A DNA stretch of 64,000 bases from Microbacterium hominis. Its GTDB lineage: Bacteria; Actinomycetota; Actinomycetes; Actinomycetales; Microbacteriaceae. Positions 1 to 64,000 of the stretch are shown piece by piece. The notes below the pieces were generated by a model. The model was not told where the DNA came from and did no database searches. It worked only from the letters and a program-made list of their open reading frames with translations. The DNA lies in NCBI RefSeq assembly GCF_013282805.1, contig NZ_CP054038.1:248001-312000 (forward strand). The letters are read 5' to 3'. The position numbers and the translations under genes were made by a program. Position 1 is the stretch's first letter. Each line of letters begins with the position of its first letter.

Positions 1-3000
1 GGCCCGGCCGACGGCGCGCAGACGACCTTCAGCGGCACGTGGTCGTGCCAGTACGGAACCGACACGCCGCTGACCGGCGAGTGGTCGGTGACCGGCGCCG
101 GCGACGCGGTCATGACCGGGCCGGCCACGGCGATCCCGCTCGGCTCGATCTGCATCGCGACCGAAGAGGCGATCGACCCGGCCGTGCCGATCGAGGGAGA
201 CCCCGCCTTCATCTGGGGCGGCACCGACATCGACGGGCCGCTGACGCTGACGGCGGCCGCGCCGAACGGAGCCAGCACCGTCGAGAACAACGTCGCCGAA
301 GTCGACGGCGCGTTCTCGATCAGCAAGAAGGTCAAGGGCGGCAAGGAGGGCGCGCAGTTCACGGGGACGTTCACATTCGAGTACTCGTGCCTGGCAGCCG
401 CGGGAGGCACCTTCACCGGCTCGGTCGTCGTGGCCGCCGGTGCGACCGCCGATGTGTCCGCGATCCCCGCGGGGAGCGAGTGCACGATCACCGAGACCGC
501 GAAGGGGGCGGAGATCGACCCGTACCGGTGGACCGACCTGGTCGGCTTCTCGCTGCTCGGCGCGACGCCCACGAACACGACGGACACCTCCGTGACCTTC
601 CTCATTCCCGACGACGGGTCGCATGTCGCCGTGCGGGCTACCAACGACATCGTGCGGGTGACCGTGCCGGTCTCGGTGCAGAAGCTGCTCGACCCCGACA
701 CCCCCGGCGGCGTCGTCACCGGCGGCGGGCTGTTCCCGATCTCGCTCGTCTGCGGCGCCGAGACCTTCGGCCCGTACCAGCTCACGATCGGCCAGAGCGT
801 GAGCGTTCCGGTGCCGCTCGGTGCGACCTGCGAGGTCGCAGAGGGTGCCGTCCCGGCCACGCAGGGACTCGCCGCCGGCTGGATCTGGAACGCGAGTCCG
901 GTGCTCAGTGCGCAGGTCACGATCGCCGACGAGAACGGCACGTACGCGGCATCCGTCACCAACGCGCCGGAGCGCCAGTTCGGCCGGCTCCGGCTCGTGA
1001 AGGTCGTGGACGAGGGCGCGTATCCCGGCACCGTCGACCCCGGCATCGAGTACGAGGGCACGTGGTCGTGCGTCTACCCCGGCGAGCAGCCCGTGACCGG
1101 CACGTGGTCGGTCGAGGGTCCCGGAGAGGCGACGCTCGTGGGCGTGCCGGCCGCGGGCATCGCGGCGGGATCGACCTGCACGCCCACCGAGGAGACCCCC
1201 GACGAGCCCACGCTCGGCGCGGACCCCTCGTTCACATGGGCGCTGCCGCCGACCCTCGACGCCGCCTCCATCGGGGCCGGCGAGACCGGAACGATGCAGG
1301 TGACCAACATCCTGCAGCGCGACACCGGTCAGATCAGCGCCCGCAAGGTGATCACCGGCGAGACCGCCGGCTACACCGGCGGCGCGGACCTCGTCTTCCC
1401 GATCGACTTCTCCTGCACGACGCCGGCTGTCGAGGGTGAATACATCGGTCGCGGGCTGTTCGCGGCATCCACCGACCCGGATGCCGCGCCCACGGTGTTC
1501 ACCGCGGCGATCCCCAACGGGTGGGAGTGCACGTTCGCCGAAGGAGCGGTGCCCGACGGGCTGCTGCGGGACGCGTCGTTCGCATGGGGCGCACCCGTGA
1601 TCGGTCCGGCGGTGGTGACGGTCGACGGCACCGACACGCCGACCGTGACGGTGACGAACCCGATCGTGCGGCGGATCGGGACGTTCACCGTCTTCAAGAG
1701 CTTCACCGCCGTGGTGCCGGAGTCGGCGACCACGGGTGCCTTCTCCGGCACGTACTCGTGCGTGTACGGCGAGGGGGAGAGCTTCGAGCAGACCTTCTCC
1801 GGCACGTGGACCGCGAACCCCACCGGACCGGATGGCGCCCAGGCGACCCTCGACCCGGTGCCGACTCTGCCGATCGGCAGCGAGTGCTCGCTCACGGAGA
1901 CGGCGCCCACGACCGCCGAGGCGCCGCTGCCCGACGCGTCGTACCGCTGGGGCGCACCCGCGATCCCCGACCCGGTGACGATCGCGCAGGGAGTGCCCTC
2001 GACGATGCCGGTGATCAACACCACCGAGCGGGTCTACGGGGCCGCGCAGCTGCAGAAGGCGTACACCGGCGTCGACGGGGCACTGCTGCCCGGCACTGTC
2101 GTCACCGGCACCTGGTCGTGCGAGTACGGCGGTGCCGAAGTGGCCGACGGCGTGTGGGAGCTGCCGGCGAGCGGCGGCACGGTGTCGCTGTTCGGCGCGA
2201 CGGACCAGGTGCCGGTCACCGCCACGTGCGTCGTCGGCGAGGACACGCTCGACGACGCGGACCTGGTCGACGCCTCCTTCACCTGGAACCGGCCGGTGCT
2301 CAGCCCCGAGAGCGGCGAGTTCACCGCCACCGAGCAGACGACGGCGGTCACCGTGACCAACTCGACGACCCGCGCGTTCGGGCCGTTCGAGATCACCAAG
2401 CGCGTGACCGCCCCCGAAGGCGTGCCGGTCGAGACGGGGCTCGTCTTCGACGGCACCTGGCGCTGCCAGTACGGCGCCGACGGACCCGTTGCCGAGGGCC
2501 AGTGGTCGGTCATCGGCGAGGGCACGTATCGCGTCGACGGGATCCTCGTCGGGTCGGCGTGCACGATCGAGGAGAACTCGCAGCGCGCTGCAGCGCCGGT
2601 GCCCACGGACTTCTCGTACGTGTGGAATGCCCCGGTGATCACCGCGCCGCAGCCGGTCGCCCGCGAAGGTGAGGCTGTCGCGAACGGCACGGTCGACAAC
2701 CCGGTGCGCCGGGTGCTCACCGGCTTCTCGATCAGCAAGATCGGCCTCGTTCCCGGGGGCACGGCGCCCTCCGGCGCCCTGTTCACCTTCGACTGGTCAT
2801 GCGTGTCGGAGAGCGGTGAGGTCTACGAGGGCACTCGCGAGATCGGCCCCGGTGGCACGACGCGCATCGCCGACATCCCGGCGAGCTCGGAGTGCACGGT
2901 GACCGAGCGTGAGCCGGCTGCCGCCGGCGGGTTGGACTGGGCATTCCGTGACTGGACGCTCAGCGGGGTGGCCGACGCCGTGCTGTCGGTCAGCGGCCGG

Positions 3001-3285
3001 TCGCTCGTGTTCGCGATGCAGGACCCGCAGCCCGACCTCGAGATGGCAGACGTCGTGGTCGCCGCCACCAACACGGCGACGCCCCAGCAGGGGCCGACCC
3101 CGCCGATCACGCCGACGCCGACGCCCGGTCAGGGCCCGACGCCCACGCCGACTCCGGGAACCGCGCTGCCGCCCACGGGCCTGCCCGACACCGTGTGGAC
3201 GATCGCCTGGGCCGGGTTCCTCGCGATGCTCGCGGGCGCCGTCGCCTTCGGCTTCGCATCCCGCCGCCGCATCGTGCGGCGCTGA
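1..3285 (+). CDS. LPxTG-type cell-wall-anchored surface protein with DUF5979-like repeats (5' end outside window)
   Basis: The frame is open from the first base, so this is the C-terminal part of a larger extracellular protein. The visible 1094 residues hold about nine units of roughly 105-120 residues. Each has a pattern like GTWSC-x-Y then G-x-W, a second Cys in a (S/A)-x-C-x-(I/V)-x-E context, and a closing V-x-N segment; this fits DUF5979 Ig-like modules, and the paired Cys could form a disulfide per unit. A Pro/Thr-rich wall-spanning stretch leads to LPPTG (bases 3166-3180), then a hydrophobic helix and the tail SRRRIVRR, a classic sortase sorting signal. The expected role is an adhesin or stalk. 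No sortase gene is in the window. Family assignment of the repeats is from pattern recall; anchoring is well supported. Confidence 0.88.
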   Translation, partial: GPADGAQTTFSGTWSCQYGTDTPLTGEWSVTGAGDAVMTGPATAIPLGSICIATEEAIDPAVPIEGDPAFIWGGTDIDGPLTLTAAAPNGASTVENNVAEVDGAFSISKKVKGGKEGAQFTGTFTFEYSCLAAAGGTFTGSVVVAAGATADVSAIPAGSECTITETAKGAEIDPYRWTDLVGFSLLGATPTNTTDTSVTFLIPDDGSHVAVRATNDIVRVTVPVSVQKLLDPDTPGGVVTGGGLFPISLVCGAETFGPYQLTIGQSVSVPVPLGATCEVAEGAVPATQGLAAGWIWNASPVLSAQVTIADENGTYAASVTNAPERQFGRLRLVKVVDEGAYPGTVDPGIEYEGTWSCVYPGEQPVTGTWSVEGPGEATLVGVPAAGIAAGSTCTPTEETPDEPTLGADPSFTWALPPTLDAASIGAGETGTMQVTNILQRDTGQISARKVITGETAGYTGGADLVFPIDFSCTTPAVEGEYIGRGLFAASTDPDAAPTVFTAAIPNGWECTFAEGAVPDGLLRDASFAWGAPVIGPAVVTVDGTDTPTVTVTNPIVRRIGTFTVFKSFTAVVPESATTGAFSGTYSCVYGEGESFEQTFSGTWTANPTGPDGAQATLDPVPTLPIGSECSLTETAPTTAEAPLPDASYRWGAPAIPDPVTIAQGVPSTMPVINTTERVYGAAQLQKAYTGVDGALLPGTVVTGTWSCEYGGAEVADGVWELPASGGTVSLFGATDQVPVTATCVVGEDTLDDADLVDASFTWNRPVLSPESGEFTATEQTTAVTVTNSTTRAFGPFEITKRVTAPEGVPVETGLVFDGTWRCQYGADGPVAEGQWSVIGEGTYRVDGILVGSACTIEENSQRAAAPVPTDFSYVWNAPVITAPQPVAREGEAVANGTVDNPVRRVLTGFSISKIGLVPGGTAPSGALFTFDWSCVSESGEVYEGTREIGPGGTTRIADIPASSECTVTEREPAAAGGLDWAFRDWTLSGVADAVLSVSGRSLVFAMQDPQPDLEMADVVVAATNTATPQQGPTPPITPTPTPGQGPTPTPTPGTALPPTGLPDTVWTIAWAGFLAMLAGAVAFGFASRRRIVRR

Positions 3286-3303
3286 CCACCCGTTGCCCCC
3301 TAG

Positions 3304-3437
3304 CCCGCTGCTCCGCTGTCGCAATCTGCTGCTCAGGCCGCTGTTTGCGACAGCGGAGCAGCGGGGGGTCGCTGTCGCACGCCGTTCCGCTGTCGCGATC
3401 TGCTGCTCAGGCCGCCGTTTGCGACAGCGGAGCAGCG
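3304..3437. repeat. Two adjacent copies of intergenic palindrome family A
   Basis: The first copy (3304-3365) has perfect 21-bp arms built on GCTGCTCCGCTGTCGCAA and its reverse complement, around a 20-nt loop. The second copy (about 3385-3437) has shorter arms, 11-12 bp matched, and nearly the same loop. They begin 18 bp after the surface-protein stop and lie between two convergent genes, so they could terminate transcription in both directions. The same stem recurs at 33289, 45005 and 47686. Confidence 0.9.
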
Positions 3438-3487
3438 AGGGCCCGGGGCGGGGGCTGATCGTTCGCGGGCGGGCGGGCGCGGGGGAG

Positions 3488-4318
3488 CTACGGCCCCCAG
3501 GCGAAGAGGAACCAGAAGAGGGATGCCGAGGCAAGCCAGAACGCGACGATGAAGCCCACGTCGCGCGCGCGGAACGGCACGAGGTGCCGCTCGGTGCGGT
3601 CGGGGAAGGCTCCGAAGGCGCGGGAGTCCATCGCGAGCGCGACGCGCTCGGCGTGACGGATGGCGCCCGCCAGCAGGGGTATCACGTAGCCGAACCAGCG
3701 CGCCGTGGCGGCGAACGGTCCGCGCCCACCGTGGGCGCCGCGCACCCGATGGGCCTGGCGGATGACGTCGAGCTCGTGGGCGAACCGCGGCACGAACCGG
3801 AATGCTGCCAGTGCCGTGTACCCGATGCGGTACGGCACCCGCAGCTGCTGCACGCTCGCCCGCACGAGGTCGGGGCCGGTGGTGGACAGGCCCGCGATGA
3901 AGGTGAGGGCGACGATCGCCGCGAGCCGCAGGCCGGTCGCGAAGCCCACTTCGAGGGCGCCGCCGTAGAGGGTCCATCCGCCCAGCTGCCAGATCACGAC
4001 GGACTGGTCGACCTGGGACGGGTCGGTCCACAGCGAGAAGCCGAAGCCGATCAGGGCCGCGCCGACGGGCAGCGCGAGCAGCACCGCGGCGAAGCGCCAC
4101 GTGAGGGAGATGCCCACGAGCATCACCGCGTAGGCGAGGGCCAGGAACGCGGCGGGCGTAGCGAGGTCGCGCACGAAGACGAGCAGCAGCATCGCGGGGA
4201 TCGGGGCGGCGAGCTTCGCGAGCGGGTTCAGCCGGTAGAGGAACCGCACCGGCGAGGCCGCGACGGTGGTCGCGTACGGGTCGGTCGTCGGTGCCGGTTC
4301 GGCGGCCACGCTGGTCAT
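3488..4318 (-). CDS. ecfT: ECF transporter transmembrane component EcfT (YkoC/CbiQ family)
   Basis: Integral membrane scaffold that couples ATP hydrolysis to a vitamin-binding S component. The 276-residue protein opens with a cytoplasmic stretch and LNPLAKL, typical of this family. It has about five or six hydrophobic segments and two coupling-helix motifs, one around AAFRFVPRF...QAHRVRG and one at ALAMDSRAFG. Its start overlaps the end of the ATPase gene by four bases (ATGA), so the two are translationally coupled. Gene order S component, ATPase, T component on one strand resembles the ykoEDC hydroxymethylpyrimidine/thiamine-precursor system. Substrate is inferred from that order only. Confidence 0.88.
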   Translation of the reverse strand: MTSVAAEPAPTTDPYATTVAASPVRFLYRLNPLAKLAAPIPAMLLLVFVRDLATPAAFLALAYAVMLVGISLTWRFAAVLLALPVGAALIGFGFSLWTDPSQVDQSVVIWQLGGWTLYGGALEVGFATGLRLAAIVALTFIAGLSTTGPDLVRASVQQLRVPYRIGYTALAAFRFVPRFAHELDVIRQAHRVRGAHGGRGPFAATARWFGYVIPLLAGAIRHAERVALAMDSRAFGAFPDRTERHLVPFRARDVGFIVAFWLASASLFWFLFAWGP

Positions 4319-6108
4319 GCGGACGCCTCCGCGGGGAGATCGGCCAATCGCGTGACGCGGGCCAGTTCGGGATGCCGCGTCACGGCGCCGAGCGCACGTC
4401 GCAGCGGCGGCGGCCGCAGTCCGGCGCGCTCGATGAGCGCGTCGTCCGCGAAGAGATCGGCGGTGGCGCCGGCGGCGAGCACGGTGCCGTCGACGACCAC
4501 GACGGTGCTGCGGGCGTGCTCGGTGACCAGCTGCATGTCGTGGGTGACGATGACGATGGTGGTGCCCTCGGCGTTGAGTTCGCCCAGCAGCGAGAGCAGC
4601 TCGTCGGCGCGGGCGCGATCCTGACCGAAGGTGGGCTCGTCGAGCACGAGCACATCGGCTCCCGCGACCAGCGCGGTGCCCACCGACAGCCGGCGCTTCT
4701 GCCCGCCCGAGAGCAGGAACGGGTGCGTGCCGGCCTTGTGCGAGAGTCCGAAGCGGTCGAGCAGCGCGTCGGTGCGCGTGCGCACCTCGTCGTCGGGCAG
4801 GTGTTGCAGCCTCAGGCCGTGGGCGATCTCGTCGAAGACCGTATGCGCGATGAACTGGTGCTCGGGGTTCTGGAAGACGAACCCGACCCGGCGCGAGAGG
4901 GTGCGCGCGTCGGTGCGGCCGACGTCGAGCCCGTCGAGGTGCACGGCACCGCGCGGGACCGGCACCACACCGGCGATCGCCTGGATCAGGCTGGTCTTGC
5001 CCGCGCCGTTGGCCCCCACGATGGCGACGAAATCGCCGCGCGCGATGTCGAGGTCGACGTGGTGGAGCACCTCGGTGCGACCGCGGCGGAGCGTGAGGTC
5101 GCGCACGGCGATGAGCGGCGGCGCCTCCGGCGCTGCTTCTGCGCGAGGCCCTTCGTCTCGCTGCGCTCGCTCGGGGTCAGGGTGCGCCGCCGGCGGAGCC
5201 GCCTCCAGCGCCGCCCGCAGCTCGTCGGGGGTCAGCGGCAGCGGGTCGAGCGCGTACCGGGCGCGGCGCAGCCGCAGCGCCGCCAGCGCCGAGACCGGCA
5301 GCCACACGCCCAGGTCGTGGAGTTCGTCGGCGCGGGCGCGCAGCACGTCGTCGACGGTGCCGTCGGCGGCCAGGCGCCCGTCCTGGTCCAGCACGACGAC
5401 CCGGTCGACGAAGCCCACGGCCGCATCGAGGTTGTGCTCCACGAGCAGCACCGCGCGGTCGCCCGCCGCGACCAGGTCGGCGAGGGCCGCGTAGGTCTCC
5501 TCGATGCCGCGGGGGTCGAGGTTGGCGGTGGGCTCGTCGAGCACCAGCAGCGGTGAGCCCATCGCCAGGGCGCACGCGATGGCGAGGCGCTGACGGCCGC
5601 CGCCGGAGAGCCGGTCGGGGTTCTCCGATCTCCGCTCCCAGAGCCCGACGCGGCGCAGCGCCACCTCGGCCCGCGAGAGCACGTCGGGCACCGGCATCCG
5701 CAGATTCTCGACTCCGAAGGCGACCTCGTCGAGCACCGTGCCCGTGACGAGCTGCGCATCGGGATCCTGGAAGACCATGCCGACGCGCGTGCTGAGCGCA
5801 GCCACCGTGGTGGCGCGGGTGTCGACGCCGTCGATCTGCACGGAGCCGTGGATCGACGCGGGCACCGCGTGCGGGACGAGGCCGTTGAGGGCGAGGGTGA
5901 GCGTCGATTTGCCCGATCCGCTCGGCCCCAGCAGCAGTACGACCTCTCCGACTCCCAGCTCGAAGGAGACGGATGCCGGTGACGGCACGGTCTCGCCGTC
6001 GTGGGTGATCGCGAGGTCGACGAGGCGCACGAGGGGGGTGTGCGCCTGGGCCGGATCCGGGCTCGTGATCGCCGACCGGATGGCAGGTTCGCGCTCGGGT
6101 GCGGTCAC
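4315..6108 (-). CDS. ECF transporter fused double ATPase (YkoD/EcfA1A2-like)
   Basis: Energy-coupling ATPase with both ABC domains in one 597-residue chain. Domain 1: Walker A GPSGSGKST at residues 61-69, signature LSGGGRQ at 167-173 (the usual Gln is Gly), Walker B LVLDEPT ending about 194. Domain 2: Walker A GANGAGKTS at 365-373, signature LSGGQKR at 466-472, DEPT at 490-493. A Pro/Ala-rich linker joins them at about 300-330. Residues 311-322 of that linker are encoded by a sequence matching an intergenic palindrome arm found at 12523. The start is GTG. A single-chain ATPase is the form expected with YkoE and YkoC. Confidence 0.9.
   Translation of the reverse strand: MTAPEREPAIRSAITSPDPAQAHTPLVRLVDLAITHDGETVPSPASVSFELGVGEVVLLLGPSGSGKSTLTLALNGLVPHAVPASIHGSVQIDGVDTRATTVAALSTRVGMVFQDPDAQLVTGTVLDEVAFGVENLRMPVPDVLSRAEVALRRVGLWERRSENPDRLSGGGRQRLAIACALAMGSPLLVLDEPTANLDPRGIEETYAALADLVAAGDRAVLLVEHNLDAAVGFVDRVVVLDQDGRLAADGTVDDVLRARADELHDLGVWLPVSALAALRLRRARYALDPLPLTPDELRAALEAAPPAAHPDPERAQRDEGPRAEAAPEAPPLIAVRDLTLRRGRTEVLHHVDLDIARGDFVAIVGANGAGKTSLIQAIAGVVPVPRGAVHLDGLDVGRTDARTLSRRVGFVFQNPEHQFIAHTVFDEIAHGLRLQHLPDDEVRTRTDALLDRFGLSHKAGTHPFLLSGGQKRRLSVGTALVAGADVLVLDEPTFGQDRARADELLSLLGELNAEGTTIVIVTHDMQLVTEHARSTVVVVDGTVLAAGATADLFADDALIERAGLRPPPLRRALGAVTRHPELARVTRLADLPAEASA
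5149..5181. repeat. Family B palindrome arm inside the ATPase linker
   Basis: The segment CCCTTCGTCTCGCTGCGCTC and the bases after it closely match the left arm of the inverted repeat at 12523-12605. Here it is read in frame on the minus strand and encodes the acidic/basic linker peptide DPERAQRDEGPR between the two ABC domains. It looks like an intergenic repeat that landed where the protein tolerates extra residues. Confidence 0.7.
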
Positions 6109-6122
6109 GGGGTCTTCCCAGC

Positions 6123-6144
6123 AGGAGTGAACTGAGCCACTCCT
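6123..6144. other. Small stem-loop between the S component and ATPase genes
   Basis: AGGAGTG and CACTCCT form a perfect 7-bp stem with an 8-nt loop in the 85-bp spacer. It may affect mRNA stability between the two genes or be a protein site. No function can be assigned. Confidence 0.4.
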
Positions 6145-6193
6145 AACTTAGTCGACCCTTACCCATGATCGGAACGCCGCGTGCCGATCGGCT

Positions 6194-6745
6194 TCAGCGC
6201 TGCGGTGCGCGCGCGACCCCTGCGCGTCTGAGGCCCCGCCCGACGGCGAGGCCGACCGCCGTCCAGACCATCGGGCCGGCCAGGAACAGCGCCACGTAGA
6301 CGATCTGCCCCCACAGCGGGAAGCGTGCGACATCGGCGGCGAACCAGATCGCCGTCGCGATGACCGCACCCACGATGATGCCCGAGAGGAAGAACCGCCA
6401 CGGCTCCCAGCGCTGATACCGGGTGAGCGCGGCCACGCCCTCCTGCAGAAGGCCGATCAGCAGCGCGGTGCCGATGTAGCGCCCGATCCACAGCGGCACG
6501 ACGGCGCTGGCGACCAGCGCCGCGATCATGTGCGTGATGAGGGCGACCCAGGGGGCGCGCAGCACCTCCTGGGCGATGACGCCAGGGAGCACATGCACGC
6601 CCAGCACGAGGCCGTAGACCAGCGGCAGCGCGGCCGACACCGGGCCGCTCACGGCGCCCGCGATGGCCTGGAGCACGCCGGTGGCGACGCCGATCGCCGC
6701 GCATGTCAGCAGCAGGCGGGTCGACAGTCGTGAGGAAGGGGCCAC
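6194..6745 (-). CDS. ECF transporter S component, YkoE-like
   Basis: Substrate-binding membrane subunit of the ECF transporter. It is 183 residues with five or six hydrophobic segments, including VLQAIAGAVSGPVSAALPL and FLSGIIVGAVIATAIW, and a basic C-terminus. Size, topology and position upstream of a fused ATPase and EcfT fit YkoE, which handles hydroxymethylpyrimidine or thiamine in Bacillus. The start is GTG without a Shine-Dalgarno sequence. TACGCT ends six bases upstream, so the mRNA may be leaderless. No thi-box sequence is visible in the short upstream gap, so regulation by TPP is not supported here and the substrate stays inferred. Confidence 0.78.
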   Translation of the reverse strand: MAPSSRLSTRLLLTCAAIGVATGVLQAIAGAVSGPVSAALPLVYGLVLGVHVLPGVIAQEVLRAPWVALITHMIAALVASAVVPLWIGRYIGTALLIGLLQEGVAALTRYQRWEPWRFFLSGIIVGAVIATAIWFAADVARFPLWGQIVYVALFLAGPMVWTAVGLAVGRGLRRAGVARAPQR

Positions 6746-6751
6746 CAGGTC

Positions 6752-6757
6752 AGCGTA
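6752..6757 (-). promoter_or_regulatory. Candidate -10 element of a leaderless promoter (S component)
   Basis: On the minus strand TACGCT is followed by six bases and the GTG start, which places transcription start at the start codon. No convincing -35 is seen. Confidence 0.45.
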
Positions 6758-6784
6758 ATGCGCGCGGGAGCCCCCGATCCCCGG

Positions 6785-7825
6785 TCAGATGCGCCGCCGG
6801 CGACGGGTGAGGCGCACCGCGGGCATCGGCGGTGCCGGGATGCGCTCGGGGCCGTGGTCGATCACATGGCCGAAGCGCGGCTCGTCGGCCTCCCAGGCTT
6901 CGCGGGCCGCGACGATCTCCTCGTGCGAGCGCCCGACGAAGTTCCACCACATCACGATGTCGTCCTCGAAAGGTTCGCCGCCCAGGAGGAACAGCGCGGC
7001 ATCCGACGTCGCCGCGACCTCGACGTGCGACCGGCCGCGGCCGAGGTAGAGGAGGTGGCTCGGATCGAGCGGGGTGTCGGGCGCGAGGTCGGGGATCGAC
7101 GGGTCGCCGGTATGCACCGAGACCTCGCCGGTGACGCCGACGAGGGCGTGCTCCCACTCCGGTCGCAGCGGCAGGCGCACGCGCGACCCCGCCGGAAGAG
7201 CGATCTCCGCCCCCACGATCGGGGTGTGCATCGTGGCGGGCGAGGAGGCGCCCGCGAACTCCCCCACGACCACGATCGCCTCGGCGCCCGGTGCCTCCGC
7301 GTCGGGGTTCGGGATGCCGCTGCCCGCGGCATCCACCTCGGGCAGCACCACGAGGGGGAGGTTCTCGTGTCTCTCGAAGTCGGGGGCGCCGTGACGGCGG
7401 GATTCGGGCAGCGCGACCCACAGCTGCAGCGCGTCGAGGGGCACCTCCTCCTCGCCGAGCGAATACTCCGAGTGCGCGATGCCGTGACCGCTGGTCATGA
7501 GGTTGAGTGCGCCGCGGCGCACGACCACATCGCTGCCGAGCGTGTCGCGGTGGCGCACCTCACCCACGAGCGGCCACGTGACCGTCTGCAGGCCGATGTG
7601 CGGGTGCGGCTCCACGCGCATGCGCGTGCGCTGCGGACCGAACCGGTCGAGGAAGCACCACGCCCCCACGAGCGGCAGATCGCGCTGGGGCAGCGCCCGG
7701 TGCACCTCCATGGCGCGCACGCCGCCCAGCGGCACCTCCCGCGCTTCGAGCAGGAGCGCGCGCGGACCGTCGCAGTCGGCCGGGGATTCTGCGGCGACCG
7801 CGTCGTCGGTGTCGAGCCGGGTCAT
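6785..7825 (-). CDS. Pirin family protein
   Basis: Cupin-fold, metal-binding protein of 346 residues. The N-terminal cupin keeps the iron ligands: HPHIGLQTVTW supplies His74 and His76, and GHGIAHSEYS supplies His118 and Glu120. The C-terminal half is the usual second pirin cupin. Bacterial pirins are reported as quercetinase-like dioxygenases, stress proteins or modulators of metabolic enzymes; which applies here cannot be told. I start it at the ATG for MTRLDTDD because the frame upstream is long, lacks family similarity and overlaps the acetyltransferase gene, which ends eight bases before. A quercetinase role would fit the plant-glycoside genes nearby but is only a suggestion. Confidence 0.87.
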   Translation of the reverse strand: MTRLDTDDAVAAESPADCDGPRALLLEAREVPLGGVRAMEVHRALPQRDLPLVGAWCFLDRFGPQRTRMRVEPHPHIGLQTVTWPLVGEVRHRDTLGSDVVVRRGALNLMTSGHGIAHSEYSLGEEEVPLDALQLWVALPESRRHGAPDFERHENLPLVVLPEVDAAGSGIPNPDAEAPGAEAIVVVGEFAGASSPATMHTPIVGAEIALPAGSRVRLPLRPEWEHALVGVTGEVSVHTGDPSIPDLAPDTPLDPSHLLYLGRGRSHVEVAATSDAALFLLGGEPFEDDIVMWWNFVGRSHEEIVAAREAWEADEPRFGHVIDHGPERIPAPPMPAVRLTRRRRRI

Positions 7826-7833
7826 GGTCGTGC

Positions 7834-8154
7834 TCAGCCGACGCGCACGTGACCGGGCCAGTCCACCTGGAGGCCCTCGACGGTGTTCTCGCGCAGGTAC
7901 TTCACCACGAACGGGCAGCGCGGCACGATCGTCTCGCCGCGGCGCGCCACGTCGGCGAGCGCCTCCGAGACGAGCACCGTGCCCAGGCCCCGGCCCTTGA
8001 AGGCGGGATCGACCACGGTATGGGGGAGGACGAGGCGCCCCTGGTCGTCGGGATGGAACTCCGTGAACCCGCCCAGCACGTCTCCGACATGGATCTCGTA
8101 TCGGCCCGCGTCGTCGTTGCGGGTGACGGTCAACTGCTCTTCGAACTCGGTCAT
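7834..8154 (-). CDS. Small GNAT-family N-acetyltransferase
   Basis: A compact 106-residue single-domain acetyltransferase of the YjdJ/Gtn-like group. The acetyl-CoA loop is seen in HTVVDPAFKGRGLGTVLVSEALA (the R/Q-x-x-G-x-G/A pattern as KGRGLG), followed by the family feature IVPRCPFVVKYL, where the Cys-Pro-Phe stretch is conserved. Length matches the family. It sits just upstream of pirin on the same strand with an eight-base gap, so the two are probably cotranscribed. Substrate is unknown. Confidence 0.82.
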   Translation of the reverse strand: MTEFEEQLTVTRNDDAGRYEIHVGDVLGGFTEFHPDDQGRLVLPHTVVDPAFKGRGLGTVLVSEALADVARRGETIVPRCPFVVKYLRENTVEGLQVDWPGHVRVG

Positions 8155-8350
8155 CGGCGTCCCTTCGTCGTCCCTCCCTCAACGTAGGGGCGGGCCCCGG
8201 TGTTCCGCCACTGTCGCGCACCCCTCTGTCGCGGTGCTTCGCGGCGGGTATAGCCTCCGAGCATCGCGGCTCCCGCTGCGTGCGGATCGATTTTCCCTGG
8301 GGGGATTTCAGGGTCTGGGGCCCGCATCCATGATTCGAAGGAGAATCACC
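8155..8350. other. Divergent intergenic region before the SGNH hydrolase
   Basis: Holds the promoters for the acetyltransferase/pirin pair and for the secreted hydrolase. A -10-like TATAGC near 8250 faces the hydrolase. CCCTG and CAGGG flank a G-rich stretch at about 8296-8313 and could form a small hairpin in its roughly 95-nt leader. No gene is seen. Confidence 0.35.
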
Positions 8351-9184
8351 ATGCGCAGACGCATCGTCGCGCTGATGGCAGCACTGGGGCTCGCCATCTC
8401 CGTCTCGGTCGCCGCGGCACCTGCGGCGACCGCGGTCTCGAATACCGGGGCCTCCTACGTCGCGTTCGGCGACTCGGAGGCCGCCGGCACCGGGAACCTG
8501 TTCTACGTCGAACGGGGCACGTGTCTGAGATCGCGGATCTCGTACCCGCTGATCCTGGGCGGCACGTCGTACGCGTGCGCGAGCGTGACCACCGACGGCA
8601 CGATCGCCCAGGTGCACGCCGCCGCGGCGGCCGGAAAGCTCGGCGGCAACACGAAGCTCGTCACGGTGACGGCGGGCATCAACAACCTGCCGTGGCAGCA
8701 GACACTGCTCACCTGCGCGCAGGCCGGCCCGGAGGTGTGCCAGCAAGCGGTGGCGGCGCTTGCGCCGCAGTTCGCCACGGTGGCGCCCGGGGTTGCGGGC
8801 ATCGTCGCCACGGTGCGCGGCTACGCGCCCAACGCGAAGATCCTCGTGACCGGGTATCCGCAGCTGTTCGGCGACGTCACGACCAGTTGTCGGGTCGGCT
8901 TCCTCAACGGCAGTGCGATCACCGTGCCGGCGGCGACGACGGCGCTCGCGAACGCCGCGGTCGACACGCTGAACCAGACGATCGTCGGGGGTCTGAGCAT
9001 CGTCGGAGACCCGAACACCGTCTACGTCGACCTCGCGGCGCGGTTCGACACCCACGGGCTGTGCGACACCCGCACGCCGTGGGTGAACGGCGTGATCGGT
9101 CTGCCGGTGCTCTCCGACGGCAGCCTCCACGTCAACGCGATCGGCCAGTTCGCCATCGCAGCGACAGTGCGGAGCATGCGGTAG
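8351..9184 (+). CDS. Secreted SGNH/GDSL-type hydrolase
   Basis: Exported esterase/lipase-like enzyme of 277 residues. A signal peptide is clear: MRRR, a hydrophobic core, then AAPAATA before the mature start. Block I is YVAFGDSEAAG with the nucleophile Ser42. Block III appears as GINNL instead of GxND. The catalytic Asp/His pair is in SDGSLHVN near the C-terminus. Six Cys in the mature part suggest disulfides. AAGGAG seven bases upstream picks this ATG over the one at 8330. Closest known type is the Streptomyces single-domain SGNH lipases; the natural ester substrate is not evident. Confidence 0.87.
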   Translation: MRRRIVALMAALGLAISVSVAAAPAATAVSNTGASYVAFGDSEAAGTGNLFYVERGTCLRSRISYPLILGGTSYACASVTTDGTIAQVHAAAAAGKLGGNTKLVTVTAGINNLPWQQTLLTCAQAGPEVCQQAVAALAPQFATVAPGVAGIVATVRGYAPNAKILVTGYPQLFGDVTTSCRVGFLNGSAITVPAATTALANAAVDTLNQTIVGGLSIVGDPNTVYVDLAARFDTHGLCDTRTPWVNGVIGLPVLSDGSLHVNAIGQFAIAATVRSMR

Positions 9185-9206
9185 CCGCGTTCTTCGCGCT
9201 CCCGCG

Positions 9207-9236
9207 CGGAGGCGTCCCGCGTGCGGGACGCCTCCG
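9207..9236. terminator. Strong hairpin after the SGNH hydrolase
   Basis: CGGAGGCGTCCCGC and its exact reverse complement are separated by two bases, giving a 14-bp stem (practically a 13-bp stem with a 4-nt loop). It starts 22 bp after the stop codon and has no long T tract, as is common for high-GC terminators. Confidence 0.75.
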
Positions 9237-9272
9237 TCTCGCTGTCCGCCTCCGCGGGAGGGGCCGATGGGG

Positions 9273-9278
9273 CAGACT
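9273..9278 (+). promoter_or_regulatory. Candidate -10 element of a leaderless promoter (helicase)
   Basis: CAGACT lies six bases before the GTG at 9285. The same hexamer and spacing precede the UvrA-like gene at 56150. This favours the GTG over the upstream ATG at 9267. Confidence 0.45.
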
Positions 9279-9284
9279 CGGAGG

Positions 9285-11918
9285 GTGTCTGCCTCGCTCC
9301 TCGACCTCGTCCCCCGCGGTGCGGATGCGGATGCCGCGTATCTCGGGTTCGTCGAATGGGCGGCATCCCGCGGCCTGAATCTGTACTCGGCGCAGGACGA
9401 GGCGATCATCGAGATCGTCTCGGGCGCGAACGTGATCCTGTCGACGCCCACCGGCACCGGCAAGTCGCTCGTCGCGGTAGCCGCGCACGCGGCCGCGCTC
9501 GCCGCCGGCGGCGGCCGCACGTACTACACGGCGCCGATCAAGGCCCTGGTGAGCGAGAAGTTCTTCGCGCTCGCCGAGATCTTCGGGGCCGAGAACGTCG
9601 GCATGGTCACGGGCGATTCATCGGTGAACCCCGAAGCCCCCATCGTGTGCTGCACGGCGGAGATCCTCGCGAACCTCGCGCTGCGCCAGGGCGCCGAGGC
9701 CGACGTCGCGCAGGTCGTCATGGACGAGTTCCACTACTACGGCGACCCCGAGCGCGGGTGGGCGTGGCAGGTGCCGCTGCTCGTGCTCGAGAACGCGCAG
9801 TTCGTGCTCATGTCGGCGACCCTCGGCGACGTGACCGCGATCGCCGAAGACCTCTCCCGCCGCACGGGCCGGCCCACCGCCCAGGTGACCGGCGTCGAGC
9901 GGCCGGTGCCACTGCACTTCTCGTACGAGCGGCGCCCCGCCCACGAGGTCGTCGAGACGCTGCTCGAAGGAGGGGAGTCGCCGATCTACATCGTGCACTT
10001 CTCGCAGGCCGCCGCGCTCGAGCGCGCACAGGCGCTGTCGAGCGTGAAGATCACCACACGGGAGCAGCGCGACGCCATCGCCGAGGCCATCGGCGGGTTC
10101 CGGTTCACCACCGGGTTCGGCAAGACCCTCTCGCGCCTGGTGCGCGCGGGCATCGGCGTGCACCACGCCGGCATGCTGCCGCGCTACCGCCGCCTGGTCG
10201 AGACGCTCGCCCAGCGCGGGCTGCTGCGCGTCATCTGCGGCACCGACACGCTCGGCGTCGGCATCAACGTGCCCATCCGCACCGTGATGATCACTGCACT
10301 GTCGAAGTTCGACGGCACGAAGATGCGGCAACTGTCGGCGCGCGAGTTCCACCAGGTCGCCGGCCGCGCCGGCCGCGCGGGCTACGACACATACGGCAAC
10401 GTCGTGGTGATGGCCCCCGAGTGGGAGATCGAGAACGAGGCGGCGCTGCGCAAGGCCGGCGACGACCCGGCCAAGCGCAAGAAGATCGTGCGCAAGAAGG
10501 CGCCCACCGGCGTCGTCAACTGGGGCATGGGATCGTTCGAGCGGCTCGTCGCCGCGCAGCCGGAGCCCCTCGTGCCGCAGCTGCAGCTGTCGGCGGCGAT
10601 GCTGATCAACGTCATCGGGCGCGGCGGCGACGTGTTCGCCGATGTGCGCTCGCTCGTCTTCGACAACCACGAGCCGCGCGCCCGCCGCTACGAGCTGGCC
10701 CGGCGTGCCATCGCGATCTTCCGCACCCTCGTCGCGGCCGAGATCGTGCAGGTGGACCGCACGACGTCGCCGGCCGGCATCCATCTCACGGTCGATCTGC
10801 AGCCGAACTTCGCGCTCAACCAGCCGCTGTCGCCGTTCGCGCTCGCCGCGATCGGGATCCTCGACCCGGCGGAGGGGGCGGGGTCGCGCGCGGCGCCCGT
10901 GCACAACTCCGGAGAAACGGCCGGATTCGGCGCCGGTGGAACCGAATCCAGCGGAATCGGACAGAATCTCCGGAGTTCTGCACACCCGCGGTCCGTCGGA
11001 ACCGGCCACTACGCGCTCGATGTCGTGAGCGTCATCGAGGCGACCCTCGACAATCCGCGGGCGATCCTCTCTCAGCAGGAGTTCAAGGCCCGCGGCGAGG
11101 CGATCGGCGCGATGAAGCAGGAGGGCATCGAGTACGAGGAGCGCATGGCGCTCGTCGAGGAGGTCACCTACCCGAAGCCCCTCGAGGAGCTGCTCGGCGA
11201 GGCGTTCGAGACCTTCGCGTCGAGCCAGCCCTGGGTGCGCGACTTCGAGCTGTCACCCAAGTCGGTCGTGCGCGACATGTTCGAGCGCGCGCTGTCGTTC
11301 GGCGAGTTCGTGTCGCTGTACCAGCTCGTGCGCAGTGAGGGACTCGTGCTGCGCTACCTCAGCGACGCGTACCGGGCGATCCGCCAGACCGTGCCTGCCG
11401 AGGCGCGCACCGACGAGCTGCTCGATGTGATCGAGTGGCTCGGCGAGCTCGTGCGCCAGGTCGACTCCTCGCTCGTCGACGAATGGTCGGCCCTCGTGAA
11501 CCCCGCCGACGACCCCGACGAGCCGGTGGTGCCGCCCGCACCCCCGTCGATCCTCACGAACCGCCGCGCGTTCACGGTGCTCGTGCGCAACGAGATGTTC
11601 CGCCGCGTGCAGCTGGCCGCGCTGCAGCGCGATGACGAGCTCGTCGAGCTCGATCCGGACGTCGACTGGCCCGGCGTGCTCGACCGGTACTTCGACGACC
11701 ACGATGAGATCCTCACCGGCGGCCCCGCGCGCTCGCCGCGCCTCGTCACGATCGACGAGTCGGCGGCCGCGGGCGGCGAGGGCATGTGGCGGGTCGAGCA
11801 GATCATCGACGACCCGGCCGGCGACCACGACTGGCGCATCCGCGCCGAGGTCGACCTTGCCGCGTCGGTAGAGGCCGGCTCCGCCGTCGTGCGCGTGGTC
11901 GAGGTGCTGCGCCTGTAG
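9285..11918 (+). CDS. DEAD/DEAH-box superfamily 2 helicase with DUF3516-like C-terminus
   Basis: ATP-dependent RNA or DNA helicase of about 877 residues. Walker A is STPTGTGKS (residues 53-61), Walker B is MDEFH (DEFH instead of DEAD/DEAH, 147-150), motif III SAT is at 177-179 and motif VI QVAGRAGR at 357-364. The long C-terminal half matches the DUF3516 extension found on such helicases in Actinobacteria. Start choice is open: ATG at 9267 has a GGGAGG upstream, whereas GTG at 9285 fits the leaderless pattern; I favour the GTG. Residues about 539-567 are Gly/Ser-rich and are encoded by a nested palindrome, an unusual in-frame insertion. Confidence 0.87.
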   Translation: MSASLLDLVPRGADADAAYLGFVEWAASRGLNLYSAQDEAIIEIVSGANVILSTPTGTGKSLVAVAAHAAALAAGGGRTYYTAPIKALVSEKFFALAEIFGAENVGMVTGDSSVNPEAPIVCCTAEILANLALRQGAEADVAQVVMDEFHYYGDPERGWAWQVPLLVLENAQFVLMSATLGDVTAIAEDLSRRTGRPTAQVTGVERPVPLHFSYERRPAHEVVETLLEGGESPIYIVHFSQAAALERAQALSSVKITTREQRDAIAEAIGGFRFTTGFGKTLSRLVRAGIGVHHAGMLPRYRRLVETLAQRGLLRVICGTDTLGVGINVPIRTVMITALSKFDGTKMRQLSAREFHQVAGRAGRAGYDTYGNVVVMAPEWEIENEAALRKAGDDPAKRKKIVRKKAPTGVVNWGMGSFERLVAAQPEPLVPQLQLSAAMLINVIGRGGDVFADVRSLVFDNHEPRARRYELARRAIAIFRTLVAAEIVQVDRTTSPAGIHLTVDLQPNFALNQPLSPFALAAIGILDPAEGAGSRAAPVHNSGETAGFGAGGTESSGIGQNLRSSAHPRSVGTGHYALDVVSVIEATLDNPRAILSQQEFKARGEAIGAMKQEGIEYEERMALVEEVTYPKPLEELLGEAFETFASSQPWVRDFELSPKSVVRDMFERALSFGEFVSLYQLVRSEGLVLRYLSDAYRAIRQTVPAEARTDELLDVIEWLGELVRQVDSSLVDEWSALVNPADDPDEPVVPPAPPSILTNRRAFTVLVRNEMFRRVQLAALQRDDELVELDPDVDWPGVLDRYFDDHDEILTGGPARSPRLVTIDESAAAGGEGMWRVEQIIDDPAGDHDWRIRAEVDLAASVEAGSAVVRVVEVLRL
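10899..10983. repeat. Nested palindromic element inside the helicase gene
   Basis: Outer arms GTGCACAACTCCGGAGA (10899-10915) and TCTCCGGAGTTCTGCAC (10967-10983) pair with one mismatch. An inner pair GGATTCGG (10923-10930) and CCGAATCC (10942-10949) is perfect. The stretch stays open in frame and encodes a Gly/Ser-rich segment after the helicase core. Confidence 0.75.
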
Positions 11919-11963
11919 CGCCCGCCGACGTTCGCGGGGTTCCGCGGTGTCGGCGGTGCGCGG

Positions 11964-11969
11964 CAGAGT
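11964..11969 (+). promoter_or_regulatory. Candidate -10 element of a leaderless promoter (DUF1697)
   Basis: CAGAGT is followed by six bases and the ATG. No Shine-Dalgarno sequence lies between them. Confidence 0.4.
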
Positions 11970-11975
11970 GGGCGC

Positions 11976-12512
11976 ATGCCGACCTACCTCGCATTCCTGC
12001 GCGCGATCAACCTCGGGCCGAACCGGAAGTTCCCGAAGGCCGACATCGTGCGCGCCGTCGAGGCGGCCGGGATGACGAACGTGCAGACCCACATCGCCTC
12101 GGGCAATGTGCGGTTCGACACCGCGATGCGCTCACGCGAGCGCATCGCGTCTGCGCTCGAAGCGGCGTTCGCAGCCGACCGGGGCTTCGAGGTGCCGACG
12201 ATCGTCTTCCGCGCCGACGAGTTCGCCGCGATCGCCGCCGACGCGGAGAAACTGGGCGCGGAGAACCCCGGGGTCGCCCGCCACTACGTGTACCTGCTCA
12301 AGCATGAGCCCACGGCCGAGACGGTCGCTCGGGTCGCGGCGACGGCAACGGATGCCGGGGAGATGGTGATCCGCGGCCGCGCGGCGCACGCGCTGCTGCA
12401 GCCCGGATATCAGGACGGCCAGGTCGATCCGCTGGGTGCGGCGAAGCTGCTCGAGCCCGCGACGAACCGCAACGCCGGGGTCGTCGTCGCCATCGCAGCG
12501 AAGTGGTGCTGA
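11976..12512 (+). CDS. DUF1697 family protein
   Basis: Cytosolic protein of 178 residues with the diagnostic N-terminus YLAFLRAINLGPNRK, followed by the motif MTNVQTHIASGNVRF. A second half has the pattern HYVYLLKHEP. Family length is about 170-180, so it is complete. DUF1697 has no established biochemical role, and I assign none. It is preceded by a possible leaderless promoter and followed by a large inverted repeat that separates it from the convergent TetR gene. Confidence 0.88.
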   Translation: MPTYLAFLRAINLGPNRKFPKADIVRAVEAAGMTNVQTHIASGNVRFDTAMRSRERIASALEAAFAADRGFEVPTIVFRADEFAAIAADAEKLGAENPGVARHYVYLLKHEPTAETVARVAATATDAGEMVIRGRAAHALLQPGYQDGQVDPLGAAKLLEPATNRNAGVVVAIAAKWC

Positions 12513-12522
12513 GCGCCGGCCG

Positions 12523-12605
12523 CCCTTCGTCTCGGTCGCTGCGCTCCCTCGCTCAGGGACCGGTCGCGGTGCCAGGTCCCTGAGCGAGGGAAGCGAGACG
12601 AAGGG
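12523..12605. repeat. Family B inverted repeat, probable bidirectional terminator
   Basis: CCCTTCGTCTCG plus CCCTCGCTCAGGGACC on the left pair with the reverse complements on the right (12575-12605), 28 bp in all, interrupted on the left by an 11-bp insertion. It fills the gap between the convergent DUF1697 and TetR genes. An arm-like copy is inside the ATPase gene at 5149 and a decayed one is near 56063. Confidence 0.8.
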
Positions 12606-12609
12606 CCGG

Positions 12610-13251
12610 TCAGTCGGTGGCCGGTGCCGAGATCAGGCGCATGAAGACCTCGAGCAGCGGCAGCACATCCTGCTCAGGGTCCATGAGCGCCTGGATGCGC
12701 AGGCCGTCGATCATCGCCATGAGCATGGTGACCTTCTCGTCGGCGGTGAGTTCCTCGCCGTCCTCGGCGGTGCCGAAGCGTCCACTCGAGAAGTGGGCGC
12801 GCATCCGTGCGCGGCGGGCGACGAAGAAGTCGTGCGCGGGATGCTCGGGATTGGTGGCGGCGACGGTGATCGCGAGCCAGTTGCGCTGGCGCTCGGGGTG
12901 GGCGAACTCGTCGGCGAGCACCCCGGAGAGCACGCGCTCGGCGGGCACGCGCGATTCCATGATGTGGCGCGCGAACTCCTCGTCGTCGATGTCGCGCTGG
13001 GCGAGGGCGGCGAGAAGCAGATCGTCCTTCGAGGCGAAGTGGCGCAGGAGAGCGGCATGGGTGACGTCAGCCCGCGCCGCGATGTCGCGCAGTGACGCGC
13101 GCTCGTAGCCGTGTTCGGCGATGCTCGCCAGCGCTGCCCGCACGATCTGGGCGCGCCGTGCCGGGGTCGACGCGTACGGCCCGCGTCGTCCGCGCCGCGT
13201 CGACGAAGCCGCCGCCGGCGTCACGGCGCTGTCGGTCCCGTTCGTGCTCAC
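12610..13251 (-). CDS. TetR-family transcriptional repressor
   Basis: A 213-residue regulator with an N-terminal TetR helix-turn-helix: RAQIVRAALASIAEHGYERASLRDIAARADVTHAALLRHFASKDDLL is the expected HTH pattern read in pieces, with the recognition part VTHAALLRHF. The C-terminal ligand domain includes a dimerisation region ending in LPLLEVFMRL. I chose the GTG that begins VSTNGTDSAV, because longer versions run through the operators. It is divergent from the glycoside operon, and two matching palindromes lie in the shared intergenic region. It most likely represses the transporter/rhamnosidase operon until a glycoside or aglycone binds. Ligand unknown. Confidence 0.87.
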   Translation of the reverse strand: MSTNGTDSAVTPAAASSTRRGRRGPYASTPARRAQIVRAALASIAEHGYERASLRDIAARADVTHAALLRHFASKDDLLLAALAQRDIDDEEFARHIMESRVPAERVLSGVLADEFAHPERQRNWLAITVAATNPEHPAHDFFVARRARMRAHFSSGRFGTAEDGEELTADEKVTMLMAMIDGLRIQALMDPEQDVLPLLEVFMRLISAPATD

Positions 13252-13291
13252 GTGGTCGAGTCTTTCATCTCGTGTCCTGCGGTTGCCAAGT

Positions 13292-13308
13292 GTAACCAAG
13301 TTGGTTAC
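13292..13308. promoter_or_regulatory. TetR operator O1 candidate
   Basis: GTAACCAAGTTGGTTAC is a palindrome with perfect 8-bp arms and a one-base centre. It shares the pattern TAACC-N5-GGTTA with O2. Confidence 0.7.
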
Positions 13309-13314
13309 TCTTTC

Positions 13315-13343
13315 TTGAAAGCTAACCACTGCGGTTACATTTA
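13315..13343 (+). promoter_or_regulatory. Promoter of the glycoside operon with operator O2 in the spacer
   Basis: TTGAAA (13315-13320) serves as -35. After 17 bases CATTTA (13338-13343) can serve as -10, or TACATT slightly upstream. The spacer is occupied by TAACCACTGCGGTTA (13323-13337), the second copy of the operator pattern. O1 and O2 centres are 30 bp apart, about three helical turns, so two dimers would lie on one DNA face. Confidence 0.65.
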
Positions 13344-13405
13344 GGCTGAGCGATCGGCCCTCGACCACGCGCAGCTGCGTGCTCGGATCACACGATGAAG
13401 GAGTC

Positions 13406-14734
13406 ATGGTGACCAACCACACCTCGGACGCGGCAGCGACTGCGGTCCCCGCGGGCGAGCCCCAGATCGCCGACGCCGCAGGCGCGCTGGGCGCAGAGCC
13501 ACTGCAGCCGATCAGTCGGAGTTACATCTTCTGGCTGATGCTCGCGAGCTTCGGCGTCTCGATGGCGATGATGGTGCCCTTGGCGTATGGACTCGCTGTC
13601 CGCATCTCGGAGCTTGCGCCCGGCCACGAGGAGGTGCTCGGCTACATCACGGGTACGGCGCAGGCGGTGTACCTGATCGTGAGCCCGCTGATCGGCATCT
13701 GGAGCGACCGCACCCGCTCTCGGTTCGGTCGCCGCACGCCGTTCATCTACCTCGGCATCGTGATCGGCCTCCTGGGACTCGTGGTCATCTCGTTCGCGCC
13801 GAACCTGCTCATCGTGGGCGCGGGGTGGATCCTCGGCATGTCGGGCTGGTCCATCGCGGGCGCGCCGTTGCAGCTGCTCATGGCGGACAAGCTCCCCGAG
13901 CAGCAGCGCGGCAAGGTGTCGGCGCTCACCGGACTGATGACGCAGATCGCTCCGGTGCTCGGCATCGGCGTGGCGTACGCCGTGTCCTCGAACACCACCC
14001 TCGTCTTCCTCGTCCCCGCCATCATCGGCGCGGTGATGCTCGCCATCTTCCCGCTGATCAAGCCGGAGGGCAGCTCGAAGGACCTGCCGCGGGCCGATCG
14101 CGTCACCGCGAAGTCGATGATCACCAGCTACGGCTTCAACGTGCGGAAGTACCCCGACTTCGCCTGGAACTGGCTCGGCCGCTTCGTCTTCTTCGTCGGC
14201 CTCTACTTCAACACCACGTTCGGCACGTTCTTCTACGCGCAGCGTCTCGACCTGCCCGTGCGCGAGGTCGCGGGCATCGTGGCCACCGTCGGCATGATCG
14301 GAGTGCTCGCCGCCGCGGCGGGCGCCCTTGTGGGTGGATTCCTCTCCGACAAGCTCCAGCGTCGACGTCTGTTCGTCATGATCGCCTCGCTGCTCTTCGT
14401 CGCGGGAGCCGTCGTGGAGGCCACCGCGTGGTCGCTGCCGCAGATCATCATCGGGGCGGTGCTCATGCAGCTCGCGATCGCCGTCTTCGCGACGGTCGAC
14501 CAGGCGATCATCTACGCGATCATCCCCGAGCGCGACCAGGCCGGCCGCTACATGGCGATCGTCCAGTTCGCCCAGAAGATCCCGAGCGCGGTCGCCCCGC
14601 TGCTGGCCGGTGTCGTGATCACGATCGGCGCGGTCGGCGGCGACAAGAACTACACGCTGCTGTACCTGGCGGGCGCCGTGTTCGCCCTCATCGGCGGTCT
14701 CATCATCCTCCTGAAGGTCAAGTCGGTCCGCTGA
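13406..14734 (+). CDS. MFS transporter, SLC45/sucrose-transporter-like
   Basis: Twelve-helix secondary transporter of 442 residues, first gene of the TetR-controlled operon. The loop after helix 2 reads SDRTRSRFGRRTPFIYLG, closely resembling the SLC45/plant sucrose-proton symporter signature. A long polar N-terminus precedes helix 1, and the C-terminus is short. AAGGAG sits two bases before the ATG and five before the next codon, GTG, so either could be used. With a rhamnosidase and a beta-glycosidase directly downstream, the natural cargo is probably an intact disaccharide or glycoside taken up with protons. Confidence 0.85.
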   Translation: MVTNHTSDAAATAVPAGEPQIADAAGALGAEPLQPISRSYIFWLMLASFGVSMAMMVPLAYGLAVRISELAPGHEEVLGYITGTAQAVYLIVSPLIGIWSDRTRSRFGRRTPFIYLGIVIGLLGLVVISFAPNLLIVGAGWILGMSGWSIAGAPLQLLMADKLPEQQRGKVSALTGLMTQIAPVLGIGVAYAVSSNTTLVFLVPAIIGAVMLAIFPLIKPEGSSKDLPRADRVTAKSMITSYGFNVRKYPDFAWNWLGRFVFFVGLYFNTTFGTFFYAQRLDLPVREVAGIVATVGMIGVLAAAAGALVGGFLSDKLQRRRLFVMIASLLFVAGAVVEATAWSLPQIIIGAVLMQLAIAVFATVDQAIIYAIIPERDQAGRYMAIVQFAQKIPSAVAPLLAGVVITIGAVGGDKNYTLLYLAGAVFALIGGLIILLKVKSVR

Positions 14735-14764
14735 CCGACGCGCCACCTCGCGAAGGAACCCATC

Positions 14765-17437
14765 ATGCGCAGCAGCACCCCGTTCGCCCTCACAGTCGAC
14801 AGCGGTGGCGACGATTTGGTCGTCACCGGCGCCGAGCCCCGCCTCTCATTCAGGCTCCCGCTCGAGGCGCAGGCCTCGGCCCGCTACGAGATCGAGGCCG
14901 AGATCGACGGTGTTCCGACGGGAATCGCCGAGGTGGAGGGTCACCGCTTCATCGAGTGGCCCTTCGGTGCGCTGCGCAGCGGAAGTCGGGTGCGGTGGCG
15001 AGTGCGCGCCACCGCACCCGGCACGGACTGGTCGGAGCGAGCCGCCTTCGAGGTCGGCCTGCTCGATCAGGACTGGACGGCGTCGTGGATCTCGCCGGTC
15101 GAAGAAGCCGACGCCGGGTACGGACAGCGTCCGGCCCACCTGCTCGCCGGCACGTTCACCCTGCCCGAGGACGTGGTCGAGGCCCGACTGTACGCGGCCG
15201 CTCTCGGTGTGTACACGGCGACGATGAATGGATGCCGCGTGGGCGGCGATGAACTCGCCCCTGGCTCCACCTCCTACGACCGCACGCTCTACGCGCAGGC
15301 GCACGATGTGACCGCGCTCGTGCGTGCGGGCGACAACCGGATCGAGATCGAGCTGTCCGACGGCTGGTACCGCGGGCAGGTCGGCGCGTTCCGTCTGCCG
15401 GCCGGTTGGGGCGCGACCACCGGCGTCCGCGCCGAGCTGCACGTACGCTGCGCCGACGGCTCGCGCCGCGTGGTCGTCAGCGACCAGAGCTGGACGGGCG
15501 CGGCATCCACCATCACCCGGGCCGATCTCATGGACGGCCAGACGACCGACTTCACCGTCGAGCCGAGCGATGCCCTCCCTGTGCGCATCGATGCGGTCGA
15601 GGGCGCCCCTGCGATCGACTGGTCGCCCGCCCCGCCGGTGCGCGTCATCGAGACGCGCTCGCCGAATGCGGCGCGCGAGATCCGCGACGGGGTGTGGGTG
15701 CTCGACTTCGGGCAGAACGCGTCGGGCTGGGTGCGTCTCACCGACCTCGGCGCGCCCGGAACCCGCACGGTCATCGAGTACGGCGAGTACGTGGATGCCG
15801 CGGGAGACCTCTCCACGTCGCACCTCGACTCCGAGCGGCCGGGCGAGGCGCCGCTGCCGTTCGTGCAGCGCGACGAGGTCGTGGCCGGCGCCGAGGGCAG
15901 CGTGTTCGAGCCTCGTCACACCGTGCACGGGTTCCAGTACGCGCGGGTCACCCGCTCGGATGCGCCGTTCGATCCGGCATCCATCGCCATGCAGGTGGTG
16001 CACACCGACCTCGCCCGCACCGGCACCTTCCAGAGCAGCGACGCCGACCTCAACCGGCTGCACGAGATCGCGGACTGGAGCTTCCGCGGCAACGCGGTCG
16101 ACGTTCCCACCGACTGCCCGACGCGCGAGCGGCTCGCGTGGACGGGCGACTACCAGGTGTTCGCTCCCACGGCGACGCGCCTCTACGACGTGCTCGGGTT
16201 CACCCGCAAGTGGCTGCGCTCGGTGCGCGACGATCAGCTCGACGACGGCCGCATCGCGAACTTCTCGCCGGACGGTCGTCGCATCAAGCACCACCTCGAC
16301 GACCAGTTCGCGATGATGACCGGCTCGTCCGGCTGGGGCGACGCCATCGTCGCCGTGCCCTGGGAGATGTACCTGTCGTACGGCGACCGCGAGGTGCTCG
16401 CGGAGAACTACGACGCCATGGTGCGTTGGGTCGAGTGGGCGCTGGAGAAGGCCCGCACCTCACGTCACCACGCGCGCATGCAGGCGGCGCCCGAGTCGGC
16501 ACCGTTCGAGCAGTACCTGTGGGACGGCACGTTCCACTGGGGCGAGTGGACCGAGCCCAAGCAGCGCGACGCCGACGGCAACCCCATCGACCCGATCAAG
16601 CACAACCCGATGGCGTGGTTCATGGCCGACAAGGGCGAGGTGGGCACCGCCTACCTGCACCGCTCGACAGCGACCCTCGCGCAGATCGCCGGGATCCTCG
16701 GCAGGGATGCGGATGCGGCGCGATACGCGGACCTCGCCGACCGCGTCGCCGATGCGTGGCGCCAGGCCTACCTGCGAGAGGACGGCACGACGGTCACCGA
16801 CACCCAGGCCGCCTACGTGCGCGCCCTGTCGTTCGGGCTTGTGCCCGCGGACCTCCGCGACGCGGCGATCGAGCGTCTCGTCGAGCTCATCCGAGCGAAG
16901 GACACCCACCTCGGCACGGGCTTCCTGGCCACCGGCGACCTGCTTCCGGTGCTCGTCGACGGCGGTCGCGCCGATGTCGCCTACGAGCTGCTCGCCCAGC
17001 GCACGGCGCCGTCGTGGCTGTACATGGTCGACCGCGGTGCGACGACCATCTGGGAGGACTGGGAGGGCATCGACGAGAACGGCGTCGCCCACGAGTCCCT
17101 GAACCACTACAGCAAGGGTGCGGTCATCCGCTTCCTGCACACCCACACCCTCGGACTCCGGCAGGAGGCCGACTCGGTGGCGTGGGAGCGTGTCGTCATC
17201 GCTCCGGTTCCCGCCCCCGGGATGACCTGGGCGCGCGGCACGCACGACGGCCCGCAGGGCGAGATCGCCGTCGAATGGCGCCTCGACGGCGACGGCATCC
17301 GCATCATCGCCGACATCCCGGCCGGCACGACCGCCCGCATCGTCTTCCCCGACGGCACCGCCCACGCCGTGGGCGCGGGCCGCTTCGACCAGACCGCCGG
17401 ACTTCCGGCATCCACCCTCGCCGTCACCGCCCGGTGA
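14765..17437 (+). CDS. GH78 alpha-L-rhamnosidase, cytosolic
   Basis: Hydrolyses terminal alpha-L-rhamnose from glycosides. The 890-residue length and domain order fit GH78: N-terminal beta-sandwich domains, with YDRTLYAQAHDVTALVRAGDN and ELSDGWYRGQVG typical of the family, an (alpha/alpha)6 barrel, and a C-terminal beta domain. The catalytic region is DCPTRERLAWTGD at residues 450-462, matching the family's DCPxRxERxGWTGD. The later WEDWEG segment is also conserved. No signal peptide, so it works inside the cell on imported substrate. It follows the transporter by 30 bp with an AAGGA Shine-Dalgarno sequence. Confidence 0.92.
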   Translation: MRSSTPFALTVDSGGDDLVVTGAEPRLSFRLPLEAQASARYEIEAEIDGVPTGIAEVEGHRFIEWPFGALRSGSRVRWRVRATAPGTDWSERAAFEVGLLDQDWTASWISPVEEADAGYGQRPAHLLAGTFTLPEDVVEARLYAAALGVYTATMNGCRVGGDELAPGSTSYDRTLYAQAHDVTALVRAGDNRIEIELSDGWYRGQVGAFRLPAGWGATTGVRAELHVRCADGSRRVVVSDQSWTGAASTITRADLMDGQTTDFTVEPSDALPVRIDAVEGAPAIDWSPAPPVRVIETRSPNAAREIRDGVWVLDFGQNASGWVRLTDLGAPGTRTVIEYGEYVDAAGDLSTSHLDSERPGEAPLPFVQRDEVVAGAEGSVFEPRHTVHGFQYARVTRSDAPFDPASIAMQVVHTDLARTGTFQSSDADLNRLHEIADWSFRGNAVDVPTDCPTRERLAWTGDYQVFAPTATRLYDVLGFTRKWLRSVRDDQLDDGRIANFSPDGRRIKHHLDDQFAMMTGSSGWGDAIVAVPWEMYLSYGDREVLAENYDAMVRWVEWALEKARTSRHHARMQAAPESAPFEQYLWDGTFHWGEWTEPKQRDADGNPIDPIKHNPMAWFMADKGEVGTAYLHRSTATLAQIAGILGRDADAARYADLADRVADAWRQAYLREDGTTVTDTQAAYVRALSFGLVPADLRDAAIERLVELIRAKDTHLGTGFLATGDLLPVLVDGGRADVAYELLAQRTAPSWLYMVDRGATTIWEDWEGIDENGVAHESLNHYSKGAVIRFLHTHTLGLRQEADSVAWERVVIAPVPAPGMTWARGTHDGPQGEIAVEWRLDGDGIRIIADIPAGTTARIVFPDGTAHAVGAGRFDQTAGLPASTLAVTAR

Positions 17438-17475
17438 CGGACATCCCACGCATCGACGCGAAGAGAGAGAACGAC

Positions 17476-18711
17476 ATGACCAGCTTCCCCGACGGCTTCC
17501 TCTGGGGCGCGGCGACCGCCGGCCACCAGATCGAGGGCAACAACGTCAACAGCGACTGGTGGGCCCGCGAGCAGATGATGCCCGGCATGGAGCTGTCGGG
17601 CGACGCCGTCGACAGCTACCACCGCTACCGCGAGGACATCGAGCTGCTCGCCGACGCCGGCCTCACCTCGTACCGGTTCAGCCTGGAGTGGTCGCGCATC
17701 GAGCCGGTGCGCGGACACTTCTCGAAGGCCGAGCTCGCGCACTACCGGCGCATGATCGAGTTCTGCTTCGAGAAGGGCGTCACGCCCGTTGTGACCCTGC
17801 AGCATTTCACCACCCCCCAGTGGTTCGCCGCTCTCGGCGGCTGGGACGGCCCCGAGGCGCAGGAGCTGTTCTGCGCGTTCGTCGAGCAGGCGTGCACGAT
17901 CCTCGACGGCGTCGAGTGGGTCGTCACGATGAACGAGCCCAACATGCAGGCCGCGATCATGACCGCGATGCGTCACCTCGCGGCCTCGGGCGGAGACTGG
18001 ACGAGCCCCACGGTCGAGGCCGACGGCGACCAGGAGAAGAAGCAGACCCACAGCGACTTCCTCACCTACGCCGACCCCGAGATCGGCCGCATGTTCACGC
18101 GCATCCACCACGCGGCTCGCGAGATCGTGCGCGCCCGCACTGACGCGAAGGTCGGCTGGACCATCGCCGCGGGTGCCCTGACGGCCGCTCCGGGCGGCGA
18201 GGAGAAGCTCCTGCAGATCCGCCACGGCAAGGAGGACGTGTACTGGGAGGGCAGCCGCGGCGACGACTTCGTCGGCGTGCAGGCCTACTCCAGCCAGGAG
18301 GTCGACGCGAACGGTCTCGTGCCGCACCCGCCGCACCCCGACAACACGCTCGTCGGCACCGCATACCGCCCCGACTCGCTGGCCATGGCCGTGCGCCACG
18401 CGTGGGAGGTCAGCGAGAACACGCCGATCGTGATCACCGAGAACGGCATCGCCACGGCCGATGACACCCAGCGCATCCGCTACACCGGCGAGGCGCTCGA
18501 GGGCCTGCTGGGCACCATCGCCGACGGCATCGATGTGCGCGGCTACCTGCACTGGTCGCTGCTGGACAACTTCGAGTGGGGCCACTGGGAGCCCACCTTC
18601 GGCCTCATCGCCGTCGATCGCGACACTTTCGCGCGCACCCCGAAGCCCAGCCTCGCCTGGCTCGGCCAGGTCGCGCAGCGCAACGCGCTGCCCGCAGGGG
18701 TGACCGCGTGA
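17476..18711 (+). CDS. GH1 beta-glycosidase (beta-glucosidase-like)
   Basis: Retaining beta-glycosidase of 411 residues, slightly shorter than the usual 440-470. Start FPDGFLWGAATAGHQIEG is the GH1 N-terminal signature, with the sugar-binding Gln. The acid/base is Glu154 in TMNEPN and the nucleophile is Glu322 in ITENG. The aglycone-side loops look short. No signal peptide. Next to an alpha-rhamnosidase, it could remove the glucose left after rhamnose is cut from rutinosides or similar rhamnosyl-glucosides; that order of action is inference. Confidence 0.92.
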   Translation: MTSFPDGFLWGAATAGHQIEGNNVNSDWWAREQMMPGMELSGDAVDSYHRYREDIELLADAGLTSYRFSLEWSRIEPVRGHFSKAELAHYRRMIEFCFEKGVTPVVTLQHFTTPQWFAALGGWDGPEAQELFCAFVEQACTILDGVEWVVTMNEPNMQAAIMTAMRHLAASGGDWTSPTVEADGDQEKKQTHSDFLTYADPEIGRMFTRIHHAAREIVRARTDAKVGWTIAAGALTAAPGGEEKLLQIRHGKEDVYWEGSRGDDFVGVQAYSSQEVDANGLVPHPPHPDNTLVGTAYRPDSLAMAVRHAWEVSENTPIVITENGIATADDTQRIRYTGEALEGLLGTIADGIDVRGYLHWSLLDNFEWGHWEPTFGLIAVDRDTFARTPKPSLAWLGQVAQRNALPAGVTA

Positions 18712-19505
18712 GGGTCTCGGGCAAGACCTTCGTCGTCACCGGCGCCGGCAACGGCATCGGCCGCGAGGTGACCCTCCAGCTTCTCGCGGGGGGTGCGGCC
18801 GTGGCCGGCGTCGATCTCAACGAAGCAGGCCTGGCGAAGACCGCTGAACTCGCCGCCGCGGGTGAGCGCTTCTCGTCCCATCCCGTGAACATCACCGACC
18901 GCGACGCCGTGGAGGCGCTGCCGGATGCCGTCGCGCTGGCCCACGGCCCGGCCGACGCGGTCATCAACATCGCCGGGGTGATCCAGAAGTTCGTGAAGGT
19001 CGACGACCTGCCCTTCTCGGAGATCGAGAAGGTCATGAACGTCAACTTCTGGGGGACCGTGAACATGGTCAAGGCGTTCCTGCCTGTTCTGAAGTCACGC
19101 CCCCAAGCCGCCCTCGTGAACGTCGCGAGCATGGGCGCCTACGCTCCCGTGCCCGGCCAGGCGGTGTACGGCGCATCCAAGGCGGCCGTCAAGGTTCTGA
19201 CCGAAGCGCTGTACGCGGAGCTGCTCGACACCTCGGTCGCGGTCACCGTCATCTTCCCGGGAGCGATCGGCACCGACATCGCCGCGAACTCCGGTGTCGC
19301 ATTGTCGGACGGATCTGCCGATGCGCCGGCGTACAAGACGACCGCTCCGACGGCCGCTGCGGCGGTCATCGTCGACGCCGTGGAGAAGGGCAAGTACCGG
19401 GCGACCATCGGCGGCGACGCCGCCGCGATGGACAAGCTCTCCCGACTCAGCCCCAAGCGGGCCACCACGCTCATCGCCAAGCAGATGGGCGCGCTGCTCA
19501 ACTGA
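18708..19505 (+). CDS. Short-chain dehydrogenase/reductase (SDR 1)
   Basis: Classical SDR oxidoreductase of 265 residues. Cofactor motif TGAGNGIG at residues 11-18, acidic VDLNE after strand 2 (Asp36, suggesting NAD preference), and catalytic Ser141, Tyr154, Lys158 (YGASK). Its GTG start overlaps the GH1 stop (GTGA), so translation is coupled. As part of a glycoside operon it may act on the released sugar (for instance rhamnose to lactone) or on the aglycone; the sequence does not decide. Confidence 0.87.
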   Translation: MRVSGKTFVVTGAGNGIGREVTLQLLAGGAAVAGVDLNEAGLAKTAELAAAGERFSSHPVNITDRDAVEALPDAVALAHGPADAVINIAGVIQKFVKVDDLPFSEIEKVMNVNFWGTVNMVKAFLPVLKSRPQAALVNVASMGAYAPVPGQAVYGASKAAVKVLTEALYAELLDTSVAVTVIFPGAIGTDIAANSGVALSDGSADAPAYKTTAPTAAAAVIVDAVEKGKYRATIGGDAAAMDKLSRLSPKRATTLIAKQMGALLN

Positions 19506-19515
19506 ATACCCCCGT

Positions 19516-19538
19516 AGGCGCCCCGTCGTCGGGCGCCT
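19516..19538. terminator. Hairpin between SDR 1 and SDR 2
   Basis: AGGCGCCC and GGGCGCCT form a perfect 8-bp stem with a 7-nt loop in a 72-bp gap inside the operon. It may act as a weak intra-operon terminator or a processing site that sets different mRNA levels for the two halves. Confidence 0.45.
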
Positions 19539-19577
19539 GCACCATCTCGCTGACACTCAGCATGCAAAGGAGCACCC

Positions 19578-20411
19578 ATGTCCTTCCCCTTCGCCGACGT
19601 GTCGGACCGCCCGCTGTCCGACCTCCTCTCCCTCGCCGGCCGCCGCGCCGTCGTCACCGGTGCCGCTCAGGGCCTGGGCAAGGCCATCGCCTCCCGCCTG
19701 GCCGAAGCCGGCGCGGACCTTCTGCTCGTCGACCTCAACGAGGATGCCACCGGCGCGGCGGCCGCCGAACTCGCCGACAGCTACGGCGTGCGTGTGGCGA
19801 GCACCCGCGCCGATGTCGCCGACGCGTCGTCGGTCGCCGCCGCTGCGGACCTGGCGGTCGCCGAACTCGGCGGCATCGATGTCTGGGTGAACAACGCGGG
19901 GATCTTCCCCAATGCGCCCGTCACGATGATGCCCGACGAGATGTGGGATGCAACCTTCGCGGTCAACGCCCGTGGCGTCTTCCTCGGCGCGCGCGAGGCC
20001 GCCCGCCGCATGTCGGTGGACGGTTCCGGCGGCGTCATCGTCAACATCATCTCGACCGCGGGGGTGCAGGTGGCTTTCCCCGGCATGGCCGCTTACGTCG
20101 GGTCGAAGCACGCCGCGCTCGGGATGACGAAGTCGCTCGCCGTCGACCTGGCGCCGCTCGGCATCCGCGTGCTCGGGGTTGCGCCGAGCTTCGTGCCGAC
20201 GGAGGGCAATATCGCCGCCGCCAAGGCGGGCGCCGCGGCCGCCGCCGCGGCTGGGATCGAGATGCCGCCGCTCGACGTCATGAACAAGAGCATGATCGGC
20301 CGCATGGGCACCCCCGACGACATCGCCCGCGTCGTGCTGTTCGCCGCGAGCGACCTCTCGATGATCATGACGGGAAGCACGCTCCTGGCCGACGCCGGCG
20401 AGACGATCTGA
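19578..20411 (+). CDS. Short-chain dehydrogenase/reductase (SDR 2)
   Basis: Classical SDR of 277 residues with TGAAQGLG at residues 27-34, VDLNE after strand 2, NNAG at 105-108, and catalytic Ser159, Tyr173, Lys177 (YVGSK). The 25-residue pre-Rossmann N-terminus and the insert in the substrate loop (PTEGNIAAAKAG) resemble sugar and polyol dehydrogenases. AAAGGAG precedes the ATG. It is not a close duplicate of the other two SDRs in the operon, so each probably has its own substrate. Confidence 0.87.
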   Translation: MSFPFADVSDRPLSDLLSLAGRRAVVTGAAQGLGKAIASRLAEAGADLLLVDLNEDATGAAAAELADSYGVRVASTRADVADASSVAAAADLAVAELGGIDVWVNNAGIFPNAPVTMMPDEMWDATFAVNARGVFLGAREAARRMSVDGSGGVIVNIISTAGVQVAFPGMAAYVGSKHAALGMTKSLAVDLAPLGIRVLGVAPSFVPTEGNIAAAKAGAAAAAAAGIEMPPLDVMNKSMIGRMGTPDDIARVVLFAASDLSMIMTGSTLLADAGETI

Positions 20412-20437
20412 CGCGCGCCACGACCAAGGGAAAGCCG

Positions 20438-21262
20438 ATGACGACGACACCTCGCACCTCCGTGCAGCTGTACAGCCTGCGCGATCACCTCGCCGATCTG
20501 GATGCCGCGTTCGAGCGGATCGCCGCGCTCGGCGTCTCGCACGTCGAGCCCTTCTCGATCTTCGACCGCACGATGGAGGTCATTCCGGCTCTGCGACGGC
20601 ACGGACTGAGCGTGCCGACCGGGCACGCGCCGTTCCTGTCCGACGAGATCGAGTACCAGGGCACCATGGTGCCGCTCCCGCCGCAGGCGATGACCTTCCA
20701 GGCTGCGCAGGCGCTCGGCATCGAGGTGCTCATCGACCCGATGGTGCCTGCGGGCCGGTGGCGCGCCGCCGACGAGGTCGCCCGCACCGCGGATCGGCTC
20801 AACGCGGCAGCGGCTCAGGCGGCCGAGTCCGGCATGCGCGTCGGCTATCACAACCACTCGTACGAGTTCCACCGCCAGATCGACGGGCGCACCGCGTACG
20901 AGCACTTCGTATCGCTCCTCGATCCGCGGGTCGTGCTCGAGGTCGACGTGTTCTGGGCCGCCGTCGCCGGACAGGATGTGCCCGCGCTCCTGCGTCGGCT
21001 CGGCGACCGCGTGGTCGCGCTGCACCTCAAGAACGGACCGATCGACGTCGATCCGTTCGCACCCGATGCGACCGTCCGCTCGTACGAGCTCGATCAGACG
21101 ACCCTCGGTGTGGGCGCGCTCGACATCGCCGTGATCCTCGACGCGGCGCCCGCCACGCGCCTCGACGTCGTCGAGTTCGACCACGTGAGCGGCGACGTCT
21201 TCGACGCGATCGCGAGCTCCCTGCGCTACCTCGAGGCCCGGAACGATGTCGCGGCACACTGA
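20438..21262 (+). CDS. Xylose-isomerase-like TIM-barrel protein (sugar isomerase/epimerase)
   Basis: AP-endonuclease-2/IolE-type TIM barrel of 274 residues. It begins SVQLYSLRDHL, has the central GYHNHSYEF and LEVDVFW strands that supply metal ligands (His, Glu, Asp) and HLKNG near the end. Such proteins isomerise, epimerise or dehydrate sugars and keto-inositols, and some cleave oxidised glycosides. Start ATG is preceded by AAGGGAAAG. It ends 17 bp inside the next gene. Role in this operon is unknown, but processing of an oxidised sugar made by the SDRs is plausible. Confidence 0.85.
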   Translation: MTTTPRTSVQLYSLRDHLADLDAAFERIAALGVSHVEPFSIFDRTMEVIPALRRHGLSVPTGHAPFLSDEIEYQGTMVPLPPQAMTFQAAQALGIEVLIDPMVPAGRWRAADEVARTADRLNAAAAQAAESGMRVGYHNHSYEFHRQIDGRTAYEHFVSLLDPRVVLEVDVFWAAVAGQDVPALLRRLGDRVVALHLKNGPIDVDPFAPDATVRSYELDQTTLGVGALDIAVILDAAPATRLDVVEFDHVSGDVFDAIASSLRYLEARNDVAAH

Positions 21263-22124
21263 TCGGGCGCCTGCGCTGCTTGCGCCAGGCTCCACCGCGC
21301 TCGTCACCGGGGCGAGCTCCGGACTCGGGGAGGAATTCGCCGTTCAGCTGGCCGGTCGCGGGCTCGATCTCGTACTGGTCGCGCGCCGCGCCGAGCGCCT
21401 CCACGCCCTGGCCGACCGCATCGCCGCGGAGTACGGTCGCCGTGTCACCGTGATGCCCTTCGACCTGAGCGTGGCGGGCGCGGCTTCCGCACTCCACGCC
21501 GAGACCGCGGCACGCGGGCTACCGATCGACGTCCTGATCAACAACGCCGGCTCCGGGACCCTCGCCGACGTCGTCGTCACCGATCCAGCGGCCCTCGACG
21601 ACGTGATCGGGCTCAACGTGACGGCGCTCACCGGTCTGTCGCGCCTGTTCGGCGGGGACATGGCCCGCCGTGGCCGAGGCGCTCTGGTGAACGTGGCGAG
21701 CCTGGCGGCACTCCTGCCGGCGCCGCACATGGCCGTCTACGGCGCGTCGAAGGCCTACGTGCACAGCTTCACGCAGGCGATCGATGCGGAGCTTCGCCCG
21801 GCTGGGGTCATCGCCCTGACGGTGCTGCCGGGACCCACCCGCACCGAGTTCTTCGACCGGTCCGGCGGACGGATCGGACCGGACAGCGCGTATCTCACGC
21901 CGTCGGTCGTCGTGGCGTCGACGTTGCGCGCACTCGACCGTCCGAAGCCTCCGATCGCAGTCGTGCCCGGCCGCGGAAACGCGTTCGCCGCCCCGCTGAT
22001 GGCCCGCCTGCCGCGACGGCTGGGGCTGTCGATCAGCGGCAGGATGATGGCTCTCGGTCTGGACATCGCCGCCAAGTCCGACACACCCGGCACCACCACC
22101 CCCGAACAGGAACATCAGCAATGA
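21246..22124 (+). CDS. Short-chain dehydrogenase/reductase (SDR 3)
   Basis: SDR of 292 residues, of the YqjQ/DltE-like group. TGASSGLG at residues 21-28, VARR after strand 2 (basic, suggesting NADPH preference unlike SDR 1 and 2), NNAG at 99-102, catalytic Ser152, Tyr165, Lys169. A C-terminal extension with PRRLGLSISGRMMALG is amphipathic and may touch the membrane. It overlaps the preceding gene by 17 bp and the following one by four (ATGA), so it is firmly in the operon. Substrate unknown. Confidence 0.86.
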   Translation: MSRHTDRAPALLAPGSTALVTGASSGLGEEFAVQLAGRGLDLVLVARRAERLHALADRIAAEYGRRVTVMPFDLSVAGAASALHAETAARGLPIDVLINNAGSGTLADVVVTDPAALDDVIGLNVTALTGLSRLFGGDMARRGRGALVNVASLAALLPAPHMAVYGASKAYVHSFTQAIDAELRPAGVIALTVLPGPTRTEFFDRSGGRIGPDSAYLTPSVVVASTLRALDRPKPPIAVVPGRGNAFAAPLMARLPRRLGLSISGRMMALGLDIAAKSDTPGTTTPEQEHQQ

Positions 22125-23866
22125 ACCGGATCGTCTGCAACCCGCTCGACCTGAGCTACCGCTACCAGGATGTGCGTACCCCGTTCGTCGGCCGCAGCGT
22201 CCACCGGGAGGCGGCGGATCCGACGATGGTCTTCTACCGTGGCCGGTACTACATGTTCGCGTCGATGACGCGCGGCTTCTGGCACTCCGAAGACCTCGTC
22301 ACCTGGACGCTCCAGACGAGCGAGAACATTCCGGCGGTCGACTACGCGCCCGACGTGCGGGAGGTCGACGGTGCGCTGCTGTTCACGGCATCACGCAAGA
22401 CCAAGGGGCGCTTCTTCCGCAGCGTCGACCCGCTCGCCGATGACTTCGAAGAGGTCGCTCCCAGCGACGTCGCGTTCTGGGACCCCGACACGTTCCAGGA
22501 CGATGACGACCGCCTGTACCTGTATTGGGGGTGCTCCCACAATCGTCCCGTGAGCGGTGTCGAACTCGACCGGACCACGTTGCAGAGCCTCGGCGAGCCG
22601 GTGCCGCTCATCTCGGCGGACACCGCACACCGCGGGTGGGAGCGCACCGGAGACGACTACGTGGCCGAGGTGCGGCGGGGACTCAGCGGCAAGATCATGG
22701 ACGCCTACATCGGCGACGCACCCTTCATCGAAGGCGCCTATATGAATCGCGTGGGCGACCGGTACTACCTGCAGTACGCGGGGCCGGGCACCCAGTTCAA
22801 CACCTACGCTGACGGATGCTATGTCGGCTCCGGGCCGCTGGGCCCGTTCGAATACGACCCGCACAGCCCGTTCTCATCGAAGCCGGGAGGCTTCATCACC
22901 GGCGCGGGGCACGGGAGCACGTTCCAGGACTACCATGGCAACTGGTGGCACGTCGCCACCATGCGCGTCTCGGTGAACGCCGATTTCGAACGCCGGATCG
23001 GGCTGTTTCCCGCCGGCTTCGACGAGGACGGCATCCTGTTCTGCAATCAGAACTTCGCCGACTTCCCGATGGCGGTCCCCGACCGCCCGTTCGACCCGTG
23101 GACCGAGGCTTCACCCGGCTGGATGCTCCTCTCCTACCGCGCCCACGTCACCGCTTCGTCGGCTCTCGCAGGTCACGACCCAGAGCTCGCCGTCGACGAG
23201 TCGGTTCGCACCTGGTGGGTTGCCGAGTCCGACCAGCCCGGCGAATGGCTCCAGCTCGACATCGGCGCAACGCCGACGGTGCACGCGCTGCAGATCAATC
23301 TCGCCGACCACGAACTGGCCGCGCTCGCGCCGAAGCGCTCCGACGTGAGCAAGGTGACGTTCGGAAAGCGCGCCGTCTATCCCGACTCGCAGCCGACCGA
23401 GGTGCGGGTCGAGCTGTCCGTCGACGGAGAGGACTGGACCGTCGTGCACGACTCGATCGGTGCGGCACCCGACGCGCCGCACGCCTTCCTCACGCTCGAC
23501 GCGCCGATGCGTGCACGCTACGTGCGGGTCACCGCGGGGGCGATGCCCTTCGGCGGCCCGTTCGCCATGAGCGGGCTGCGCGTGTTCGGCCTGGCAGACG
23601 GCGATGCGCCCCGCGCCGTCACGGTCTCGGGCGAGCGTCGTGATCCGCGCACCGCCTCGCTGGTGTGGGATGCCGCGCCCGGCGCCGTCGGCTACAACAT
23701 CCGCTACGGACTGGCGCCCGACAAGCTCTACCACAGCTGGCTCGTCTACGACAGGACCGAGCTGGAGGTGGGCTCGCTCAACGCGGGACACACCTACTGG
23801 TTCGCCGTCGACAGCTTCAACGGGGCAGGGGTCACCCCGGGGGCGGTCGTGCGCGTCGGCGAGTGA
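22121..23866 (+). CDS. GH43-type five-bladed propeller with F5/8-type C and FN3 domains
   Basis: Multi-domain glycosidase of 581 residues. The N-terminal propeller carries the GH43 pattern: Asp33 in ADPTMVFYRGRYYMF, Asp121/Asp123 in WDPDTFQDDDDRLYLYWG, and Glu204 in FIEGAYMNRVGDRYYLQYA as possible acid. Residues about 340-490 look like a discoidin/CBM32 carbohydrate-binding domain (WLQLDIG, RYVRV). The last 85 look like FN3 (AVGYNIRYG, YWFAVDSFN). No signal peptide, which is odd for a protein with two accessory domains usually found outside cells. Likely arabinofuranosidase, xylosidase or galactosidase; the exact linkage cannot be told. Confidence 0.82.
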   Translation: MNRIVCNPLDLSYRYQDVRTPFVGRSVHREAADPTMVFYRGRYYMFASMTRGFWHSEDLVTWTLQTSENIPAVDYAPDVREVDGALLFTASRKTKGRFFRSVDPLADDFEEVAPSDVAFWDPDTFQDDDDRLYLYWGCSHNRPVSGVELDRTTLQSLGEPVPLISADTAHRGWERTGDDYVAEVRRGLSGKIMDAYIGDAPFIEGAYMNRVGDRYYLQYAGPGTQFNTYADGCYVGSGPLGPFEYDPHSPFSSKPGGFITGAGHGSTFQDYHGNWWHVATMRVSVNADFERRIGLFPAGFDEDGILFCNQNFADFPMAVPDRPFDPWTEASPGWMLLSYRAHVTASSALAGHDPELAVDESVRTWWVAESDQPGEWLQLDIGATPTVHALQINLADHELAALAPKRSDVSKVTFGKRAVYPDSQPTEVRVELSVDGEDWTVVHDSIGAAPDAPHAFLTLDAPMRARYVRVTAGAMPFGGPFAMSGLRVFGLADGDAPRAVTVSGERRDPRTASLVWDAAPGAVGYNIRYGLAPDKLYHSWLVYDRTELEVGSLNAGHTYWFAVDSFNGAGVTPGAVVRVGE

Positions 23867-24008
23867 TCGCTGCCGAATCACTACTGCGATCGACGATCTG
23901 GTTCTACTCGGGCCGGTCATGGCCGATCTAACGTTGCGGTCGTCCCGGTGAGATGCGGCAGACCCGACCGTTTTCGACTGAGATAGCACCCGAAGGAGAG
24001 TGAACGCG

Positions 24009-25505
24009 ATGGCGCGTATCCCCAAGCAGACAGCAAGCCAAGCGGACGGCGTGGAGTACCGGCGAGCCCGCACCTGGGAGATCGCCTTCTCGCAGCTGAA
24101 CAACGGCTCGGCGATGATCTTCTACGTGCTCGTCGGCCTGATGAGTTACCTGCAGAACGCCGGCTACGGCATCGCCGTGGCCGTGGCCGGTGTCATCCTC
24201 ACAGTCACCCGCGTCTTCGACGGCGTCATCGACCCGCTGCTCGGGCTGATCATCGAGAAGGTGCGCTTCCGCTTCGGCAAGCTGCGGTTCTTCATGCTCG
24301 TCGGCTGGGCGATCCGCTCGCTGGCCATCCTGATGCTGTTCGTGTGGGGATCCGATGCCGGACTCGGCGCCGCGTTCTTCATCGCCCTCTACGTCGTCTA
24401 CATCATCGGCTCGTCGATGAACGACATCGCGGGTCAGATGTCCGGCCCCGTGCTCACCAATGACCCGCGGCAGCGACCGACCGTGCAGGTCTGGGCGACG
24501 GTGTACGCGTACCTGATCCCCTCGATCTTCACGATCATCTCCACGGTCGTCTTCCTGCCCCGCCACGGCAACGAGTTCACGGTGGCGATGCTCAGCGAGA
24601 CGGCCCTCACCTACGTCGCCTGCTCGTTCGTCTTCCAGGTGCTCGCCTGCATCGGTGTGGCGCGCGTGGACAAGCCCGAGAGCTTCGCGCACATCTCCGT
24701 CACGCGGGAGAAGGCGGAGGTCACGGTCCGCGACATGTGGAATGTGCTCGCGCACAACGGATCCTTCCAGCGCTACCTGATCAGCGGCGCCTCCGACAAG
24801 CTCGCGCAGGTGGTGCGCTCGCAGGCTGTCATCGGCACGCTGATGTGGGGCATCCTGCTGGGCAACATGCAGCTGGGCACCGTCCTCAGCCTCGTGGCGA
24901 TCCTCCCGGGCATCATCTTCGCGATCTTCGGCGCCCGCTACACGGGCAAGCACGGTTCGAAGGCGGCGACCGTCACCTGGACCTGGATCTGTCTGATCCT
25001 CGCCGCAGTGATGGCCGCCTTCTGCCTGTTGGTCGACCTGCGGGCGGTGCTCGGGAGCCTCGCGCTCACGATCCCCTTCTTCCTCGTCTACCTGCTGTTG
25101 AACGGTGCGTCGATGGTCGTCACCGTCGCCAACGGGGCGATGCGCGCCGACGTCATCGATTCCGAGCTGGACCGTTCCGGCAAGTTCCTCCCGGCCACCG
25201 TCACGGCGACGTACAACATCGTCGACCAGGTGATCTCGTCACTGGGGTCCACGCTCGCCCTCGGAGCGGTGGCGCTGATCGGCTTCACCACCGTCATGCC
25301 GCAGCCGACGGACAGCCCTAACACCGCGATCCTGATGATGACGATGGTCCTGTTCTTCGGGCTTCCGATCCTGGGATGGATCTGCACCCTGATCGCGATG
25401 CGCGGTTACAAGCTGGACCGCACCGAGATGATCGAGGTGCAGAAGCGCGTCGCGGGTCGCAAGGCCGAGCAGGCCGAGGTGGAGCCCATCGCGAATCTGT
25501 CCTGA
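24009..25505 (+). CDS. GPH-family sugar:cation symporter (MFS_2)
   Basis: Twelve-helix transporter of 498 residues, related to melibiose and glucuronide carriers. Helix 2-3 has VTRVFDGVIDPLLGLIIE, the family's D-x-x-x-D-P-x-x-G signature. Helix 5 region has SSMNDIAGQMSGPVLTNDPRQR, like the NDxxxR loop. AAGGAG at 23993-23998 favours the ATG at 24009 over the GTG at 24000. A 142-bp gap separates it from the GH43 gene, so it probably has its own promoter. It is followed by a strong bidirectional hairpin. Cargo could be a beta-galactoside or glucuronide in view of the nearby GH2. Confidence 0.87.
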   Translation: MARIPKQTASQADGVEYRRARTWEIAFSQLNNGSAMIFYVLVGLMSYLQNAGYGIAVAVAGVILTVTRVFDGVIDPLLGLIIEKVRFRFGKLRFFMLVGWAIRSLAILMLFVWGSDAGLGAAFFIALYVVYIIGSSMNDIAGQMSGPVLTNDPRQRPTVQVWATVYAYLIPSIFTIISTVVFLPRHGNEFTVAMLSETALTYVACSFVFQVLACIGVARVDKPESFAHISVTREKAEVTVRDMWNVLAHNGSFQRYLISGASDKLAQVVRSQAVIGTLMWGILLGNMQLGTVLSLVAILPGIIFAIFGARYTGKHGSKAATVTWTWICLILAAVMAAFCLLVDLRAVLGSLALTIPFFLVYLLLNGASMVVTVANGAMRADVIDSELDRSGKFLPATVTATYNIVDQVISSLGSTLALGAVALIGFTTVMPQPTDSPNTAILMMTMVLFFGLPILGWICTLIAMRGYKLDRTEMIEVQKRVAGRKAEQAEVEPIANLS

Positions 25506-25519
25506 CTGCACGACCGAGG

Positions 25520-25558
25520 CCGCGGGAGGTCGCTCACGCTGAGCGACCTCCCGCGGCT
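25520..25558. terminator. Perfect 18-bp hairpin between convergent genes
   Basis: GCCGCGGGAGGTCGCTCA and its exact reverse complement flank a 3-nt loop. It lies 15 bp after the symporter stop and five bp from the end of the AraC gene on the other strand, so it is a good bidirectional terminator. Confidence 0.85.
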
Positions 25559-25562
25559 CGTG

Positions 25563-26777
25563 TCATCCGGCGTGGGCTTCCCGGTAGGCGGTCGGGGTCA
25601 TCCCGTACTCGGCGCGGAAGACCTTCACAAAGTAGTTCGCGTCGTCGTATCCGACGAACAGTGCGATGTCCCGCACGCTCTGCGAGGTGGTGGCGAGCAG
25701 TCTTGCCGCCCGTTCCGCGCGCCGCTGCGCGATGTATCCGGCCACCGTCGTCGCCGTCGCGTCTTTGAATCGTCGCGCGAGCGTGGATGCCGAGACGCCG
25801 AGCCGCTCGGAAAGTTCCGACGTCGAGGCGGGGCTGCTCAGATGCAGGTCGATCTCGTCGGTGACGCGTCGTACCAGCGGCGGAAAGCCGCGCTGCCGAT
25901 GCCGCCGCACCGCCTGGCAGAAGTCCGTGACCATCTGCGCGGTGAAGCCCACCGTGCGCCGCGGGTCGGAGGTGTGGCCGATCCGGTGCAGGCGCTGCGC
26001 GTAATCCTGTGAGATCGCGTCGATCGTCACGGCGGGCAGACCGCCGCGCTGCGCGGCGACACGCGCCATGATCCGCAGGATCGTCGTACCGAGGAACGGC
26101 GTGTTCAGGTAGCCGATGACCCGAGGCATGCCGGCGAGGTGCTGCAGTGCGGTGAGGGCATCGTCGGCGGAGCCGTCGGCGACGGCATCCATGAATTCCT
26201 GCTCGAGACGGTACCGCTCGTCGATCACCGCGAACGATGCCGACTGCGGCGGTTCACCCTGCCCCGGCGCAATCGTTCCTCCTTCGGCCTTCACGTGCTG
26301 CAGGCTTCCGAGCGCGTCCTCGTGCCCGGCGGCCCGCATCAGCGCCGATGCGCTCCGATGCACGTACTCGGCGTCGACGATCGGGTATCGCGTGCGGTAC
26401 AGCTTGTACAGCGACAGGTGCGCTGTGGGGATCGCCAGCCGGCTCATGAGCTCCTCTGCCGTGCCGGGATACATCTGCTCGTGCGTGTAGGGGCCGATCA
26501 TGAGCAGCCGATCCTGCCACCGGACCAGGGTCACCGCCATGCCCAGAGGCTCCTCGACCTCGTGGATGACCTGGGCCGGCATCCCGCCCACGAACTCGCG
26601 CAATGCGGCGGCGGTGAAGGCGGGCTGGATCTGCGGGTTCAGGCAGTGCTCCCGCTCGAACGAGAGCAGCGCCGACGGGATCTCGGCCGTGAGGATCACG
26701 GGACAGCTCAGCACACCGGTGAGCACGGCGACGATCGATGCGAGTCGCTCGTCCGATTCGGTCATCGCCGTCGTCAT
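25563..26777 (-). CDS. AraC/XylS-family transcriptional regulator
   Basis: Regulator of 404 residues. The C-terminal 100 carry the two AraC helix-turn-helix motifs: STSELSERLGVSASTLARRFKDATATTVAGYIAQRRAERAARLL (read in parts) and VRDIALFVGYDDANYFVKVFRAEYGMTPTAYR. The N-terminal 300 residues resemble a PocR/cyclic-amp-like sensory region (GMAVTLVRWQDRLLMIGPY, then a helical part) rather than a cupin. AAGGGG five bases before the ATG supports MTTAMTESDE as start. It is divergent from the GH2 gene and convergent with the symporter, and probably controls both. Confidence 0.85.
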   Translation of the reverse strand: MTTAMTESDERLASIVAVLTGVLSCPVILTAEIPSALLSFEREHCLNPQIQPAFTAAALREFVGGMPAQVIHEVEEPLGMAVTLVRWQDRLLMIGPYTHEQMYPGTAEELMSRLAIPTAHLSLYKLYRTRYPIVDAEYVHRSASALMRAAGHEDALGSLQHVKAEGGTIAPGQGEPPQSASFAVIDERYRLEQEFMDAVADGSADDALTALQHLAGMPRVIGYLNTPFLGTTILRIMARVAAQRGGLPAVTIDAISQDYAQRLHRIGHTSDPRRTVGFTAQMVTDFCQAVRRHRQRGFPPLVRRVTDEIDLHLSSPASTSELSERLGVSASTLARRFKDATATTVAGYIAQRRAERAARLLATTSQSVRDIALFVGYDDANYFVKVFRAEYGMTPTAYREAHAG

Positions 26778-26922
26778 GAGGCCCCTTCGCCTGTCATCAC
26801 CGAATGTTTGCGGAATACGTACTGCTCCTGCGTCCTCAGTTCTATCATCGGTCGCCGATGTCTTCCTAACGTGGGACGAGCACCGGCACGCGCCGGTGCG
26901 CTGTGCGCCGAAGGAGACCACA
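26778..26922. promoter_or_regulatory. Divergent AraC/GH2 control region
   Basis: Contains the palindrome CATCGGTCGCCGATG (26846-26860) and a perfect hairpin GCACCGGC/GCCGGTGC with a 4-nt loop (26880-26899) just ahead of the GH2 ribosome-binding site AAGGAG (26911-26916). TATCAT at 26843-26848 could be a -10 for GH2. The hairpin lies in the GH2 leader and might tune translation or mRNA stability. Confidence 0.4.
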
Positions 26923-29157
26923 ATGACGCAGCCTCCCGTCCGTTCCACCCGCCGGGTCACGCCGATCCTCGAGGGGTGGGCATTCGCGCCCGCGGCGATG
27001 TCGGAGGCGAGCTGGGACGACGTCGTCGCAGCGGGCGGGCAGGTTGCCGTCCCTCACACCTGGAACGCGATCGACGGGCAGGCCGGCGGAGGGTACCGGC
27101 GGGGCCGCTCGACCTATGCGCGGCGCATCACCGCCGACGCCGGCGCCGTGCATACGTGGATCGAGTTCGCCGGAGTGAACTCGTCGGCGGAGGTGTACGT
27201 GGCGGGGGAGCTGCTCGCGCGGCACGACGGTGGGTACTCGACCTTCCGCGTCGACCTCACACGGCATCTCGTCGACGGAGAGGCGACCGTGGTTGTCGTC
27301 GTGGACAACGCCGCGAACGAGACGGTCTACCCGCAGCAGGCGGACTTCACCTTCTACGGCGGCATCTACCGAGAGGTGCTCCAGATCAGCGTCGGATCCG
27401 ACCACTTCGCGCTCGGCGACGGCGGCCCCGGCCTGCTGGTCACCCCCTCGCTGGCCGGGTCGCGCGCCGACGTGACGATGAGTGCGCACGTGGTCGGTGC
27501 GACGGAGGCCGCCGTGCGCTTCGTGATCGACGGCGAGGCGGCCGTCACCGTGCCCGTGGTCGACGGGCATGCGCGCGCCGATCTCGCGATCGAGCGGGTG
27601 CGCCGCTGGCACGGTCTGCGTGATCCGCACCTCTACACGGCTCGCGCCGAGCTCCTGGACGCAGATGCGGTCGTCGACACCGTCGAGCTGCGATTCGGAT
27701 GCCGGGAGTTCGCGGTCGATCCGCAGCGAGGGTTCCTGCTCAACGGCGAGGAGTATCCGCTGCGCGGCGTCTCGCGCCATCAGGACTTCGAGGGCGTCGG
27801 AAACGCGATCACCGAGGAGATGAAGCAGGCCGATCTCGCCCTGCTGCGTGAGCTCGGCGCCACGACCGTGCGACTCGCGCACTACCAGCACGACCAGCGG
27901 TTCTACGATCTGTGCGACGAGGTCGGTCTGGTCGTGTGGGCGGAGATCCCGCAGATCACGGTGTTCCTCCCCGGTGCCGTGGACAACGCCCGCGATCAGC
28001 TCACCGAGCTCATCGTGCAGAACCGTCACCACGCGAGCATCGTCTGCTGGGGCCTGTCGAACGAGATCACCCTCGCCGGCGCGGGTGACGATCTTGTCGC
28101 CGCCCACCGTGATCTCAACGATCTCGCGCACCGGCTCGACCCCACGCGCCTGACCGCGATGGCGCACCTGTTCCTGCTCGAGACGGACCATGCGCTCGTG
28201 ACGCTGCCGGACGTGATGTCGTACAACCTCTACTTCGGGTGGTACGTGGGCGAGTCCGCCGACAACGACACGTGGCTCGATGACTTCCACGCGTCGTACC
28301 CCGAGATCGCGATCGGACTGTCCGAGTACGGGGCCGACGCGAACCCGCAATACCAGGCCGTGGACCCCGCCAAGGGCGACTACACCGAGAGCTACCAGGC
28401 GCTGTACCACGAGCACATGGTCGCGATGATCGCGCAGCGCCCGTGGCTGTGGGCCACCCACGTCTGGAACCTCGCCGACTTCGGATCGGCCGGTCGCGAC
28501 GAAGGCGGCGCGGCCGGGCGCAATCAGAAGGGCCTCGTCTCCTTCGACCGCTCACTCAAGAAGGACGCGTTCTACGTCTACAAGGCTGCGTGGTCGACCG
28601 AGCCGTTCGTGCACGTGGCCGGGCGGCGCCGTGCCGAGCGCGCCGAGGCGGTCACCGAGGTCGTCGTCTACTCGAACCAGTCCGAGGTCACGCTGATCGT
28701 CGACGGCGTCGAGGTCGGCACGGTCGCCGGCAAGCGGGCGTTCCGTTTCGAAGTGCCTTTGGCAGGCGAGCACGAGATCGCCGCCCGCGCCGGCGATGCG
28801 ACCGACGTGATCACCTTGCGAAAGGTGGATGCCGTTCCCGCGGCATCCATCATGCCGACGACCACGATCGCGAACTGGTTCGACGAGGCACCGCTGCCGA
28901 CACCGGCCGGCTTCTTCTCGATTCAGGACACCCTCGCCGACATCAAGCGCAACGATGATGGCGCTCGTCTCATCGCGTCGGTGCTCGAGGCCGTGGCGAC
29001 CAGTCGCGGCGAGGTCGGACGCGGCGTCGAGATCCCGCCCGCGATGCAGGCGATCGTCGACCGGATGAGCGTCGAGAAGCTCATCGCGCAGGCCGGCGGC
29101 GTGCCGATCGAGCAGGTCGCCGCGCTCAACGCGCAGTTGAACCTGATCGCGAAGTAG
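26923..29157 (+). CDS. GH2 family beta-glycosidase (beta-galactosidase-like)
   Basis: Retaining glycosidase of 744 residues with the GH2 layout: sugar-binding jelly roll (PHTWNAIDGQ, YRR), Ig-like domain, TIM barrel. DFTFYGGIYREV is typical of GH2 beta-galactosidases. Acid/base is Glu381 in GLSNEIT and nucleophile Glu468 in LSEYGAD. The NxK carboxylate-binding motif of beta-glucuronidases was not seen. After a short beta domain there is a C-terminal helical extension (DTLADIKRNDDGARLIASVL to the end) not needed for catalysis. No signal peptide. Start follows AAGGAG. It is divergent from the AraC gene. Confidence 0.88.
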   Translation: MTQPPVRSTRRVTPILEGWAFAPAAMSEASWDDVVAAGGQVAVPHTWNAIDGQAGGGYRRGRSTYARRITADAGAVHTWIEFAGVNSSAEVYVAGELLARHDGGYSTFRVDLTRHLVDGEATVVVVVDNAANETVYPQQADFTFYGGIYREVLQISVGSDHFALGDGGPGLLVTPSLAGSRADVTMSAHVVGATEAAVRFVIDGEAAVTVPVVDGHARADLAIERVRRWHGLRDPHLYTARAELLDADAVVDTVELRFGCREFAVDPQRGFLLNGEEYPLRGVSRHQDFEGVGNAITEEMKQADLALLRELGATTVRLAHYQHDQRFYDLCDEVGLVVWAEIPQITVFLPGAVDNARDQLTELIVQNRHHASIVCWGLSNEITLAGAGDDLVAAHRDLNDLAHRLDPTRLTAMAHLFLLETDHALVTLPDVMSYNLYFGWYVGESADNDTWLDDFHASYPEIAIGLSEYGADANPQYQAVDPAKGDYTESYQALYHEHMVAMIAQRPWLWATHVWNLADFGSAGRDEGGAAGRNQKGLVSFDRSLKKDAFYVYKAAWSTEPFVHVAGRRRAERAEAVTEVVVYSNQSEVTLIVDGVEVGTVAGKRAFRFEVPLAGEHEIAARAGDATDVITLRKVDAVPAASIMPTTTIANWFDEAPLPTPAGFFSIQDTLADIKRNDDGARLIASVLEAVATSRGEVGRGVEIPPAMQAIVDRMSVEKLIAQAGGVPIEQVAALNAQLNLIAK

Positions 29158-29200
29158 CGGGCGCGCCCCGCGATCGTGCGACGGGCGAGCGGTCGTCGGA

Positions 29201-30553
29201 TCAGCGGGTCGCCGGCGAGCGCGGCTCGACCTGGAGCACGACCTCGCAGCGGTAGTGCTGGGACGCGGACATGTCGCCGCGGAACCACAGCAAGGCGATC
29301 GTGTCGGGGTCGCCGGGGGCGACGATGGGTCGCAGGTTGTCGACCGTGGAGTCCGCGGTGACGGCGGTCCAGGTCCACGATGCGCCGCCGTCGACGGTGT
29401 GACCGCGGTAGATCTCGTGGTGGGAGGTCTCGACGTCGCTGCGCGGGTCGAAGCGTGTGGAGATGTAGACGGTGTCGAGATCGTACGGATCGATCGCCGC
29501 GAGGCCGGTGTAGTCCTGCTCGTGGGGCAGCAGACCCGCGCCTGCGCGAGCGAGGTGGTGGACCTGCCACGAGCCACCGGGCGCGAGCCGTGCGTAGACG
29601 AACCGATGGTCGAGCACCGGGCGCATGCGTTCGTAGGCGTCCTCCGGTGTCTCGAGCACGTCGTCACCGCGCGCCGTCAGGGTCGCGACGATCGTGCCGT
29701 CCGCGCTGGTGCGGATGTCCGACGTCCACGCATGGGTCAGTTCGGCGTCACCGACGACCGATCCGGCGGCCAGGACCGTGGTGAGCCCCACTTGGGAGGG
29801 CGCGTCGCCGGAGAGCGCCCGCGCATCGAGCACCGAACCGTCGGAGCGGTGCAGCCGTCCGTCCTGCAGGTAGCCGTGATAGATCGAGTTGTCGAAATCG
29901 CGGGGGTGGTGGTCGGTCGTCACCAGGTCGATGCGCCCGTCGCGGGACGCGTAGCGGGTGTAGCCGTTGACGTAGCCGACCTTGGGGTGCGTGAAGAGCT
30001 TCCCGGCGAACGACCACGTATTCCCGTCGTCGTCGGACACGAGCGCGCACTGGTCGTCGTTGATCGCTCGCGTGAAGCACCACAGCCGGCCGTCGCTCTC
30101 GTGGATGTTCGCATACGTCACCCCGCGACCGCCGGTGAGCTCCGACCAGTCGAAGAAGTTCGCCGGGCCCCACCGGGTGGGGTCGTCGACCTCACTGATG
30201 CGCCACAGGAGCAGGTCATCGGTCTTGTGCTTCGCGTACATCGCCAGCCATCGGCCGTCGCGCCGCCGCCACAGGGCGGGCACGTTGTGATCGTCCGCTT
30301 CGAACGCCTCGTGGAGCACGACGATCTCGGTGTCGCCGCTGTCGAGGTCGACGACGGTGAGCTCGAGGTTGCCGGAGCGCCGGTCACCGTCGGCGCCGTC
30401 GGGGGCGGCGACGGTGCCGACGACGAGGCGGCGGGCGGCGGGATCGACGAGAGCGCGTTCGTCCTGGAACCAGCACCACGCGCCGTTGTCATTGATGACG
30501 AAGCGTCGCACGGAAGCGGCCGGTGACGCCGGGATGTCGGGTGCGGTGCTCAC
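29201..30553 (-). CDS. BNR-repeat beta-propeller protein (BNR_4 type)
   Basis: Cytosolic 450-residue propeller with the BNR_4 opening FVINDNGAWCWFQDERALVD and repeated Asp-box-like units (SDDDGNTWSFAG, VDGGASWTWTAV). This fold family includes sialidase-like hydrolases, GH145 alpha-rhamnosidases acting on rhamnose-glucuronate and PL24/PL25-type lyases, so an enzyme acting on uronate-containing glycans is a reasonable guess, but no catalytic set can be assigned with certainty. AGGAG nine bases ahead supports the GTG start. It is convergent with GH2 and has a LacI-type operator upstream. Confidence 0.8.
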   Translation of the reverse strand: MSTAPDIPASPAASVRRFVINDNGAWCWFQDERALVDPAARRLVVGTVAAPDGADGDRRSGNLELTVVDLDSGDTEIVVLHEAFEADDHNVPALWRRRDGRWLAMYAKHKTDDLLLWRISEVDDPTRWGPANFFDWSELTGGRGVTYANIHESDGRLWCFTRAINDDQCALVSDDDGNTWSFAGKLFTHPKVGYVNGYTRYASRDGRIDLVTTDHHPRDFDNSIYHGYLQDGRLHRSDGSVLDARALSGDAPSQVGLTTVLAAGSVVGDAELTHAWTSDIRTSADGTIVATLTARGDDVLETPEDAYERMRPVLDHRFVYARLAPGGSWQVHHLARAGAGLLPHEQDYTGLAAIDPYDLDTVYISTRFDPRSDVETSHHEIYRGHTVDGGASWTWTAVTADSTVDNLRPIVAPGDPDTIALLWFRGDMSASQHYRCEVVLQVEPRSPATR

Positions 30554-30614
30554 GATCCGCAGCTCCTCACTGAGTCGATGGACACGCGACGATGGCGCGG
30601 CCCGATTCTTCCAT

Positions 30615-30628
30615 GGAAATCGTTTTCC
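30615..30628. promoter_or_regulatory. LacI-type operator upstream of the BNR gene
   Basis: GGAAATCGTTTTCC is a CG-centred near-palindrome (GGAAA/TTTCC arms) 62 bp upstream of the BNR start, matching LacI/GalR operator style. It differs from the two sites in the uronate locus. Confidence 0.5.
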
Positions 30629-30689
30629 CGCAGGCGCGGCATCCTCTCCTCCCCAGCCCGGTGCGAGTGCCGCTGTCCCCGAGCGCACG

Positions 30690-30695
30690 TACCCT
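30690..30695 (+). promoter_or_regulatory. Candidate -10 element of a leaderless promoter (recQ)
   Basis: TACCCT is followed by six bases and the GTG start of recQ. Confidence 0.45.
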
Positions 30696-30701
30696 GGTCG
30701 G

Positions 30702-32681
30702 GTGAGTCTTCCCGCCGGCGATCCGTACGCAGACATCCCGTGGGACGACGCGCCTCCGCCCGACGACCAGTGGGCTCCGCCGGAAGACGGATGGATGCCG
30801 CCGCCCGACGCCGCGGCCCCGTACGGTGCCCCCGCCCCCGGCCCGAGCCTCCCGGAGCACCGGGACTTCGTCGGCGCCGACCCCCGCGCGGTGCTGCACG
30901 AGGTCTACGGCTACGACGAGTTCCGCGGCACGCAGGCGGCGATCGTCGAGCACGTGATCAGCGGCGGCGACGCGGTCGTGCTCATGCCCACCGGCGGCGG
31001 CAAGAGCGTCTGCTACCAGGTGCCGGCGCTGGTGCGCCCGGGCACCGGCCTCGTCATCAGCCCGCTCATCGCCCTCATGCACGACCAGGTCGACGCGCTC
31101 GTGGCCAACGGCGTGCGGGCCGCGTACCTCAACTCGACGCAGCTGCCGGGGGAGCGGGCCGCCGTCGAACGCGCGTACCTCGCCGGCGAGCTCGATCTGC
31201 TCTACGTCGCCCCCGAGCGGCTGAACACCGAGCCGATGCGGCGCTTCCTCGAGAAGGGCACGCTGAGCGTGATCGCCATCGACGAGGCGCACTGCGTCAG
31301 CCAGTGGGGCCACGACTTCCGGCCCGACTATCTCGGCCTCGGCGACCTCGCCGAGCGCTTCCCCGGCGTGCCCCGGCTCGCACTCACCGCGACGGCCACG
31401 CCCGCCACCCACCGCGAGATCACCGAGCGGCTCCAGCTGCCGCGTGCTGAGCACTTCGTCTCCAGCTTCGACCGGCCGAACATCCAGTACCGCATCGAGG
31501 CCAAGACCGACCCTCGTCGGCAGCTCGTCGGCTTCATCAAGAGCCAGCCGGCCGGCGCGGCGGGGATCGTCTACGCACTGAGCCGCAAGTCGGTCGAGCA
31601 GACGGCCGAGTACCTCCGCGGGCAGGGTGTCGACGCGCTGCCCTATCACGCGGGGCTCGATGCGAGCGTGCGCGCGGCGAACCAGTCGCGGTTCCTGCGC
31701 GACGACGGCGTCGTGATGGTGGCGACCATCGCGTTCGGCATGGGCATCGACAAGCCCGACGTGCGCTTCGTCGCCCACATCGACCTGCCGAAGTCCGTCG
31801 AGGGCTATTACCAGGAGACCGGCCGAGCCGGCCGCGACGGAGACCCCGCCGTGGCGTGGATGGCCTACGGACTCGGCGACGTCGTTCAGCAGCGGCGCAT
31901 GATCGACCAGTCGCCGGGCGACCGCTCGTACAAGATCCGGCTCGGCCAGCACCTCGACGCCATGCTCGGGCTGTGCGAGACGGTGGGATGCCGCCGCCAG
32001 AACCTCCTGGACTACTTCGGCGAGCCCTCCCAGCCGTGCGGCAACTGCGACACCTGCCTCGAGGCGCCCGACACGTGGGACGGACTCGTCCCCGCCCAGA
32101 AGCTGCTCTCGACGATCGTGCGGCTGCAGCGCGAGCGCAATCAGTCGTTCGGTGCGGGCCACCTGATCGACATCCTCCGCGGTGCGTCGACCGACCGCAT
32201 CCGGCAGCAGAGCCACGACACGCTCTCGACCTACGGCCTCGGTGCCGACCTGAGCGACCAGGACTGGCGGAGCGTCATCCGGCAGCTGCTCGCCCGCGGC
32301 ATCCTCGTCGCCCGCGGCGAGTACGGCACCCTCGCCCTCGGCGAGCCGGCCGGCGGCGTGCTGCGCGGCGAGACCGCCGTGCCCCTGCGCCGCGACATCA
32401 TCGGCCGCGCGGGCGGCACCCCGCGCGTGCGCAAGGTGTCGGCGTCGGAGGCCGTGGCCGAGGGCGATCGCGACCTGTTCGAGGCGCTCCGCGAGTGGCG
32501 TGCGAGTGTCGCGCGCGAGCTCGGCGTGCCCGCATACATCGTCTTCGGCGATGCCACGCTGCGCGCGCTCGCCGAGCACCGCCCCGCGAGCCTCGGCGAT
32601 CTCGACGGCATCACCGGCATCGGCGCCAAGAAGCGCGAGGCCTACGGCGAGGCCGTGCTCGAGGTGGTCGCCGCGGGCTGA
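30702..32681 (+). CDS. recQ: ATP-dependent DNA helicase RecQ
   Basis: 3'-5' DNA helicase of the RecQ family, 659 residues. An acidic Pro-rich N-terminus of about 60 residues precedes the helicase core. Walker A MPTGGGKS is at 95-102, DEAH at 194-197, then TATA, and ETGRAGRDG as motif VI. The RQC zinc site is seen as CRRQNLLDYFGE with CGNCDTC. The C-terminal 80 residues form an HRDC domain (FEALREWRASVARELGVPAYIVFGD). GTG start without Shine-Dalgarno but with the leaderless pattern. It acts in replication-fork repair and recombination and has no evident link to its sugar-gene neighbours. Confidence 0.93.
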   Translation: MSLPAGDPYADIPWDDAPPPDDQWAPPEDGWMPPPDAAAPYGAPAPGPSLPEHRDFVGADPRAVLHEVYGYDEFRGTQAAIVEHVISGGDAVVLMPTGGGKSVCYQVPALVRPGTGLVISPLIALMHDQVDALVANGVRAAYLNSTQLPGERAAVERAYLAGELDLLYVAPERLNTEPMRRFLEKGTLSVIAIDEAHCVSQWGHDFRPDYLGLGDLAERFPGVPRLALTATATPATHREITERLQLPRAEHFVSSFDRPNIQYRIEAKTDPRRQLVGFIKSQPAGAAGIVYALSRKSVEQTAEYLRGQGVDALPYHAGLDASVRAANQSRFLRDDGVVMVATIAFGMGIDKPDVRFVAHIDLPKSVEGYYQETGRAGRDGDPAVAWMAYGLGDVVQQRRMIDQSPGDRSYKIRLGQHLDAMLGLCETVGCRRQNLLDYFGEPSQPCGNCDTCLEAPDTWDGLVPAQKLLSTIVRLQRERNQSFGAGHLIDILRGASTDRIRQQSHDTLSTYGLGADLSDQDWRSVIRQLLARGILVARGEYGTLALGEPAGGVLRGETAVPLRRDIIGRAGGTPRVRKVSASEAVAEGDRDLFEALREWRASVARELGVPAYIVFGDATLRALAEHRPASLGDLDGITGIGAKKREAYGEAVLEVVAAG

Positions 32682-32804
32682 GCCGCCTCTCGCGCCCGGT
32701 CGGAGCACAGGAGCGGAGCTCGCGACCGGCGCTCCGGGCGCGGCATCCCCAACCCGGCGTGTCGGCGACACCAACCGCTCCTGTGCGCGGGCGGGTCGCG
32801 GTGG

Positions 32805-32810
32805 GATGAT
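32805..32810 (+). promoter_or_regulatory. Candidate -10 element of a leaderless promoter (lipoprotein)
   Basis: GATGAT is followed by six bases and the ATG; no ribosome-binding site is visible. Confidence 0.4.
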
Positions 32811-32816
32811 CGCCGC

Positions 32817-33272
32817 ATGGCAGAACCCGACGCACGCCGCCACGGTCGATGGATGCCGGTGACGGCCGCGCTCGCGGCATCCACTCTCCTCGCCGGATGC
32901 GCGGGGATCGGCACGCCGCCGTTTGTGGAATCCAGGTCGTGCGCGTCGTGGGCGGCGCTCGAGACCCACGAGGAGCGCCTCGCGGAGTCCGACGCGGTGA
33001 TCGTCGCCGACACGATCACCCCCGACGGCACCGCCGAGGTGATGGGATTCGACGCGAACGCGTACCGCGTGACCGTGGCGGCCGTCGAGAAGGGGCCGCT
33101 CGAGGTGGGGGAGACCGTGCGCGTGGCATCCACCGCCGACAACTGCGCGGCCCGGCCGTACGGCGACGGCGATCCGCTGCTCGGCGACCCGCCCCTGCGT
33201 CTGTACCTCACCGACGTCGACGGCTCCTGGCGCACCCTCACCCCGTTCGACGGCGTCGCGCCCGCCGACTGA
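32817..33272 (+). CDS. Hypothetical lipoprotein
   Basis: Small exported protein of 151 residues. A lipoprotein signal peptide is clear: RRHGR, hydrophobic stretch, lipobox LLAGC with Cys28 as lipidated residue. The mature part has three further Cys (RSCASW, DNCAARPYG) and the pattern SDAVIVADTITP...YRVTVAAVEKGPLEVGETVRVAS, which resembles beta-rich modules of small secreted actinobacterial proteins. I do not recognise a function. It probably faces the outside of the membrane. Confidence 0.8.
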   Translation: MAEPDARRHGRWMPVTAALAASTLLAGCAGIGTPPFVESRSCASWAALETHEERLAESDAVIVADTITPDGTAEVMGFDANAYRVTVAAVEKGPLEVGETVRVASTADNCAARPYGDGDPLLGDPPLRLYLTDVDGSWRTLTPFDGVAPAD

Positions 33273-33288
33273 CCCCATACGCACGCCG

Positions 33289-33349
33289 CCCGCTGCTCCG
33301 CTGTCGCAATCGGCGGTTGGGGCTGCACTTTGTGACAGCGGAGCAGCGG
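33289..33349. repeat. Family A palindrome after the lipoprotein gene
   Basis: Left arm CCCGCTGCTCCGCTGTCGCA and right arm (33330-33349) pair with one mismatch around a 20-nt loop. The loop sequence differs from that of the 3304 copy while the stem is kept. It starts 16 bp after the stop codon. Confidence 0.88.
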
Positions 33350-33395
33350 AGTGTGGGTGGGGATGCTCTGAGACCGAAGAAGGTCAATCCGTGCT

Positions 33396-33405
33396 GGCAA
33401 CCGGT
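33396..33405. promoter_or_regulatory. Shared motif upstream of the uxaC promoter
   Basis: GGCAACCGGT also occurs upstream of the hexuronate-transporter promoter (37660-37669). It has a CG centre and may be an auxiliary LacI-type site. Confidence 0.4.
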
Positions 33406-33472
33406 GCAACCGTGTCGCAGTGAGGAAACCGGCCGCTGGTTACGCGCCCAGACGTGACTTCGGTCATCCGTA

Positions 33473-33511
33473 GTGCAATCGGTTGACAAACGCGGCGAAC
33501 TCCGGCATCCT
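33473..33511 (+). promoter_or_regulatory. uxaC promoter with overlapping LacI-type operator
   Basis: The 17-mer GTGCAATCGGTTGACAA (33473-33489) has the CG-centred TGCAA-x-CG-x-TTG style of LacI operators and includes the -35 TTGACA (33483-33488). After 17 bases comes CATCCT (33506-33511) as -10. The identical 17-mer is at 37725-37741. The ATG is seven bases after the -10, so the message may be leaderless. Confidence 0.72.
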
Positions 33512-33518
33512 GGGGGAC

Positions 33519-34922
33519 ATGTCGATGCCGACCACACTCGCGAACGATCGCCTCCTGCCCGCCGATGAGCGCACGCGCGACCTCGCCCGCGAGATCTTCG
33601 CGGGCATCGAGAGCGCCCCGATCCTGTCCCCGCACGGTCACGTCGACCCGACGCTGCTCGCCGACGACGTGCCCTTCTCCGACCCGACCGAGCTGCTCAT
33701 CACGCGCGACCACTACGTCACGCGACTGCTCCACGCGGCCGGCATCCCGCTCGCCGACCTCGGGCTCGATCCTCAGCGTCCGGTCGACCCGCGGCAGCCG
33801 TGGCGTCTGCTCGCCGAGAACTGGCACCGCTTCACCGGGACGGCGAGCGGCTACTGGATCACCCACGAGCTGCAGACGCTGTTCGGGGTCGCCGACGAGT
33901 TCGGACCCGACACCGCCGACGCGATCTACGACCGCATCGCGGTCACGCTCGCCGAGCCCGCGTTCCGACCGCGCGCGCTGTTCGACCGGTTCGGCATCGA
34001 GGTGCTCGCCACCACCGACGACCCGCTCGACGACCTCGCCGCCCATGCGCGCCTCGCCGCTGACGGCACGTTCCGCGGGCGCGTGCTGCCCACCTTCCGC
34101 CCCGACGCCTACCTCGACCCCGAGGGCGCCGACTTCGCGGACCGCGTCGAGCGCCTCCTCGCCGCCACCGGCGAGGAGCGCACGTTCGCCGGCTACCTGC
34201 GCGCCCTCGAAGCGCGCCGCGCCCACTTCATCGCCCACGGCGCCGTCTCGGCCGACCACGGGGTGCTCGAGCCGTTCACGACCGACCTCGATCCGGCCGT
34301 CGCACAGTCGCTGTTCGCCGACGCGGTCGCGGGCCGTGCGACCGCCGAGCAGGCTCGCCTGTTCCGCGGGCACATGCTGTTCCAGATGGCGCGCATGAGC
34401 GTCGCCGACGGGCTGGTCATGACCGTGCACCCCGGCGTGCGCCGCAACCACCACCGCCCGACCTTCCAGGCCTACGGCGCCGACACCGGTCACGACATCC
34501 CCGTGCGCACCGAGTACACCGAGAACCTCCGCCCGCTGCTCGAGGCCTTCGGCACCGCACCCGGGTTCCACCTGGTGCTGTTCGCCGTCGACGAGACCGT
34601 CTACTCCCGCGAGGTCGCGCCGCTCGCCGGCTTCTACCCGAGCGTCTACATCGGCGCACCGTGGTGGTTCCTCGACGCCCCCGACGCGATCCTGCGCTGG
34701 CGCAGCGCCGTGACCGAGACCGCGGGCTTCTACCGCTCGAGCGGCTTCATCGACGACACGCGCGCCTTCCTGTCGATCCCGGCCCGCCACGACACCTCCC
34801 GCCGATTGGATGCCGCCTTCCTCGCGCGCCTGGTCGCCGAGGGTCGCGCCACCCTGCCGCAGGCCCACCGCATCGCGCGCGACCTCGTCGACGCGCTCCC
34901 CCGAGAGGTGTTCAAGCTGTGA
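33519..34922 (+). CDS. uxaC: Glucuronate isomerase
   Basis: Converts D-glucuronate to D-fructuronate (and galacturonate to tagaturonate), the first step of hexuronate breakdown. The 467-residue length is right for UxaC. The metal-binding LSPHGHVDPTLLADD near the start, LPTFRPDAYLD, and HPGVRRNHH are all family landmarks, as is PWWFLDAPDAI with SGFIDDTRAFLSIPARHD near the C-terminus. First gene of a run whose next two members continue the pathway. The next start overlaps its stop. Confidence 0.94.
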   Translation: MSMPTTLANDRLLPADERTRDLAREIFAGIESAPILSPHGHVDPTLLADDVPFSDPTELLITRDHYVTRLLHAAGIPLADLGLDPQRPVDPRQPWRLLAENWHRFTGTASGYWITHELQTLFGVADEFGPDTADAIYDRIAVTLAEPAFRPRALFDRFGIEVLATTDDPLDDLAAHARLAADGTFRGRVLPTFRPDAYLDPEGADFADRVERLLAATGEERTFAGYLRALEARRAHFIAHGAVSADHGVLEPFTTDLDPAVAQSLFADAVAGRATAEQARLFRGHMLFQMARMSVADGLVMTVHPGVRRNHHRPTFQAYGADTGHDIPVRTEYTENLRPLLEAFGTAPGFHLVLFAVDETVYSREVAPLAGFYPSVYIGAPWWFLDAPDAILRWRSAVTETAGFYRSSGFIDDTRAFLSIPARHDTSRRLDAAFLARLVAEGRATLPQAHRIARDLVDALPREVFKL

Positions 34923-36313
34923 CTGTTCCGCTCACCCGCGACGCGCTCGCCGCGCGCACCGGCATCGACGCCGACGCCGCCCCGGTACGCATCGTGCACC
35001 TGGGCCTCGGCCACTTCTTCCGCGCCCACCAGGCCTGGTACACCGCCCGATCGGTGGATGCCGCGGAGTGGGGCATCGCCGCCTTCACGGGGCGCAGCGC
35101 CGGCATCGCCGACACGCTCCAGGGGCAGGACGGCCTGTTCGCGCTCGTCGAGCGCGGCGCCGAGGGTGACGGCGTCGAGATCGTCACGAGTCTCGTCGAG
35201 GCCCGCCCCGGCACCGACACCGCGCGCCTGGTCGAACTCGTCGCCGACCCCGCCGTCGCGGTCATCACGCTGACGGTCACCGAGAGCGGCTACCGGCTGA
35301 CCCCCGACGGCACGCCCGATCTCGGCGACGCGGCACTTGCCGCCGACCTCGAGGTGCTGCGCGGCGGCTCCTCCGCAGACCGCGGGCCGCAGACCGCGCT
35401 CGGCCGACTGGTGCTCGCCCTCGACGCCCGCCGGCGGGCCGACGCGGGGCCGATCGCCGTCGTGTCGTGCGACAACATCCCCGGCAACGGCGCGTTCGTG
35501 CGCCGCGGGGCGACCGCCCTCGCCGAGGCGATCGACCCGGCGCTGGCCGACTGGATGCGCACCGAGGTCTCCTTCGTGAGCACGTCGGTCGACCGCATCA
35601 CCCCGCACGGCGACGAGTCGCCCGGAGCCGTCGCCGACGCCGGGTGGGAGGACCACGCCGCCGTCGTCACCGAGCCGTTCGCCGACTGGGTGCTCGCCGG
35701 AGACTTCCCCGCCGGCCGGCCGGAGTGGGAGAGCGCGGGCGCCCGCTTCGTCGACGACATCGAGCCCTGGGAGCACCGCAAGCTCTGGCTGCTCAACGGC
35801 GCGCACAGCATCCTCACGTTCGCGGGACTGCCGCGCGGTCTCGAGACGGTGGCCGACGCCACCGCCGACGCCCACTGCCGTGCTCTGGTCGAGGCGTTCT
35901 GGTCCGAGGCGGTGCAGTGCCTCCCGGCCGGCACCGAGCACGTCCATTACCGCGAGCAGCTGATCGAGCGGTTCTCGAACCCGCGCATCGTGCACCGCCT
36001 CTCGCAGATCGCCGCCGAGGCCACGGTGAAGGCGCAGTTCCGCTTCGCCGCGGTCGCCGAGCGCTCGGTCGCGGCCGGTCGTGACGCCGAGGGCTCGCTG
36101 CAGGCGCTCGGCACCTGGATCGCATGGGTGCTCGACGGCCCGTCGGCGCCCGACGCCCGCGCCGACGAGGTCGCCGCCGCCGCGGCATCCATCGATCCCG
36201 TCCGCAGCCTCCTCGGCCTCGTCTCGCCGATGCTGGCGGCCGACACCGTCGCCGTCGCGCGCGTGCGCGCCGCGGCATCCCTCCGTCCCACGCTCGCCCG
36301 ACGCGCGAGCTGA
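34919..36313 (+). CDS. Mannitol dehydrogenase family oxidoreductase, probable fructuronate reductase
   Basis: Long-chain polyol dehydrogenase of 464 residues. Rossmann start [18 protein letters not shown], then SCDNIPGNG and the catalytic-region helix with [12 protein letters not shown] (the conserved K-x5-N-x2-H as KLWLLNGAH). In this position, between glucuronate isomerase and mannonate dehydratase, it should reduce D-fructuronate to D-mannonate with NADH (UxuB role). A mannitol or altronate activity cannot be excluded by sequence alone. GTG start overlaps the uxaC stop. Confidence 0.88.
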
Positions 36314-36348
36314 CCCAGCCCCACACGCCCGAAAGCGAGAACCACGCA

Positions 36349-37593
36349 ATGAGCATGATCATCGACAAGGCCGAGGTGATCGTCACCAGCCCCGACCGCA
36401 ACTTCGTGACCCTGAAGATCACGACCGCCGACGGCCTCACCGGCCTCGGCGACGCCACCCTCAACGGGCGCGAGCTCGCCGTGGTCTCCTACCTCACCGA
36501 GCACGTGGTGCCGCTGCTGATCGGCAGCGATGCCGCGAAGATCGAGGACACCTGGCAGTTCCTCTACCGCTCCGCCTACTGGCGTCGCGGCCCGGTCACG
36601 ATGGCCTCGATCGCCGCCGTCGACATGGCGCTGTGGGACATCAAGGGCAAGGCGGCCGGGATGCCGGTGTACCAGCTGCTCGGCGGCGCCAGCCGCACCG
36701 GCCTGCTCGCCTACGGTCACGCCTCGGGCAAGGAGCTCCCCGAACTGTTCGACAGCGTGCGCTCGCACCTGGAGCAGGGGTACAAGGCGATCCGCATCCA
36801 GACCGGCGTGCCGGGGCTGAAGGCGATCTACGGCATCGCGTCGCAGTCCGCCGACACCGGCGGCGGCGAGGCCCGGTACGACCACGAGCCCGCGCGCCGG
36901 GGCGCGAAGCCGGTGCAGGAGGACTGGGACACCCGCGCCTACCTGAACCACCTCCCCGGGGTGTTCGAGGCGGTCCGCAACGAGTTCGGCCCCGACATCC
37001 CGCTGCTGCACGACGGCCATCACCGCATGACGCCCCTCCAGGCGGCGAAGCTCGGCAAGTCGCTGGAGCCGTACGACCTGTTCTGGCTGGAGGACTGCAC
37101 GCCGGCCGAGAACCAGGAGGCGCTGCGCCTGGTGCGCCAGCACACCACGACGCCGCTCGCGATCGGGGAGATCTTCAACACGATCTGGGACTTCAAAGAC
37201 CTCATCCGCGACCAGCAGATCGACTACGTGCGCGGCGCGGTCACCCACATGGGCGGTATCTCGCCGTTGAAGAAGACGCTGGAGTACGCGGCGATGTATC
37301 AGGTGAAGTCGGGCATGCACGGCCCGACCGACATCTCGCCGGTCGGCATGGCCGCCGCGATGCACCTGGGCCTGTCGATCCACAACTTCGGCATCCAGGA
37401 GTACATGAAGCACGGGCAGAAGACCGACCAGGTCTTCGAGCAGTCCTTCTCGTGGCAGGGCGGACTGCTGCACCCGGGCGACAAGCCGGGCCTCGGCGTC
37501 GAGCTCAACCTCGACGAGGCCGGCAAGTACCCGTACGAGCAGGCCTACCTGCCCTACAACCGCCTCGCGGACGGCACCGTGCACGACTGGTGA
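36349..37593 (+). CDS. manD: D-mannonate dehydratase, enolase superfamily (ManD/RspA type)
   Basis: Dehydrates D-mannonate to 2-keto-3-deoxygluconate. The 414-residue protein has the ManD features: N-terminal capping domain with [15 protein letters not shown], barrel with metal ligands in [19 protein letters not shown] and [11 protein letters not shown], the catalytic-side [11 protein letters not shown], and the family tail [19 protein letters not shown]. This is the enolase-type enzyme, unrelated to the classical UxuA fold. A second ATG two codons in could be used. The KDG kinase and aldolase that would finish the pathway are not in the window. Confidence 0.92.
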
Positions 37594-37602
37594 CCGAAGG
37601 CC

Positions 37603-37646
37603 CGCGCGGAAGGCGTCGTCCCGTCAGGGGCGGCGCCTTCCGCGCG
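37603..37646. terminator. Hairpin after the mannonate dehydratase gene
   Basis: CGCGCGGAAGGCG and its exact reverse complement form a 13-bp stem 10 bp after the stop, consistent with a terminator ending the uxaC operon. Confidence 0.8.
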
Positions 37647-37659
37647 TCGACCGGACAAC

Positions 37660-37763
37660 GGCAACCGGTACCGGAGCACTGACTGCGGAAAAAGTGGTAT
37701 CTGATCTCGCTTTGAAATGATTTCGTGCAATCGGTTGACAACCGGACGAAACAGCGGTTGACT
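37660..37763 (+). promoter_or_regulatory. Hexuronate transporter promoter and LacI-type operators
   Basis: GGCAACCGGT (37660-37669) and the 17-mer GTGCAATCGGTTGACAA (37725-37741) repeat the arrangement in front of uxaC. TTGACA (37735-37740) is -35, and after 17 bases TTGACT (37758-37763) is a possible but poor -10. CGGTTGAC recurs at 37755-37762, 23 bp after its first copy. Confidence 0.65.
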
Positions 37764-37828
37764 GTGTGCACGAACAGCGATCGCCCTTGGGGCGCCGAGT
37801 TCTTGCATCCCACGACAAAGGAGTTCAG

Positions 37829-37879
37829 ATGCGTGCAGCGCACTCGCACAGCATTGGTCAGGTGATCCGCCATGGATGA
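37829..37879 (+). CDS. Leader ORF (16 codons) coupled to the hexuronate transporter
   Basis: ATG preceded by AAAGGAG at good spacing opens a short frame encoding MRAAHSHSIGQVIRHG and ending at TGA 37877-37879. Its last codons overlap the transporter's start codon in another frame (ATGGATGA). The transporter itself lacks a clear Shine-Dalgarno sequence, so ribosomes finishing the leader could restart on it. Three of 16 residues are His, but no attenuator hairpin is evident. The peptide may have no function of its own. Confidence 0.55.
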   Translation: MRAAHSHSIGQVIRHG

Positions 37880-39236
37880 GATCACCAAGCCGCTCGACGC
37901 CACCCAGGCGCAGAAGACCTACGGCACCGACACCGCGACCGTCCCGACGCAGAAGGTGAAGGGCCGCCCGGGCGGGCTCGTCGCCCTCGCCTTCGCGAAC
38001 ATCGTCGACGGGTTCGAAGGCGGGCTCGTCAACACGCTGTTCCCCGTGATCCGCGACGCGCTGGGGCTGCAGACGAGCGCCCTCGGCATCCTGACGGCGA
38101 TGAGCCGCTTCGCCCGCATGCTCTTCGGTCCGATCTGGGCCGCTGCCGCCGACCGCTTCGGCCGCAAGAAGGTGCTGTTCATCGCCACCGGCCTCTGGGG
38201 TCTGTGGACGGTCGCCGCCGGCTTCGCGCAGGATTCGACGCAGCTGTTCATCCTCTACGGCATCGGCGTCATCGGCACCGTCGCGAGCGAGCCGATCACC
38301 AACGGCCTCATCGTCGACATGTACCGCTCGAAGGAGCGCGGCCGCGCGTTCGGCATCCTCCGAACCCTGGGCATGATCGCCTCGGTGGTCGCCACTCCGC
38401 TGATCGGCCAGTTCGCGAACATCGACGAGGGCTGGCGCTACGGCATGTTCGCGATGGGCGGCATCAGCGTCGTGTCCGGCGTCCTCATCCTGCTCTTCGT
38501 GCACGAGCCGAAGAAGCACACGCCGGTCGGCGCGATCGATCCCGACGCCATGAAGTTCACCTTCCGCGACGCCGTCGGCCTGTTCCGCACCCGCACGATC
38601 CTCTTCATGGCCGTGCAGGTGATGCTCACCACGAGCCTCGTGCTGTTCGCCTTCTTCATCACGTTCTGGGTCGACGACCGCGGCTGGGGCGTCGCCGACG
38701 CGGCGCTTCTCATGTCGGTCTACATGCTGGGCGCTGTCATCAGCGGCTTCGTGGGCGGCTTCCTCGGCGACTGGTTCGAGAAGCGGTTCGGGTTCAAGGG
38801 CCGCGTCATGATGATGCAGGGCTACCTGGTGGGCTACGCGATCTCGACCGCGCTGCTGTTCCAGATCGACTGGGGCATGGGCGTCGCCGTCTACGTCGCG
38901 GTGTTCTTCACGGGTCTGCTCAGCTCCATCGGCCACCCCGGGGCGGTGCTGCCGATCGTCGGCTCGGTCGTGCACAAGAGCGTCGTAGCCACCGCCTACG
39001 CCCTGATCTTCTCGTTCATCCAGGGTCTGTTCGCGGCCCTGCTCAGCCTCGCGTTCGGCTTCCTGGCCGATTCGCTCGGCCTGCAGGCGCTCATGTTCTG
39101 GATCATCTCGGTGCCCTACGCGATCAACGCCGTGCTGTGGACCGTGATGTACCGCATCTACCCCAAGGACGCCGAGAAGCAGCGCGCCCTCGATGAGGCG
39201 GAGGAGTCCGCGGTCGCCACGGCCGCGGCAGAGTAA
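37872..39236 (+). CDS. MFS transporter, probable hexuronate/sugar-acid carrier
   Basis: Twelve-helix MFS carrier of 454 residues. Loop 2-3 is AADRFGRKKVLF, the standard D-R-x-G-R-(K/R) signature. Cytoplasmic ends are long, at about 35 and 25 residues. It lies downstream of a promoter that shares an exact 17-bp operator with uxaC, so it should be co-induced with glucuronate breakdown and probably imports a hexuronate or a uronate-containing disaccharide. Translation appears coupled to an upstream leader ORF. Confidence 0.83.
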   Translation: MDEITKPLDATQAQKTYGTDTATVPTQKVKGRPGGLVALAFANIVDGFEGGLVNTLFPVIRDALGLQTSALGILTAMSRFARMLFGPIWAAAADRFGRKKVLFIATGLWGLWTVAAGFAQDSTQLFILYGIGVIGTVASEPITNGLIVDMYRSKERGRAFGILRTLGMIASVVATPLIGQFANIDEGWRYGMFAMGGISVVSGVLILLFVHEPKKHTPVGAIDPDAMKFTFRDAVGLFRTRTILFMAVQVMLTTSLVLFAFFITFWVDDRGWGVADAALLMSVYMLGAVISGFVGGFLGDWFEKRFGFKGRVMMMQGYLVGYAISTALLFQIDWGMGVAVYVAVFFTGLLSSIGHPGAVLPIVGSVVHKSVVATAYALIFSFIQGLFAALLSLAFGFLADSLGLQALMFWIISVPYAINAVLWTVMYRIYPKDAEKQRALDEAEESAVATAAAE

Positions 39237-39243
39237 GTCCGTC

Positions 39244-39277
39244 GGGGGCGGCGCGCGCGTGCTGCCGCGCCGCCCCC
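39244..39277. terminator. Hairpin after the hexuronate transporter
   Basis: GGGGGCGGCGCG and its exact reverse complement form a 12-bp stem with a 10-nt loop, eight bp after the stop. It may end the transporter mRNA or reduce read-through into the next four genes, for which I see no separate strong promoter. Confidence 0.7.
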
Positions 39278-39319
39278 GTACCCCACCGAAGAGATACGAC
39301 ACCGACCGGAGAGAACCTC

Positions 39320-40201
39320 GTGACCGAAACGCTGACCGCCCCCGACCCGACGACCGCCCCCGCCGGCACCGTCACCTGGACCCTGTCCGGCTTCGGCGAC
39401 GAGATCGACCCGGAGCCGGCGACCCAGACCGCGGTGCTCGCGGCTCTCGGCGCCCGTCACATCGAGGTGCGCTCCGCGTGGGGCGTCAACGTCATCGACC
39501 TCGACGACGATCAGATCGCGGCCCTGCGGGGCGTGCTCGACCGGGCCGGATTCCAGGCGTCGGCGATCGGGTCGCCGATCGGCAAGGTGGATGTCGCGCT
39601 CGACGCCGATCTCGAGGTGCAGCGTCTGCGCCGCGTGATCCGCGTGGCCCACGCCCTCGAGACGCCGAACATCCGCATCTTCTCCTTCTTCCGCGCTCCC
39701 GGCCGCACCCCCGAGGAGATCCGCGACGACGTGCTCGTGCGGATGCGGCTGCTCGCCGACGAGGCCGAGCGCGAGGGCATCACGCTCCTCCACGAGAACG
39801 AGAAGGACATCTACGGCGACATCCCCTCCCGCGTGCACGACGTCGTCGAGTCGGTGGGCTCGTCGGCGTTGCGCCTGGCCTGGGACAACGCGAACTTCGT
39901 GCAGGTGGGGGTCAAGCCCTTCACCGACGGCTGGGCGCTGCTGCGTCCCTACGTGGACTACCTCCAGGTCAAGGACGCGCTCGCCGCCACCGGCGAGGTC
40001 GTGCCCGCCGGTGAGGGCGACGGCGAGCTGCGCGAGACGCTGACCGCGCTGCGCGACGAGGGCTACGCGGGCTTCGCGTCGCTGGAGCCGCACCTGGCGG
40101 CGGGCTTCGAGCTGGGCGGCTTCTCGGGGCCGTACGAGTTCGGCCGCGCGGCGCGCGCGTTCCGGTCGCTGACCGACGACCTCGGGGTGGCTCTCGCATG
40201 A
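39320..40201 (+). CDS. Xylose-isomerase-like TIM-barrel protein (sugar phosphate isomerase/epimerase family)
   Basis: AP-endonuclease-2-type barrel of 293 residues. FGDEIDPEPATQ at the start, LLHENEKDIYGD (metal-ligand region), LAWDNANFVQVG and DYLQVKDA are the strand ends that form the active site. The His-x-Glu and Asp-Asn pattern differs from the barrel encoded at 42444, so the two are not recent duplicates. It overlaps the following oxidoreductase gene by four bases (ATGA). An isomerase, epimerase or lyase acting on a keto-sugar is expected. Confidence 0.85.
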   Translation: MTETLTAPDPTTAPAGTVTWTLSGFGDEIDPEPATQTAVLAALGARHIEVRSAWGVNVIDLDDDQIAALRGVLDRAGFQASAIGSPIGKVDVALDADLEVQRLRRVIRVAHALETPNIRIFSFFRAPGRTPEEIRDDVLVRMRLLADEAEREGITLLHENEKDIYGDIPSRVHDVVESVGSSALRLAWDNANFVQVGVKPFTDGWALLRPYVDYLQVKDALAATGEVVPAGEGDGELRETLTALRDEGYAGFASLEPHLAAGFELGGFSGPYEFGRAARAFRSLTDDLGVALA

Positions 40202-41241
40202 CCGCTCCGCTGCGGGTGGCCGTCATCGGCCTCGGCGACATCTCCACCGTGCACCTGGCCGCCATCGCCGATTCCGCCGACGCCGTGCTCGTCGGCGTCT
40301 GCGACCCCGACGACGTCCGCCGCGATGCCGTCGCGACCGCCGCCGGCGTCGAAGGCTACGCCGATCACCGCGACCTGCTCGACCGCGCCGCCCCCGATGT
40401 CGTGCACATCTGCACGCCCCACTTCACGCACTCCGACATCGCGGTCGACGCCCTCGAGCGCGGGGTGAACGTGATCCTCGAGAAGCCCCTGGCGGCGACC
40501 CGGGACGAGGGTCAACGGGTGGTGGATGCCGCGGCCACGAGCACCGCGCGCATCGCGGTCTGCTTCCAGAACCGCTACAACACCGCGGTGCAGCGTGCGA
40601 AGGAGATCCTCGACTCCGGGGAGCTCGGCGCGGTGCGCGGGGCGTGGGCGACCGTGCTGTGGCACCGCTCGCCCGACTACTACCGCGCGAGCCCCTGGCG
40701 CGGCACCTGGGCGGGCGGCGGCGGAGGCCTGCTCATGAACCAGGCGATCCACACCGTCGATCTCGTGCAGTGGCTCGTCGGCGAGGTGACGCACGTGGCC
40801 GGCAGCGCCGGCACCCGCGCCCTCGGCGACACCATCGAGGTCGAGGACACCGCCGACCTGGTGCTCACTCACGCGAACGGCGCACGCAGCGTGCTGTTCG
40901 CCACCGTCGCGCACATCGACAACGAACCGGTCGCGATCGAGATCACCGCCGAGCACGGCCGGCTCATCCTCAAGGGCGACCTCGAGATCATCCGCGCCGA
41001 CGGCTCGCGCGAGATCGTCTCCGAAGACGCCATGGGCACCGGCGAACGCGCCTACTGGGGCGGCGCGCACGTACGCCTCATCACCGACTTCCACCGATCG
41101 CTCGGCGAACCGGGCCCCTTCTGGATCGACGCCGCCGCAGCCCAGAAGAGCCTGGAGATCATCCAGGACGTCTACGACCAGTCCTTCCCCCACCGGCGCG
41201 TGCCGGCACCGGCATCCCACGAATGGAGCACCACGTCATGA
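40198..41241 (+). CDS. Gfo/Idh/MocA family oxidoreductase 1
   Basis: NAD(P)-dependent sugar or inositol dehydrogenase of 347 residues. Rossmann motif VIGLGDIS near residue 10, catalytic-loop Glu-Lys-Pro at 95-97, and GGGLLMNQAIHTVD with the conserved His in the second domain. No Tat or Sec signal. Such enzymes often oxidise C3 of a glycoside or inositol. It is coupled by four-base overlaps to the TIM barrel before it and to a second family member after it, so the three products probably act in sequence on one substrate. Confidence 0.9.
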   Translation: MTAPLRVAVIGLGDISTVHLAAIADSADAVLVGVCDPDDVRRDAVATAAGVEGYADHRDLLDRAAPDVVHICTPHFTHSDIAVDALERGVNVILEKPLAATRDEGQRVVDAAATSTARIAVCFQNRYNTAVQRAKEILDSGELGAVRGAWATVLWHRSPDYYRASPWRGTWAGGGGGLLMNQAIHTVDLVQWLVGEVTHVAGSAGTRALGDTIEVEDTADLVLTHANGARSVLFATVAHIDNEPVAIEITAEHGRLILKGDLEIIRADGSREIVSEDAMGTGERAYWGGAHVRLITDFHRSLGEPGPFWIDAAAAQKSLEIIQDVYDQSFPHRRVPAPASHEWSTTS

Positions 41242-42404
41242 CGAAGACCATCCGCCTCGGCATCATCGGTCTCGGCCAGCAGGGCGGTATGTACGCCGGT
41301 CTCATCGCGAAGGGCCAGACGCCGAACATCGAGCTCGCCGCGATCGCCGACACCGACCCCGCGAAGGCGGAGCGGGCTGCGGCCGAGTTCCCCGACGTGC
41401 CGTTCTTCGCCGACTACGTCGAGCTGCTCGACAGCGGCACCGTCGACGCCGTCGTGACGACCGTGCCCCACTACCTGCACCCCGAGATGGGCATCGCGGC
41501 GATCGAGCGCGGCATCCACGCCCTCGTCGAGAAGCCCGCGGGCGTCTACTCGAAGCAGGTCGCCGAGCTCAACGCCGTCGCGGCAGCCCACCCGGAGATC
41601 ACCTTCGCGCTCATGTTCAATCAGCGCGCCAACCCTCTTTACCAGCGGCTCAAGGAGATCATCGACGGCGGCGAGATCGGCGACATCCTCCGCAGCAACT
41701 GGATCATCACGACCTGGTGGCGCCCGCAGGGCTACTACGACTCGAGCACCTGGCGCGCGACGTGGGGCGGCGAGGGCGGCGGCGTGCTCGTCAACCAGGC
41801 TCCGCACCAGCTCGACCTGTGGCAGTGGCTGTGCGGCGTGCCGACGTCGGTGTTCGCGAAGGCCGCCTTCGGCTTCCGCCGCGACATCGCCGTCGAAGAC
41901 GAGGTGACCGCCTTCGTCGACTACGGCAACGGCGCGACCGGGGTGTTCGTCACCGCCACCCACGACATGGTCGGCACCGACCGCCTCGAGATCCTCGGCA
42001 CCGCCGGAAAGATCGTCGTCGAGGACAGCAAGACCGCCGTCGTCACCCGGCTGAGCAAGCCCGAGCGCGAGCTCAGCGCCCAGATGGACATGCAGGATGT
42101 CATGAAGCTGTTCATGGGCCAGGCCGACATCGCCTCGCTGTACACGCAGGAGACCATCGAGTTCCCGTCGGCCTGGGGCACCCAGCACGCCGACGTGCTC
42201 GTGAACTTCGCCGCCGCGATCCTCGACGGCACGCCGCTCATCGCCTCGGGCGCCGAGGGCATCCGCGGCGTGCGGCTGGCCAACGCCATCCACCTGTCGA
42301 GCTGGACCGGCAAGGAGGTGCCGATCGACTTCGACGAAGACGAGTTCCTTGCCGAGTTGAACACCCGCATCGGCGCCGAGGGCCTCTACTCGACGCGCGG
42401 CTGA
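41238..42404 (+). CDS. Gfo/Idh/MocA family oxidoreductase 2
   Basis: Second member of the family, 388 residues, with GIIGLGQQGGMYAG, Glu-Lys-Pro at 98-100 and GGGVLVNQAPHQLDLWQWL. The WWRPQGYYDSSTWRATWGGEGGG segment closely parallels the one in oxidoreductase 1 (YYRASPWRGTWAGGGGG), so the two share ancestry but have diverged. A cytosolic enzyme. One of the pair could oxidise and the other re-reduce a keto-sugar, as in known 3-keto-glycoside and inositol routes; that is inference. Confidence 0.9.
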   Translation: MTKTIRLGIIGLGQQGGMYAGLIAKGQTPNIELAAIADTDPAKAERAAAEFPDVPFFADYVELLDSGTVDAVVTTVPHYLHPEMGIAAIERGIHALVEKPAGVYSKQVAELNAVAAAHPEITFALMFNQRANPLYQRLKEIIDGGEIGDILRSNWIITTWWRPQGYYDSSTWRATWGGEGGGVLVNQAPHQLDLWQWLCGVPTSVFAKAAFGFRRDIAVEDEVTAFVDYGNGATGVFVTATHDMVGTDRLEILGTAGKIVVEDSKTAVVTRLSKPERELSAQMDMQDVMKLFMGQADIASLYTQETIEFPSAWGTQHADVLVNFAAAILDGTPLIASGAEGIRGVRLANAIHLSSWTGKEVPIDFDEDEFLAELNTRIGAEGLYSTRG

Positions 42405-42443
42405 CGCGCGGCATCCACTCACTCGACGACGGAAGGAAAGACG

Positions 42444-43337
42444 ATGACCAGGATCGGCGTACAGGCGATGATGCTCAAGGAGAGCTTCGCGACCGACGGT
42501 GTGTTCGAGACCCTCAAGCAGGTGAGCGAGATCGGCTACTCGGCCTTCGAGATCTCGCAGGTGCCCATGACCCCCGAGAACGTCGACGAGCTCGACCGGG
42601 CGCGCCAGGAGCTCGGCGTCGAGATGGCCGCCCTGTCGGCGATGCTCACCGCACCTCCCGGCATGACCGCCGAGTCGCTCACCGACGACTTCGACAAGAT
42701 CGTCGCAGACTGCCGCAGATTGGATGCCACGAAGCTGCGCATCGGCATGCTGCCGTTCGACGCCATGGCCTCCCTCGACCGCGTGCGGGCGTTCTGCGAC
42801 GCTACCGAGGAGATCGCGGGTCGCCTGGCCGACCACGGCATCGGGCTGTACTACCACAACCATCACATCGAGTTCGCGAAGTACGACGGGCGCTACATGC
42901 TCGACATCATCGCCGACCGCGCTCCGAGCGTGGGGCTCGAGATCGACGTGCACTGGGTGCAGCGCGGCGGGCTCGACCCCGTCTCGACGCTGCGCAAGTA
43001 CGGCGAGCGGGTGACCATGGTGCACCTCAAGGACTACCGCATCGGGCAGCTGCCCCCGTCGGCGTTCGAGGCGCTCGGGAAGGGCGACTTCCCCGGGTTC
43101 ATGGCCGCATTCACGGGTGTCGTGCAGTTCGCCGAGGTGGGCGAGGGCAACCTCGACTTCGCCGGCATCATCGAGGAGAGCAAGGCCATCGGCGCCGAGT
43201 ACCTCCTCGTCGAGCAGGACGACCTCTACGGCCGCACGCCGCTCGAGTGCCTCCAGACCTCCTACGACAACCTCGTCGCGCTCGGCTACGCCGATCTGTT
43301 CGGCGCCCCGGCGCTCGCCGCGACCGCCGGGTCGTGA
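42444..43337 (+). CDS. Xylose-isomerase-like TIM-barrel protein 2 (IolE/hydroxypyruvate-isomerase-like)
   Basis: AP-endonuclease-2-type barrel of 297 residues with GLYYHNHHIEF, GLEIDVHWVQRGG and TMVHLKDYRIG, giving the His/Glu/Asp metal site. The HNHH-x-EF and EIDVHW pattern resembles the barrel at 20438 in the rhamnosidase operon more than the one at 39320. It follows the second oxidoreductase by 39 bp with GGAAGGAAAG as ribosome-binding site. Likely acts on the oxidised sugar made by its neighbours. Confidence 0.86.
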   Translation: MTRIGVQAMMLKESFATDGVFETLKQVSEIGYSAFEISQVPMTPENVDELDRARQELGVEMAALSAMLTAPPGMTAESLTDDFDKIVADCRRLDATKLRIGMLPFDAMASLDRVRAFCDATEEIAGRLADHGIGLYYHNHHIEFAKYDGRYMLDIIADRAPSVGLEIDVHWVQRGGLDPVSTLRKYGERVTMVHLKDYRIGQLPPSAFEALGKGDFPGFMAAFTGVVQFAEVGEGNLDFAGIIEESKAIGAEYLLVEQDDLYGRTPLECLQTSYDNLVALGYADLFGAPALAATAGS

Positions 43338-43360
43338 CCGGAACCGGCATGATGGGTGGG

Positions 43361-43897
43361 GTGAGCACCCTGGAGACACCCGTCGCCGGCGCACCCCACC
43401 GGGTGCGGGTCGTGGTGATGGGCGTCTCCGCGGTCGGCAAGTCGTCTGTCGCCCTCGCGCTGGCGGAGCGGCTCGGCGTGCCGATGCGGGATGCCGACGA
43501 CCTGCATCCGAGCGCGAACGTCGAGAAGATGCGCGCGGGCACCCCGCTCACCGACGCCGATCGCGGGCCGTGGCTCGACCTCGTGGGAGCCGCGCTGGCC
43601 GGTGCCGAGGGCGGCGTCGTCATGGCCTGCTCGGCGTTGCGCCGCAGATACCGCGACCGGCTGCGGCTGCGGGCGCCGGGCGTCGTGTTCGTGCATCTGA
43701 CGGGGTCTCCCGAGCTGCTCGCCGAACGCGCCGCCGGGCGCGCGGATCACTTCATGCCGCCGGCGCTGCTCGCGTCGCAGCTGGCCACGCTCGAGCCGCT
43801 CGAAGACGACGAGCCGGGCATCGCGCTCGATGTCGCCGCGCCGATCGAGGATCTGGCCGCGCGAGCGGGGGAATGGCTGGGTGCCCATGTCGGCTGA
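43361..43897 (+). CDS. gntK: Gluconokinase (GntK family)
   Basis: Phosphorylates D-gluconate to 6-phosphogluconate. The 178-residue P-loop kinase has GVSAVGKSS at 21-29, the substrate-side motif DADDLHPSANVEKMRAGTPL, then DRGPWL, CSALRRRYRDRLR and GRADHFMPPALLASQLATLEPLE, all GntK landmarks. ATG codons at 43349 and 43352 are alternative starts; the GTG follows CATGAT by seven bases and fits the local leaderless pattern. In this locus a 2-keto-3-deoxygluconate kinase would be expected, so a role on a gluconate-like product of the adjacent oxidoreductases is possible. Confidence 0.88.
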   Translation: MSTLETPVAGAPHRVRVVVMGVSAVGKSSVALALAERLGVPMRDADDLHPSANVEKMRAGTPLTDADRGPWLDLVGAALAGAEGGVVMACSALRRRYRDRLRLRAPGVVFVHLTGSPELLAERAAGRADHFMPPALLASQLATLEPLEDDEPGIALDVAAPIEDLAARAGEWLGAHVG

Positions 43898-43916
43898 GCG
43901 TGCGGTGGGCGAGGGA

Positions 43917-44936
43917 ATGGTCGTGTCCGACGAGGTCGCCGCACGCATCGCGCGGCGCGGCGGCAACTCGACCATCTACGACGTCGCGGAGGTCGCCGGG
44001 GTGAGCCCGTCGACGGTGTCGCGGGCGCTCAGCAAGCCGGGGCGCATCAGCGCGCGCACCGAGGAGCGCATCCGCGCCGCAGCGGCGCTCGTGGCCTTCC
44101 GCTTCAACCCCATGGCGCGCGCGCTTCCGACAGGGCGCACCCACACGCTCGCCGTCGTGGTCGCCGACATCACGAACCCGGTGGTGTTCGGCATCATCCG
44201 CGGTGCCGAGAAGGCCGCCTCCGACGCGGGCTACACGCTGGTCATCGCCGAGTCGCAGGAATCCGGCGAGGCCGAAGCCGCCGCGATCGAGCGGCTCATG
44301 CCCGGGGTCGACGGCATCGTGCTGGCCACCACGCGTCTAGGCGATGACCGCATCGCCGAGATCGCGGGGCGCAAGCCCATCGTGCTCATCAACCGCGATG
44401 TCGACGGCGTGCCCGGCATCCTTCCCGACGTCACCCAGGGCGTCGACGCACTCATGGCCCACCTCGCCGAGCTGGGGCACCGGTCGGTCGCCTTCCTCTC
44501 CGGACCCGCCGAGTCGTGGATCAGCGACCGCCGCTGGGACGCGATCCTCGACGCGGCCGAGCGCCTCGACATGGCGGCGATCGAGATCGGCCCGAACCAG
44601 CCGACGATCGAAGGCGGGCGCGCCGTCGCTCGGCGCCTCCTGGCCGCGCGCGTCGACGCCGTGATCGCGTTCAACGACCTCGTGGCCATCGGCGTCATCC
44701 AGGCGGCGACCGAGGCCGGCGTCGCCGTGCCCGGCGGCCTCAGCGTCGCGGGCTTCGACGACATCTTCGGCAGCGAGCTCGTGACCCCCACGCTCACCAC
44801 CGTGCGCTCGCAGCTCGCCCTCGCCGGCGAGCGTGCCGTGCACGACCTGCTCGCCCCGCCCGCGGCCGACGCCGATGCGGCGCTGCTGGCCACCGAGCTG
44901 GTCGTGCGCCGCTCGACCGGCGCCGTCGCGCGCTGA
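43917..44936 (+). CDS. LacI/GalR-family transcriptional regulator
   Basis: Repressor of 339 residues from this start (349 if ATG 43887, which overlaps gntK, is used). HTH STIYDVAEVAGVSPSTVSRALSKP at residues 18-41 in parts, hinge with FNPMARALPTGRT, then the periplasmic-binding-protein-like domain (VVVADITNPVVFGIIRGAEKAA, VDGIVLATTR, VIAFNDLVAIGVIQ). As the only LacI gene in the window and at the end of the uronate locus, it is the likely reader of the two identical CG-centred operators. Its inducer may be a uronate or gluconate intermediate. Confidence 0.9.
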   Translation: MVVSDEVAARIARRGGNSTIYDVAEVAGVSPSTVSRALSKPGRISARTEERIRAAAALVAFRFNPMARALPTGRTHTLAVVVADITNPVVFGIIRGAEKAASDAGYTLVIAESQESGEAEAAAIERLMPGVDGIVLATTRLGDDRIAEIAGRKPIVLINRDVDGVPGILPDVTQGVDALMAHLAELGHRSVAFLSGPAESWISDRRWDAILDAAERLDMAAIEIGPNQPTIEGGRAVARRLLAARVDAVIAFNDLVAIGVIQAATEAGVAVPGGLSVAGFDDIFGSELVTPTLTTVRSQLALAGERAVHDLLAPPAADADAALLATELVVRRSTGAVAR

Positions 44937-44970
44937 CGCCGGCGCCGCCGCGCGGCGCCCCCCTCGTCCG

Positions 44971-45004
44971 CTGCTCCTTTTGCTTCGCTGCTCCTTTTGC
45001 TTCG
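44971..45004. repeat. Two tandem copies of a 17-bp unit
   Basis: CTGCTCCTTTTGCTTCG is repeated exactly twice, directly abutting the family A palindrome whose arm begins with the same CTGCTCC. It looks like local duplication of the palindrome's end. Confidence 0.85.
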
Positions 45005-45058
45005 CTGCTCCGCTGTCGCACACGGTGCCGCGAACGACAGATTGCGACAGCGGAGCAG
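45005..45058. repeat. Family A palindrome after the LacI gene
   Basis: CTGCTCCGCTGTCGCA and its exact reverse complement (45043-45058) form a 16-bp stem around a 22-nt loop unrelated to the other loops. Confidence 0.88.
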
Positions 45059-45136
45059 AGGAGGCGCGTGTATCCGCATCCGCCTCCGCGCCCTCCTCAA
45101 CAGGGGGCATATGCCTCCCCTGTCCAAGGAGGAGCC

Positions 45137-47380
45137 ATGACCATCATCGACGACGAGCACGGACTCGATCTCGATCAGCTCGAGGGGGGACCGCTTCCCC
45201 TCGACGAGCTCCAGCGGCTGCCGTTCCGGTACGCGTCCGCGAGCGGCACGTACGCGATCCGGCGTCCGTCGTTCTCACCGCGCGTCGCGCCGCCGGCCGA
45301 GGCCGCGGCCGAGCCCGATGAGGCGGATGCCGCGCTCGGCGACCCGCCCATCGCGTTCGCGCCGCTGCGCCTGCGCGAGGAACTGCGGCTCGACGTGGAC
45401 CGGCACCATCCGCAGATGACCGCCAGCGGCACCTCGATCTCGCTGCTGTCGCGGCAGAAGTCGTGGATCGCGCGCGTGCGCAAGACGGGCACGTGGCGCT
45501 ACGCCGGACCCATCTGGCACACCGACGGCTACGGGGCGGCGGGGTTCGCGTACGATCACGTCGACATCACCGTGGTGCCGTCGTTCTTCGGCGTCGGCGG
45601 CCATGCGACCGTGGTGTTCAGCCGCGGCGGCGGTCGCACGCTCACGCGCAGATACCCGTTCGAGTCGGCGTCGTTCCGTGCCGTGCAGTTCGAATTCGAC
45701 GCCACTCCCGACGCCGAGCCGATCACCCAGATCGAAACCCACGACCACCCCAACCGGCCGGCCACGCTCGCCGACGAGGCGCTGTCGATCGAGACGGTGT
45801 TCCGCCGCGCGGGCTTCGCGGTGACCACGACGCCAGCCGGCACCGTGCCGGTCAGCGGCGCGGGCGCCAACGGCACCTGGAGCGACGCGGAGATGCACGA
45901 CGCGATGCAGACGTACTGGTCGCGCTTCGCGGATGCGCCGCAGTGGGCGCTGTGGACCTTCTGGGCCCGCCAGCACGACACCGGGCGGAGCCTCGGCGGC
46001 GTCATGTTCGACGACATCGGCCCGAATCACCGGCAGGGGACCGCGATCTTCACCGACTCGTTCATCCGCGACGTGCCGGCCGGGGATGCCGCGCCCGACG
46101 CGTGGGACCGCCGCATGCGGTTCTGGACGGCCGTGCACGAGATGGGGCACGCGTTCAACCTCGCCCACTCCTGGCAGAAGGCGCTGGGCACCCCGTGGAT
46201 CCCGATGGCGAACCAGCCGGAGGCGCGCTCGTTCATGAACTACCCGTACTTCGTCTCGGGCGGTCAGGCGGCGTTCTTCTCCGACTTCGCCTACCGCTTC
46301 TCCGACGAGGAGCTGCTGTTCCTGCGGCACGCGCCGTCGCGGTTCGTGCAGATGGGCAACGCGGACTGGTTCGACCACCACTCGTTCGAGCAGGCGTTCG
46401 CCGAGCTGCCCCCGGCCGAGTACCGCCTGGAGGTGCGGGCGAACCGGCCGGCGCCGGTGTTCGAGTTCCTGGAGCCGGTCGTGCTCGAGCTCAAGCTCAC
46501 CAACACCAGTGCCGAGCCGAAGGTCGTGCACGCCGACATCCTCGACCCGCAGCACGTGCTGACGATCGTGGCGGGCTCGCGCACCGAACCGCGGCAGTGG
46601 ATGCCGTATGCCCGCACCTGCACGGGGTCGATCGCCTCGGTGCTCGAGCCCCGAGGATCGGTCTACGCGTCGCTGCCGGTGTTCGCGGGCCTCAACGGCT
46701 GGGACGTGTCCGAGCCCGGCTCGTACGACGTGGTCGCCGTCGTCGAAGTCGACGGGCGCCCGCTGCGCAGCGAGCCGTTCTCGCTGCGGGTGGCGGCCCC
46801 CCGCTCGCCGGAGGAGTCGGCGCTCGCCGGCGAGGTCTTCACCGAGCGCGTCGGCCGGGCCCTGGCGTTCGACGGCACCGCGGTCGACACCGTCGCCGCG
46901 GACACGCTCGCCGAGGCCGTCGACCGGCTGCCCGCCTCGCGGATCGCGATCCACGCGGCTGCGGCGATCGCCCGCCCGCTCGCGCGCGACTACAAGCTCC
47001 TCGAGATCCCCGACGGCGCCGACGCGCAGTCGTCGGTCTCCGCCGCCGGCGGCGAGGTGCGCGTGCGCGCGGCGCAGGTCGATGAGGCGCTGCAGATCGC
47101 GGAGGCGCAGCTGGTGACGGATGCCGCGGCCGAGACGCTCGGACACATCCGCATGCACGGGCTCGTGGATGCGATCTCCGGGGATGCCGCACGGGAGGGA
47201 GCGGCCGACCACGCGGCATCCATGCAGCGAGGCATGCGCGACGTGCTCGAGGGCCGCGGGGTGCTGCCCCGGGTGCTCGACGACGTCGCCCGCACCGCGG
47301 AAGGCTACGCGCCGGAGCCCAAGGCCGCGGCCCGTAAGCCCGCCACCCGCAAGCCGGCGGCGAAGAAGGGGGCGAAGTGA
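45137..47380 (+). CDS. Metzincin-like zinc metalloprotease without signal peptide
   Basis: A 747-residue protein with HEMGHAFNLAH at residues 334-344, the metzincin HExxHxxxxxH pattern (Asn in place of the usual Gly), and Met367 in SFMNYP as Met-turn candidate 23 residues on. Residues 1-330 look beta-rich and unrecognised. After the catalytic region a beta-sandwich-like part (EYRLEVRANRPAPVFEFLEPVVLELKLTN in parts) and a helical stretch lead to a Lys/Ala/Pro-rich tail. No signal peptide or membrane helix, so it is either cytosolic or exported by an unusual route. AAGGAGG supports the start. The next gene overlaps by four bases. Confidence 0.75.
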   Translation: MTIIDDEHGLDLDQLEGGPLPLDELQRLPFRYASASGTYAIRRPSFSPRVAPPAEAAAEPDEADAALGDPPIAFAPLRLREELRLDVDRHHPQMTASGTSISLLSRQKSWIARVRKTGTWRYAGPIWHTDGYGAAGFAYDHVDITVVPSFFGVGGHATVVFSRGGGRTLTRRYPFESASFRAVQFEFDATPDAEPITQIETHDHPNRPATLADEALSIETVFRRAGFAVTTTPAGTVPVSGAGANGTWSDAEMHDAMQTYWSRFADAPQWALWTFWARQHDTGRSLGGVMFDDIGPNHRQGTAIFTDSFIRDVPAGDAAPDAWDRRMRFWTAVHEMGHAFNLAHSWQKALGTPWIPMANQPEARSFMNYPYFVSGGQAAFFSDFAYRFSDEELLFLRHAPSRFVQMGNADWFDHHSFEQAFAELPPAEYRLEVRANRPAPVFEFLEPVVLELKLTNTSAEPKVVHADILDPQHVLTIVAGSRTEPRQWMPYARTCTGSIASVLEPRGSVYASLPVFAGLNGWDVSEPGSYDVVAVVEVDGRPLRSEPFSLRVAAPRSPEESALAGEVFTERVGRALAFDGTAVDTVAADTLAEAVDRLPASRIAIHAAAAIARPLARDYKLLEIPDGADAQSSVSAAGGEVRVRAAQVDEALQIAEAQLVTDAAAETLGHIRMHGLVDAISGDAAREGAADHAASMQRGMRDVLEGRGVLPRVLDDVARTAEGYAPEPKAAARKPATRKPAAKKGAK

Positions 47381-47673
47381 TCCCGCTGCATCTGGAGTTC
47401 CAGGACGGCTGGACCGGCGAGCACGTGGTCGTGCGCCTCGACGGGGGGATCGTCGCCGAGGCCGCGCCGACCACCCGCATGCAGATCGGGCTCGCCGAGG
47501 CGCTCGTCGTCGAGGTGGAGCCGGGTCCGCACGTGCTGACGGTCGAGATCGCGGATGCCGCGCTCGCCGCCGAGCATGCCTTCGACGCATCGACCGAGAC
47601 GTGGGTGGGCATCTCCCGGGTGGACGGCACGGTCGCGTTCCGCGAGCAGCAGACGCTGTTCGGCTACGTCTGA
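47377..47673 (+). CDS. Small protein coupled to the metzincin-like gene
   Basis: A 98-residue, acidic, probably all-beta protein: alternating hydrophobic strands are seen in LHLEFQDGW, EHVVVRLDGGIVAEA, ALVVEVEPGPHVLTVEIAD and WVGISRVDGTVAFREQQ. No Cys, no signal peptide. The ATGA overlap with the metalloprotease gene predicts similar amounts of both products and a physical or functional link, such as an inhibitor, a chaperone or a substrate-docking partner. I do not recognise a family, and no function is claimed. Confidence 0.78.
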   Translation: MIPLHLEFQDGWTGEHVVVRLDGGIVAEAAPTTRMQIGLAEALVVEVEPGPHVLTVEIADAALAAEHAFDASTETWVGISRVDGTVAFREQQTLFGYV

Positions 47674-47685
47674 GCGCGTCACTTC

Positions 47686-47742
47686 GCTGCTCCGCTGTCG
47701 CAAACGGTCACCTCGACTGCGGATTGCGACAGCGGAGCAGCG
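47686..47742. repeat. Family A palindrome after the small protein gene
   Basis: GCTGCTCCGCTGTCGCAA and its reverse complement (18 bp, perfect) enclose a 21-nt loop, 12 bp after the stop codon. Confidence 0.88.
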
Positions 47743-47763
47743 GAGCAGCGGAGTGCGGGAGCA

Positions 47764-47817
47764 GGAGCAACGGATTGCGACAGCGGAGCAGGAGCAACGG
47801 ATTGCGACAGCGGAGCA
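47764..47817. repeat. Two tandem copies of a 27-bp unit containing the family A right arm
   Basis: Each unit is GGAGCAACGGATTGCGACAG followed by CGGAGCA, repeated exactly. Both can compete with the proper right arm for pairing with the left arm at 47686, so alternative hairpins are possible. Confidence 0.85.
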
Positions 47818-47847
47818 GCGAAGCCGCGGAGTCCCGGACGCTGTGAG

Positions 47848-47886
47848 TTTCACGCGGAGAGTGAAAAGCGAGCGTTATTCGGAATA
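47848..47886. promoter_or_regulatory. Operator-like palindromes before the GH3 gene
   Basis: TTTCAC-N7-GTGAAA (47848-47866) and TATTCGGAATA (47876-47886) lie 46-84 bp upstream of the GH3 start. The spacing fits a regulated promoter, but no regulator gene adjoins. Confidence 0.45.
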
Positions 47887-47931
47887 CGATGGCGGGGCGC
47901 GACGACAGCGCTGCCACGAAGGAGTGACCGC

Positions 47932-49731
47932 ATGACCCCGAACCCCGCCCCCGCCGAGACCGCCGCGCCGACCGGTGCCGCGGGCGCGGCATCCACTCGT
48001 CCCTGGCTCGACGCGACCCTTCCCGTCGACGAGCGCGTGGAGCTGCTGCTGGCCGAGATGACGATCGAGGAGAAGGCGGGCCTGTTCTTCCACACGATGA
48101 TGGGCATCGGGCCGCTCGACCAGGGCAATGCGATGGTGGGCGGACCGTCGGCGGTCGAATTCGTCGCCGAGAAGCACATGAACCACTTCAACCTGCTGGG
48201 CGCCGCCCCCACCGGCCGCGACATCGCCGCCTGGCAGAACGCGCTGCAGGAGATCGCCGCCGGTACGCGACTGGGCATCCCGGTGACGCTGTCGACCGAC
48301 CCGCGCCACTCGTTCAGCGACAACCCGGGCGCCGCCATCATGGCGGGGCCGTTCTCGCAGTGGCCCGAGACCATGGGGCTCGCCGCGATCGGCGACGAGG
48401 AGCTCGTCGAGCGGTTCGGCGACATCGCCCGCCAGGAGTACACCGCGGTGGGGCTGCGCGTGGCGCTGCACCCGCAGGTCGACCTCGCGACCGAGCCGCG
48501 CTGGGCGCGCCAGACCGCCACCTTCGGCGAGGACCCCGAGCTGTCGGGCCGCATGGGCGCCGCCTACATCCGGGGCTTCCAGGGCGCGTCGTTCGGTCCC
48601 GGCTCGGTGTCGACGATGACCAAGCACTTCCCCGGCGGCGGGCCGCAGCTCGACGGCGAGGACCCGCACTTCGCATACGGCCGGGAGCAGGTGTACCCCG
48701 GCGGGCAGTTCGAGCTGCACCTGAAGCCGTTCGAGGCCGCGTTCGAGGCGGGCACCCGCCAGATCATGCCGTACTACGGCATGCCCGTGGGCACCGAGTA
48801 CGAAGAGGTCGGCTTCGGGTTCAACAAGTCCGTCATCACGGGGCTCCTGCGCGAGCGGTACGGCTTCGACGGCGTCGTGTGCACCGACTGGGGCCTGATC
48901 AACGACGCCGAGATCTTCGGCCAGCCCTTCCCCGCCCGCGCGTGGGGCGTCGAGCACCTCACGCCGCAGGAGCGGTTGAAGAAGGTGCTCGAGGCCGGTG
49001 CCGACCAGTTCGGCGGCGAGGCCTGCCCGGAGATGCTCGTCGAGCTCGTGGCCGCGGGCGAGATCGCGATCGAACGGGTGGATGCCTCGGCCCGCCGCCT
49101 CCTGCGGGAGAAGTTCGCGCTCGGCCTGTTCGAGAACGCGTTCGTCGACGAGGACGCCGCCGACGAGATCGTCGGCCGCGCGGACTTCCGCGCCGCCGGC
49201 GAAGCAGCCCAGCGCGCCTCGATCACGGTGCTGACCAACGACGGAGTGCTCCCGTTCGCGCGCGGGCGGAAGGTGTACGTGGAGGGCATCGACGCCGAGG
49301 TCGCGGGCACGTTCGGCACCGTCGTGACCACCCCGGCCGAGGCCGACATCGCCGTGCTCCGCCTGCACGCCCCCTTCGAGCAGCGCGAGACGATGTTCGA
49401 GAACTTCTTCCACGCCGGCTCGCTCGCCTTCTCCGACGAGGTCCTCGCCCACGTGCGGGAGGTCGCCGCCGCCGTGCCGACCGTCGTCGACGTGCTGCTC
49501 GATCGCCCCGCGATCCTCGAGCCCATCGTCGAGGTTGCCGCGGCGGTGACGGCGAACTGGGGGGTCAGCGGCGCGGGCCTGCTCGACGTGCTCGTCGGCG
49601 AGGCCGAGCCCCTGGGGCGTCTGCCGTTCGACCTTCCCCGCTCGATGGCGGCGGTCGCGGCATCCCGCCCCGACGTGCCGTTCGACACGGCCGATCCGCT
49701 GTTCCGCTTCGGCCACGGCCTGACCCTGTAA
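47932..49731 (+). CDS. GH3 family beta-glycosidase
   Basis: Retaining exo-beta-glycosidase of 599 residues with two domains. KHFPGGGPQLDGED is the GH3 substrate-binding motif, and GVVCTDWGLI carries the nucleophile Asp319. The C-terminal alpha/beta sandwich includes VLTNDGVLPF and ends RFGHGLTL, typical of bacterial GH3 enzymes lacking the FnIII domain. No signal peptide: the N-terminus is Ala/Pro-rich and hydrophilic. Probably beta-glucosidase or beta-xylosidase acting on imported oligosaccharides. Upstream palindromes suggest its own regulation. Confidence 0.9.
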   Translation: MTPNPAPAETAAPTGAAGAASTRPWLDATLPVDERVELLLAEMTIEEKAGLFFHTMMGIGPLDQGNAMVGGPSAVEFVAEKHMNHFNLLGAAPTGRDIAAWQNALQEIAAGTRLGIPVTLSTDPRHSFSDNPGAAIMAGPFSQWPETMGLAAIGDEELVERFGDIARQEYTAVGLRVALHPQVDLATEPRWARQTATFGEDPELSGRMGAAYIRGFQGASFGPGSVSTMTKHFPGGGPQLDGEDPHFAYGREQVYPGGQFELHLKPFEAAFEAGTRQIMPYYGMPVGTEYEEVGFGFNKSVITGLLRERYGFDGVVCTDWGLINDAEIFGQPFPARAWGVEHLTPQERLKKVLEAGADQFGGEACPEMLVELVAAGEIAIERVDASARRLLREKFALGLFENAFVDEDAADEIVGRADFRAAGEAAQRASITVLTNDGVLPFARGRKVYVEGIDAEVAGTFGTVVTTPAEADIAVLRLHAPFEQRETMFENFFHAGSLAFSDEVLAHVREVAAAVPTVVDVLLDRPAILEPIVEVAAAVTANWGVSGAGLLDVLVGEAEPLGRLPFDLPRSMAAVAASRPDVPFDTADPLFRFGHGLTL

Positions 49732-49742
49732 GCGCGCCGCCC

Positions 49743-49771
49743 GGCGCCCGACCCTTCCTCGGCCGGGCGCC
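49743..49771. terminator. Hairpin between convergent GH3 and GH16-like genes
   Basis: GGCGCCCG and CGGGCGCC form an 8-bp stem with a 13-nt loop, 11 bp after the GH3 stop. Further GC-rich inverted sequence follows up to the end of the convergent gene. Confidence 0.55.
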
Positions 49772-49798
49772 TCGGGCCCGCGGGGCTCGCGGGCGGCG

Positions 49799-50590
49799 TC
49801 AGCGGGGCGGGAAGGTGCGCACCCGCTCGACCCGCAGCGTGTGCGGGAGGGCGGCGACGTCGCGCGTGCCGTCCGCACGCGGGAACTCGTACACGTCGAG
49901 CATCAGCTGCACCGGGTAGTCGATCGACTGGTCGACGGTCTTGATCCAGCGGCCGTCGACGAAGAAGCGCAGCTGGTCCGGCATCCATTCGACGGCGTAG
50001 TCGTGCATCTGCGTGAGGTCGCCGACGACCCGGACCTTCTCGAAGTCCTCGTGCAGCCGCGGGTCGCGCTGCGGCTTGACCCCGACGCCCACCCAGCCGG
50101 CGCGCTCGTCGACCTCGGAGCCGAAGATCTCGGCGATGCAGATCTCGCCGCAGTCGTCGGGGCGGTCCTCGAAGCCGATCGGCCAGCAGGCGACCATGAC
50201 ATCGGGATGCCGCACCGCGGCCATCCGCACCTCGATCACCCCGTGCCGCACGAGCCACAGGCGCCACGTGGGCTGGGGCTCCTGCACCGTCAGGCCGTCG
50301 CGGAACCGGTGCTGGCCGACCCCGCTGCCCGACGGCCCCGAGAACTGGCCCGTCTGCAGGTGCGACACGCGGATGTCGCCGTCGAGGTCGGGTGCCCAGG
50401 GCGGCGTGTCCTCGTCGATGCGCAGCGCCAGCCCGCGGCTGTCGGTCGACCAGCGCGCCTCCGCACGCTCGCGAGACGACCAGTGCGGCGTGTAGAACGG
50501 CCACCACCGGTTCGGGTCGAGCGGGCCGTCGAACCGTTCGTCGACGTCGGGAGTGCGCCCGGTGAGGTCGAGCGGCGACTGGTCGAGCAC
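49799..50590 (-). CDS. GH16-like family protein with altered catalytic motif
   Basis: A 263-residue jelly-roll protein of the GH16 (laminarinase/beta-glucanase) type: VDERFDGPLDPNRWWPFYTPHW near the start, GVIEVRMAA, and MHDYAVEWMPDQLRFFVDGRWIKTVDQ are standard GH16 strands. The catalytic motif, normally E-x-D-x-x-E, reads E149-I-C151-I-A-E154, so both glutamates are kept but the middle Asp is Cys. Activity may be reduced or changed. No signal peptide, so the site of action is unclear. GTG start with GGAGG 11 bases upstream; the start is uncertain by some codons. Confidence 0.78.
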   Translation of the reverse strand: MLDQSPLDLTGRTPDVDERFDGPLDPNRWWPFYTPHWSSRERAEARWSTDSRGLALRIDEDTPPWAPDLDGDIRVSHLQTGQFSGPSGSGVGQHRFRDGLTVQEPQPTWRLWLVRHGVIEVRMAAVRHPDVMVACWPIGFEDRPDDCGEICIAEIFGSEVDERAGWVGVGVKPQRDPRLHEDFEKVRVVGDLTQMHDYAVEWMPDQLRFFVDGRWIKTVDQSIDYPVQLMLDVYEFPRADGTRDVAALPHTLRVERVRTFPPR

Positions 50591-50797
50591 ACGCCCAGTG
50601 TCCTCCGCCCCGGGGGCCCCGGCAATGGCCCCCGCGTACGCGGTCGCCGCCGTGAACTGTGCGCCGGACACAACGGAGGCGCGCTCGGAGCGCGGGCCGT
50701 TTTGTGGAGCATCCACATACGGGTTGGCGCAGGTTTGTGAGAGTCCTACCGTCGGGAGAGTACTTACCCCTGTCCATCGCACCGAGAGGTGATGCAC
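50591..50797. other. Divergent region between the GH16-like and acyl-CoA dehydrogenase genes
   Basis: Contains a 15-bp palindrome TGTGGAGCATCCACA (50703-50717) and an imperfect inverted repeat around 50669-50706 (CACAACGG with CCGTTTTGTG, inner GCGCGCTC with GAGCGCG). These are candidate operator and hairpin sequences. No gene is seen. Confidence 0.4.
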
Positions 50798-52903
50798 ATG
50801 GCCGACGCCGTCGTCCGTACCAAGAAGCCCTCCGTCCACAAGCGCACGCCCGCCGGCGGGGCGCCCACCGCACCGCGCACCGCGGGGGAGGCATCCGACC
50901 CCCGCATCGACATCGACGCGGTCACCGACCTGCTGCTGGGCACGTGGGCTGAGACCCGCCGCACCGCCCGCGAGATGATCAAGGACCCCGCCTTCTGGCA
51001 GGTGCCCGGGATGCCGCTCGACGAGCACCGCGAGCGGGTGCTCAGCCAGCTGCACCTGCTGGTCGAGAACGGCGGCTCGCGCCGCGCGTTCCCGAAGAAG
51101 TACGGCGGCGGCGACGACAACGGCGCGAACCTGGCCGGGTTCCAGGAGCTCGTGCTCGCCGACCCGAGCCTGCAGATCAAGTCCGGCGTGCAGTGGGGCC
51201 TGTTCGGCTCGGCGATCTACCAGCTCGGCACCGAGAAGCACTGGGACGCCTGGCTTCCCGACGTGATCAGCCTGGAGCTGCCGGGTGCGTTCGCGATGAC
51301 CGAGACCGGCCACGGCTCCGATGTCTCCGCGATCGGCACGACCGCGACCTACGACCCCGAGACCGAGGAGTTCGTCATCCACACGCCGTTCCGCGGCGCG
51401 TACAAGGACTACCTCGGCAACGCGGCGCTGCACGGCAAGGCCGCGACGGTGTTCGCGCAGCTGATCACCGGCGGCGTGAACTACGGCGTGCACTGCTTCT
51501 TCGTGCCGATCCGCGACGACGCCGGCGCCATGATGCCCGGCATCCTCAGCGAGGACGACGGCGTGAAGGGCGGCCTGAACGGCATCGACAACGGCCGTCT
51601 CGCGTTCGACCAGGTGCGCGTGCCGCGGTTCAACCTGCTCGACCGCTACGGCCAGGTCGCCGCCGACGGGTCGTACAGCTCCGAGATCCCGTCGCCGGGC
51701 CGCCGCTTCTTCACGATGCTCGGCGCGCTCGTGCAGGGCCGCGTGTCGCTCGACGGAGCCGCGACCACCGGCACCGCGCTCGCCCTCCACATCGCGCTCA
51801 CCTACGCGAACCAGCGCCGCCAGTTCGACTCCGGTGCCGGCACCGACGAGGTCGTGCTGCTGGACTACGGCAAGCACCAGCGGCGCCTGCTGCCGCTTCT
51901 CGCGCAGAACTACGCGCAGTTCTTCTCCCACGACGAGCTGCTGAAGAAGTTCGACGCCGTGTTCTCGGGCCGCCACGACACCCCCGACGAGCGCGAGGAC
52001 CTCGAGACCCTCGCCGCGGCGCTCAAGCCCCTCTCGACCTGGAACGCCCTGTCGACCATCCAGGAGGCACGCGAGGCCTGCGGCGGATCGGGCTTCCTCG
52101 CCGAGAACCGCATGGTGAACCTCCACCAGGACCTCGACGTGTACGTCACCTTCGAGGGTGACAACAACGTGCTGCTGCAGCTGGTGGGCAAGCGCCTGCT
52201 GAGCGACTACGCCAAGCAGTTCAAGGGAGCGGATGCCGCGAAGCTGGCCTCCTTCGCCGCGAAGCAGACCGCCGAGAAGGTCTTCCACGGTGCCGGGCTC
52301 CGCCAGCTCGGGCAGACCGTCGCCGACTTCGGCTCCACCGCCCGCTCCGTGGAGCTCGGCCTGCGCGCCGACCAGCAGCACGATCTGCTCGCCGGCCGCG
52401 TCGAGCAGATGGTCGCCGATGTGGCCGCGGCGCTGCGCCCGGCATCCAAGCTCCCCCGCGACGAGGCCGCGGCGCTGTTCAACGCGCACCAGGCCGAGCT
52501 CATCGACGCCGCCCGCGCCCACGGCGAGCTGCTGCAGTGGGAGGCGTTCACCGACGGCGTGAACCGCGTCGCGGACGAGGGGACGAAGCAGGTGCTCACG
52601 TGGCTGCGCGACCTGTTCGGGCTGCACCTCATCGAGAAGCACCTCGCCTGGCACCTCATCAACGGGCGCCTCTCCGCGCAGCGCGCCGCCTCGGTGGGCC
52701 GGTACATCGACCGCCTCTGCGTGCGCCTGCGCCCGCACGCGCAGGACCTCGTCGACGCCTACGGATTCGCGCCCGAGCACGTGCGCGCGCCCATCGCCTC
52801 GGGTGCCGAGCAGGCCCGGCAGGACGAGGCGCGCGCGTACTACGAGGCGCTGGCCGCCTCGGGTGAGGCGCCCGTCTCGGAGAAGAGCCTCAAGAAGAAG
52901 TAG
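50798..52903 (+). CDS. Acyl-CoA dehydrogenase/oxidase family protein
   Basis: FAD-dependent acyl-CoA oxidising enzyme of 701 residues, the long acyl-CoA-oxidase-like form. An N-terminal basic tail is followed by the helical domain, the beta-domain with AFAMTETGHGSDVSAIGTTATYD (FAD/substrate loop), GRVSLDGAATTGTALALHIALTYANQRRQF, and the catalytic Glu453 in TFEGDNNVLLQL. A C-terminal ACOX-type helical domain completes it. GAGAGGTGAT upstream selects this ATG over one nine bases earlier. It carries out the first step of fatty-acid beta-oxidation; oxygen versus electron-transfer flavoprotein as acceptor cannot be read from sequence. Confidence 0.88.
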   Translation: MADAVVRTKKPSVHKRTPAGGAPTAPRTAGEASDPRIDIDAVTDLLLGTWAETRRTAREMIKDPAFWQVPGMPLDEHRERVLSQLHLLVENGGSRRAFPKKYGGGDDNGANLAGFQELVLADPSLQIKSGVQWGLFGSAIYQLGTEKHWDAWLPDVISLELPGAFAMTETGHGSDVSAIGTTATYDPETEEFVIHTPFRGAYKDYLGNAALHGKAATVFAQLITGGVNYGVHCFFVPIRDDAGAMMPGILSEDDGVKGGLNGIDNGRLAFDQVRVPRFNLLDRYGQVAADGSYSSEIPSPGRRFFTMLGALVQGRVSLDGAATTGTALALHIALTYANQRRQFDSGAGTDEVVLLDYGKHQRRLLPLLAQNYAQFFSHDELLKKFDAVFSGRHDTPDEREDLETLAAALKPLSTWNALSTIQEAREACGGSGFLAENRMVNLHQDLDVYVTFEGDNNVLLQLVGKRLLSDYAKQFKGADAAKLASFAAKQTAEKVFHGAGLRQLGQTVADFGSTARSVELGLRADQQHDLLAGRVEQMVADVAAALRPASKLPRDEAAALFNAHQAELIDAARAHGELLQWEAFTDGVNRVADEGTKQVLTWLRDLFGLHLIEKHLAWHLINGRLSAQRAASVGRYIDRLCVRLRPHAQDLVDAYGFAPEHVRAPIASGAEQARQDEARAYYEALAASGEAPVSEKSLKKK

Positions 52904-52934
52904 CCGCGCCGGTGCGGCGTGTGCCGGCGGCGGG

Positions 52935-53339
52935 TCAGAAGACCTTGTTGCCGCACATGCCGCACTCGCCGGTGGCCGACACCTCGAGGAAGCAGTCCGG
53001 GCACATCGCCCGCACGCGGTCGATGGACGGCGTCGGACGCGGCGTGGTCGTGCGCGGCGCGGCGGGCTTGCGGGCCGCCTTCGGCTTGGCGGCGGCGACC
53101 ACGGGCGCGGGGGCGACGACCACCGCGGGACGGTGCTCGGCGCAGTAGAAGCGGACGAAGCCGCTGTGGTTCTTGGGATGCCGGTGCTTGACCGCCCACA
53201 GCTCGCTGCGCTCATGCAGTGCGGAGTCGGCGCCGCAGCCGACGCAGCGGGTGGGCTCTCCCGGCACGACGTCCGCGACGAGGGTGGGGGTCTCGAAGGG
53301 GAGGTTCTCTCGCCAGTCGGATGAGTCGACGATCTTCAT
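52935..53339 (-). CDS. Small zinc-ribbon protein of unknown function
   Basis: A 134-residue protein with two likely zinc sites: Cys32/Cys35 with Cys66/His69 in the N-terminal half (CVGCGADSALHERS, FYCAEHRP), and a C-terminal ribbon Cys113/Cys116/Cys126/Cys129 (CPDCFLEVSATGECGMCGNKVF in parts). They are joined by a Pro/Ala/Lys-rich linker of about 35 residues. The N-terminus MKIVDSSDWRENLPFETPTLVADVVPGEPTRC recurs in related actinobacteria by my recollection. Nucleic-acid or protein binding is plausible. No function is known to me. Confidence 0.8.
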   Translation of the reverse strand: MKIVDSSDWRENLPFETPTLVADVVPGEPTRCVGCGADSALHERSELWAVKHRHPKNHSGFVRFYCAEHRPAVVVAPAPVVAAAKPKAARKPAAPRTTTPRPTPSIDRVRAMCPDCFLEVSATGECGMCGNKVF

Positions 53340-53522
53340 GGCGGGTCCTTTGCGTGGGGAAGGCGGGCGGATCGCGCCAAAAGCGCATGCCCGACATTCC
53401 AGAGTAACCCGCCCCTCATCCCCCCGCGGCCGCCCCCTTCGTTCTCGCACCCTCTCGCGGGCGGTGCGGCGTCGGCGGTGCGGGCCGTGCAGCGTCGACG
53501 GTGGAGCGTCGGCGGTGCGGCG

Positions 53523-53528
53523 TAGGGT
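53523..53528 (+). promoter_or_regulatory. Candidate -10 element of a leaderless promoter (tag)
   Basis: TAGGGT is followed by six bases and the GTG start. The upstream 60 bp contains GCGTCGGCGGTGCGG twice (53469-53483 and 53506-53520). Confidence 0.5.
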
Positions 53529-53534
53529 GGCGGC

Positions 53535-54101
53535 GTGAGCGTGCGCAACGGCGAAGACGGGATCGCGCGCTGCGCGTGGGTGGGAGACGACGCGGAGTAC
53601 GCGCGCTACCACGACGAGGAATGGGGGCGTCCGCTCCGCGGCGACCGGCCCCTGTTCGAGAAGATGAGCCTCGAGGGCTTCCAGGCCGGCTTGTCGTGGA
53701 TCACGATCCTGCGCAAGCGTCCGCGATTCCGCGAGGTCTTCGCGGGTTTCGACCCCGATGCGGTCGCGGACTTCGGCGAGGCCGACGTCGACCGCCTCAT
53801 GGCCGATGCGGGCATCGTGCGCAACCGGGCGAAGATCCTCGCGACGATCTCGAACGCCCGGCTCGTGCGCGAGATGGATGCCGGCGAGCTCGACGCCTTC
53901 CTGTGGGGTTTCGCCCCGGCATCCCACGCCCGCCCGGCCTCGTTCGCCGACGTGCCCGCGACGACCGCGGAGTCCGACGCGCTGAGCAAGGCGCTCAAGA
54001 AGCGCGGCTTCCGGTTCGTCGGATCGACCACGATGTACGCGCTGATGCAGTCGGCGGGCATGGTCGACGACCACGTGGAGGGATGCTGGCGGGCGGCCTG
54101 A
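53535..54101 (+). CDS. tag: DNA-3-methyladenine glycosylase I
   Basis: Removes 3-methyladenine from alkylated DNA. The 188-residue protein has the Tag layout: ARYHDEEWGRP, GLSWITILRKRPRFREVFAGFDPD, and FRFVGSTTMYALMQSAGMVDDHVEGCW. The zinc snap of E. coli Tag is preserved with identical spacings: Cys13 and His26 at the start, His180 and Cys184 at the end. GTG start without Shine-Dalgarno, preceded by a leaderless-type -10. It stands alone between convergent genes. Confidence 0.94.
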   Translation: MSVRNGEDGIARCAWVGDDAEYARYHDEEWGRPLRGDRPLFEKMSLEGFQAGLSWITILRKRPRFREVFAGFDPDAVADFGEADVDRLMADAGIVRNRAKILATISNARLVREMDAGELDAFLWGFAPASHARPASFADVPATTAESDALSKALKKRGFRFVGSTTMYALMQSAGMVDDHVEGCWRAA

Positions 54102-54124
54102 CCGGCACACCGGCACCCGCGCCG

Positions 54125-54877
54125 TCAGCGCAGCGGCGTCCACCCGGGCGGGGTCGGGGCGTCGACTTCCGCGCGCTCGCGGTCGACCAGCGCCGACCAG
54201 CCCTGCGCGGCCTCCGTCCCGTCGAAGCCTCCGCGCGCGACGCGGAACCCGACATCGTCGTGGTGCATGCCGGGAGCACCGCCGCGGCGGGTCGAAGCGC
54301 GCACGCTCCAGGCGTCGTCGGCGAACCCGCCGCCCCGGAAGACGCGGTAGTCGCCGTACCTCGCGGGGTCCAGCAGGTCCCAGCACCACTCCCACACATT
54401 GCCGAGCGTGTCGAACAGGCCGTGCAGATTCGGATGCTTGCCCCCGACGTTCTGCGGCACGCGCACCCCGTCGGCGCTCGTCCACGCCACCTCCGCGAGG
54501 GGGCCGTAGTGCGCGCCCGTGGATCCCGCGCGGCACGCGTGCTCCCACTCGGCCTCGGTCGGCAGGCGGTAGCCCTCGGCATCCACGTGCCACGTCACCT
54601 CGGCGCCCTCGAAGGAGTACGCCGGATCGAGTCCCTCCCACTCCGACGCCGCATTGCAGAACCGCACGGCGCGCAGCCAGCTCACATCGACAGCGGGGCG
54701 GCGGGGGTGCACGCCCCCGCTCGCCGCCTCGCCGAGCAGCTCCGACATCTGCTCCTGCGTGACCGCGAACACGCCGAGCTCGAACGGCTCCAGCTCGACC
54801 CGCCGGCGCACGCTGCGGCGCGCGTCGTGCAGTTCCACGGTGCCGCCCGGGATGCGGGCGAGCTCGATGTCGGTCAC
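54125..54877 (-). CDS. SUMF1/FGE-domain protein lacking the catalytic cysteines
   Basis: A 250-residue protein of the formylglycine-generating-enzyme fold: IPGGTVELHD at the start, PAVDVSWLRAVRFCNA, YRLPTEAEWEHACRAG, LFDTLGNVWEWCWD and VFRGGGFADDAWSVRASTRR...VGFRVAR. In true sulfatase-activating FGEs a Cys pair lies in this last segment, R-x-x-C-R-x-x-x-x-x; here those positions hold no Cys, so sulfatase maturation is unlikely. Related domains serve in ergothioneine-type synthases and in binding roles. No sulfatase gene is in the window. Confidence 0.84.
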   Translation of the reverse strand: MTDIELARIPGGTVELHDARRSVRRRVELEPFELGVFAVTQEQMSELLGEAASGGVHPRRPAVDVSWLRAVRFCNAASEWEGLDPAYSFEGAEVTWHVDAEGYRLPTEAEWEHACRAGSTGAHYGPLAEVAWTSADGVRVPQNVGGKHPNLHGLFDTLGNVWEWCWDLLDPARYGDYRVFRGGGFADDAWSVRASTRRGGAPGMHHDDVGFRVARGGFDGTEAAQGWSALVDRERAEVDAPTPPGWTPLR

Positions 54878-54882
54878 CCGGG

Positions 54883-54888
54883 AGAGTA
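54883..54888 (-). promoter_or_regulatory. Candidate -10 element of a leaderless promoter (SUMF protein)
   Basis: On the minus strand TACTCT is followed by five bases and the GTG start. Confidence 0.35.
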
Positions 54889-54893
54889 TGCCG

Positions 54894-55082
54894 CTATTCG
54901 TCGCCCTGCGGGATGAGGATCCACAGACCGATGTAGAGCGGGATCGTGACGCCGAAGAAGAATGCGCCCATCACCGTGAGGATGCGCACCGGCGTGACCG
55001 TGATGCCGAAGCGCGCAGCGACGGCGGCGCACACACCCGCCAGCATGCGGTTCTCGAGGGGGCGGTAGAGGCCCTGCGTCAT
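54894..55082 (-). CDS. PspC domain membrane protein
   Basis: A 62-residue single PspC domain: LYRPLENRMLAGVCAAVAARFGITVTPVRILTVMGAFFFGVTIPLYIGLWILIPQ, seen as the basic R-x-x-x-x-x-x-G-V-C-A-A-V start, one amphipathic segment and one transmembrane helix ending LIPQG. Related proteins sense or respond to envelope stress. The ATG is seven bases after TAGCCT on the minus strand, suggesting a leaderless mRNA. No other psp gene is adjacent. Confidence 0.87.
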   Translation of the reverse strand: MTQGLYRPLENRMLAGVCAAVAARFGITVTPVRILTVMGAFFFGVTIPLYIGLWILIPQGDE

Positions 55083-55089
55083 GGCGCCC

Positions 55090-55095
55090 AGGCTA
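55090..55095 (-). promoter_or_regulatory. Candidate -10 element of a leaderless promoter (PspC protein)
   Basis: On the minus strand TAGCCT is followed by seven bases and the ATG. Confidence 0.35.
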
Positions 55096-55190
55096 CACAC
55101 GCGCGCCGCCGATTCCTATGGGCGGCCTGCGGGCCTGCGCGGGCAGGAATGCCCCGCGGGCGCGCGGGGTTCCCCCTCACGGAGGACACC

Positions 55191-56051
55191 ATGGACTACG
55201 GGCACCCGTTGGAGTTCGGCGCGTTCATCACCCCGGCCGCCGCAGACCCCTCGATCCCCGTGCTGCTGTCGCGGGTCGCCGAGGAGGCCGGGCTCGACCT
55301 CGTCACCTTCCAGGACCACCCCTACCAGCCGGCGTTCCTCGACACGTGGACGCTGATGTCGTTCGTGGCCGCGCGCACCGCCCGCATCCGGATCGCGCCG
55401 AACGTGCTCAACGTTCCGCTGCGGCCGCCCGCGGTCGTCGCCCGCGCGGCGGCGAGTCTGGACCTGCTCTCGAACGGACGCTTCGAACTGGGCCTGGGCG
55501 CCGGTGGCTTCTGGGACGCCATCGCCGCGATGGGCGGCACGCGCCTCACCCCCGGCCAGTCGGTGACCGCGCTCGAGGAGGCGATCGGGCTCATCCGCGA
55601 ACTGTGGAACACCGACGAGCGACGCGGCGCATTCACCGACGGCGTGCACCACTCCGTGCACGGAGCCAAGCGCGGACCGCGCCCGGCGCACCGCATCCCG
55701 CTCCACATCGGCGCGTACAAGCCGCGCATGCTCGCGCTCACCGGCCGCACCGGCGACGGCTGGCTGCCCTCGCTCGGATACATGAAGCCGGGCGATCTCG
55801 GTCGCGGCAACGCCGCCATCGACGAGGCTGCCGCCGCCGCGGGCCGCGACCCGGGCGAGATCCGGCGCCTCCTCAACGTCGGTCGCCTCGCCCCCGACCC
55901 CGGTGCGTTCGCCGAGCGGCTCGCGACCCTCGCCCGGAACGACGGCATCGGCACGTTCATCCTCGCCGCCGACGATCCGAACCTCCTGCGCGAGTTCGGC
56001 GAGGAGGTGGCCCCGGCGGTGCGCGCACTCGTCGCGCGGGAGCGCGCCTGA
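55191..56051 (+). CDS. LLM-class (luciferase-like) flavin oxidoreductase
   Basis: F420- or FMN-dependent oxidoreductase of 286 residues with the bacterial-luciferase barrel. EFGAFITPAA and DLVTFQDHPYQPAFLDTWTLMSFVAARTARIRIAPNVLNVPLRPPAVVARAAASLDLLSNGRFELGLGAGGFWDAIAAMGG, recognised in parts, follow the family pattern. The Pro-Leu-Arg and LSNGR(F)-x-LGLG motifs fit the F420-using group common in Actinobacteria. GGAGG is eight bases before the ATG. Substrate unknown. A decayed family B repeat lies just after it. Confidence 0.87.
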   Translation: MDYGHPLEFGAFITPAAADPSIPVLLSRVAEEAGLDLVTFQDHPYQPAFLDTWTLMSFVAARTARIRIAPNVLNVPLRPPAVVARAAASLDLLSNGRFELGLGAGGFWDAIAAMGGTRLTPGQSVTALEEAIGLIRELWNTDERRGAFTDGVHHSVHGAKRGPRPAHRIPLHIGAYKPRMLALTGRTGDGWLPSLGYMKPGDLGRGNAAIDEAAAAAGRDPGEIRRLLNVGRLAPDPGAFAERLATLARNDGIGTFILAADDPNLLREFGEEVAPAVRALVARERA

Positions 56052-56062
56052 CCGCCTCCGAC

Positions 56063-56084
56063 TCGCCGCGCTCGCGCAGGGACC
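56063..56084. repeat. Decayed family B repeat arm
   Basis: TCGCCGCGCTCGCGCAGGGA resembles the family B sequence TCGCTGCGCTCGCTCAGGGA with two mismatches. It lies between the LLM oxidoreductase and UvrA-like genes and has no partner arm here. Confidence 0.4.
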
Positions 56085-56137
56085 CGGTCGATCGGGTTCG
56101 AGCAGGATTCAGGAAGCGCGTTGTCCGCAACCCCGGG

Positions 56138-56143
56138 CAGACT
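56138..56143 (+). promoter_or_regulatory. Candidate -10 element of a leaderless promoter (UvrA-like)
   Basis: CAGACT is followed by six bases and the ATG, the same hexamer and spacing as at the helicase gene. Confidence 0.45.
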
Positions 56144-56149
56144 GTCCCC

Positions 56150-58507
56150 ATGCCTGCTGCGTCCGAGAACCACATCGCCGACTCCCACGAGGTCATCCGG
56201 GTCGTCGGCGCCCGGGAGAACAACCTCAAGAACGTCTCGCTCGACATCCCGAAGCGGCGACTCACCGTCTTCACCGGAGTCAGCGGGTCGGGCAAGTCCT
56301 CGCTCGTGTTCGCGACGATCGCGAACGAGTCGCAGCGGCTCATCAACGAGACCTATCCCACGTTCGTGCAGCAGTTCATGGCGCAGCTGAACCGGCCCGA
56401 GGTCGACGCGCTGGAGAACATCAGCCCGGCGATCATCGTCGACCAGGAGCGCATGGGGGCGAACGCCCGCTCCACCGTGGGCACCGCCACCGACGCCCAC
56501 GCGATGCTCCGGCTGCTGTTCAGCCGCATCGGTCAGCCGCACGTCGGCTCGCCGCAGGCCTTCTCGTTCAACGTGCCGTCGGTGAGCGGCGCGGGAGCGG
56601 TGACGATCCAGGTCGGTGCGAACAAGGGCAGGAAGGAGCGCCGCAGCTTCGAGATCACCGGCGGCATGTGCCCGCGGTGCGAGGGACTCGGCGAGGTGAG
56701 CGACGTCGACCTCGACGAGCTGTACGACAAGACGAAGTCGCTCGCCGAGGGCGCGATCACGATTCCCGGCTACAACGCCGACGGCTGGATGGTGAAGGGC
56801 TTCACCGAGTCGGGGTTCGTCGACCCCGACAAGGCGATCCAGGACTACACCGACCAGGAGCGTCAGGACTTCCTCTACAAGGAGCCGACGAAGGTCAAGA
56901 TCAACGGCATCAACATGACCTATGAGGGCCTGGTGCCGAAGATCACCAAGTCGATGCTGCAGAAGGATCGCGACGCTCTCCAGCCGCACGTGCGCGCCTT
57001 CGTGGACCGTGCCGTGAAGTTCCTCCCGTGCCCCGACTGCGGCGGCACCCGGCTCAACGAGGGCGCGCGCTCGTCGAAGATCAACGACACGAGCATCGCC
57101 GACGCCGCCGCGATGCAGATCACCGACCTGGCGGCCTGGCTCGACTCGGTCGACGCCACCGAGGTCGGGCCGCTCATGAAGAGCCTCCGCCAGTTGATCG
57201 GCTCGTTCATCGACATCGGTCTCGGCTACCTCTCGCTCGACCGCGCCAGCGGCACCCTGTCGGGGGGTGAGGCGCAGCGCACGAAGATGATCCGGCACCT
57301 CGGATCGAGCCTGACCGACATCAGCTACGTGTTCGACGAGCCGACCGCGGGCCTGCACCCGCACGACATCCAGCGCATGAACACGCTCCTGCAGCAGCTG
57401 CGCGACAAGGGCAACACGGTGCTCGTGGTCGAGCACAAGCCCGAGGTGATCGCGATCGCGGACCACGTCGTGGACCTCGGCCCCGGGGCCGGGCGCGCGG
57501 GCGGTGAGATCCAGTTCGAAGGAGACGTGGCCGCGCTGCGCGCTTCTGCGACGCTCACCGGTCGACACCTCGACCACCGTGCGCAGCTCAAGCAGTCCAC
57601 GCGCACGCCGAAGGGGACTCTCGAGATCCGCGGCGCGACCCAGCACAACCTCCGCGGCGTCGACGTCGACATCCCGCTCGGAGTGCTCACGGTCGTCACC
57701 GGTGTCGCGGGCTCCGGCAAGTCCTCTCTCATCCACGGCAACGTGCCGGCGTTCGACGACGTGGTCGTCGTGGACCAGTCCGCGATCAAGGGTTCGCGCC
57801 GGTCGAGTCCGGCCACTTACACGGGGATCCTGGATGCCGTGCGCACCGCCTTCGCCAAGGCGAACGGCGTGAAGCCGGGCCTGTTCAGCGCCAACTCCGA
57901 GGGCGCGTGCCCCGCGTGCAAGGGTCTCGGCGTGATCATCACGAATCTCGGGTTCACGCAGTCGGTGGAGACGCTGTGCGAGCTGTGCGAGGGGTCGGGC
58001 TTCAGCGACGCGGTGCTCGAGTACACGCTCGACGGCAGGAACATCGCGGAGGTGCTGGCGATGTCGGCGAGCGAGGCGTCGGAGTTCATCACCAAGGGCC
58101 CCGCGCACGCGACCCTGCTGCGCATGATCGACGTCGGCCTCGGCTACATCACCCTCGGTCAGGCGCTCAACACGCTCTCCGGAGGTGAGCGGCAGCGTCT
58201 CAAGCTCGCGATCTCCATGGCCAAGAAGGGGGCGATCTACGTGCTCGACGAGCCGACCACCGGCCTCCACCTCGCCGACGTCGACAACATGCTCGGGATG
58301 CTGGATCGACTGGTGGATGCCGGCAACAGCGTGATCGTGATCGAGCACCATCAGGCGGTCATGGCCCACGCCGACTGGATCATCGACCTCGGACCCGGCG
58401 CGGGCCACGACGGCGGCCGGATCGTGTTCGAGGGCACGCCCACCGACCTGGTCGCGGCGGGGGAGACGCTGACGGCGGTGCACCTGAAGGAGTACGTCGG
58501 GGCGTGA
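56150..58507 (+). CDS. Short UvrA-like ABC ATPase (UvrA2/DrrC type)
   Basis: Excinuclease-A-like DNA-binding ATPase of 785 residues, about 170 shorter than UvrA. Walker A sites GVSGSGKSS (43-51) and GVAGSGKSS (518-526); signatures LSGGEAQR (370-377) and LSGGERQR (676-683). Zinc-module Cys pairs are CPRCEGLG, CPDCGGTRLN and CPACKGLG with CELCEGSG. The shorter first half suggests loss of the UvrB-binding region, as in UvrA2 proteins linked to tolerance of DNA-binding drugs. No uvrB or uvrC is adjacent. The ATG lacks a Shine-Dalgarno sequence. Confidence 0.9.
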   Translation: MPAASENHIADSHEVIRVVGARENNLKNVSLDIPKRRLTVFTGVSGSGKSSLVFATIANESQRLINETYPTFVQQFMAQLNRPEVDALENISPAIIVDQERMGANARSTVGTATDAHAMLRLLFSRIGQPHVGSPQAFSFNVPSVSGAGAVTIQVGANKGRKERRSFEITGGMCPRCEGLGEVSDVDLDELYDKTKSLAEGAITIPGYNADGWMVKGFTESGFVDPDKAIQDYTDQERQDFLYKEPTKVKINGINMTYEGLVPKITKSMLQKDRDALQPHVRAFVDRAVKFLPCPDCGGTRLNEGARSSKINDTSIADAAAMQITDLAAWLDSVDATEVGPLMKSLRQLIGSFIDIGLGYLSLDRASGTLSGGEAQRTKMIRHLGSSLTDISYVFDEPTAGLHPHDIQRMNTLLQQLRDKGNTVLVVEHKPEVIAIADHVVDLGPGAGRAGGEIQFEGDVAALRASATLTGRHLDHRAQLKQSTRTPKGTLEIRGATQHNLRGVDVDIPLGVLTVVTGVAGSGKSSLIHGNVPAFDDVVVVDQSAIKGSRRSSPATYTGILDAVRTAFAKANGVKPGLFSANSEGACPACKGLGVIITNLGFTQSVETLCELCEGSGFSDAVLEYTLDGRNIAEVLAMSASEASEFITKGPAHATLLRMIDVGLGYITLGQALNTLSGGERQRLKLAISMAKKGAIYVLDEPTTGLHLADVDNMLGMLDRLVDAGNSVIVIEHHQAVMAHADWIIDLGPGAGHDGGRIVFEGTPTDLVAAGETLTAVHLKEYVGA

Positions 58508-58516
58508 GCCGGCACG

Positions 58517-58538
58517 CGATGGGGAACTCTCCCCATCG
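58517..58538. terminator. Hairpin after the UvrA-like gene
   Basis: CGATGGGGA and TCCCCATCG form a perfect 9-bp stem with a 4-nt loop, nine bp after the stop. Confidence 0.7.
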
Positions 58539-58712
58539 AGTGGTGCGGGTCGCCCGCCATACGATGCCCGGGCGGGCCGCCACGCGCGGAGAGCGCTTTC
58601 GCCGCGGTTAGGGTGGTGGAATCCCCTTGTGATCGAGCGCCTCAGACTCTCGTCCGGTCCGGTGCCCGCGCCCCGCGTACGTTGAGACTGCCTGCAGGAG
58701 GCCCCGGTCCCG

Positions 58713-61700
58713 ATGAAGATCCCCGTGTGGCTTCGCGCGCGCCGACGCGTCGTGGCATCGACGAGCATCGTCACCACCGCAGCCCTGGTCGTGGCTGTGC
58801 TCGCGGTCGTCTACGAGGGCAATCCGACGACCGAGGTCGACCTGCACGACGGCAGTGTGTGGGTGACGAAGGAGTCGAGCCTGCTGGTGGGCCACTTCAA
58901 CCACCCCTCGCGCGTGCTCGACGGGGGTCTTCGCACCGTCTCGGAGGAATACGACATCCTCCAGTCGGGCGACGACGTGCTCGTCGTCGACGAGGCGGGT
59001 TCCTCGATCACGCGCGTCGACACCACGAACGTCATGCTCACCGACAGCGCGACGGTCCCGAGCGGCGCCCGCATCGCCCTCGGGGGCCCGACCGTCGCCG
59101 TGCTCGATCCGAACGGCCCGCTGTGGGTGGGCGCGGCCGCGGGCATCGCGGGTCTCGACCCCGCCGGCACCGAGCCTGTCGCCGACCTCGGCGAGGGCGG
59201 CGCGGTCGCCGTCGGCACCGACGGCACGGTCTACGCGGTCTCGGCCGAGGATCGCACGCTGGTGACGGTGCGCGTCGATGCCGAGGGTGAGCCGGGAGAG
59301 CCGTCGACGTCCGATCTCGGTGCGCTCCCGGAGAACCCCGAGGTCGAGGTGACGGCGGTCGGCGACACCGCGATCGTGCTCGACGCGGCATCCGGCACCC
59401 TCGTGACAAGTCGGGGGCTGACGGCTCAGGTCGACGGTGCGGACACCGCGCGGCTGCAGGTCGCGTCGAACTCGGCGACCGGTGTGCGCCTGGCCACCGC
59501 CGACGCCCTCGTGACCGTGCCGTTCGACGGTTCCGAGCAGCGCCGCTTCGCGGCTGCCGCGGGCGCCCCCGCCGCGCCGGTGCAGATCGGCGGGTGCACC
59601 TACGGCGCGTGGTCGGGGTCGGCGGATTTCGTGCGCGACTGCCCCGGCGAAGCCGACGACCTGCACACGCCGGTGCCGGGCGCCGACGCCGATGCCGAGC
59701 TCGTCTTCCGGGTGAACCGCGACGTCATCGTGCTCAACGACGTCAGCGGCGGCTCGTCGTGGATGGCTGCCGACGACCTGCAGGAGGTCGACAACTGGGA
59801 TGACCTGACCCCGCCGGAGGGCGAGGCTGAGGAGAACGACGAGGAGACCACCGAGCAGACGGTCGAGACGACGCTGCCCGAGCGCTCCGAGAAGAACACC
59901 GATCCGATCGCCGTCGACGATTCGTTCGGTGTGCGTCCCGGCCGCACCACGGTGCTGCCGGTGCTCGACAACGACACCGACCAGGACGGCGACATCCTGA
60001 CGGTGAGTCTTCCCGACGGCGGTCCCTCTTTCGGCGAGGTGCAGACGATCAACCTGGGCGCGGGTCTGCAGATCGCCGTGCCCGACGACGCAGCGGGCAC
60101 CGCGCGCTTCACGTACCGCATCGACGACGGCCGCGACGGCCGCGCGGAAGCCACGGTCACCTTGAACGTGCGCGACGCGTCGGTCAACGGCGCCCCGAAG
60201 CAGAACCGCGTGACCGCCCTCACGATGGAGGCCGGCGGCGTCGTCACGTACAACCTGCTTCCCGACTGGATCGACCCCGACGGCGACCAGCCGTTCCTGA
60301 GCCACGTCGAGCCGGCCGAGGGCGACGAGGTCGACTTCACGGCCGACGGCCGCATCACGTACCGCTCGATCAACGGCGTGCTGGGCCGCAAGGACATCGA
60401 GGTCCTCGTGTCGGACGGCGAGAAGACGGGTGCGGGCACGCTGCGCATCGATGTGCGCCCGCCCGGATCGACGGCGCCCGTCACCAACGCCGACCATGTC
60501 GTCACGCGCGTCGGCCAGCCGGTCGAGGTGTCTCCGCTGCTCAACGACACCAACGCGGGGAGCGAGCCGCTGCGGCTCACCCGCGTCGAAGAGGTGGCCG
60601 GGGCCACGGTCGTGCCCGATTACGCCGAGATGACCTTCACGTTCTCGTCCGAGACCGAGGGCGTGTACTACGTGCAGTACCAGGCGTCGTCGGGCGCGAA
60701 GATGTCGAGCGGCATCGTGCGCGTCGATGTGGAATCCGACGCGGACACCGACCTGCCACCGGTCGCCGTGCGCGATGTGGCGCTGCTGCCCAGCGGCGGC
60801 GAGACGCTCGTCGACGTGCTCGCCAACGATCTCGACCCGGCCGGCGGCATCCTCGTGGTGCAGTCGGTGTCGATCGATCGCGACAGCCGCGTGTCGGTGT
60901 CGGTGCTCGGACACGAGAAGCTGCGCATCTCGGATCAGGGCGCCCTCAGCCGTCAGACGACGGTGACCTACACGATCTCCAACGGGGTGCGCAGCGCACA
61001 GGGCGAGGTCGTCGTCATCCCGGTGCCGGGGCCGACGAAGCTGCGTCCGCCGGTCGCGAACGACGACACGGCGGTGGTGCGCGCGGGCGACATCGTCACG
61101 ATCCCCGTGCTCGAGAACGACTATCACCCCAGCGGCGACACGATCCACGTGGCGGCTGACCTCGTCGAGCCGTTCCCGGCGGCCGAAGCGGGCCAGGTCT
61201 TCGTGTCGCAGGACACCGTGCGCTTCAAGGCGAACGAGAAGACGGGCACCGTCTACGCCACCTACGAAGTGGTCGACAGCACCGGGCAGAAGGATGCCGG
61301 CTACATCACCATCCAGGTGCTGCCGGTCAACGCCGAGACGAACCAGGCACCGCGCCCCAAGGACATCACGGCGCGCGTGCTGGCCGGGTCGCAGGTGCGC
61401 ATCCCCGTCGCCCTCGACGGGATCGACCCCGACGGCGACTCGGTCGATCTCGTCGGGCTCGCCTCCGCCCCCGGCAAGGGGCGCGTCGTCGAGACGGGAG
61501 TGGGGAGCCTGACGTACGAGGCGGATGCCGCTTCCGCCGGCACGGATGTCTTCGAGTACCGCGTTCGCGACCGCCTGGGCGCGGAGGCGACGGCGACCGT
61601 GCGGGTCGGCATCGCTCCGCCGGAGACGCGCAATCAGGCGCCGTACGCGGTGAAGGACACGGTCGTCATGCGTCCCGGACGCGAGGTCGCCGTTCCCGTG

Positions 61701-64000
61701 CTGGCCAACGACTCCGACCCCGAGGGCGACACGCCGACGCTCGTGTCGAACGGGCTCATCGTGCCCGACGACGTTCCCGGCCTTGCCGCCGAGGTGCTCG
61801 GCGACCGGGTGGTCGTCACCTCGCCGGGCGAGGAGCTCGAGACGTCGCTGCAGTACACGATCACGGATTCGCACGCCGCGCAGGCCCGTGCGGTGGTGCA
61901 GATCACCGTCGATGAGGACGTGCCGCTGCAGCGTCCGATCGCCCGCGACGACCGCGTCAAGCCCGAGGACATCGACGGCGAGACCGTCGACGTCGAAGTG
62001 CTCGCCAACGACGAGGACCCGGACGGCACCGTTGCCGCACTCACGGTGGCGGTCGACGACGAGGGCGCGCGCGTGCTGCCCGACGGCGTCGTGCGCGTCA
62101 CGATCGGCGACGATGAGCGTCTCCTCACGTACACGATCACCGACGAGGACGGCCTCTCGACGGCCGCGTTCCTGCGGGTGCCGTCGCTGGCGAGCGTCCC
62201 GCCGACGCTGATGTCCACGACCGGTGTCGAGGTGCTCAGCGGCGAGACGATCGAGATCCCGCTCGACGAGCACGTGCAGACCACCGGGGGCGGCTCGGTC
62301 GTCATCACGGAGGCGGCGAAGGTGTCGGCGGTGCACGCGAACGGGGCGAACCTCGTCAAGGACCAGCGCACCCTCGTGTACACCTCGGCCGAGGGCTACC
62401 ACGGCACCGACGCGATCACCTTCGAGGTGACCGACGGCACCGGCCCTGACGATCCCGAGGGCACTAAGGCGACCCTGACGCTTCCGGTCACCGTCCTGCC
62501 GCCGGAGAACCAGCAGCCGACGTTCATCGACGGAGAGCTGACCGTCGCGCCCGGCGAGGATCCCGCGGCCCTCGACCTGCGCGCACTCACCAGCGACCCC
62601 GACGAGGGCGACCTCGACGGCATGACGTACACGCTCGTCGGGAGCGTGCCGAACAGGCTCACCGCGGCCGTCGACGGCCAGACGATGCGGGCGAGCGCCG
62701 ACGTCGCCACCGAGAAGGGCACGCGTGCGACGCTCACGGTGCGCATCTCCGACGGCGAGACCGATCCGATCGAGGGCAGCGTGACCCTCACCGTCACCGC
62801 GTCCACGCGCGAGCTCGCCACCGCGAACGAAGACATCGTGCCCGAGGCCCACCAGGGCGACACGGTCGAGGTCGACGTGCTCGCCAACGACGTGAACCCG
62901 TTCGATGAGCCGCTGACGATCGTCTCGGCGGTGACCCAGACCGGCGAGGGCTTCGCCGAGGTCGTGGGCGACCGGGTCGCGGTCACGCCCGACCCCACCT
63001 ACGTCGGCACGCTCACGGTGCGATACCGGGTGCAGGATGCCACGGGCGACCCCGACCGCGAGGTCGATGGCCTCATCACCCTCACCGTGCAGGGCGTGCC
63101 CGATGCACCGGGAACCCCGACCGTCTCGAGCGTGCAGGACCGCACCGTCGTGCTGTCGTGGACGCCGCCCGTCGACAACGGAGCCGAGATCACGGGATAC
63201 ACCGTGAGCGGGACCCGCGGCGACTACACCAAGGCGTGCTCCTCGACCACGTGCACCCTCGACGGGCTGACCAACAACGTCGAGTACAACTTCACGGTCG
63301 TCGCCACCAACCGGGTCGGCGACTCCGAGCCGTCGCCCCCGTCGGAGACCGCCCGTCCCGACGCGCGCCCCGACACCCCCCAGGCGCCCACGCTCGTCTT
63401 CGGCGACCGGAGCCTGCAGGTCGACTGGGTGACGCCGACCACACCGGGTTCGCCGGTCGAGCACTTCACGCTCGAGATCTCGCCGGCGCCGCCATCGGGC
63501 ATCGTGCAGAAGGCTCTCGTCACCGGGAACACCCTGGTGTGGGACGGCCTGGAGAACGGCACCGCGTATCAGGTGCGCGTCCAGGCGCACAACCGCGCGC
63601 CCGATCCCTCGAGCTGGAGTGCGTGGTCGGCCACGGAGATCCCCGCTCGCGCGCCGGAGCCGGTCGCCGCGCCGTCGACCCAGCGTCTCGCCCCGGTGGG
63701 CGACCAGGCCCAGCTGCAGGTGGCGTGGAACGAGCCGGCCACGAACGGCGCGGCGATCTCGGGCTACGAGCTGCAGGTGCTGCGCGGCGGTGCGGTCGTG
63801 CGCACGATCACCGGGATCGCGGGCGACCAGCGCAGCCAGGCCGTCGTGGTCGACACGTCGACGACCGACTACACGTTCGCGCTGCGGGCGGTGAACAAGG
63901 CCGGCTGGGGATCGTTCGGCCCGGCCTCCGCGCCGCGTCGCGCCTTCGTCGCGCCGGACGCGCCGGCCAACGTCGCGGCGACGCCCGGTGACCGGCGCCT
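58713..64000 (+). CDS. Giant membrane-anchored protein with propeller-like head region, Ig-like repeats and FN3 domains (3' end outside window)
   Basis: The frame is open from this ATG to the window edge (over 1760 residues). A short basic N-terminus and one transmembrane helix (about residues 13-34) make it a type II membrane protein facing outward. Residues 35-395 are beta-rich with repeated short strands like a propeller (GSVWVTKES, DDVLVVDEAG, DGTVYAVSAED). From residue 397 come about 11 tandem Ig/cadherin-like units of about 95 residues with P-x-A-x-D-D and V-L-x-N-D-x-D-P-x-G-D motifs. From 1462 FN3 domains begin (SWTPPVDNGAEITGYTV). AGGAGG lies 12 bases before the ATG. In related actinobacteria such a gene often precedes MoxR, DUF58 and transglutaminase genes; that part is not visible. 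Confidence 0.85.
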   Translation, partial: MKIPVWLRARRRVVASTSIVTTAALVVAVLAVVYEGNPTTEVDLHDGSVWVTKESSLLVGHFNHPSRVLDGGLRTVSEEYDILQSGDDVLVVDEAGSSITRVDTTNVMLTDSATVPSGARIALGGPTVAVLDPNGPLWVGAAAGIAGLDPAGTEPVADLGEGGAVAVGTDGTVYAVSAEDRTLVTVRVDAEGEPGEPSTSDLGALPENPEVEVTAVGDTAIVLDAASGTLVTSRGLTAQVDGADTARLQVASNSATGVRLATADALVTVPFDGSEQRRFAAAAGAPAAPVQIGGCTYGAWSGSADFVRDCPGEADDLHTPVPGADADAELVFRVNRDVIVLNDVSGGSSWMAADDLQEVDNWDDLTPPEGEAEENDEETTEQTVETTLPERSEKNTDPIAVDDSFGVRPGRTTVLPVLDNDTDQDGDILTVSLPDGGPSFGEVQTINLGAGLQIAVPDDAAGTARFTYRIDDGRDGRAEATVTLNVRDASVNGAPKQNRVTALTMEAGGVVTYNLLPDWIDPDGDQPFLSHVEPAEGDEVDFTADGRITYRSINGVLGRKDIEVLVSDGEKTGAGTLRIDVRPPGSTAPVTNADHVVTRVGQPVEVSPLLNDTNAGSEPLRLTRVEEVAGATVVPDYAEMTFTFSSETEGVYYVQYQASSGAKMSSGIVRVDVESDADTDLPPVAVRDVALLPSGGETLVDVLANDLDPAGGILVVQSVSIDRDSRVSVSVLGHEKLRISDQGALSRQTTVTYTISNGVRSAQGEVVVIPVPGPTKLRPPVANDDTAVVRAGDIVTIPVLENDYHPSGDTIHVAADLVEPFPAAEAGQVFVSQDTVRFKANEKTGTVYATYEVVDSTGQKDAGYITIQVLPVNAETNQAPRPKDITARVLAGSQVRIPVALDGIDPDGDSVDLVGLASAPGKGRVVETGVGSLTYEADAASAGTDVFEYRVRDRLGAEATATVRVGIAPPETRNQAPYAVKDTVVMRPGREVAVPVLANDSDPEGDTPTLVSNGLIVPDDVPGLAAEVLGDRVVVTSPGEELETSLQYTITDSHAAQARAVVQITVDEDVPLQRPIARDDRVKPEDIDGETVDVEVLANDEDPDGTVAALTVAVDDEGARVLPDGVVRVTIGDDERLLTYTITDEDGLSTAAFLRVPSLASVPPTLMSTTGVEVLSGETIEIPLDEHVQTTGGGSVVITEAAKVSAVHANGANLVKDQRTLVYTSAEGYHGTDAITFEVTDGTGPDDPEGTKATLTLPVTVLPPENQQPTFIDGELTVAPGEDPAALDLRALTSDPDEGDLDGMTYTLVGSVPNRLTAAVDGQTMRASADVATEKGTRATLTVRISDGETDPIEGSVTLTVTASTRELATANEDIVPEAHQGDTVEVDVLANDVNPFDEPLTIVSAVTQTGEGFAEVVGDRVAVTPDPTYVGTLTVRYRVQDATGDPDREVDGLITLTVQGVPDAPGTPTVSSVQDRTVVLSWTPPVDNGAEITGYTVSGTRGDYTKACSSTTCTLDGLTNNVEYNFTVVATNRVGDSEPSPPSETARPDARPDTPQAPTLVFGDRSLQVDWVTPTTPGSPVEHFTLEISPAPPSGIVQKALVTGNTLVWDGLENGTAYQVRVQAHNRAPDPSSWSAWSATEIPARAPEPVAAPSTQRLAPVGDQAQLQVAWNEPATNGAAISGYELQVLRGGAVVRTITGIAGDQRSQAVVVDTSTTDYTFALRAVNKAGWGSFGPASAPRRAFVAPDAPANVAATPGDRR

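Follow-up and report, generated by a model that had tools for sequence, protein, structure and literature searches.

A metzincin-like metalloprotease gene and one small partner gene form a conserved two-gene unit in Microbacterium hominis and other bacteria

Organization of the locus

The window, a stretch of 64,000 nucleotides from Microbacterium hominis (contig NZ_CP054038.1, positions 248,001 to 312,000), carries two forward-strand genes whose neighbours are a LacI gene on one side and a gene for a GH3 glycosidase on the other. The first, at 45137..47380, starts with ATG behind a Shine-Dalgarno-like AAGGAGG read from the sequence (45126..45132, forward strand); by its open reading frame, homologs and alignments it encodes a metzincin-like protein of 747 residues without assigned family. 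The second, here called the partner gene (47377..47673), was recognized from its reading frame and homologs, and encodes 98 residues from a GTG start. The protease stop and the partner start have GTGA in common, which bears out the four-base overlap given in the preliminary description.

A repeat search revealed a dispersed inverted repeat with the core GCGACAGCGGAGCAG flanking the pair, with an upstream copy at 45000..45068 and downstream copies at 47682..47828, neither assigned to a strand. The core has 10 exact copies in the window against 0.01 expected by shuffling. The repeat is inverted where it flanks the pair, and the stretches that contain its copies are 3308-3435, 33293-33307, 45005-45058 and 47687-47818. 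Comparison with an empty site by way of the LacI neighbour returned only LacI paralogs with other neighbours absent. Elsewhere in the window, positions 33483-44936 hold a sugar-acid catabolic cluster (glucuronate isomerase, mannitol-dehydrogenase type, enolase superfamily, MFS, xylose-isomerase-like, small AAA/kinase-like and LacI genes).

Active-site motifs and overall features of the protease

The zinc-binding and catalytic motif HEMGHAFNLAH spans residues 334-344 (46136..46168, forward strand), and the Met-turn SFMNYP spans residues 365-370 (46229..46246, forward strand). In an alignment of 90 rows the extended zinc motif HE.GH..N..H is present in all 90, with the zinc ligands His334, His338 and His344, the catalytic Glu335 and Met367 of the Met-turn invariant; SFMNY is kept in 88 rows. 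The motifs that had been read from the single sequence thus recur throughout the aligned members, and judged by its residues the protease should be catalytically competent. The zinc motif of the metzincin clan is HExxHxx(G/N)xxH/D, and the classical form has Gly where this family has Asn. Both clan features are found here: all 90 rows have the zinc motif, and the third zinc ligand is followed by a Met-turn. The dN/dS values of the protease are 0.04-0.08 (10 pairs of five copies, 600 codons).

The N-terminal half had been regarded as unrecognised. A Pfam search with the N-terminal 200 residues gave no family, in agreement with that view, but conserved blocks are present. SGTY at residues 36-39 (45242..45253, forward strand) follows a variable leader and belongs to a motif, SGx[YWF], found within the first 170 residues in 89 of the 90 rows. 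In addition, residues 81-98 form a conserved block within the N-terminal region, and the alignments reveal the block EELRLDVDG...PQM.ASG in this region.

At the other end, the Lys/Ala-rich tail noted earlier (residues 726-747; 47312..47377, forward strand) is real, with little conservation of sequence (over these residues, mean modal-residue frequency 0.15 and gap fraction 0.47). A basic end is common nonetheless, since 65 of the 90 rows carry at least five Lys or Arg among their last 20 residues. As to a signal peptide, a simple hydropathy rule was applied to the 120 listed family members, the window's own included. A hydrophobic N-terminal stretch was found in three, inside a Pro-rich leader, and the other 117 begin without a Sec-like start, consistent with the claim that the protein has no signal peptide.

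Family assignment and distribution of the protease

No Pfam domain was found on the 120 protease homologs among the matches listed. At E values up to 1, Reprolysin_4 (PF13583) was matched weakly by 36 of 36 alignment members (best E 6e-5), Reprolysin_3 (PF13582) by 26 of 36 and Peptidase_M10 (PF00413) by 15 of 36. These reprolysin-like and matrixin families share the HExxHxxxxxH motif and the Met-turn with the protease, and because all 36 scanned members match Reprolysin_4, if weakly, we consider the protease metzincin-like at the clan level. The window protease itself stays below the cut-offs of reprolysin (M12B; 13.5 against 24 bits) and matrixin (M10; 12.1 against 22 bits), and its matches to solved structures span little beyond the zinc motif (best E 0.59). 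The profile searches that had been proposed gave an accepted family for neither protein, with nothing above the cut-offs of Pfam, NCBIfam, PDB sequence profiles or PADLOC. The protease is thus best called metzincin-like by motif, without an assigned family in the libraries searched.

In a database clustered at 90%, the 8000 best candidates were scored and at least 1742 proteins reached E <= 0.001. A scan of genome contigs gave 49 protease loci. A Microbacterium locus shares 67% identity with the window protease over the best segment and an Arthrobacter locus 57%, while most loci lie at 41-52%; they reach Nitrospira, Chloroflexota, Cyanobacteria, Pseudomonadota and Paenibacillus, and between phyla the protease is about 40-50% identical. 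Within its own surroundings it is rare. Among 58 relatives it was found only in the window's own genome, among 398 genomes of the family there was one full match (the own genome) and one weak match of 43 residues, and among 396 genomes of the phylum it occurs in three. Strong conservation together with such patchiness suggests that the protease has spread by horizontal transfer. A phage origin was considered and rejected, as the phage collection contained no match.

The partner protein and its fixed C-terminus

The preliminary description of the partner as a 98-residue small beta-protein stands for the gene and its length; the beta character is hinted at by weak residue propensities (mean 1.04 for beta against 1.02 for alpha, most segments being called strand). 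The alignment search passed 154 partner proteins, of which 120 were listed. Against Pfam, with E allowed up to 10, the homologs touched 46 families; of the 25 listed, none was matched by more than four of 91 members. The best weak match, Cas_VVA1548 (PF09652; 3 of 91 members, best E 1.5e-4), was rejected as an identity because it did not recur at the partner's place in 11 genomes or records, where nothing exceeded the cut-off. The emfourin family (PF20242) was rejected as well: its profile matched once in the own genome, elsewhere than the partner, and hhalign against seven emfourin sequences gave a probability of 2.5% over 23 columns. For Inh/AprI (PF02974), at E up to 10, there was no match in the own genome and none at the partner's place in six other carriers, and no control genome passed the cut-off. 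Origin as a copied protease domain was likewise rejected, hhalign giving a probability of 0.3%. The partner therefore appears to fit no family convincingly.

Conservation of the partner runs over its whole length in the alignments, beyond the tail. With dN/dS values of 0.11-0.37 (36 pairs of nine Nitrospira copies), it is under purifying selection and is constrained less than the protease. Its last four residues, FGYV (47659..47670, forward strand), stand directly before the stop codon. A tail of the form Phe-x-Tyr-aliphatic ends exactly at the stop in all 32 locus copies, the window's included, and in all 122 database copies among those listed; the two sets overlap, and the profile behind most copies contains the tail and so favours such matches, the stop position not being required by the search. 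Three divergent copies end in GFL or AFL. Since the carboxy terminus is both fixed and free, the terminus itself is suggested to be functional.

Three partner starts were read by eye. The Cytophagales copy (L013) has a lipoprotein-like signal. In the Leptolyngbya copy (L018) the start resembles a signal peptide, and AGGAGGTGA lies upstream of it. In Coleofasciculus (L029), AAGGAGG precedes an internal ATG of the partner, so this protein may be made in both forms.

Conserved linkage and co-occurrence of the two genes

The window partner and clustered neighbours served to build a profile, with which 655 kb at the 49 loci were searched in six frames. In 31 loci a partner homolog lay no more than about 1 kb from the protease, and nine of these loci are Nitrospira relatives. 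No second partner copy was found in these loci. The pair occurs in eight phyla: Actinomycetota, Nitrospirota, Chloroflexota, Pseudomonadota, Bacteroidota, Cyanobacteriota, Gemmatimonadota and Myxococcota. The partner lies on the protease strand in 30 of the 31 loci. With the window included, it is upstream in 23 cases, downstream on the same strand in eight and convergent in one (L031). Close tags are also seen in one pair of named records, JSU63_04745 (partner) and JSU63_04750 (protease).

The proposed co-occurrence analysis was carried out on 396 genomes of the phylum, where the partner is present in three of three genomes with the protease and in two of 393 without it. The chance of this distribution is about 1e-6 as calculated by hand, or about 8e-5 when the window's own genome is left aside; one of these genomes, G655, is already represented among the 49 loci by the Euzebyales locus L043 and so is no independent case. 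In G680, the partner and a protease gene in pieces sit close to the ends of two different contigs. An orphan partner in G707 contains stops. In G039, an open partner frame stands beside a Tex gene, and no protease match was found in the 19 kb read or in the genome at E 1e-10. Beside Tex in Arthrobacter StoSoilB13 (L062) lies a pair whose protease frame is in pieces. Such a pattern is expected if immunity outlasts the protease. A separate observation concerns Arthrobacter cavernae (G841, locus L002), which has a second, divergent partner copy at C62:351858-352124 besides the paired one.

The pairing extends into a divergent branch of six plasmid-borne protease relatives with 21-34% identity, two of which have the partner, Rhizobium L061 and Arthrobacter StoSoilB13. 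No partner was found in the regions read of the Embleya, Nonomuraea, Methylobacterium and Halocatena plasmids, nor on the whole Embleya plasmid. On the Rhizobium plasmid, a large protein with BNR repeats and a Ferritin-like domain (PF12902) is encoded upstream of the divergent protease (L061, 1395-4124), and on a haloarchaeal plasmid a distant protease relative with 21% identity lies near a patatin-like gene (L070, 4650-6269).

The protease and partner trees correlate at 0.70 over 24 loci (none of 5000 permutations as high), a mirror-tree value owed to common descent as much as to contact, and not taken here as proof of interaction. The next commonest neighbour clusters (in 9, 7, 7, 6 and 5 loci) are confined to Nitrospira. 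The search for a conserved third gene covered 41 of the 49 loci, seven Nitrospira near-copies and L042 being skipped; these loci encode 139 neighbour proteins, of which 136 were scanned and three omitted for size. No Pfam family occurred in more than four of the 136 proteins, among the 25 listed of 144 families, a scan in which single secretion genes may be unseen. The metalloprotease and one small gene are a conserved two-gene unit, as the preliminary description had supposed.

Proteases without a partner

In 18 of the 49 loci there is no adjacent partner; 13 of these have at least 1 kb on both sides and five less than 1 kb on one side. The partner was also sought in nine whole genomes of such solo lineages (three Paenibacillus isolates, the rest mostly metagenome bins) and was found in none. 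Therefore, the pair is not obligatory and does not fit an obligate toxin-antitoxin or toxin-immunity pair. Neither the zinc motif nor the Met-turn has been lost in any of the 13 solo proteases, so protection by the partner cannot be essential. On the protease tree, with the five short-flanked loci counted as solo, partner presence changes at least nine times, four of them forced by well supported branches; the partner must thus have been lost or gained repeatedly. Within positions 321-420, departures of solo proteases from residues fixed in paired ones are no commoner than elsewhere (2.9%). Solo lineages, Paenibacillus and Prochloraceae among them, also retain the motif SGx[YW]. A search for an alternative small partner in solo lineages turned up small frames that recur, but only between close relatives within Chromatiales and Paenibacillus.

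Proposed mechanism

Based on these observations, we propose that the pair consists of a metalloprotease and a dedicated small inhibitor serving self-protection or immunity, a reading to which we give about an even chance. The protease would be made without a Sec signal and the partner translated together with it, in the window through the shared GTGA. The partner would then bind the protease and block its active site, the Phe-x-Tyr-aliphatic tail entering the cleft and its free carboxylate meeting the zinc, much as AprI uses its free N-terminus in alkaline protease. The protease would have a substrate of its own, and some way out of the cell if it leaves at all. This reading draws on the linkage in eight phyla, the co-occurrence, the pairing in the divergent branch, the fixed tail, the selection, the invariant catalytic residues, the orphan-partner pattern and three published pairs. 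Counted against it are the 13 solo loci, the nine partnerless genomes, the varying gene order, four of six plasmid relatives without partner, and the lack of detectable emfourin or Inh homology. Export-like and lipoprotein-like partner starts (L018, L013) next to a signal-less protease are likewise awkward for a purely cytosolic inhibitor. A bolder version, in which the genes form a widespread module of antagonism or protease control, signal-less metzincins are plugged through the partner's C-terminal carboxylate as a mirror image of AprI, and the partner is an envelope immunity lipoprotein in some lineages, seems to us unlikely.

It is doubtful, if conceivable, that the partner is instead a substrate or precursor, cut to release an active product; such a role has been proposed for Listeria Tim, and systems of a metallopeptidase with a small FxSxx-COOH precursor offer another model. 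The C-terminus fixed at the stop, the lipoprotein-like partner in L013 and published peptidases encoded beside small cleaved proteins (PMC8235301, PMC7159879) are in keeping with such a role. However, the whole partner is conserved and not the tail alone, and since solo proteases keep their catalytic motifs, there must be some substrate other than the partner.

Similarly improbable is a role as adaptor, chaperone or export companion, which would deliver a substrate or stabilise the N-terminal part of the protease, perhaps through pairing with the SGxY strand. The prevalence of proteases without Sec-like start (117 of 120 listed), the SGx[YWF] motif in 89 of 90 rows and the occurrence of the partner both upstream and downstream would accord with it. 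However, the motif persists in solo lineages and is thus not tied to the partner, and no Pfam family among the 25 listed recurs in more than four of the 136 neighbour proteins. Cargo of a contractile injection system was rejected too, because a sheath is encoded in seven of 18 carriers and not in the window's own genome.

That the genes are mere neighbours linked by joint horizontal transfer, as the patchy spread might indicate, is very improbable, since the linkage persists while order and orientation change, the pairing recurs in the divergent branch, and the next commonest neighbours are limited to Nitrospira.

Comparison with known systems

The preliminary description had stated that no described system has this arrangement. 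This does not hold, as three published pairs are of the same kind. In Serratia proteamaculans, the intracellular metalloprotease protealysin has the gene of its inhibitor emfourin (M4in) in the same operon, and a role in interbacterial competition was suggested (PMC9505478). It resembles the window pair in having a small-protein gene alongside a metalloprotease gene; however, protealysin is of the M4 (thermolysin) kind whereas the window protease is metzincin-like, and emfourin and the partner have no detectable homology. The own genome also contains a pair of this type, in which the genes of an M4 peptidase and an emfourin-family protein overlap by 17 bp (L083, 321-1385 and 1369-1767; C1 ~2568446-2569892), and so holds two unrelated protease-partner pairs with overlapping genes.

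AprA-AprI likewise joins a metzincin with a small inhibitor encoded nearby, and the zinc is coordinated by the N-terminal residue of the inhibitor; unlike the mechanism proposed for the window pair, AprI acts by its N-terminus; it is also periplasmic, and AprA is a serralysin (PMC4070987). Listeria Mtz-Tim is a metzincin with an adjacent small protein, a pair reported to recur in Gram-positive bacteria, in which Mtz is secreted and cleaves Tim (PMC8235301). The window family also sets a metzincin-like protease beside a small protein, some of its partners (L013) being lipoprotein-like. The Met-turn differs, AIMLD in Mtz against SFMNYP in the window protease.

A metalloprotease with a small dedicated partner is thus a known kind of system. 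For these two families we found no description in the literature and libraries searched, which covered few subscription journals, and the motif strings were unmatched. A large unnamed metzincin-like family gains a dedicated, recognisable partner, and with it a concrete question, namely whether a fixed C-terminal tetrapeptide controls a signal-less metalloprotease. If so, the partner would open a way to find what is cut by a protease conserved between phyla and patchy within a bacterial family, and it would stand beside AprI and emfourin as an unrelated solution for restraining an endogenous bacterial metalloprotease.
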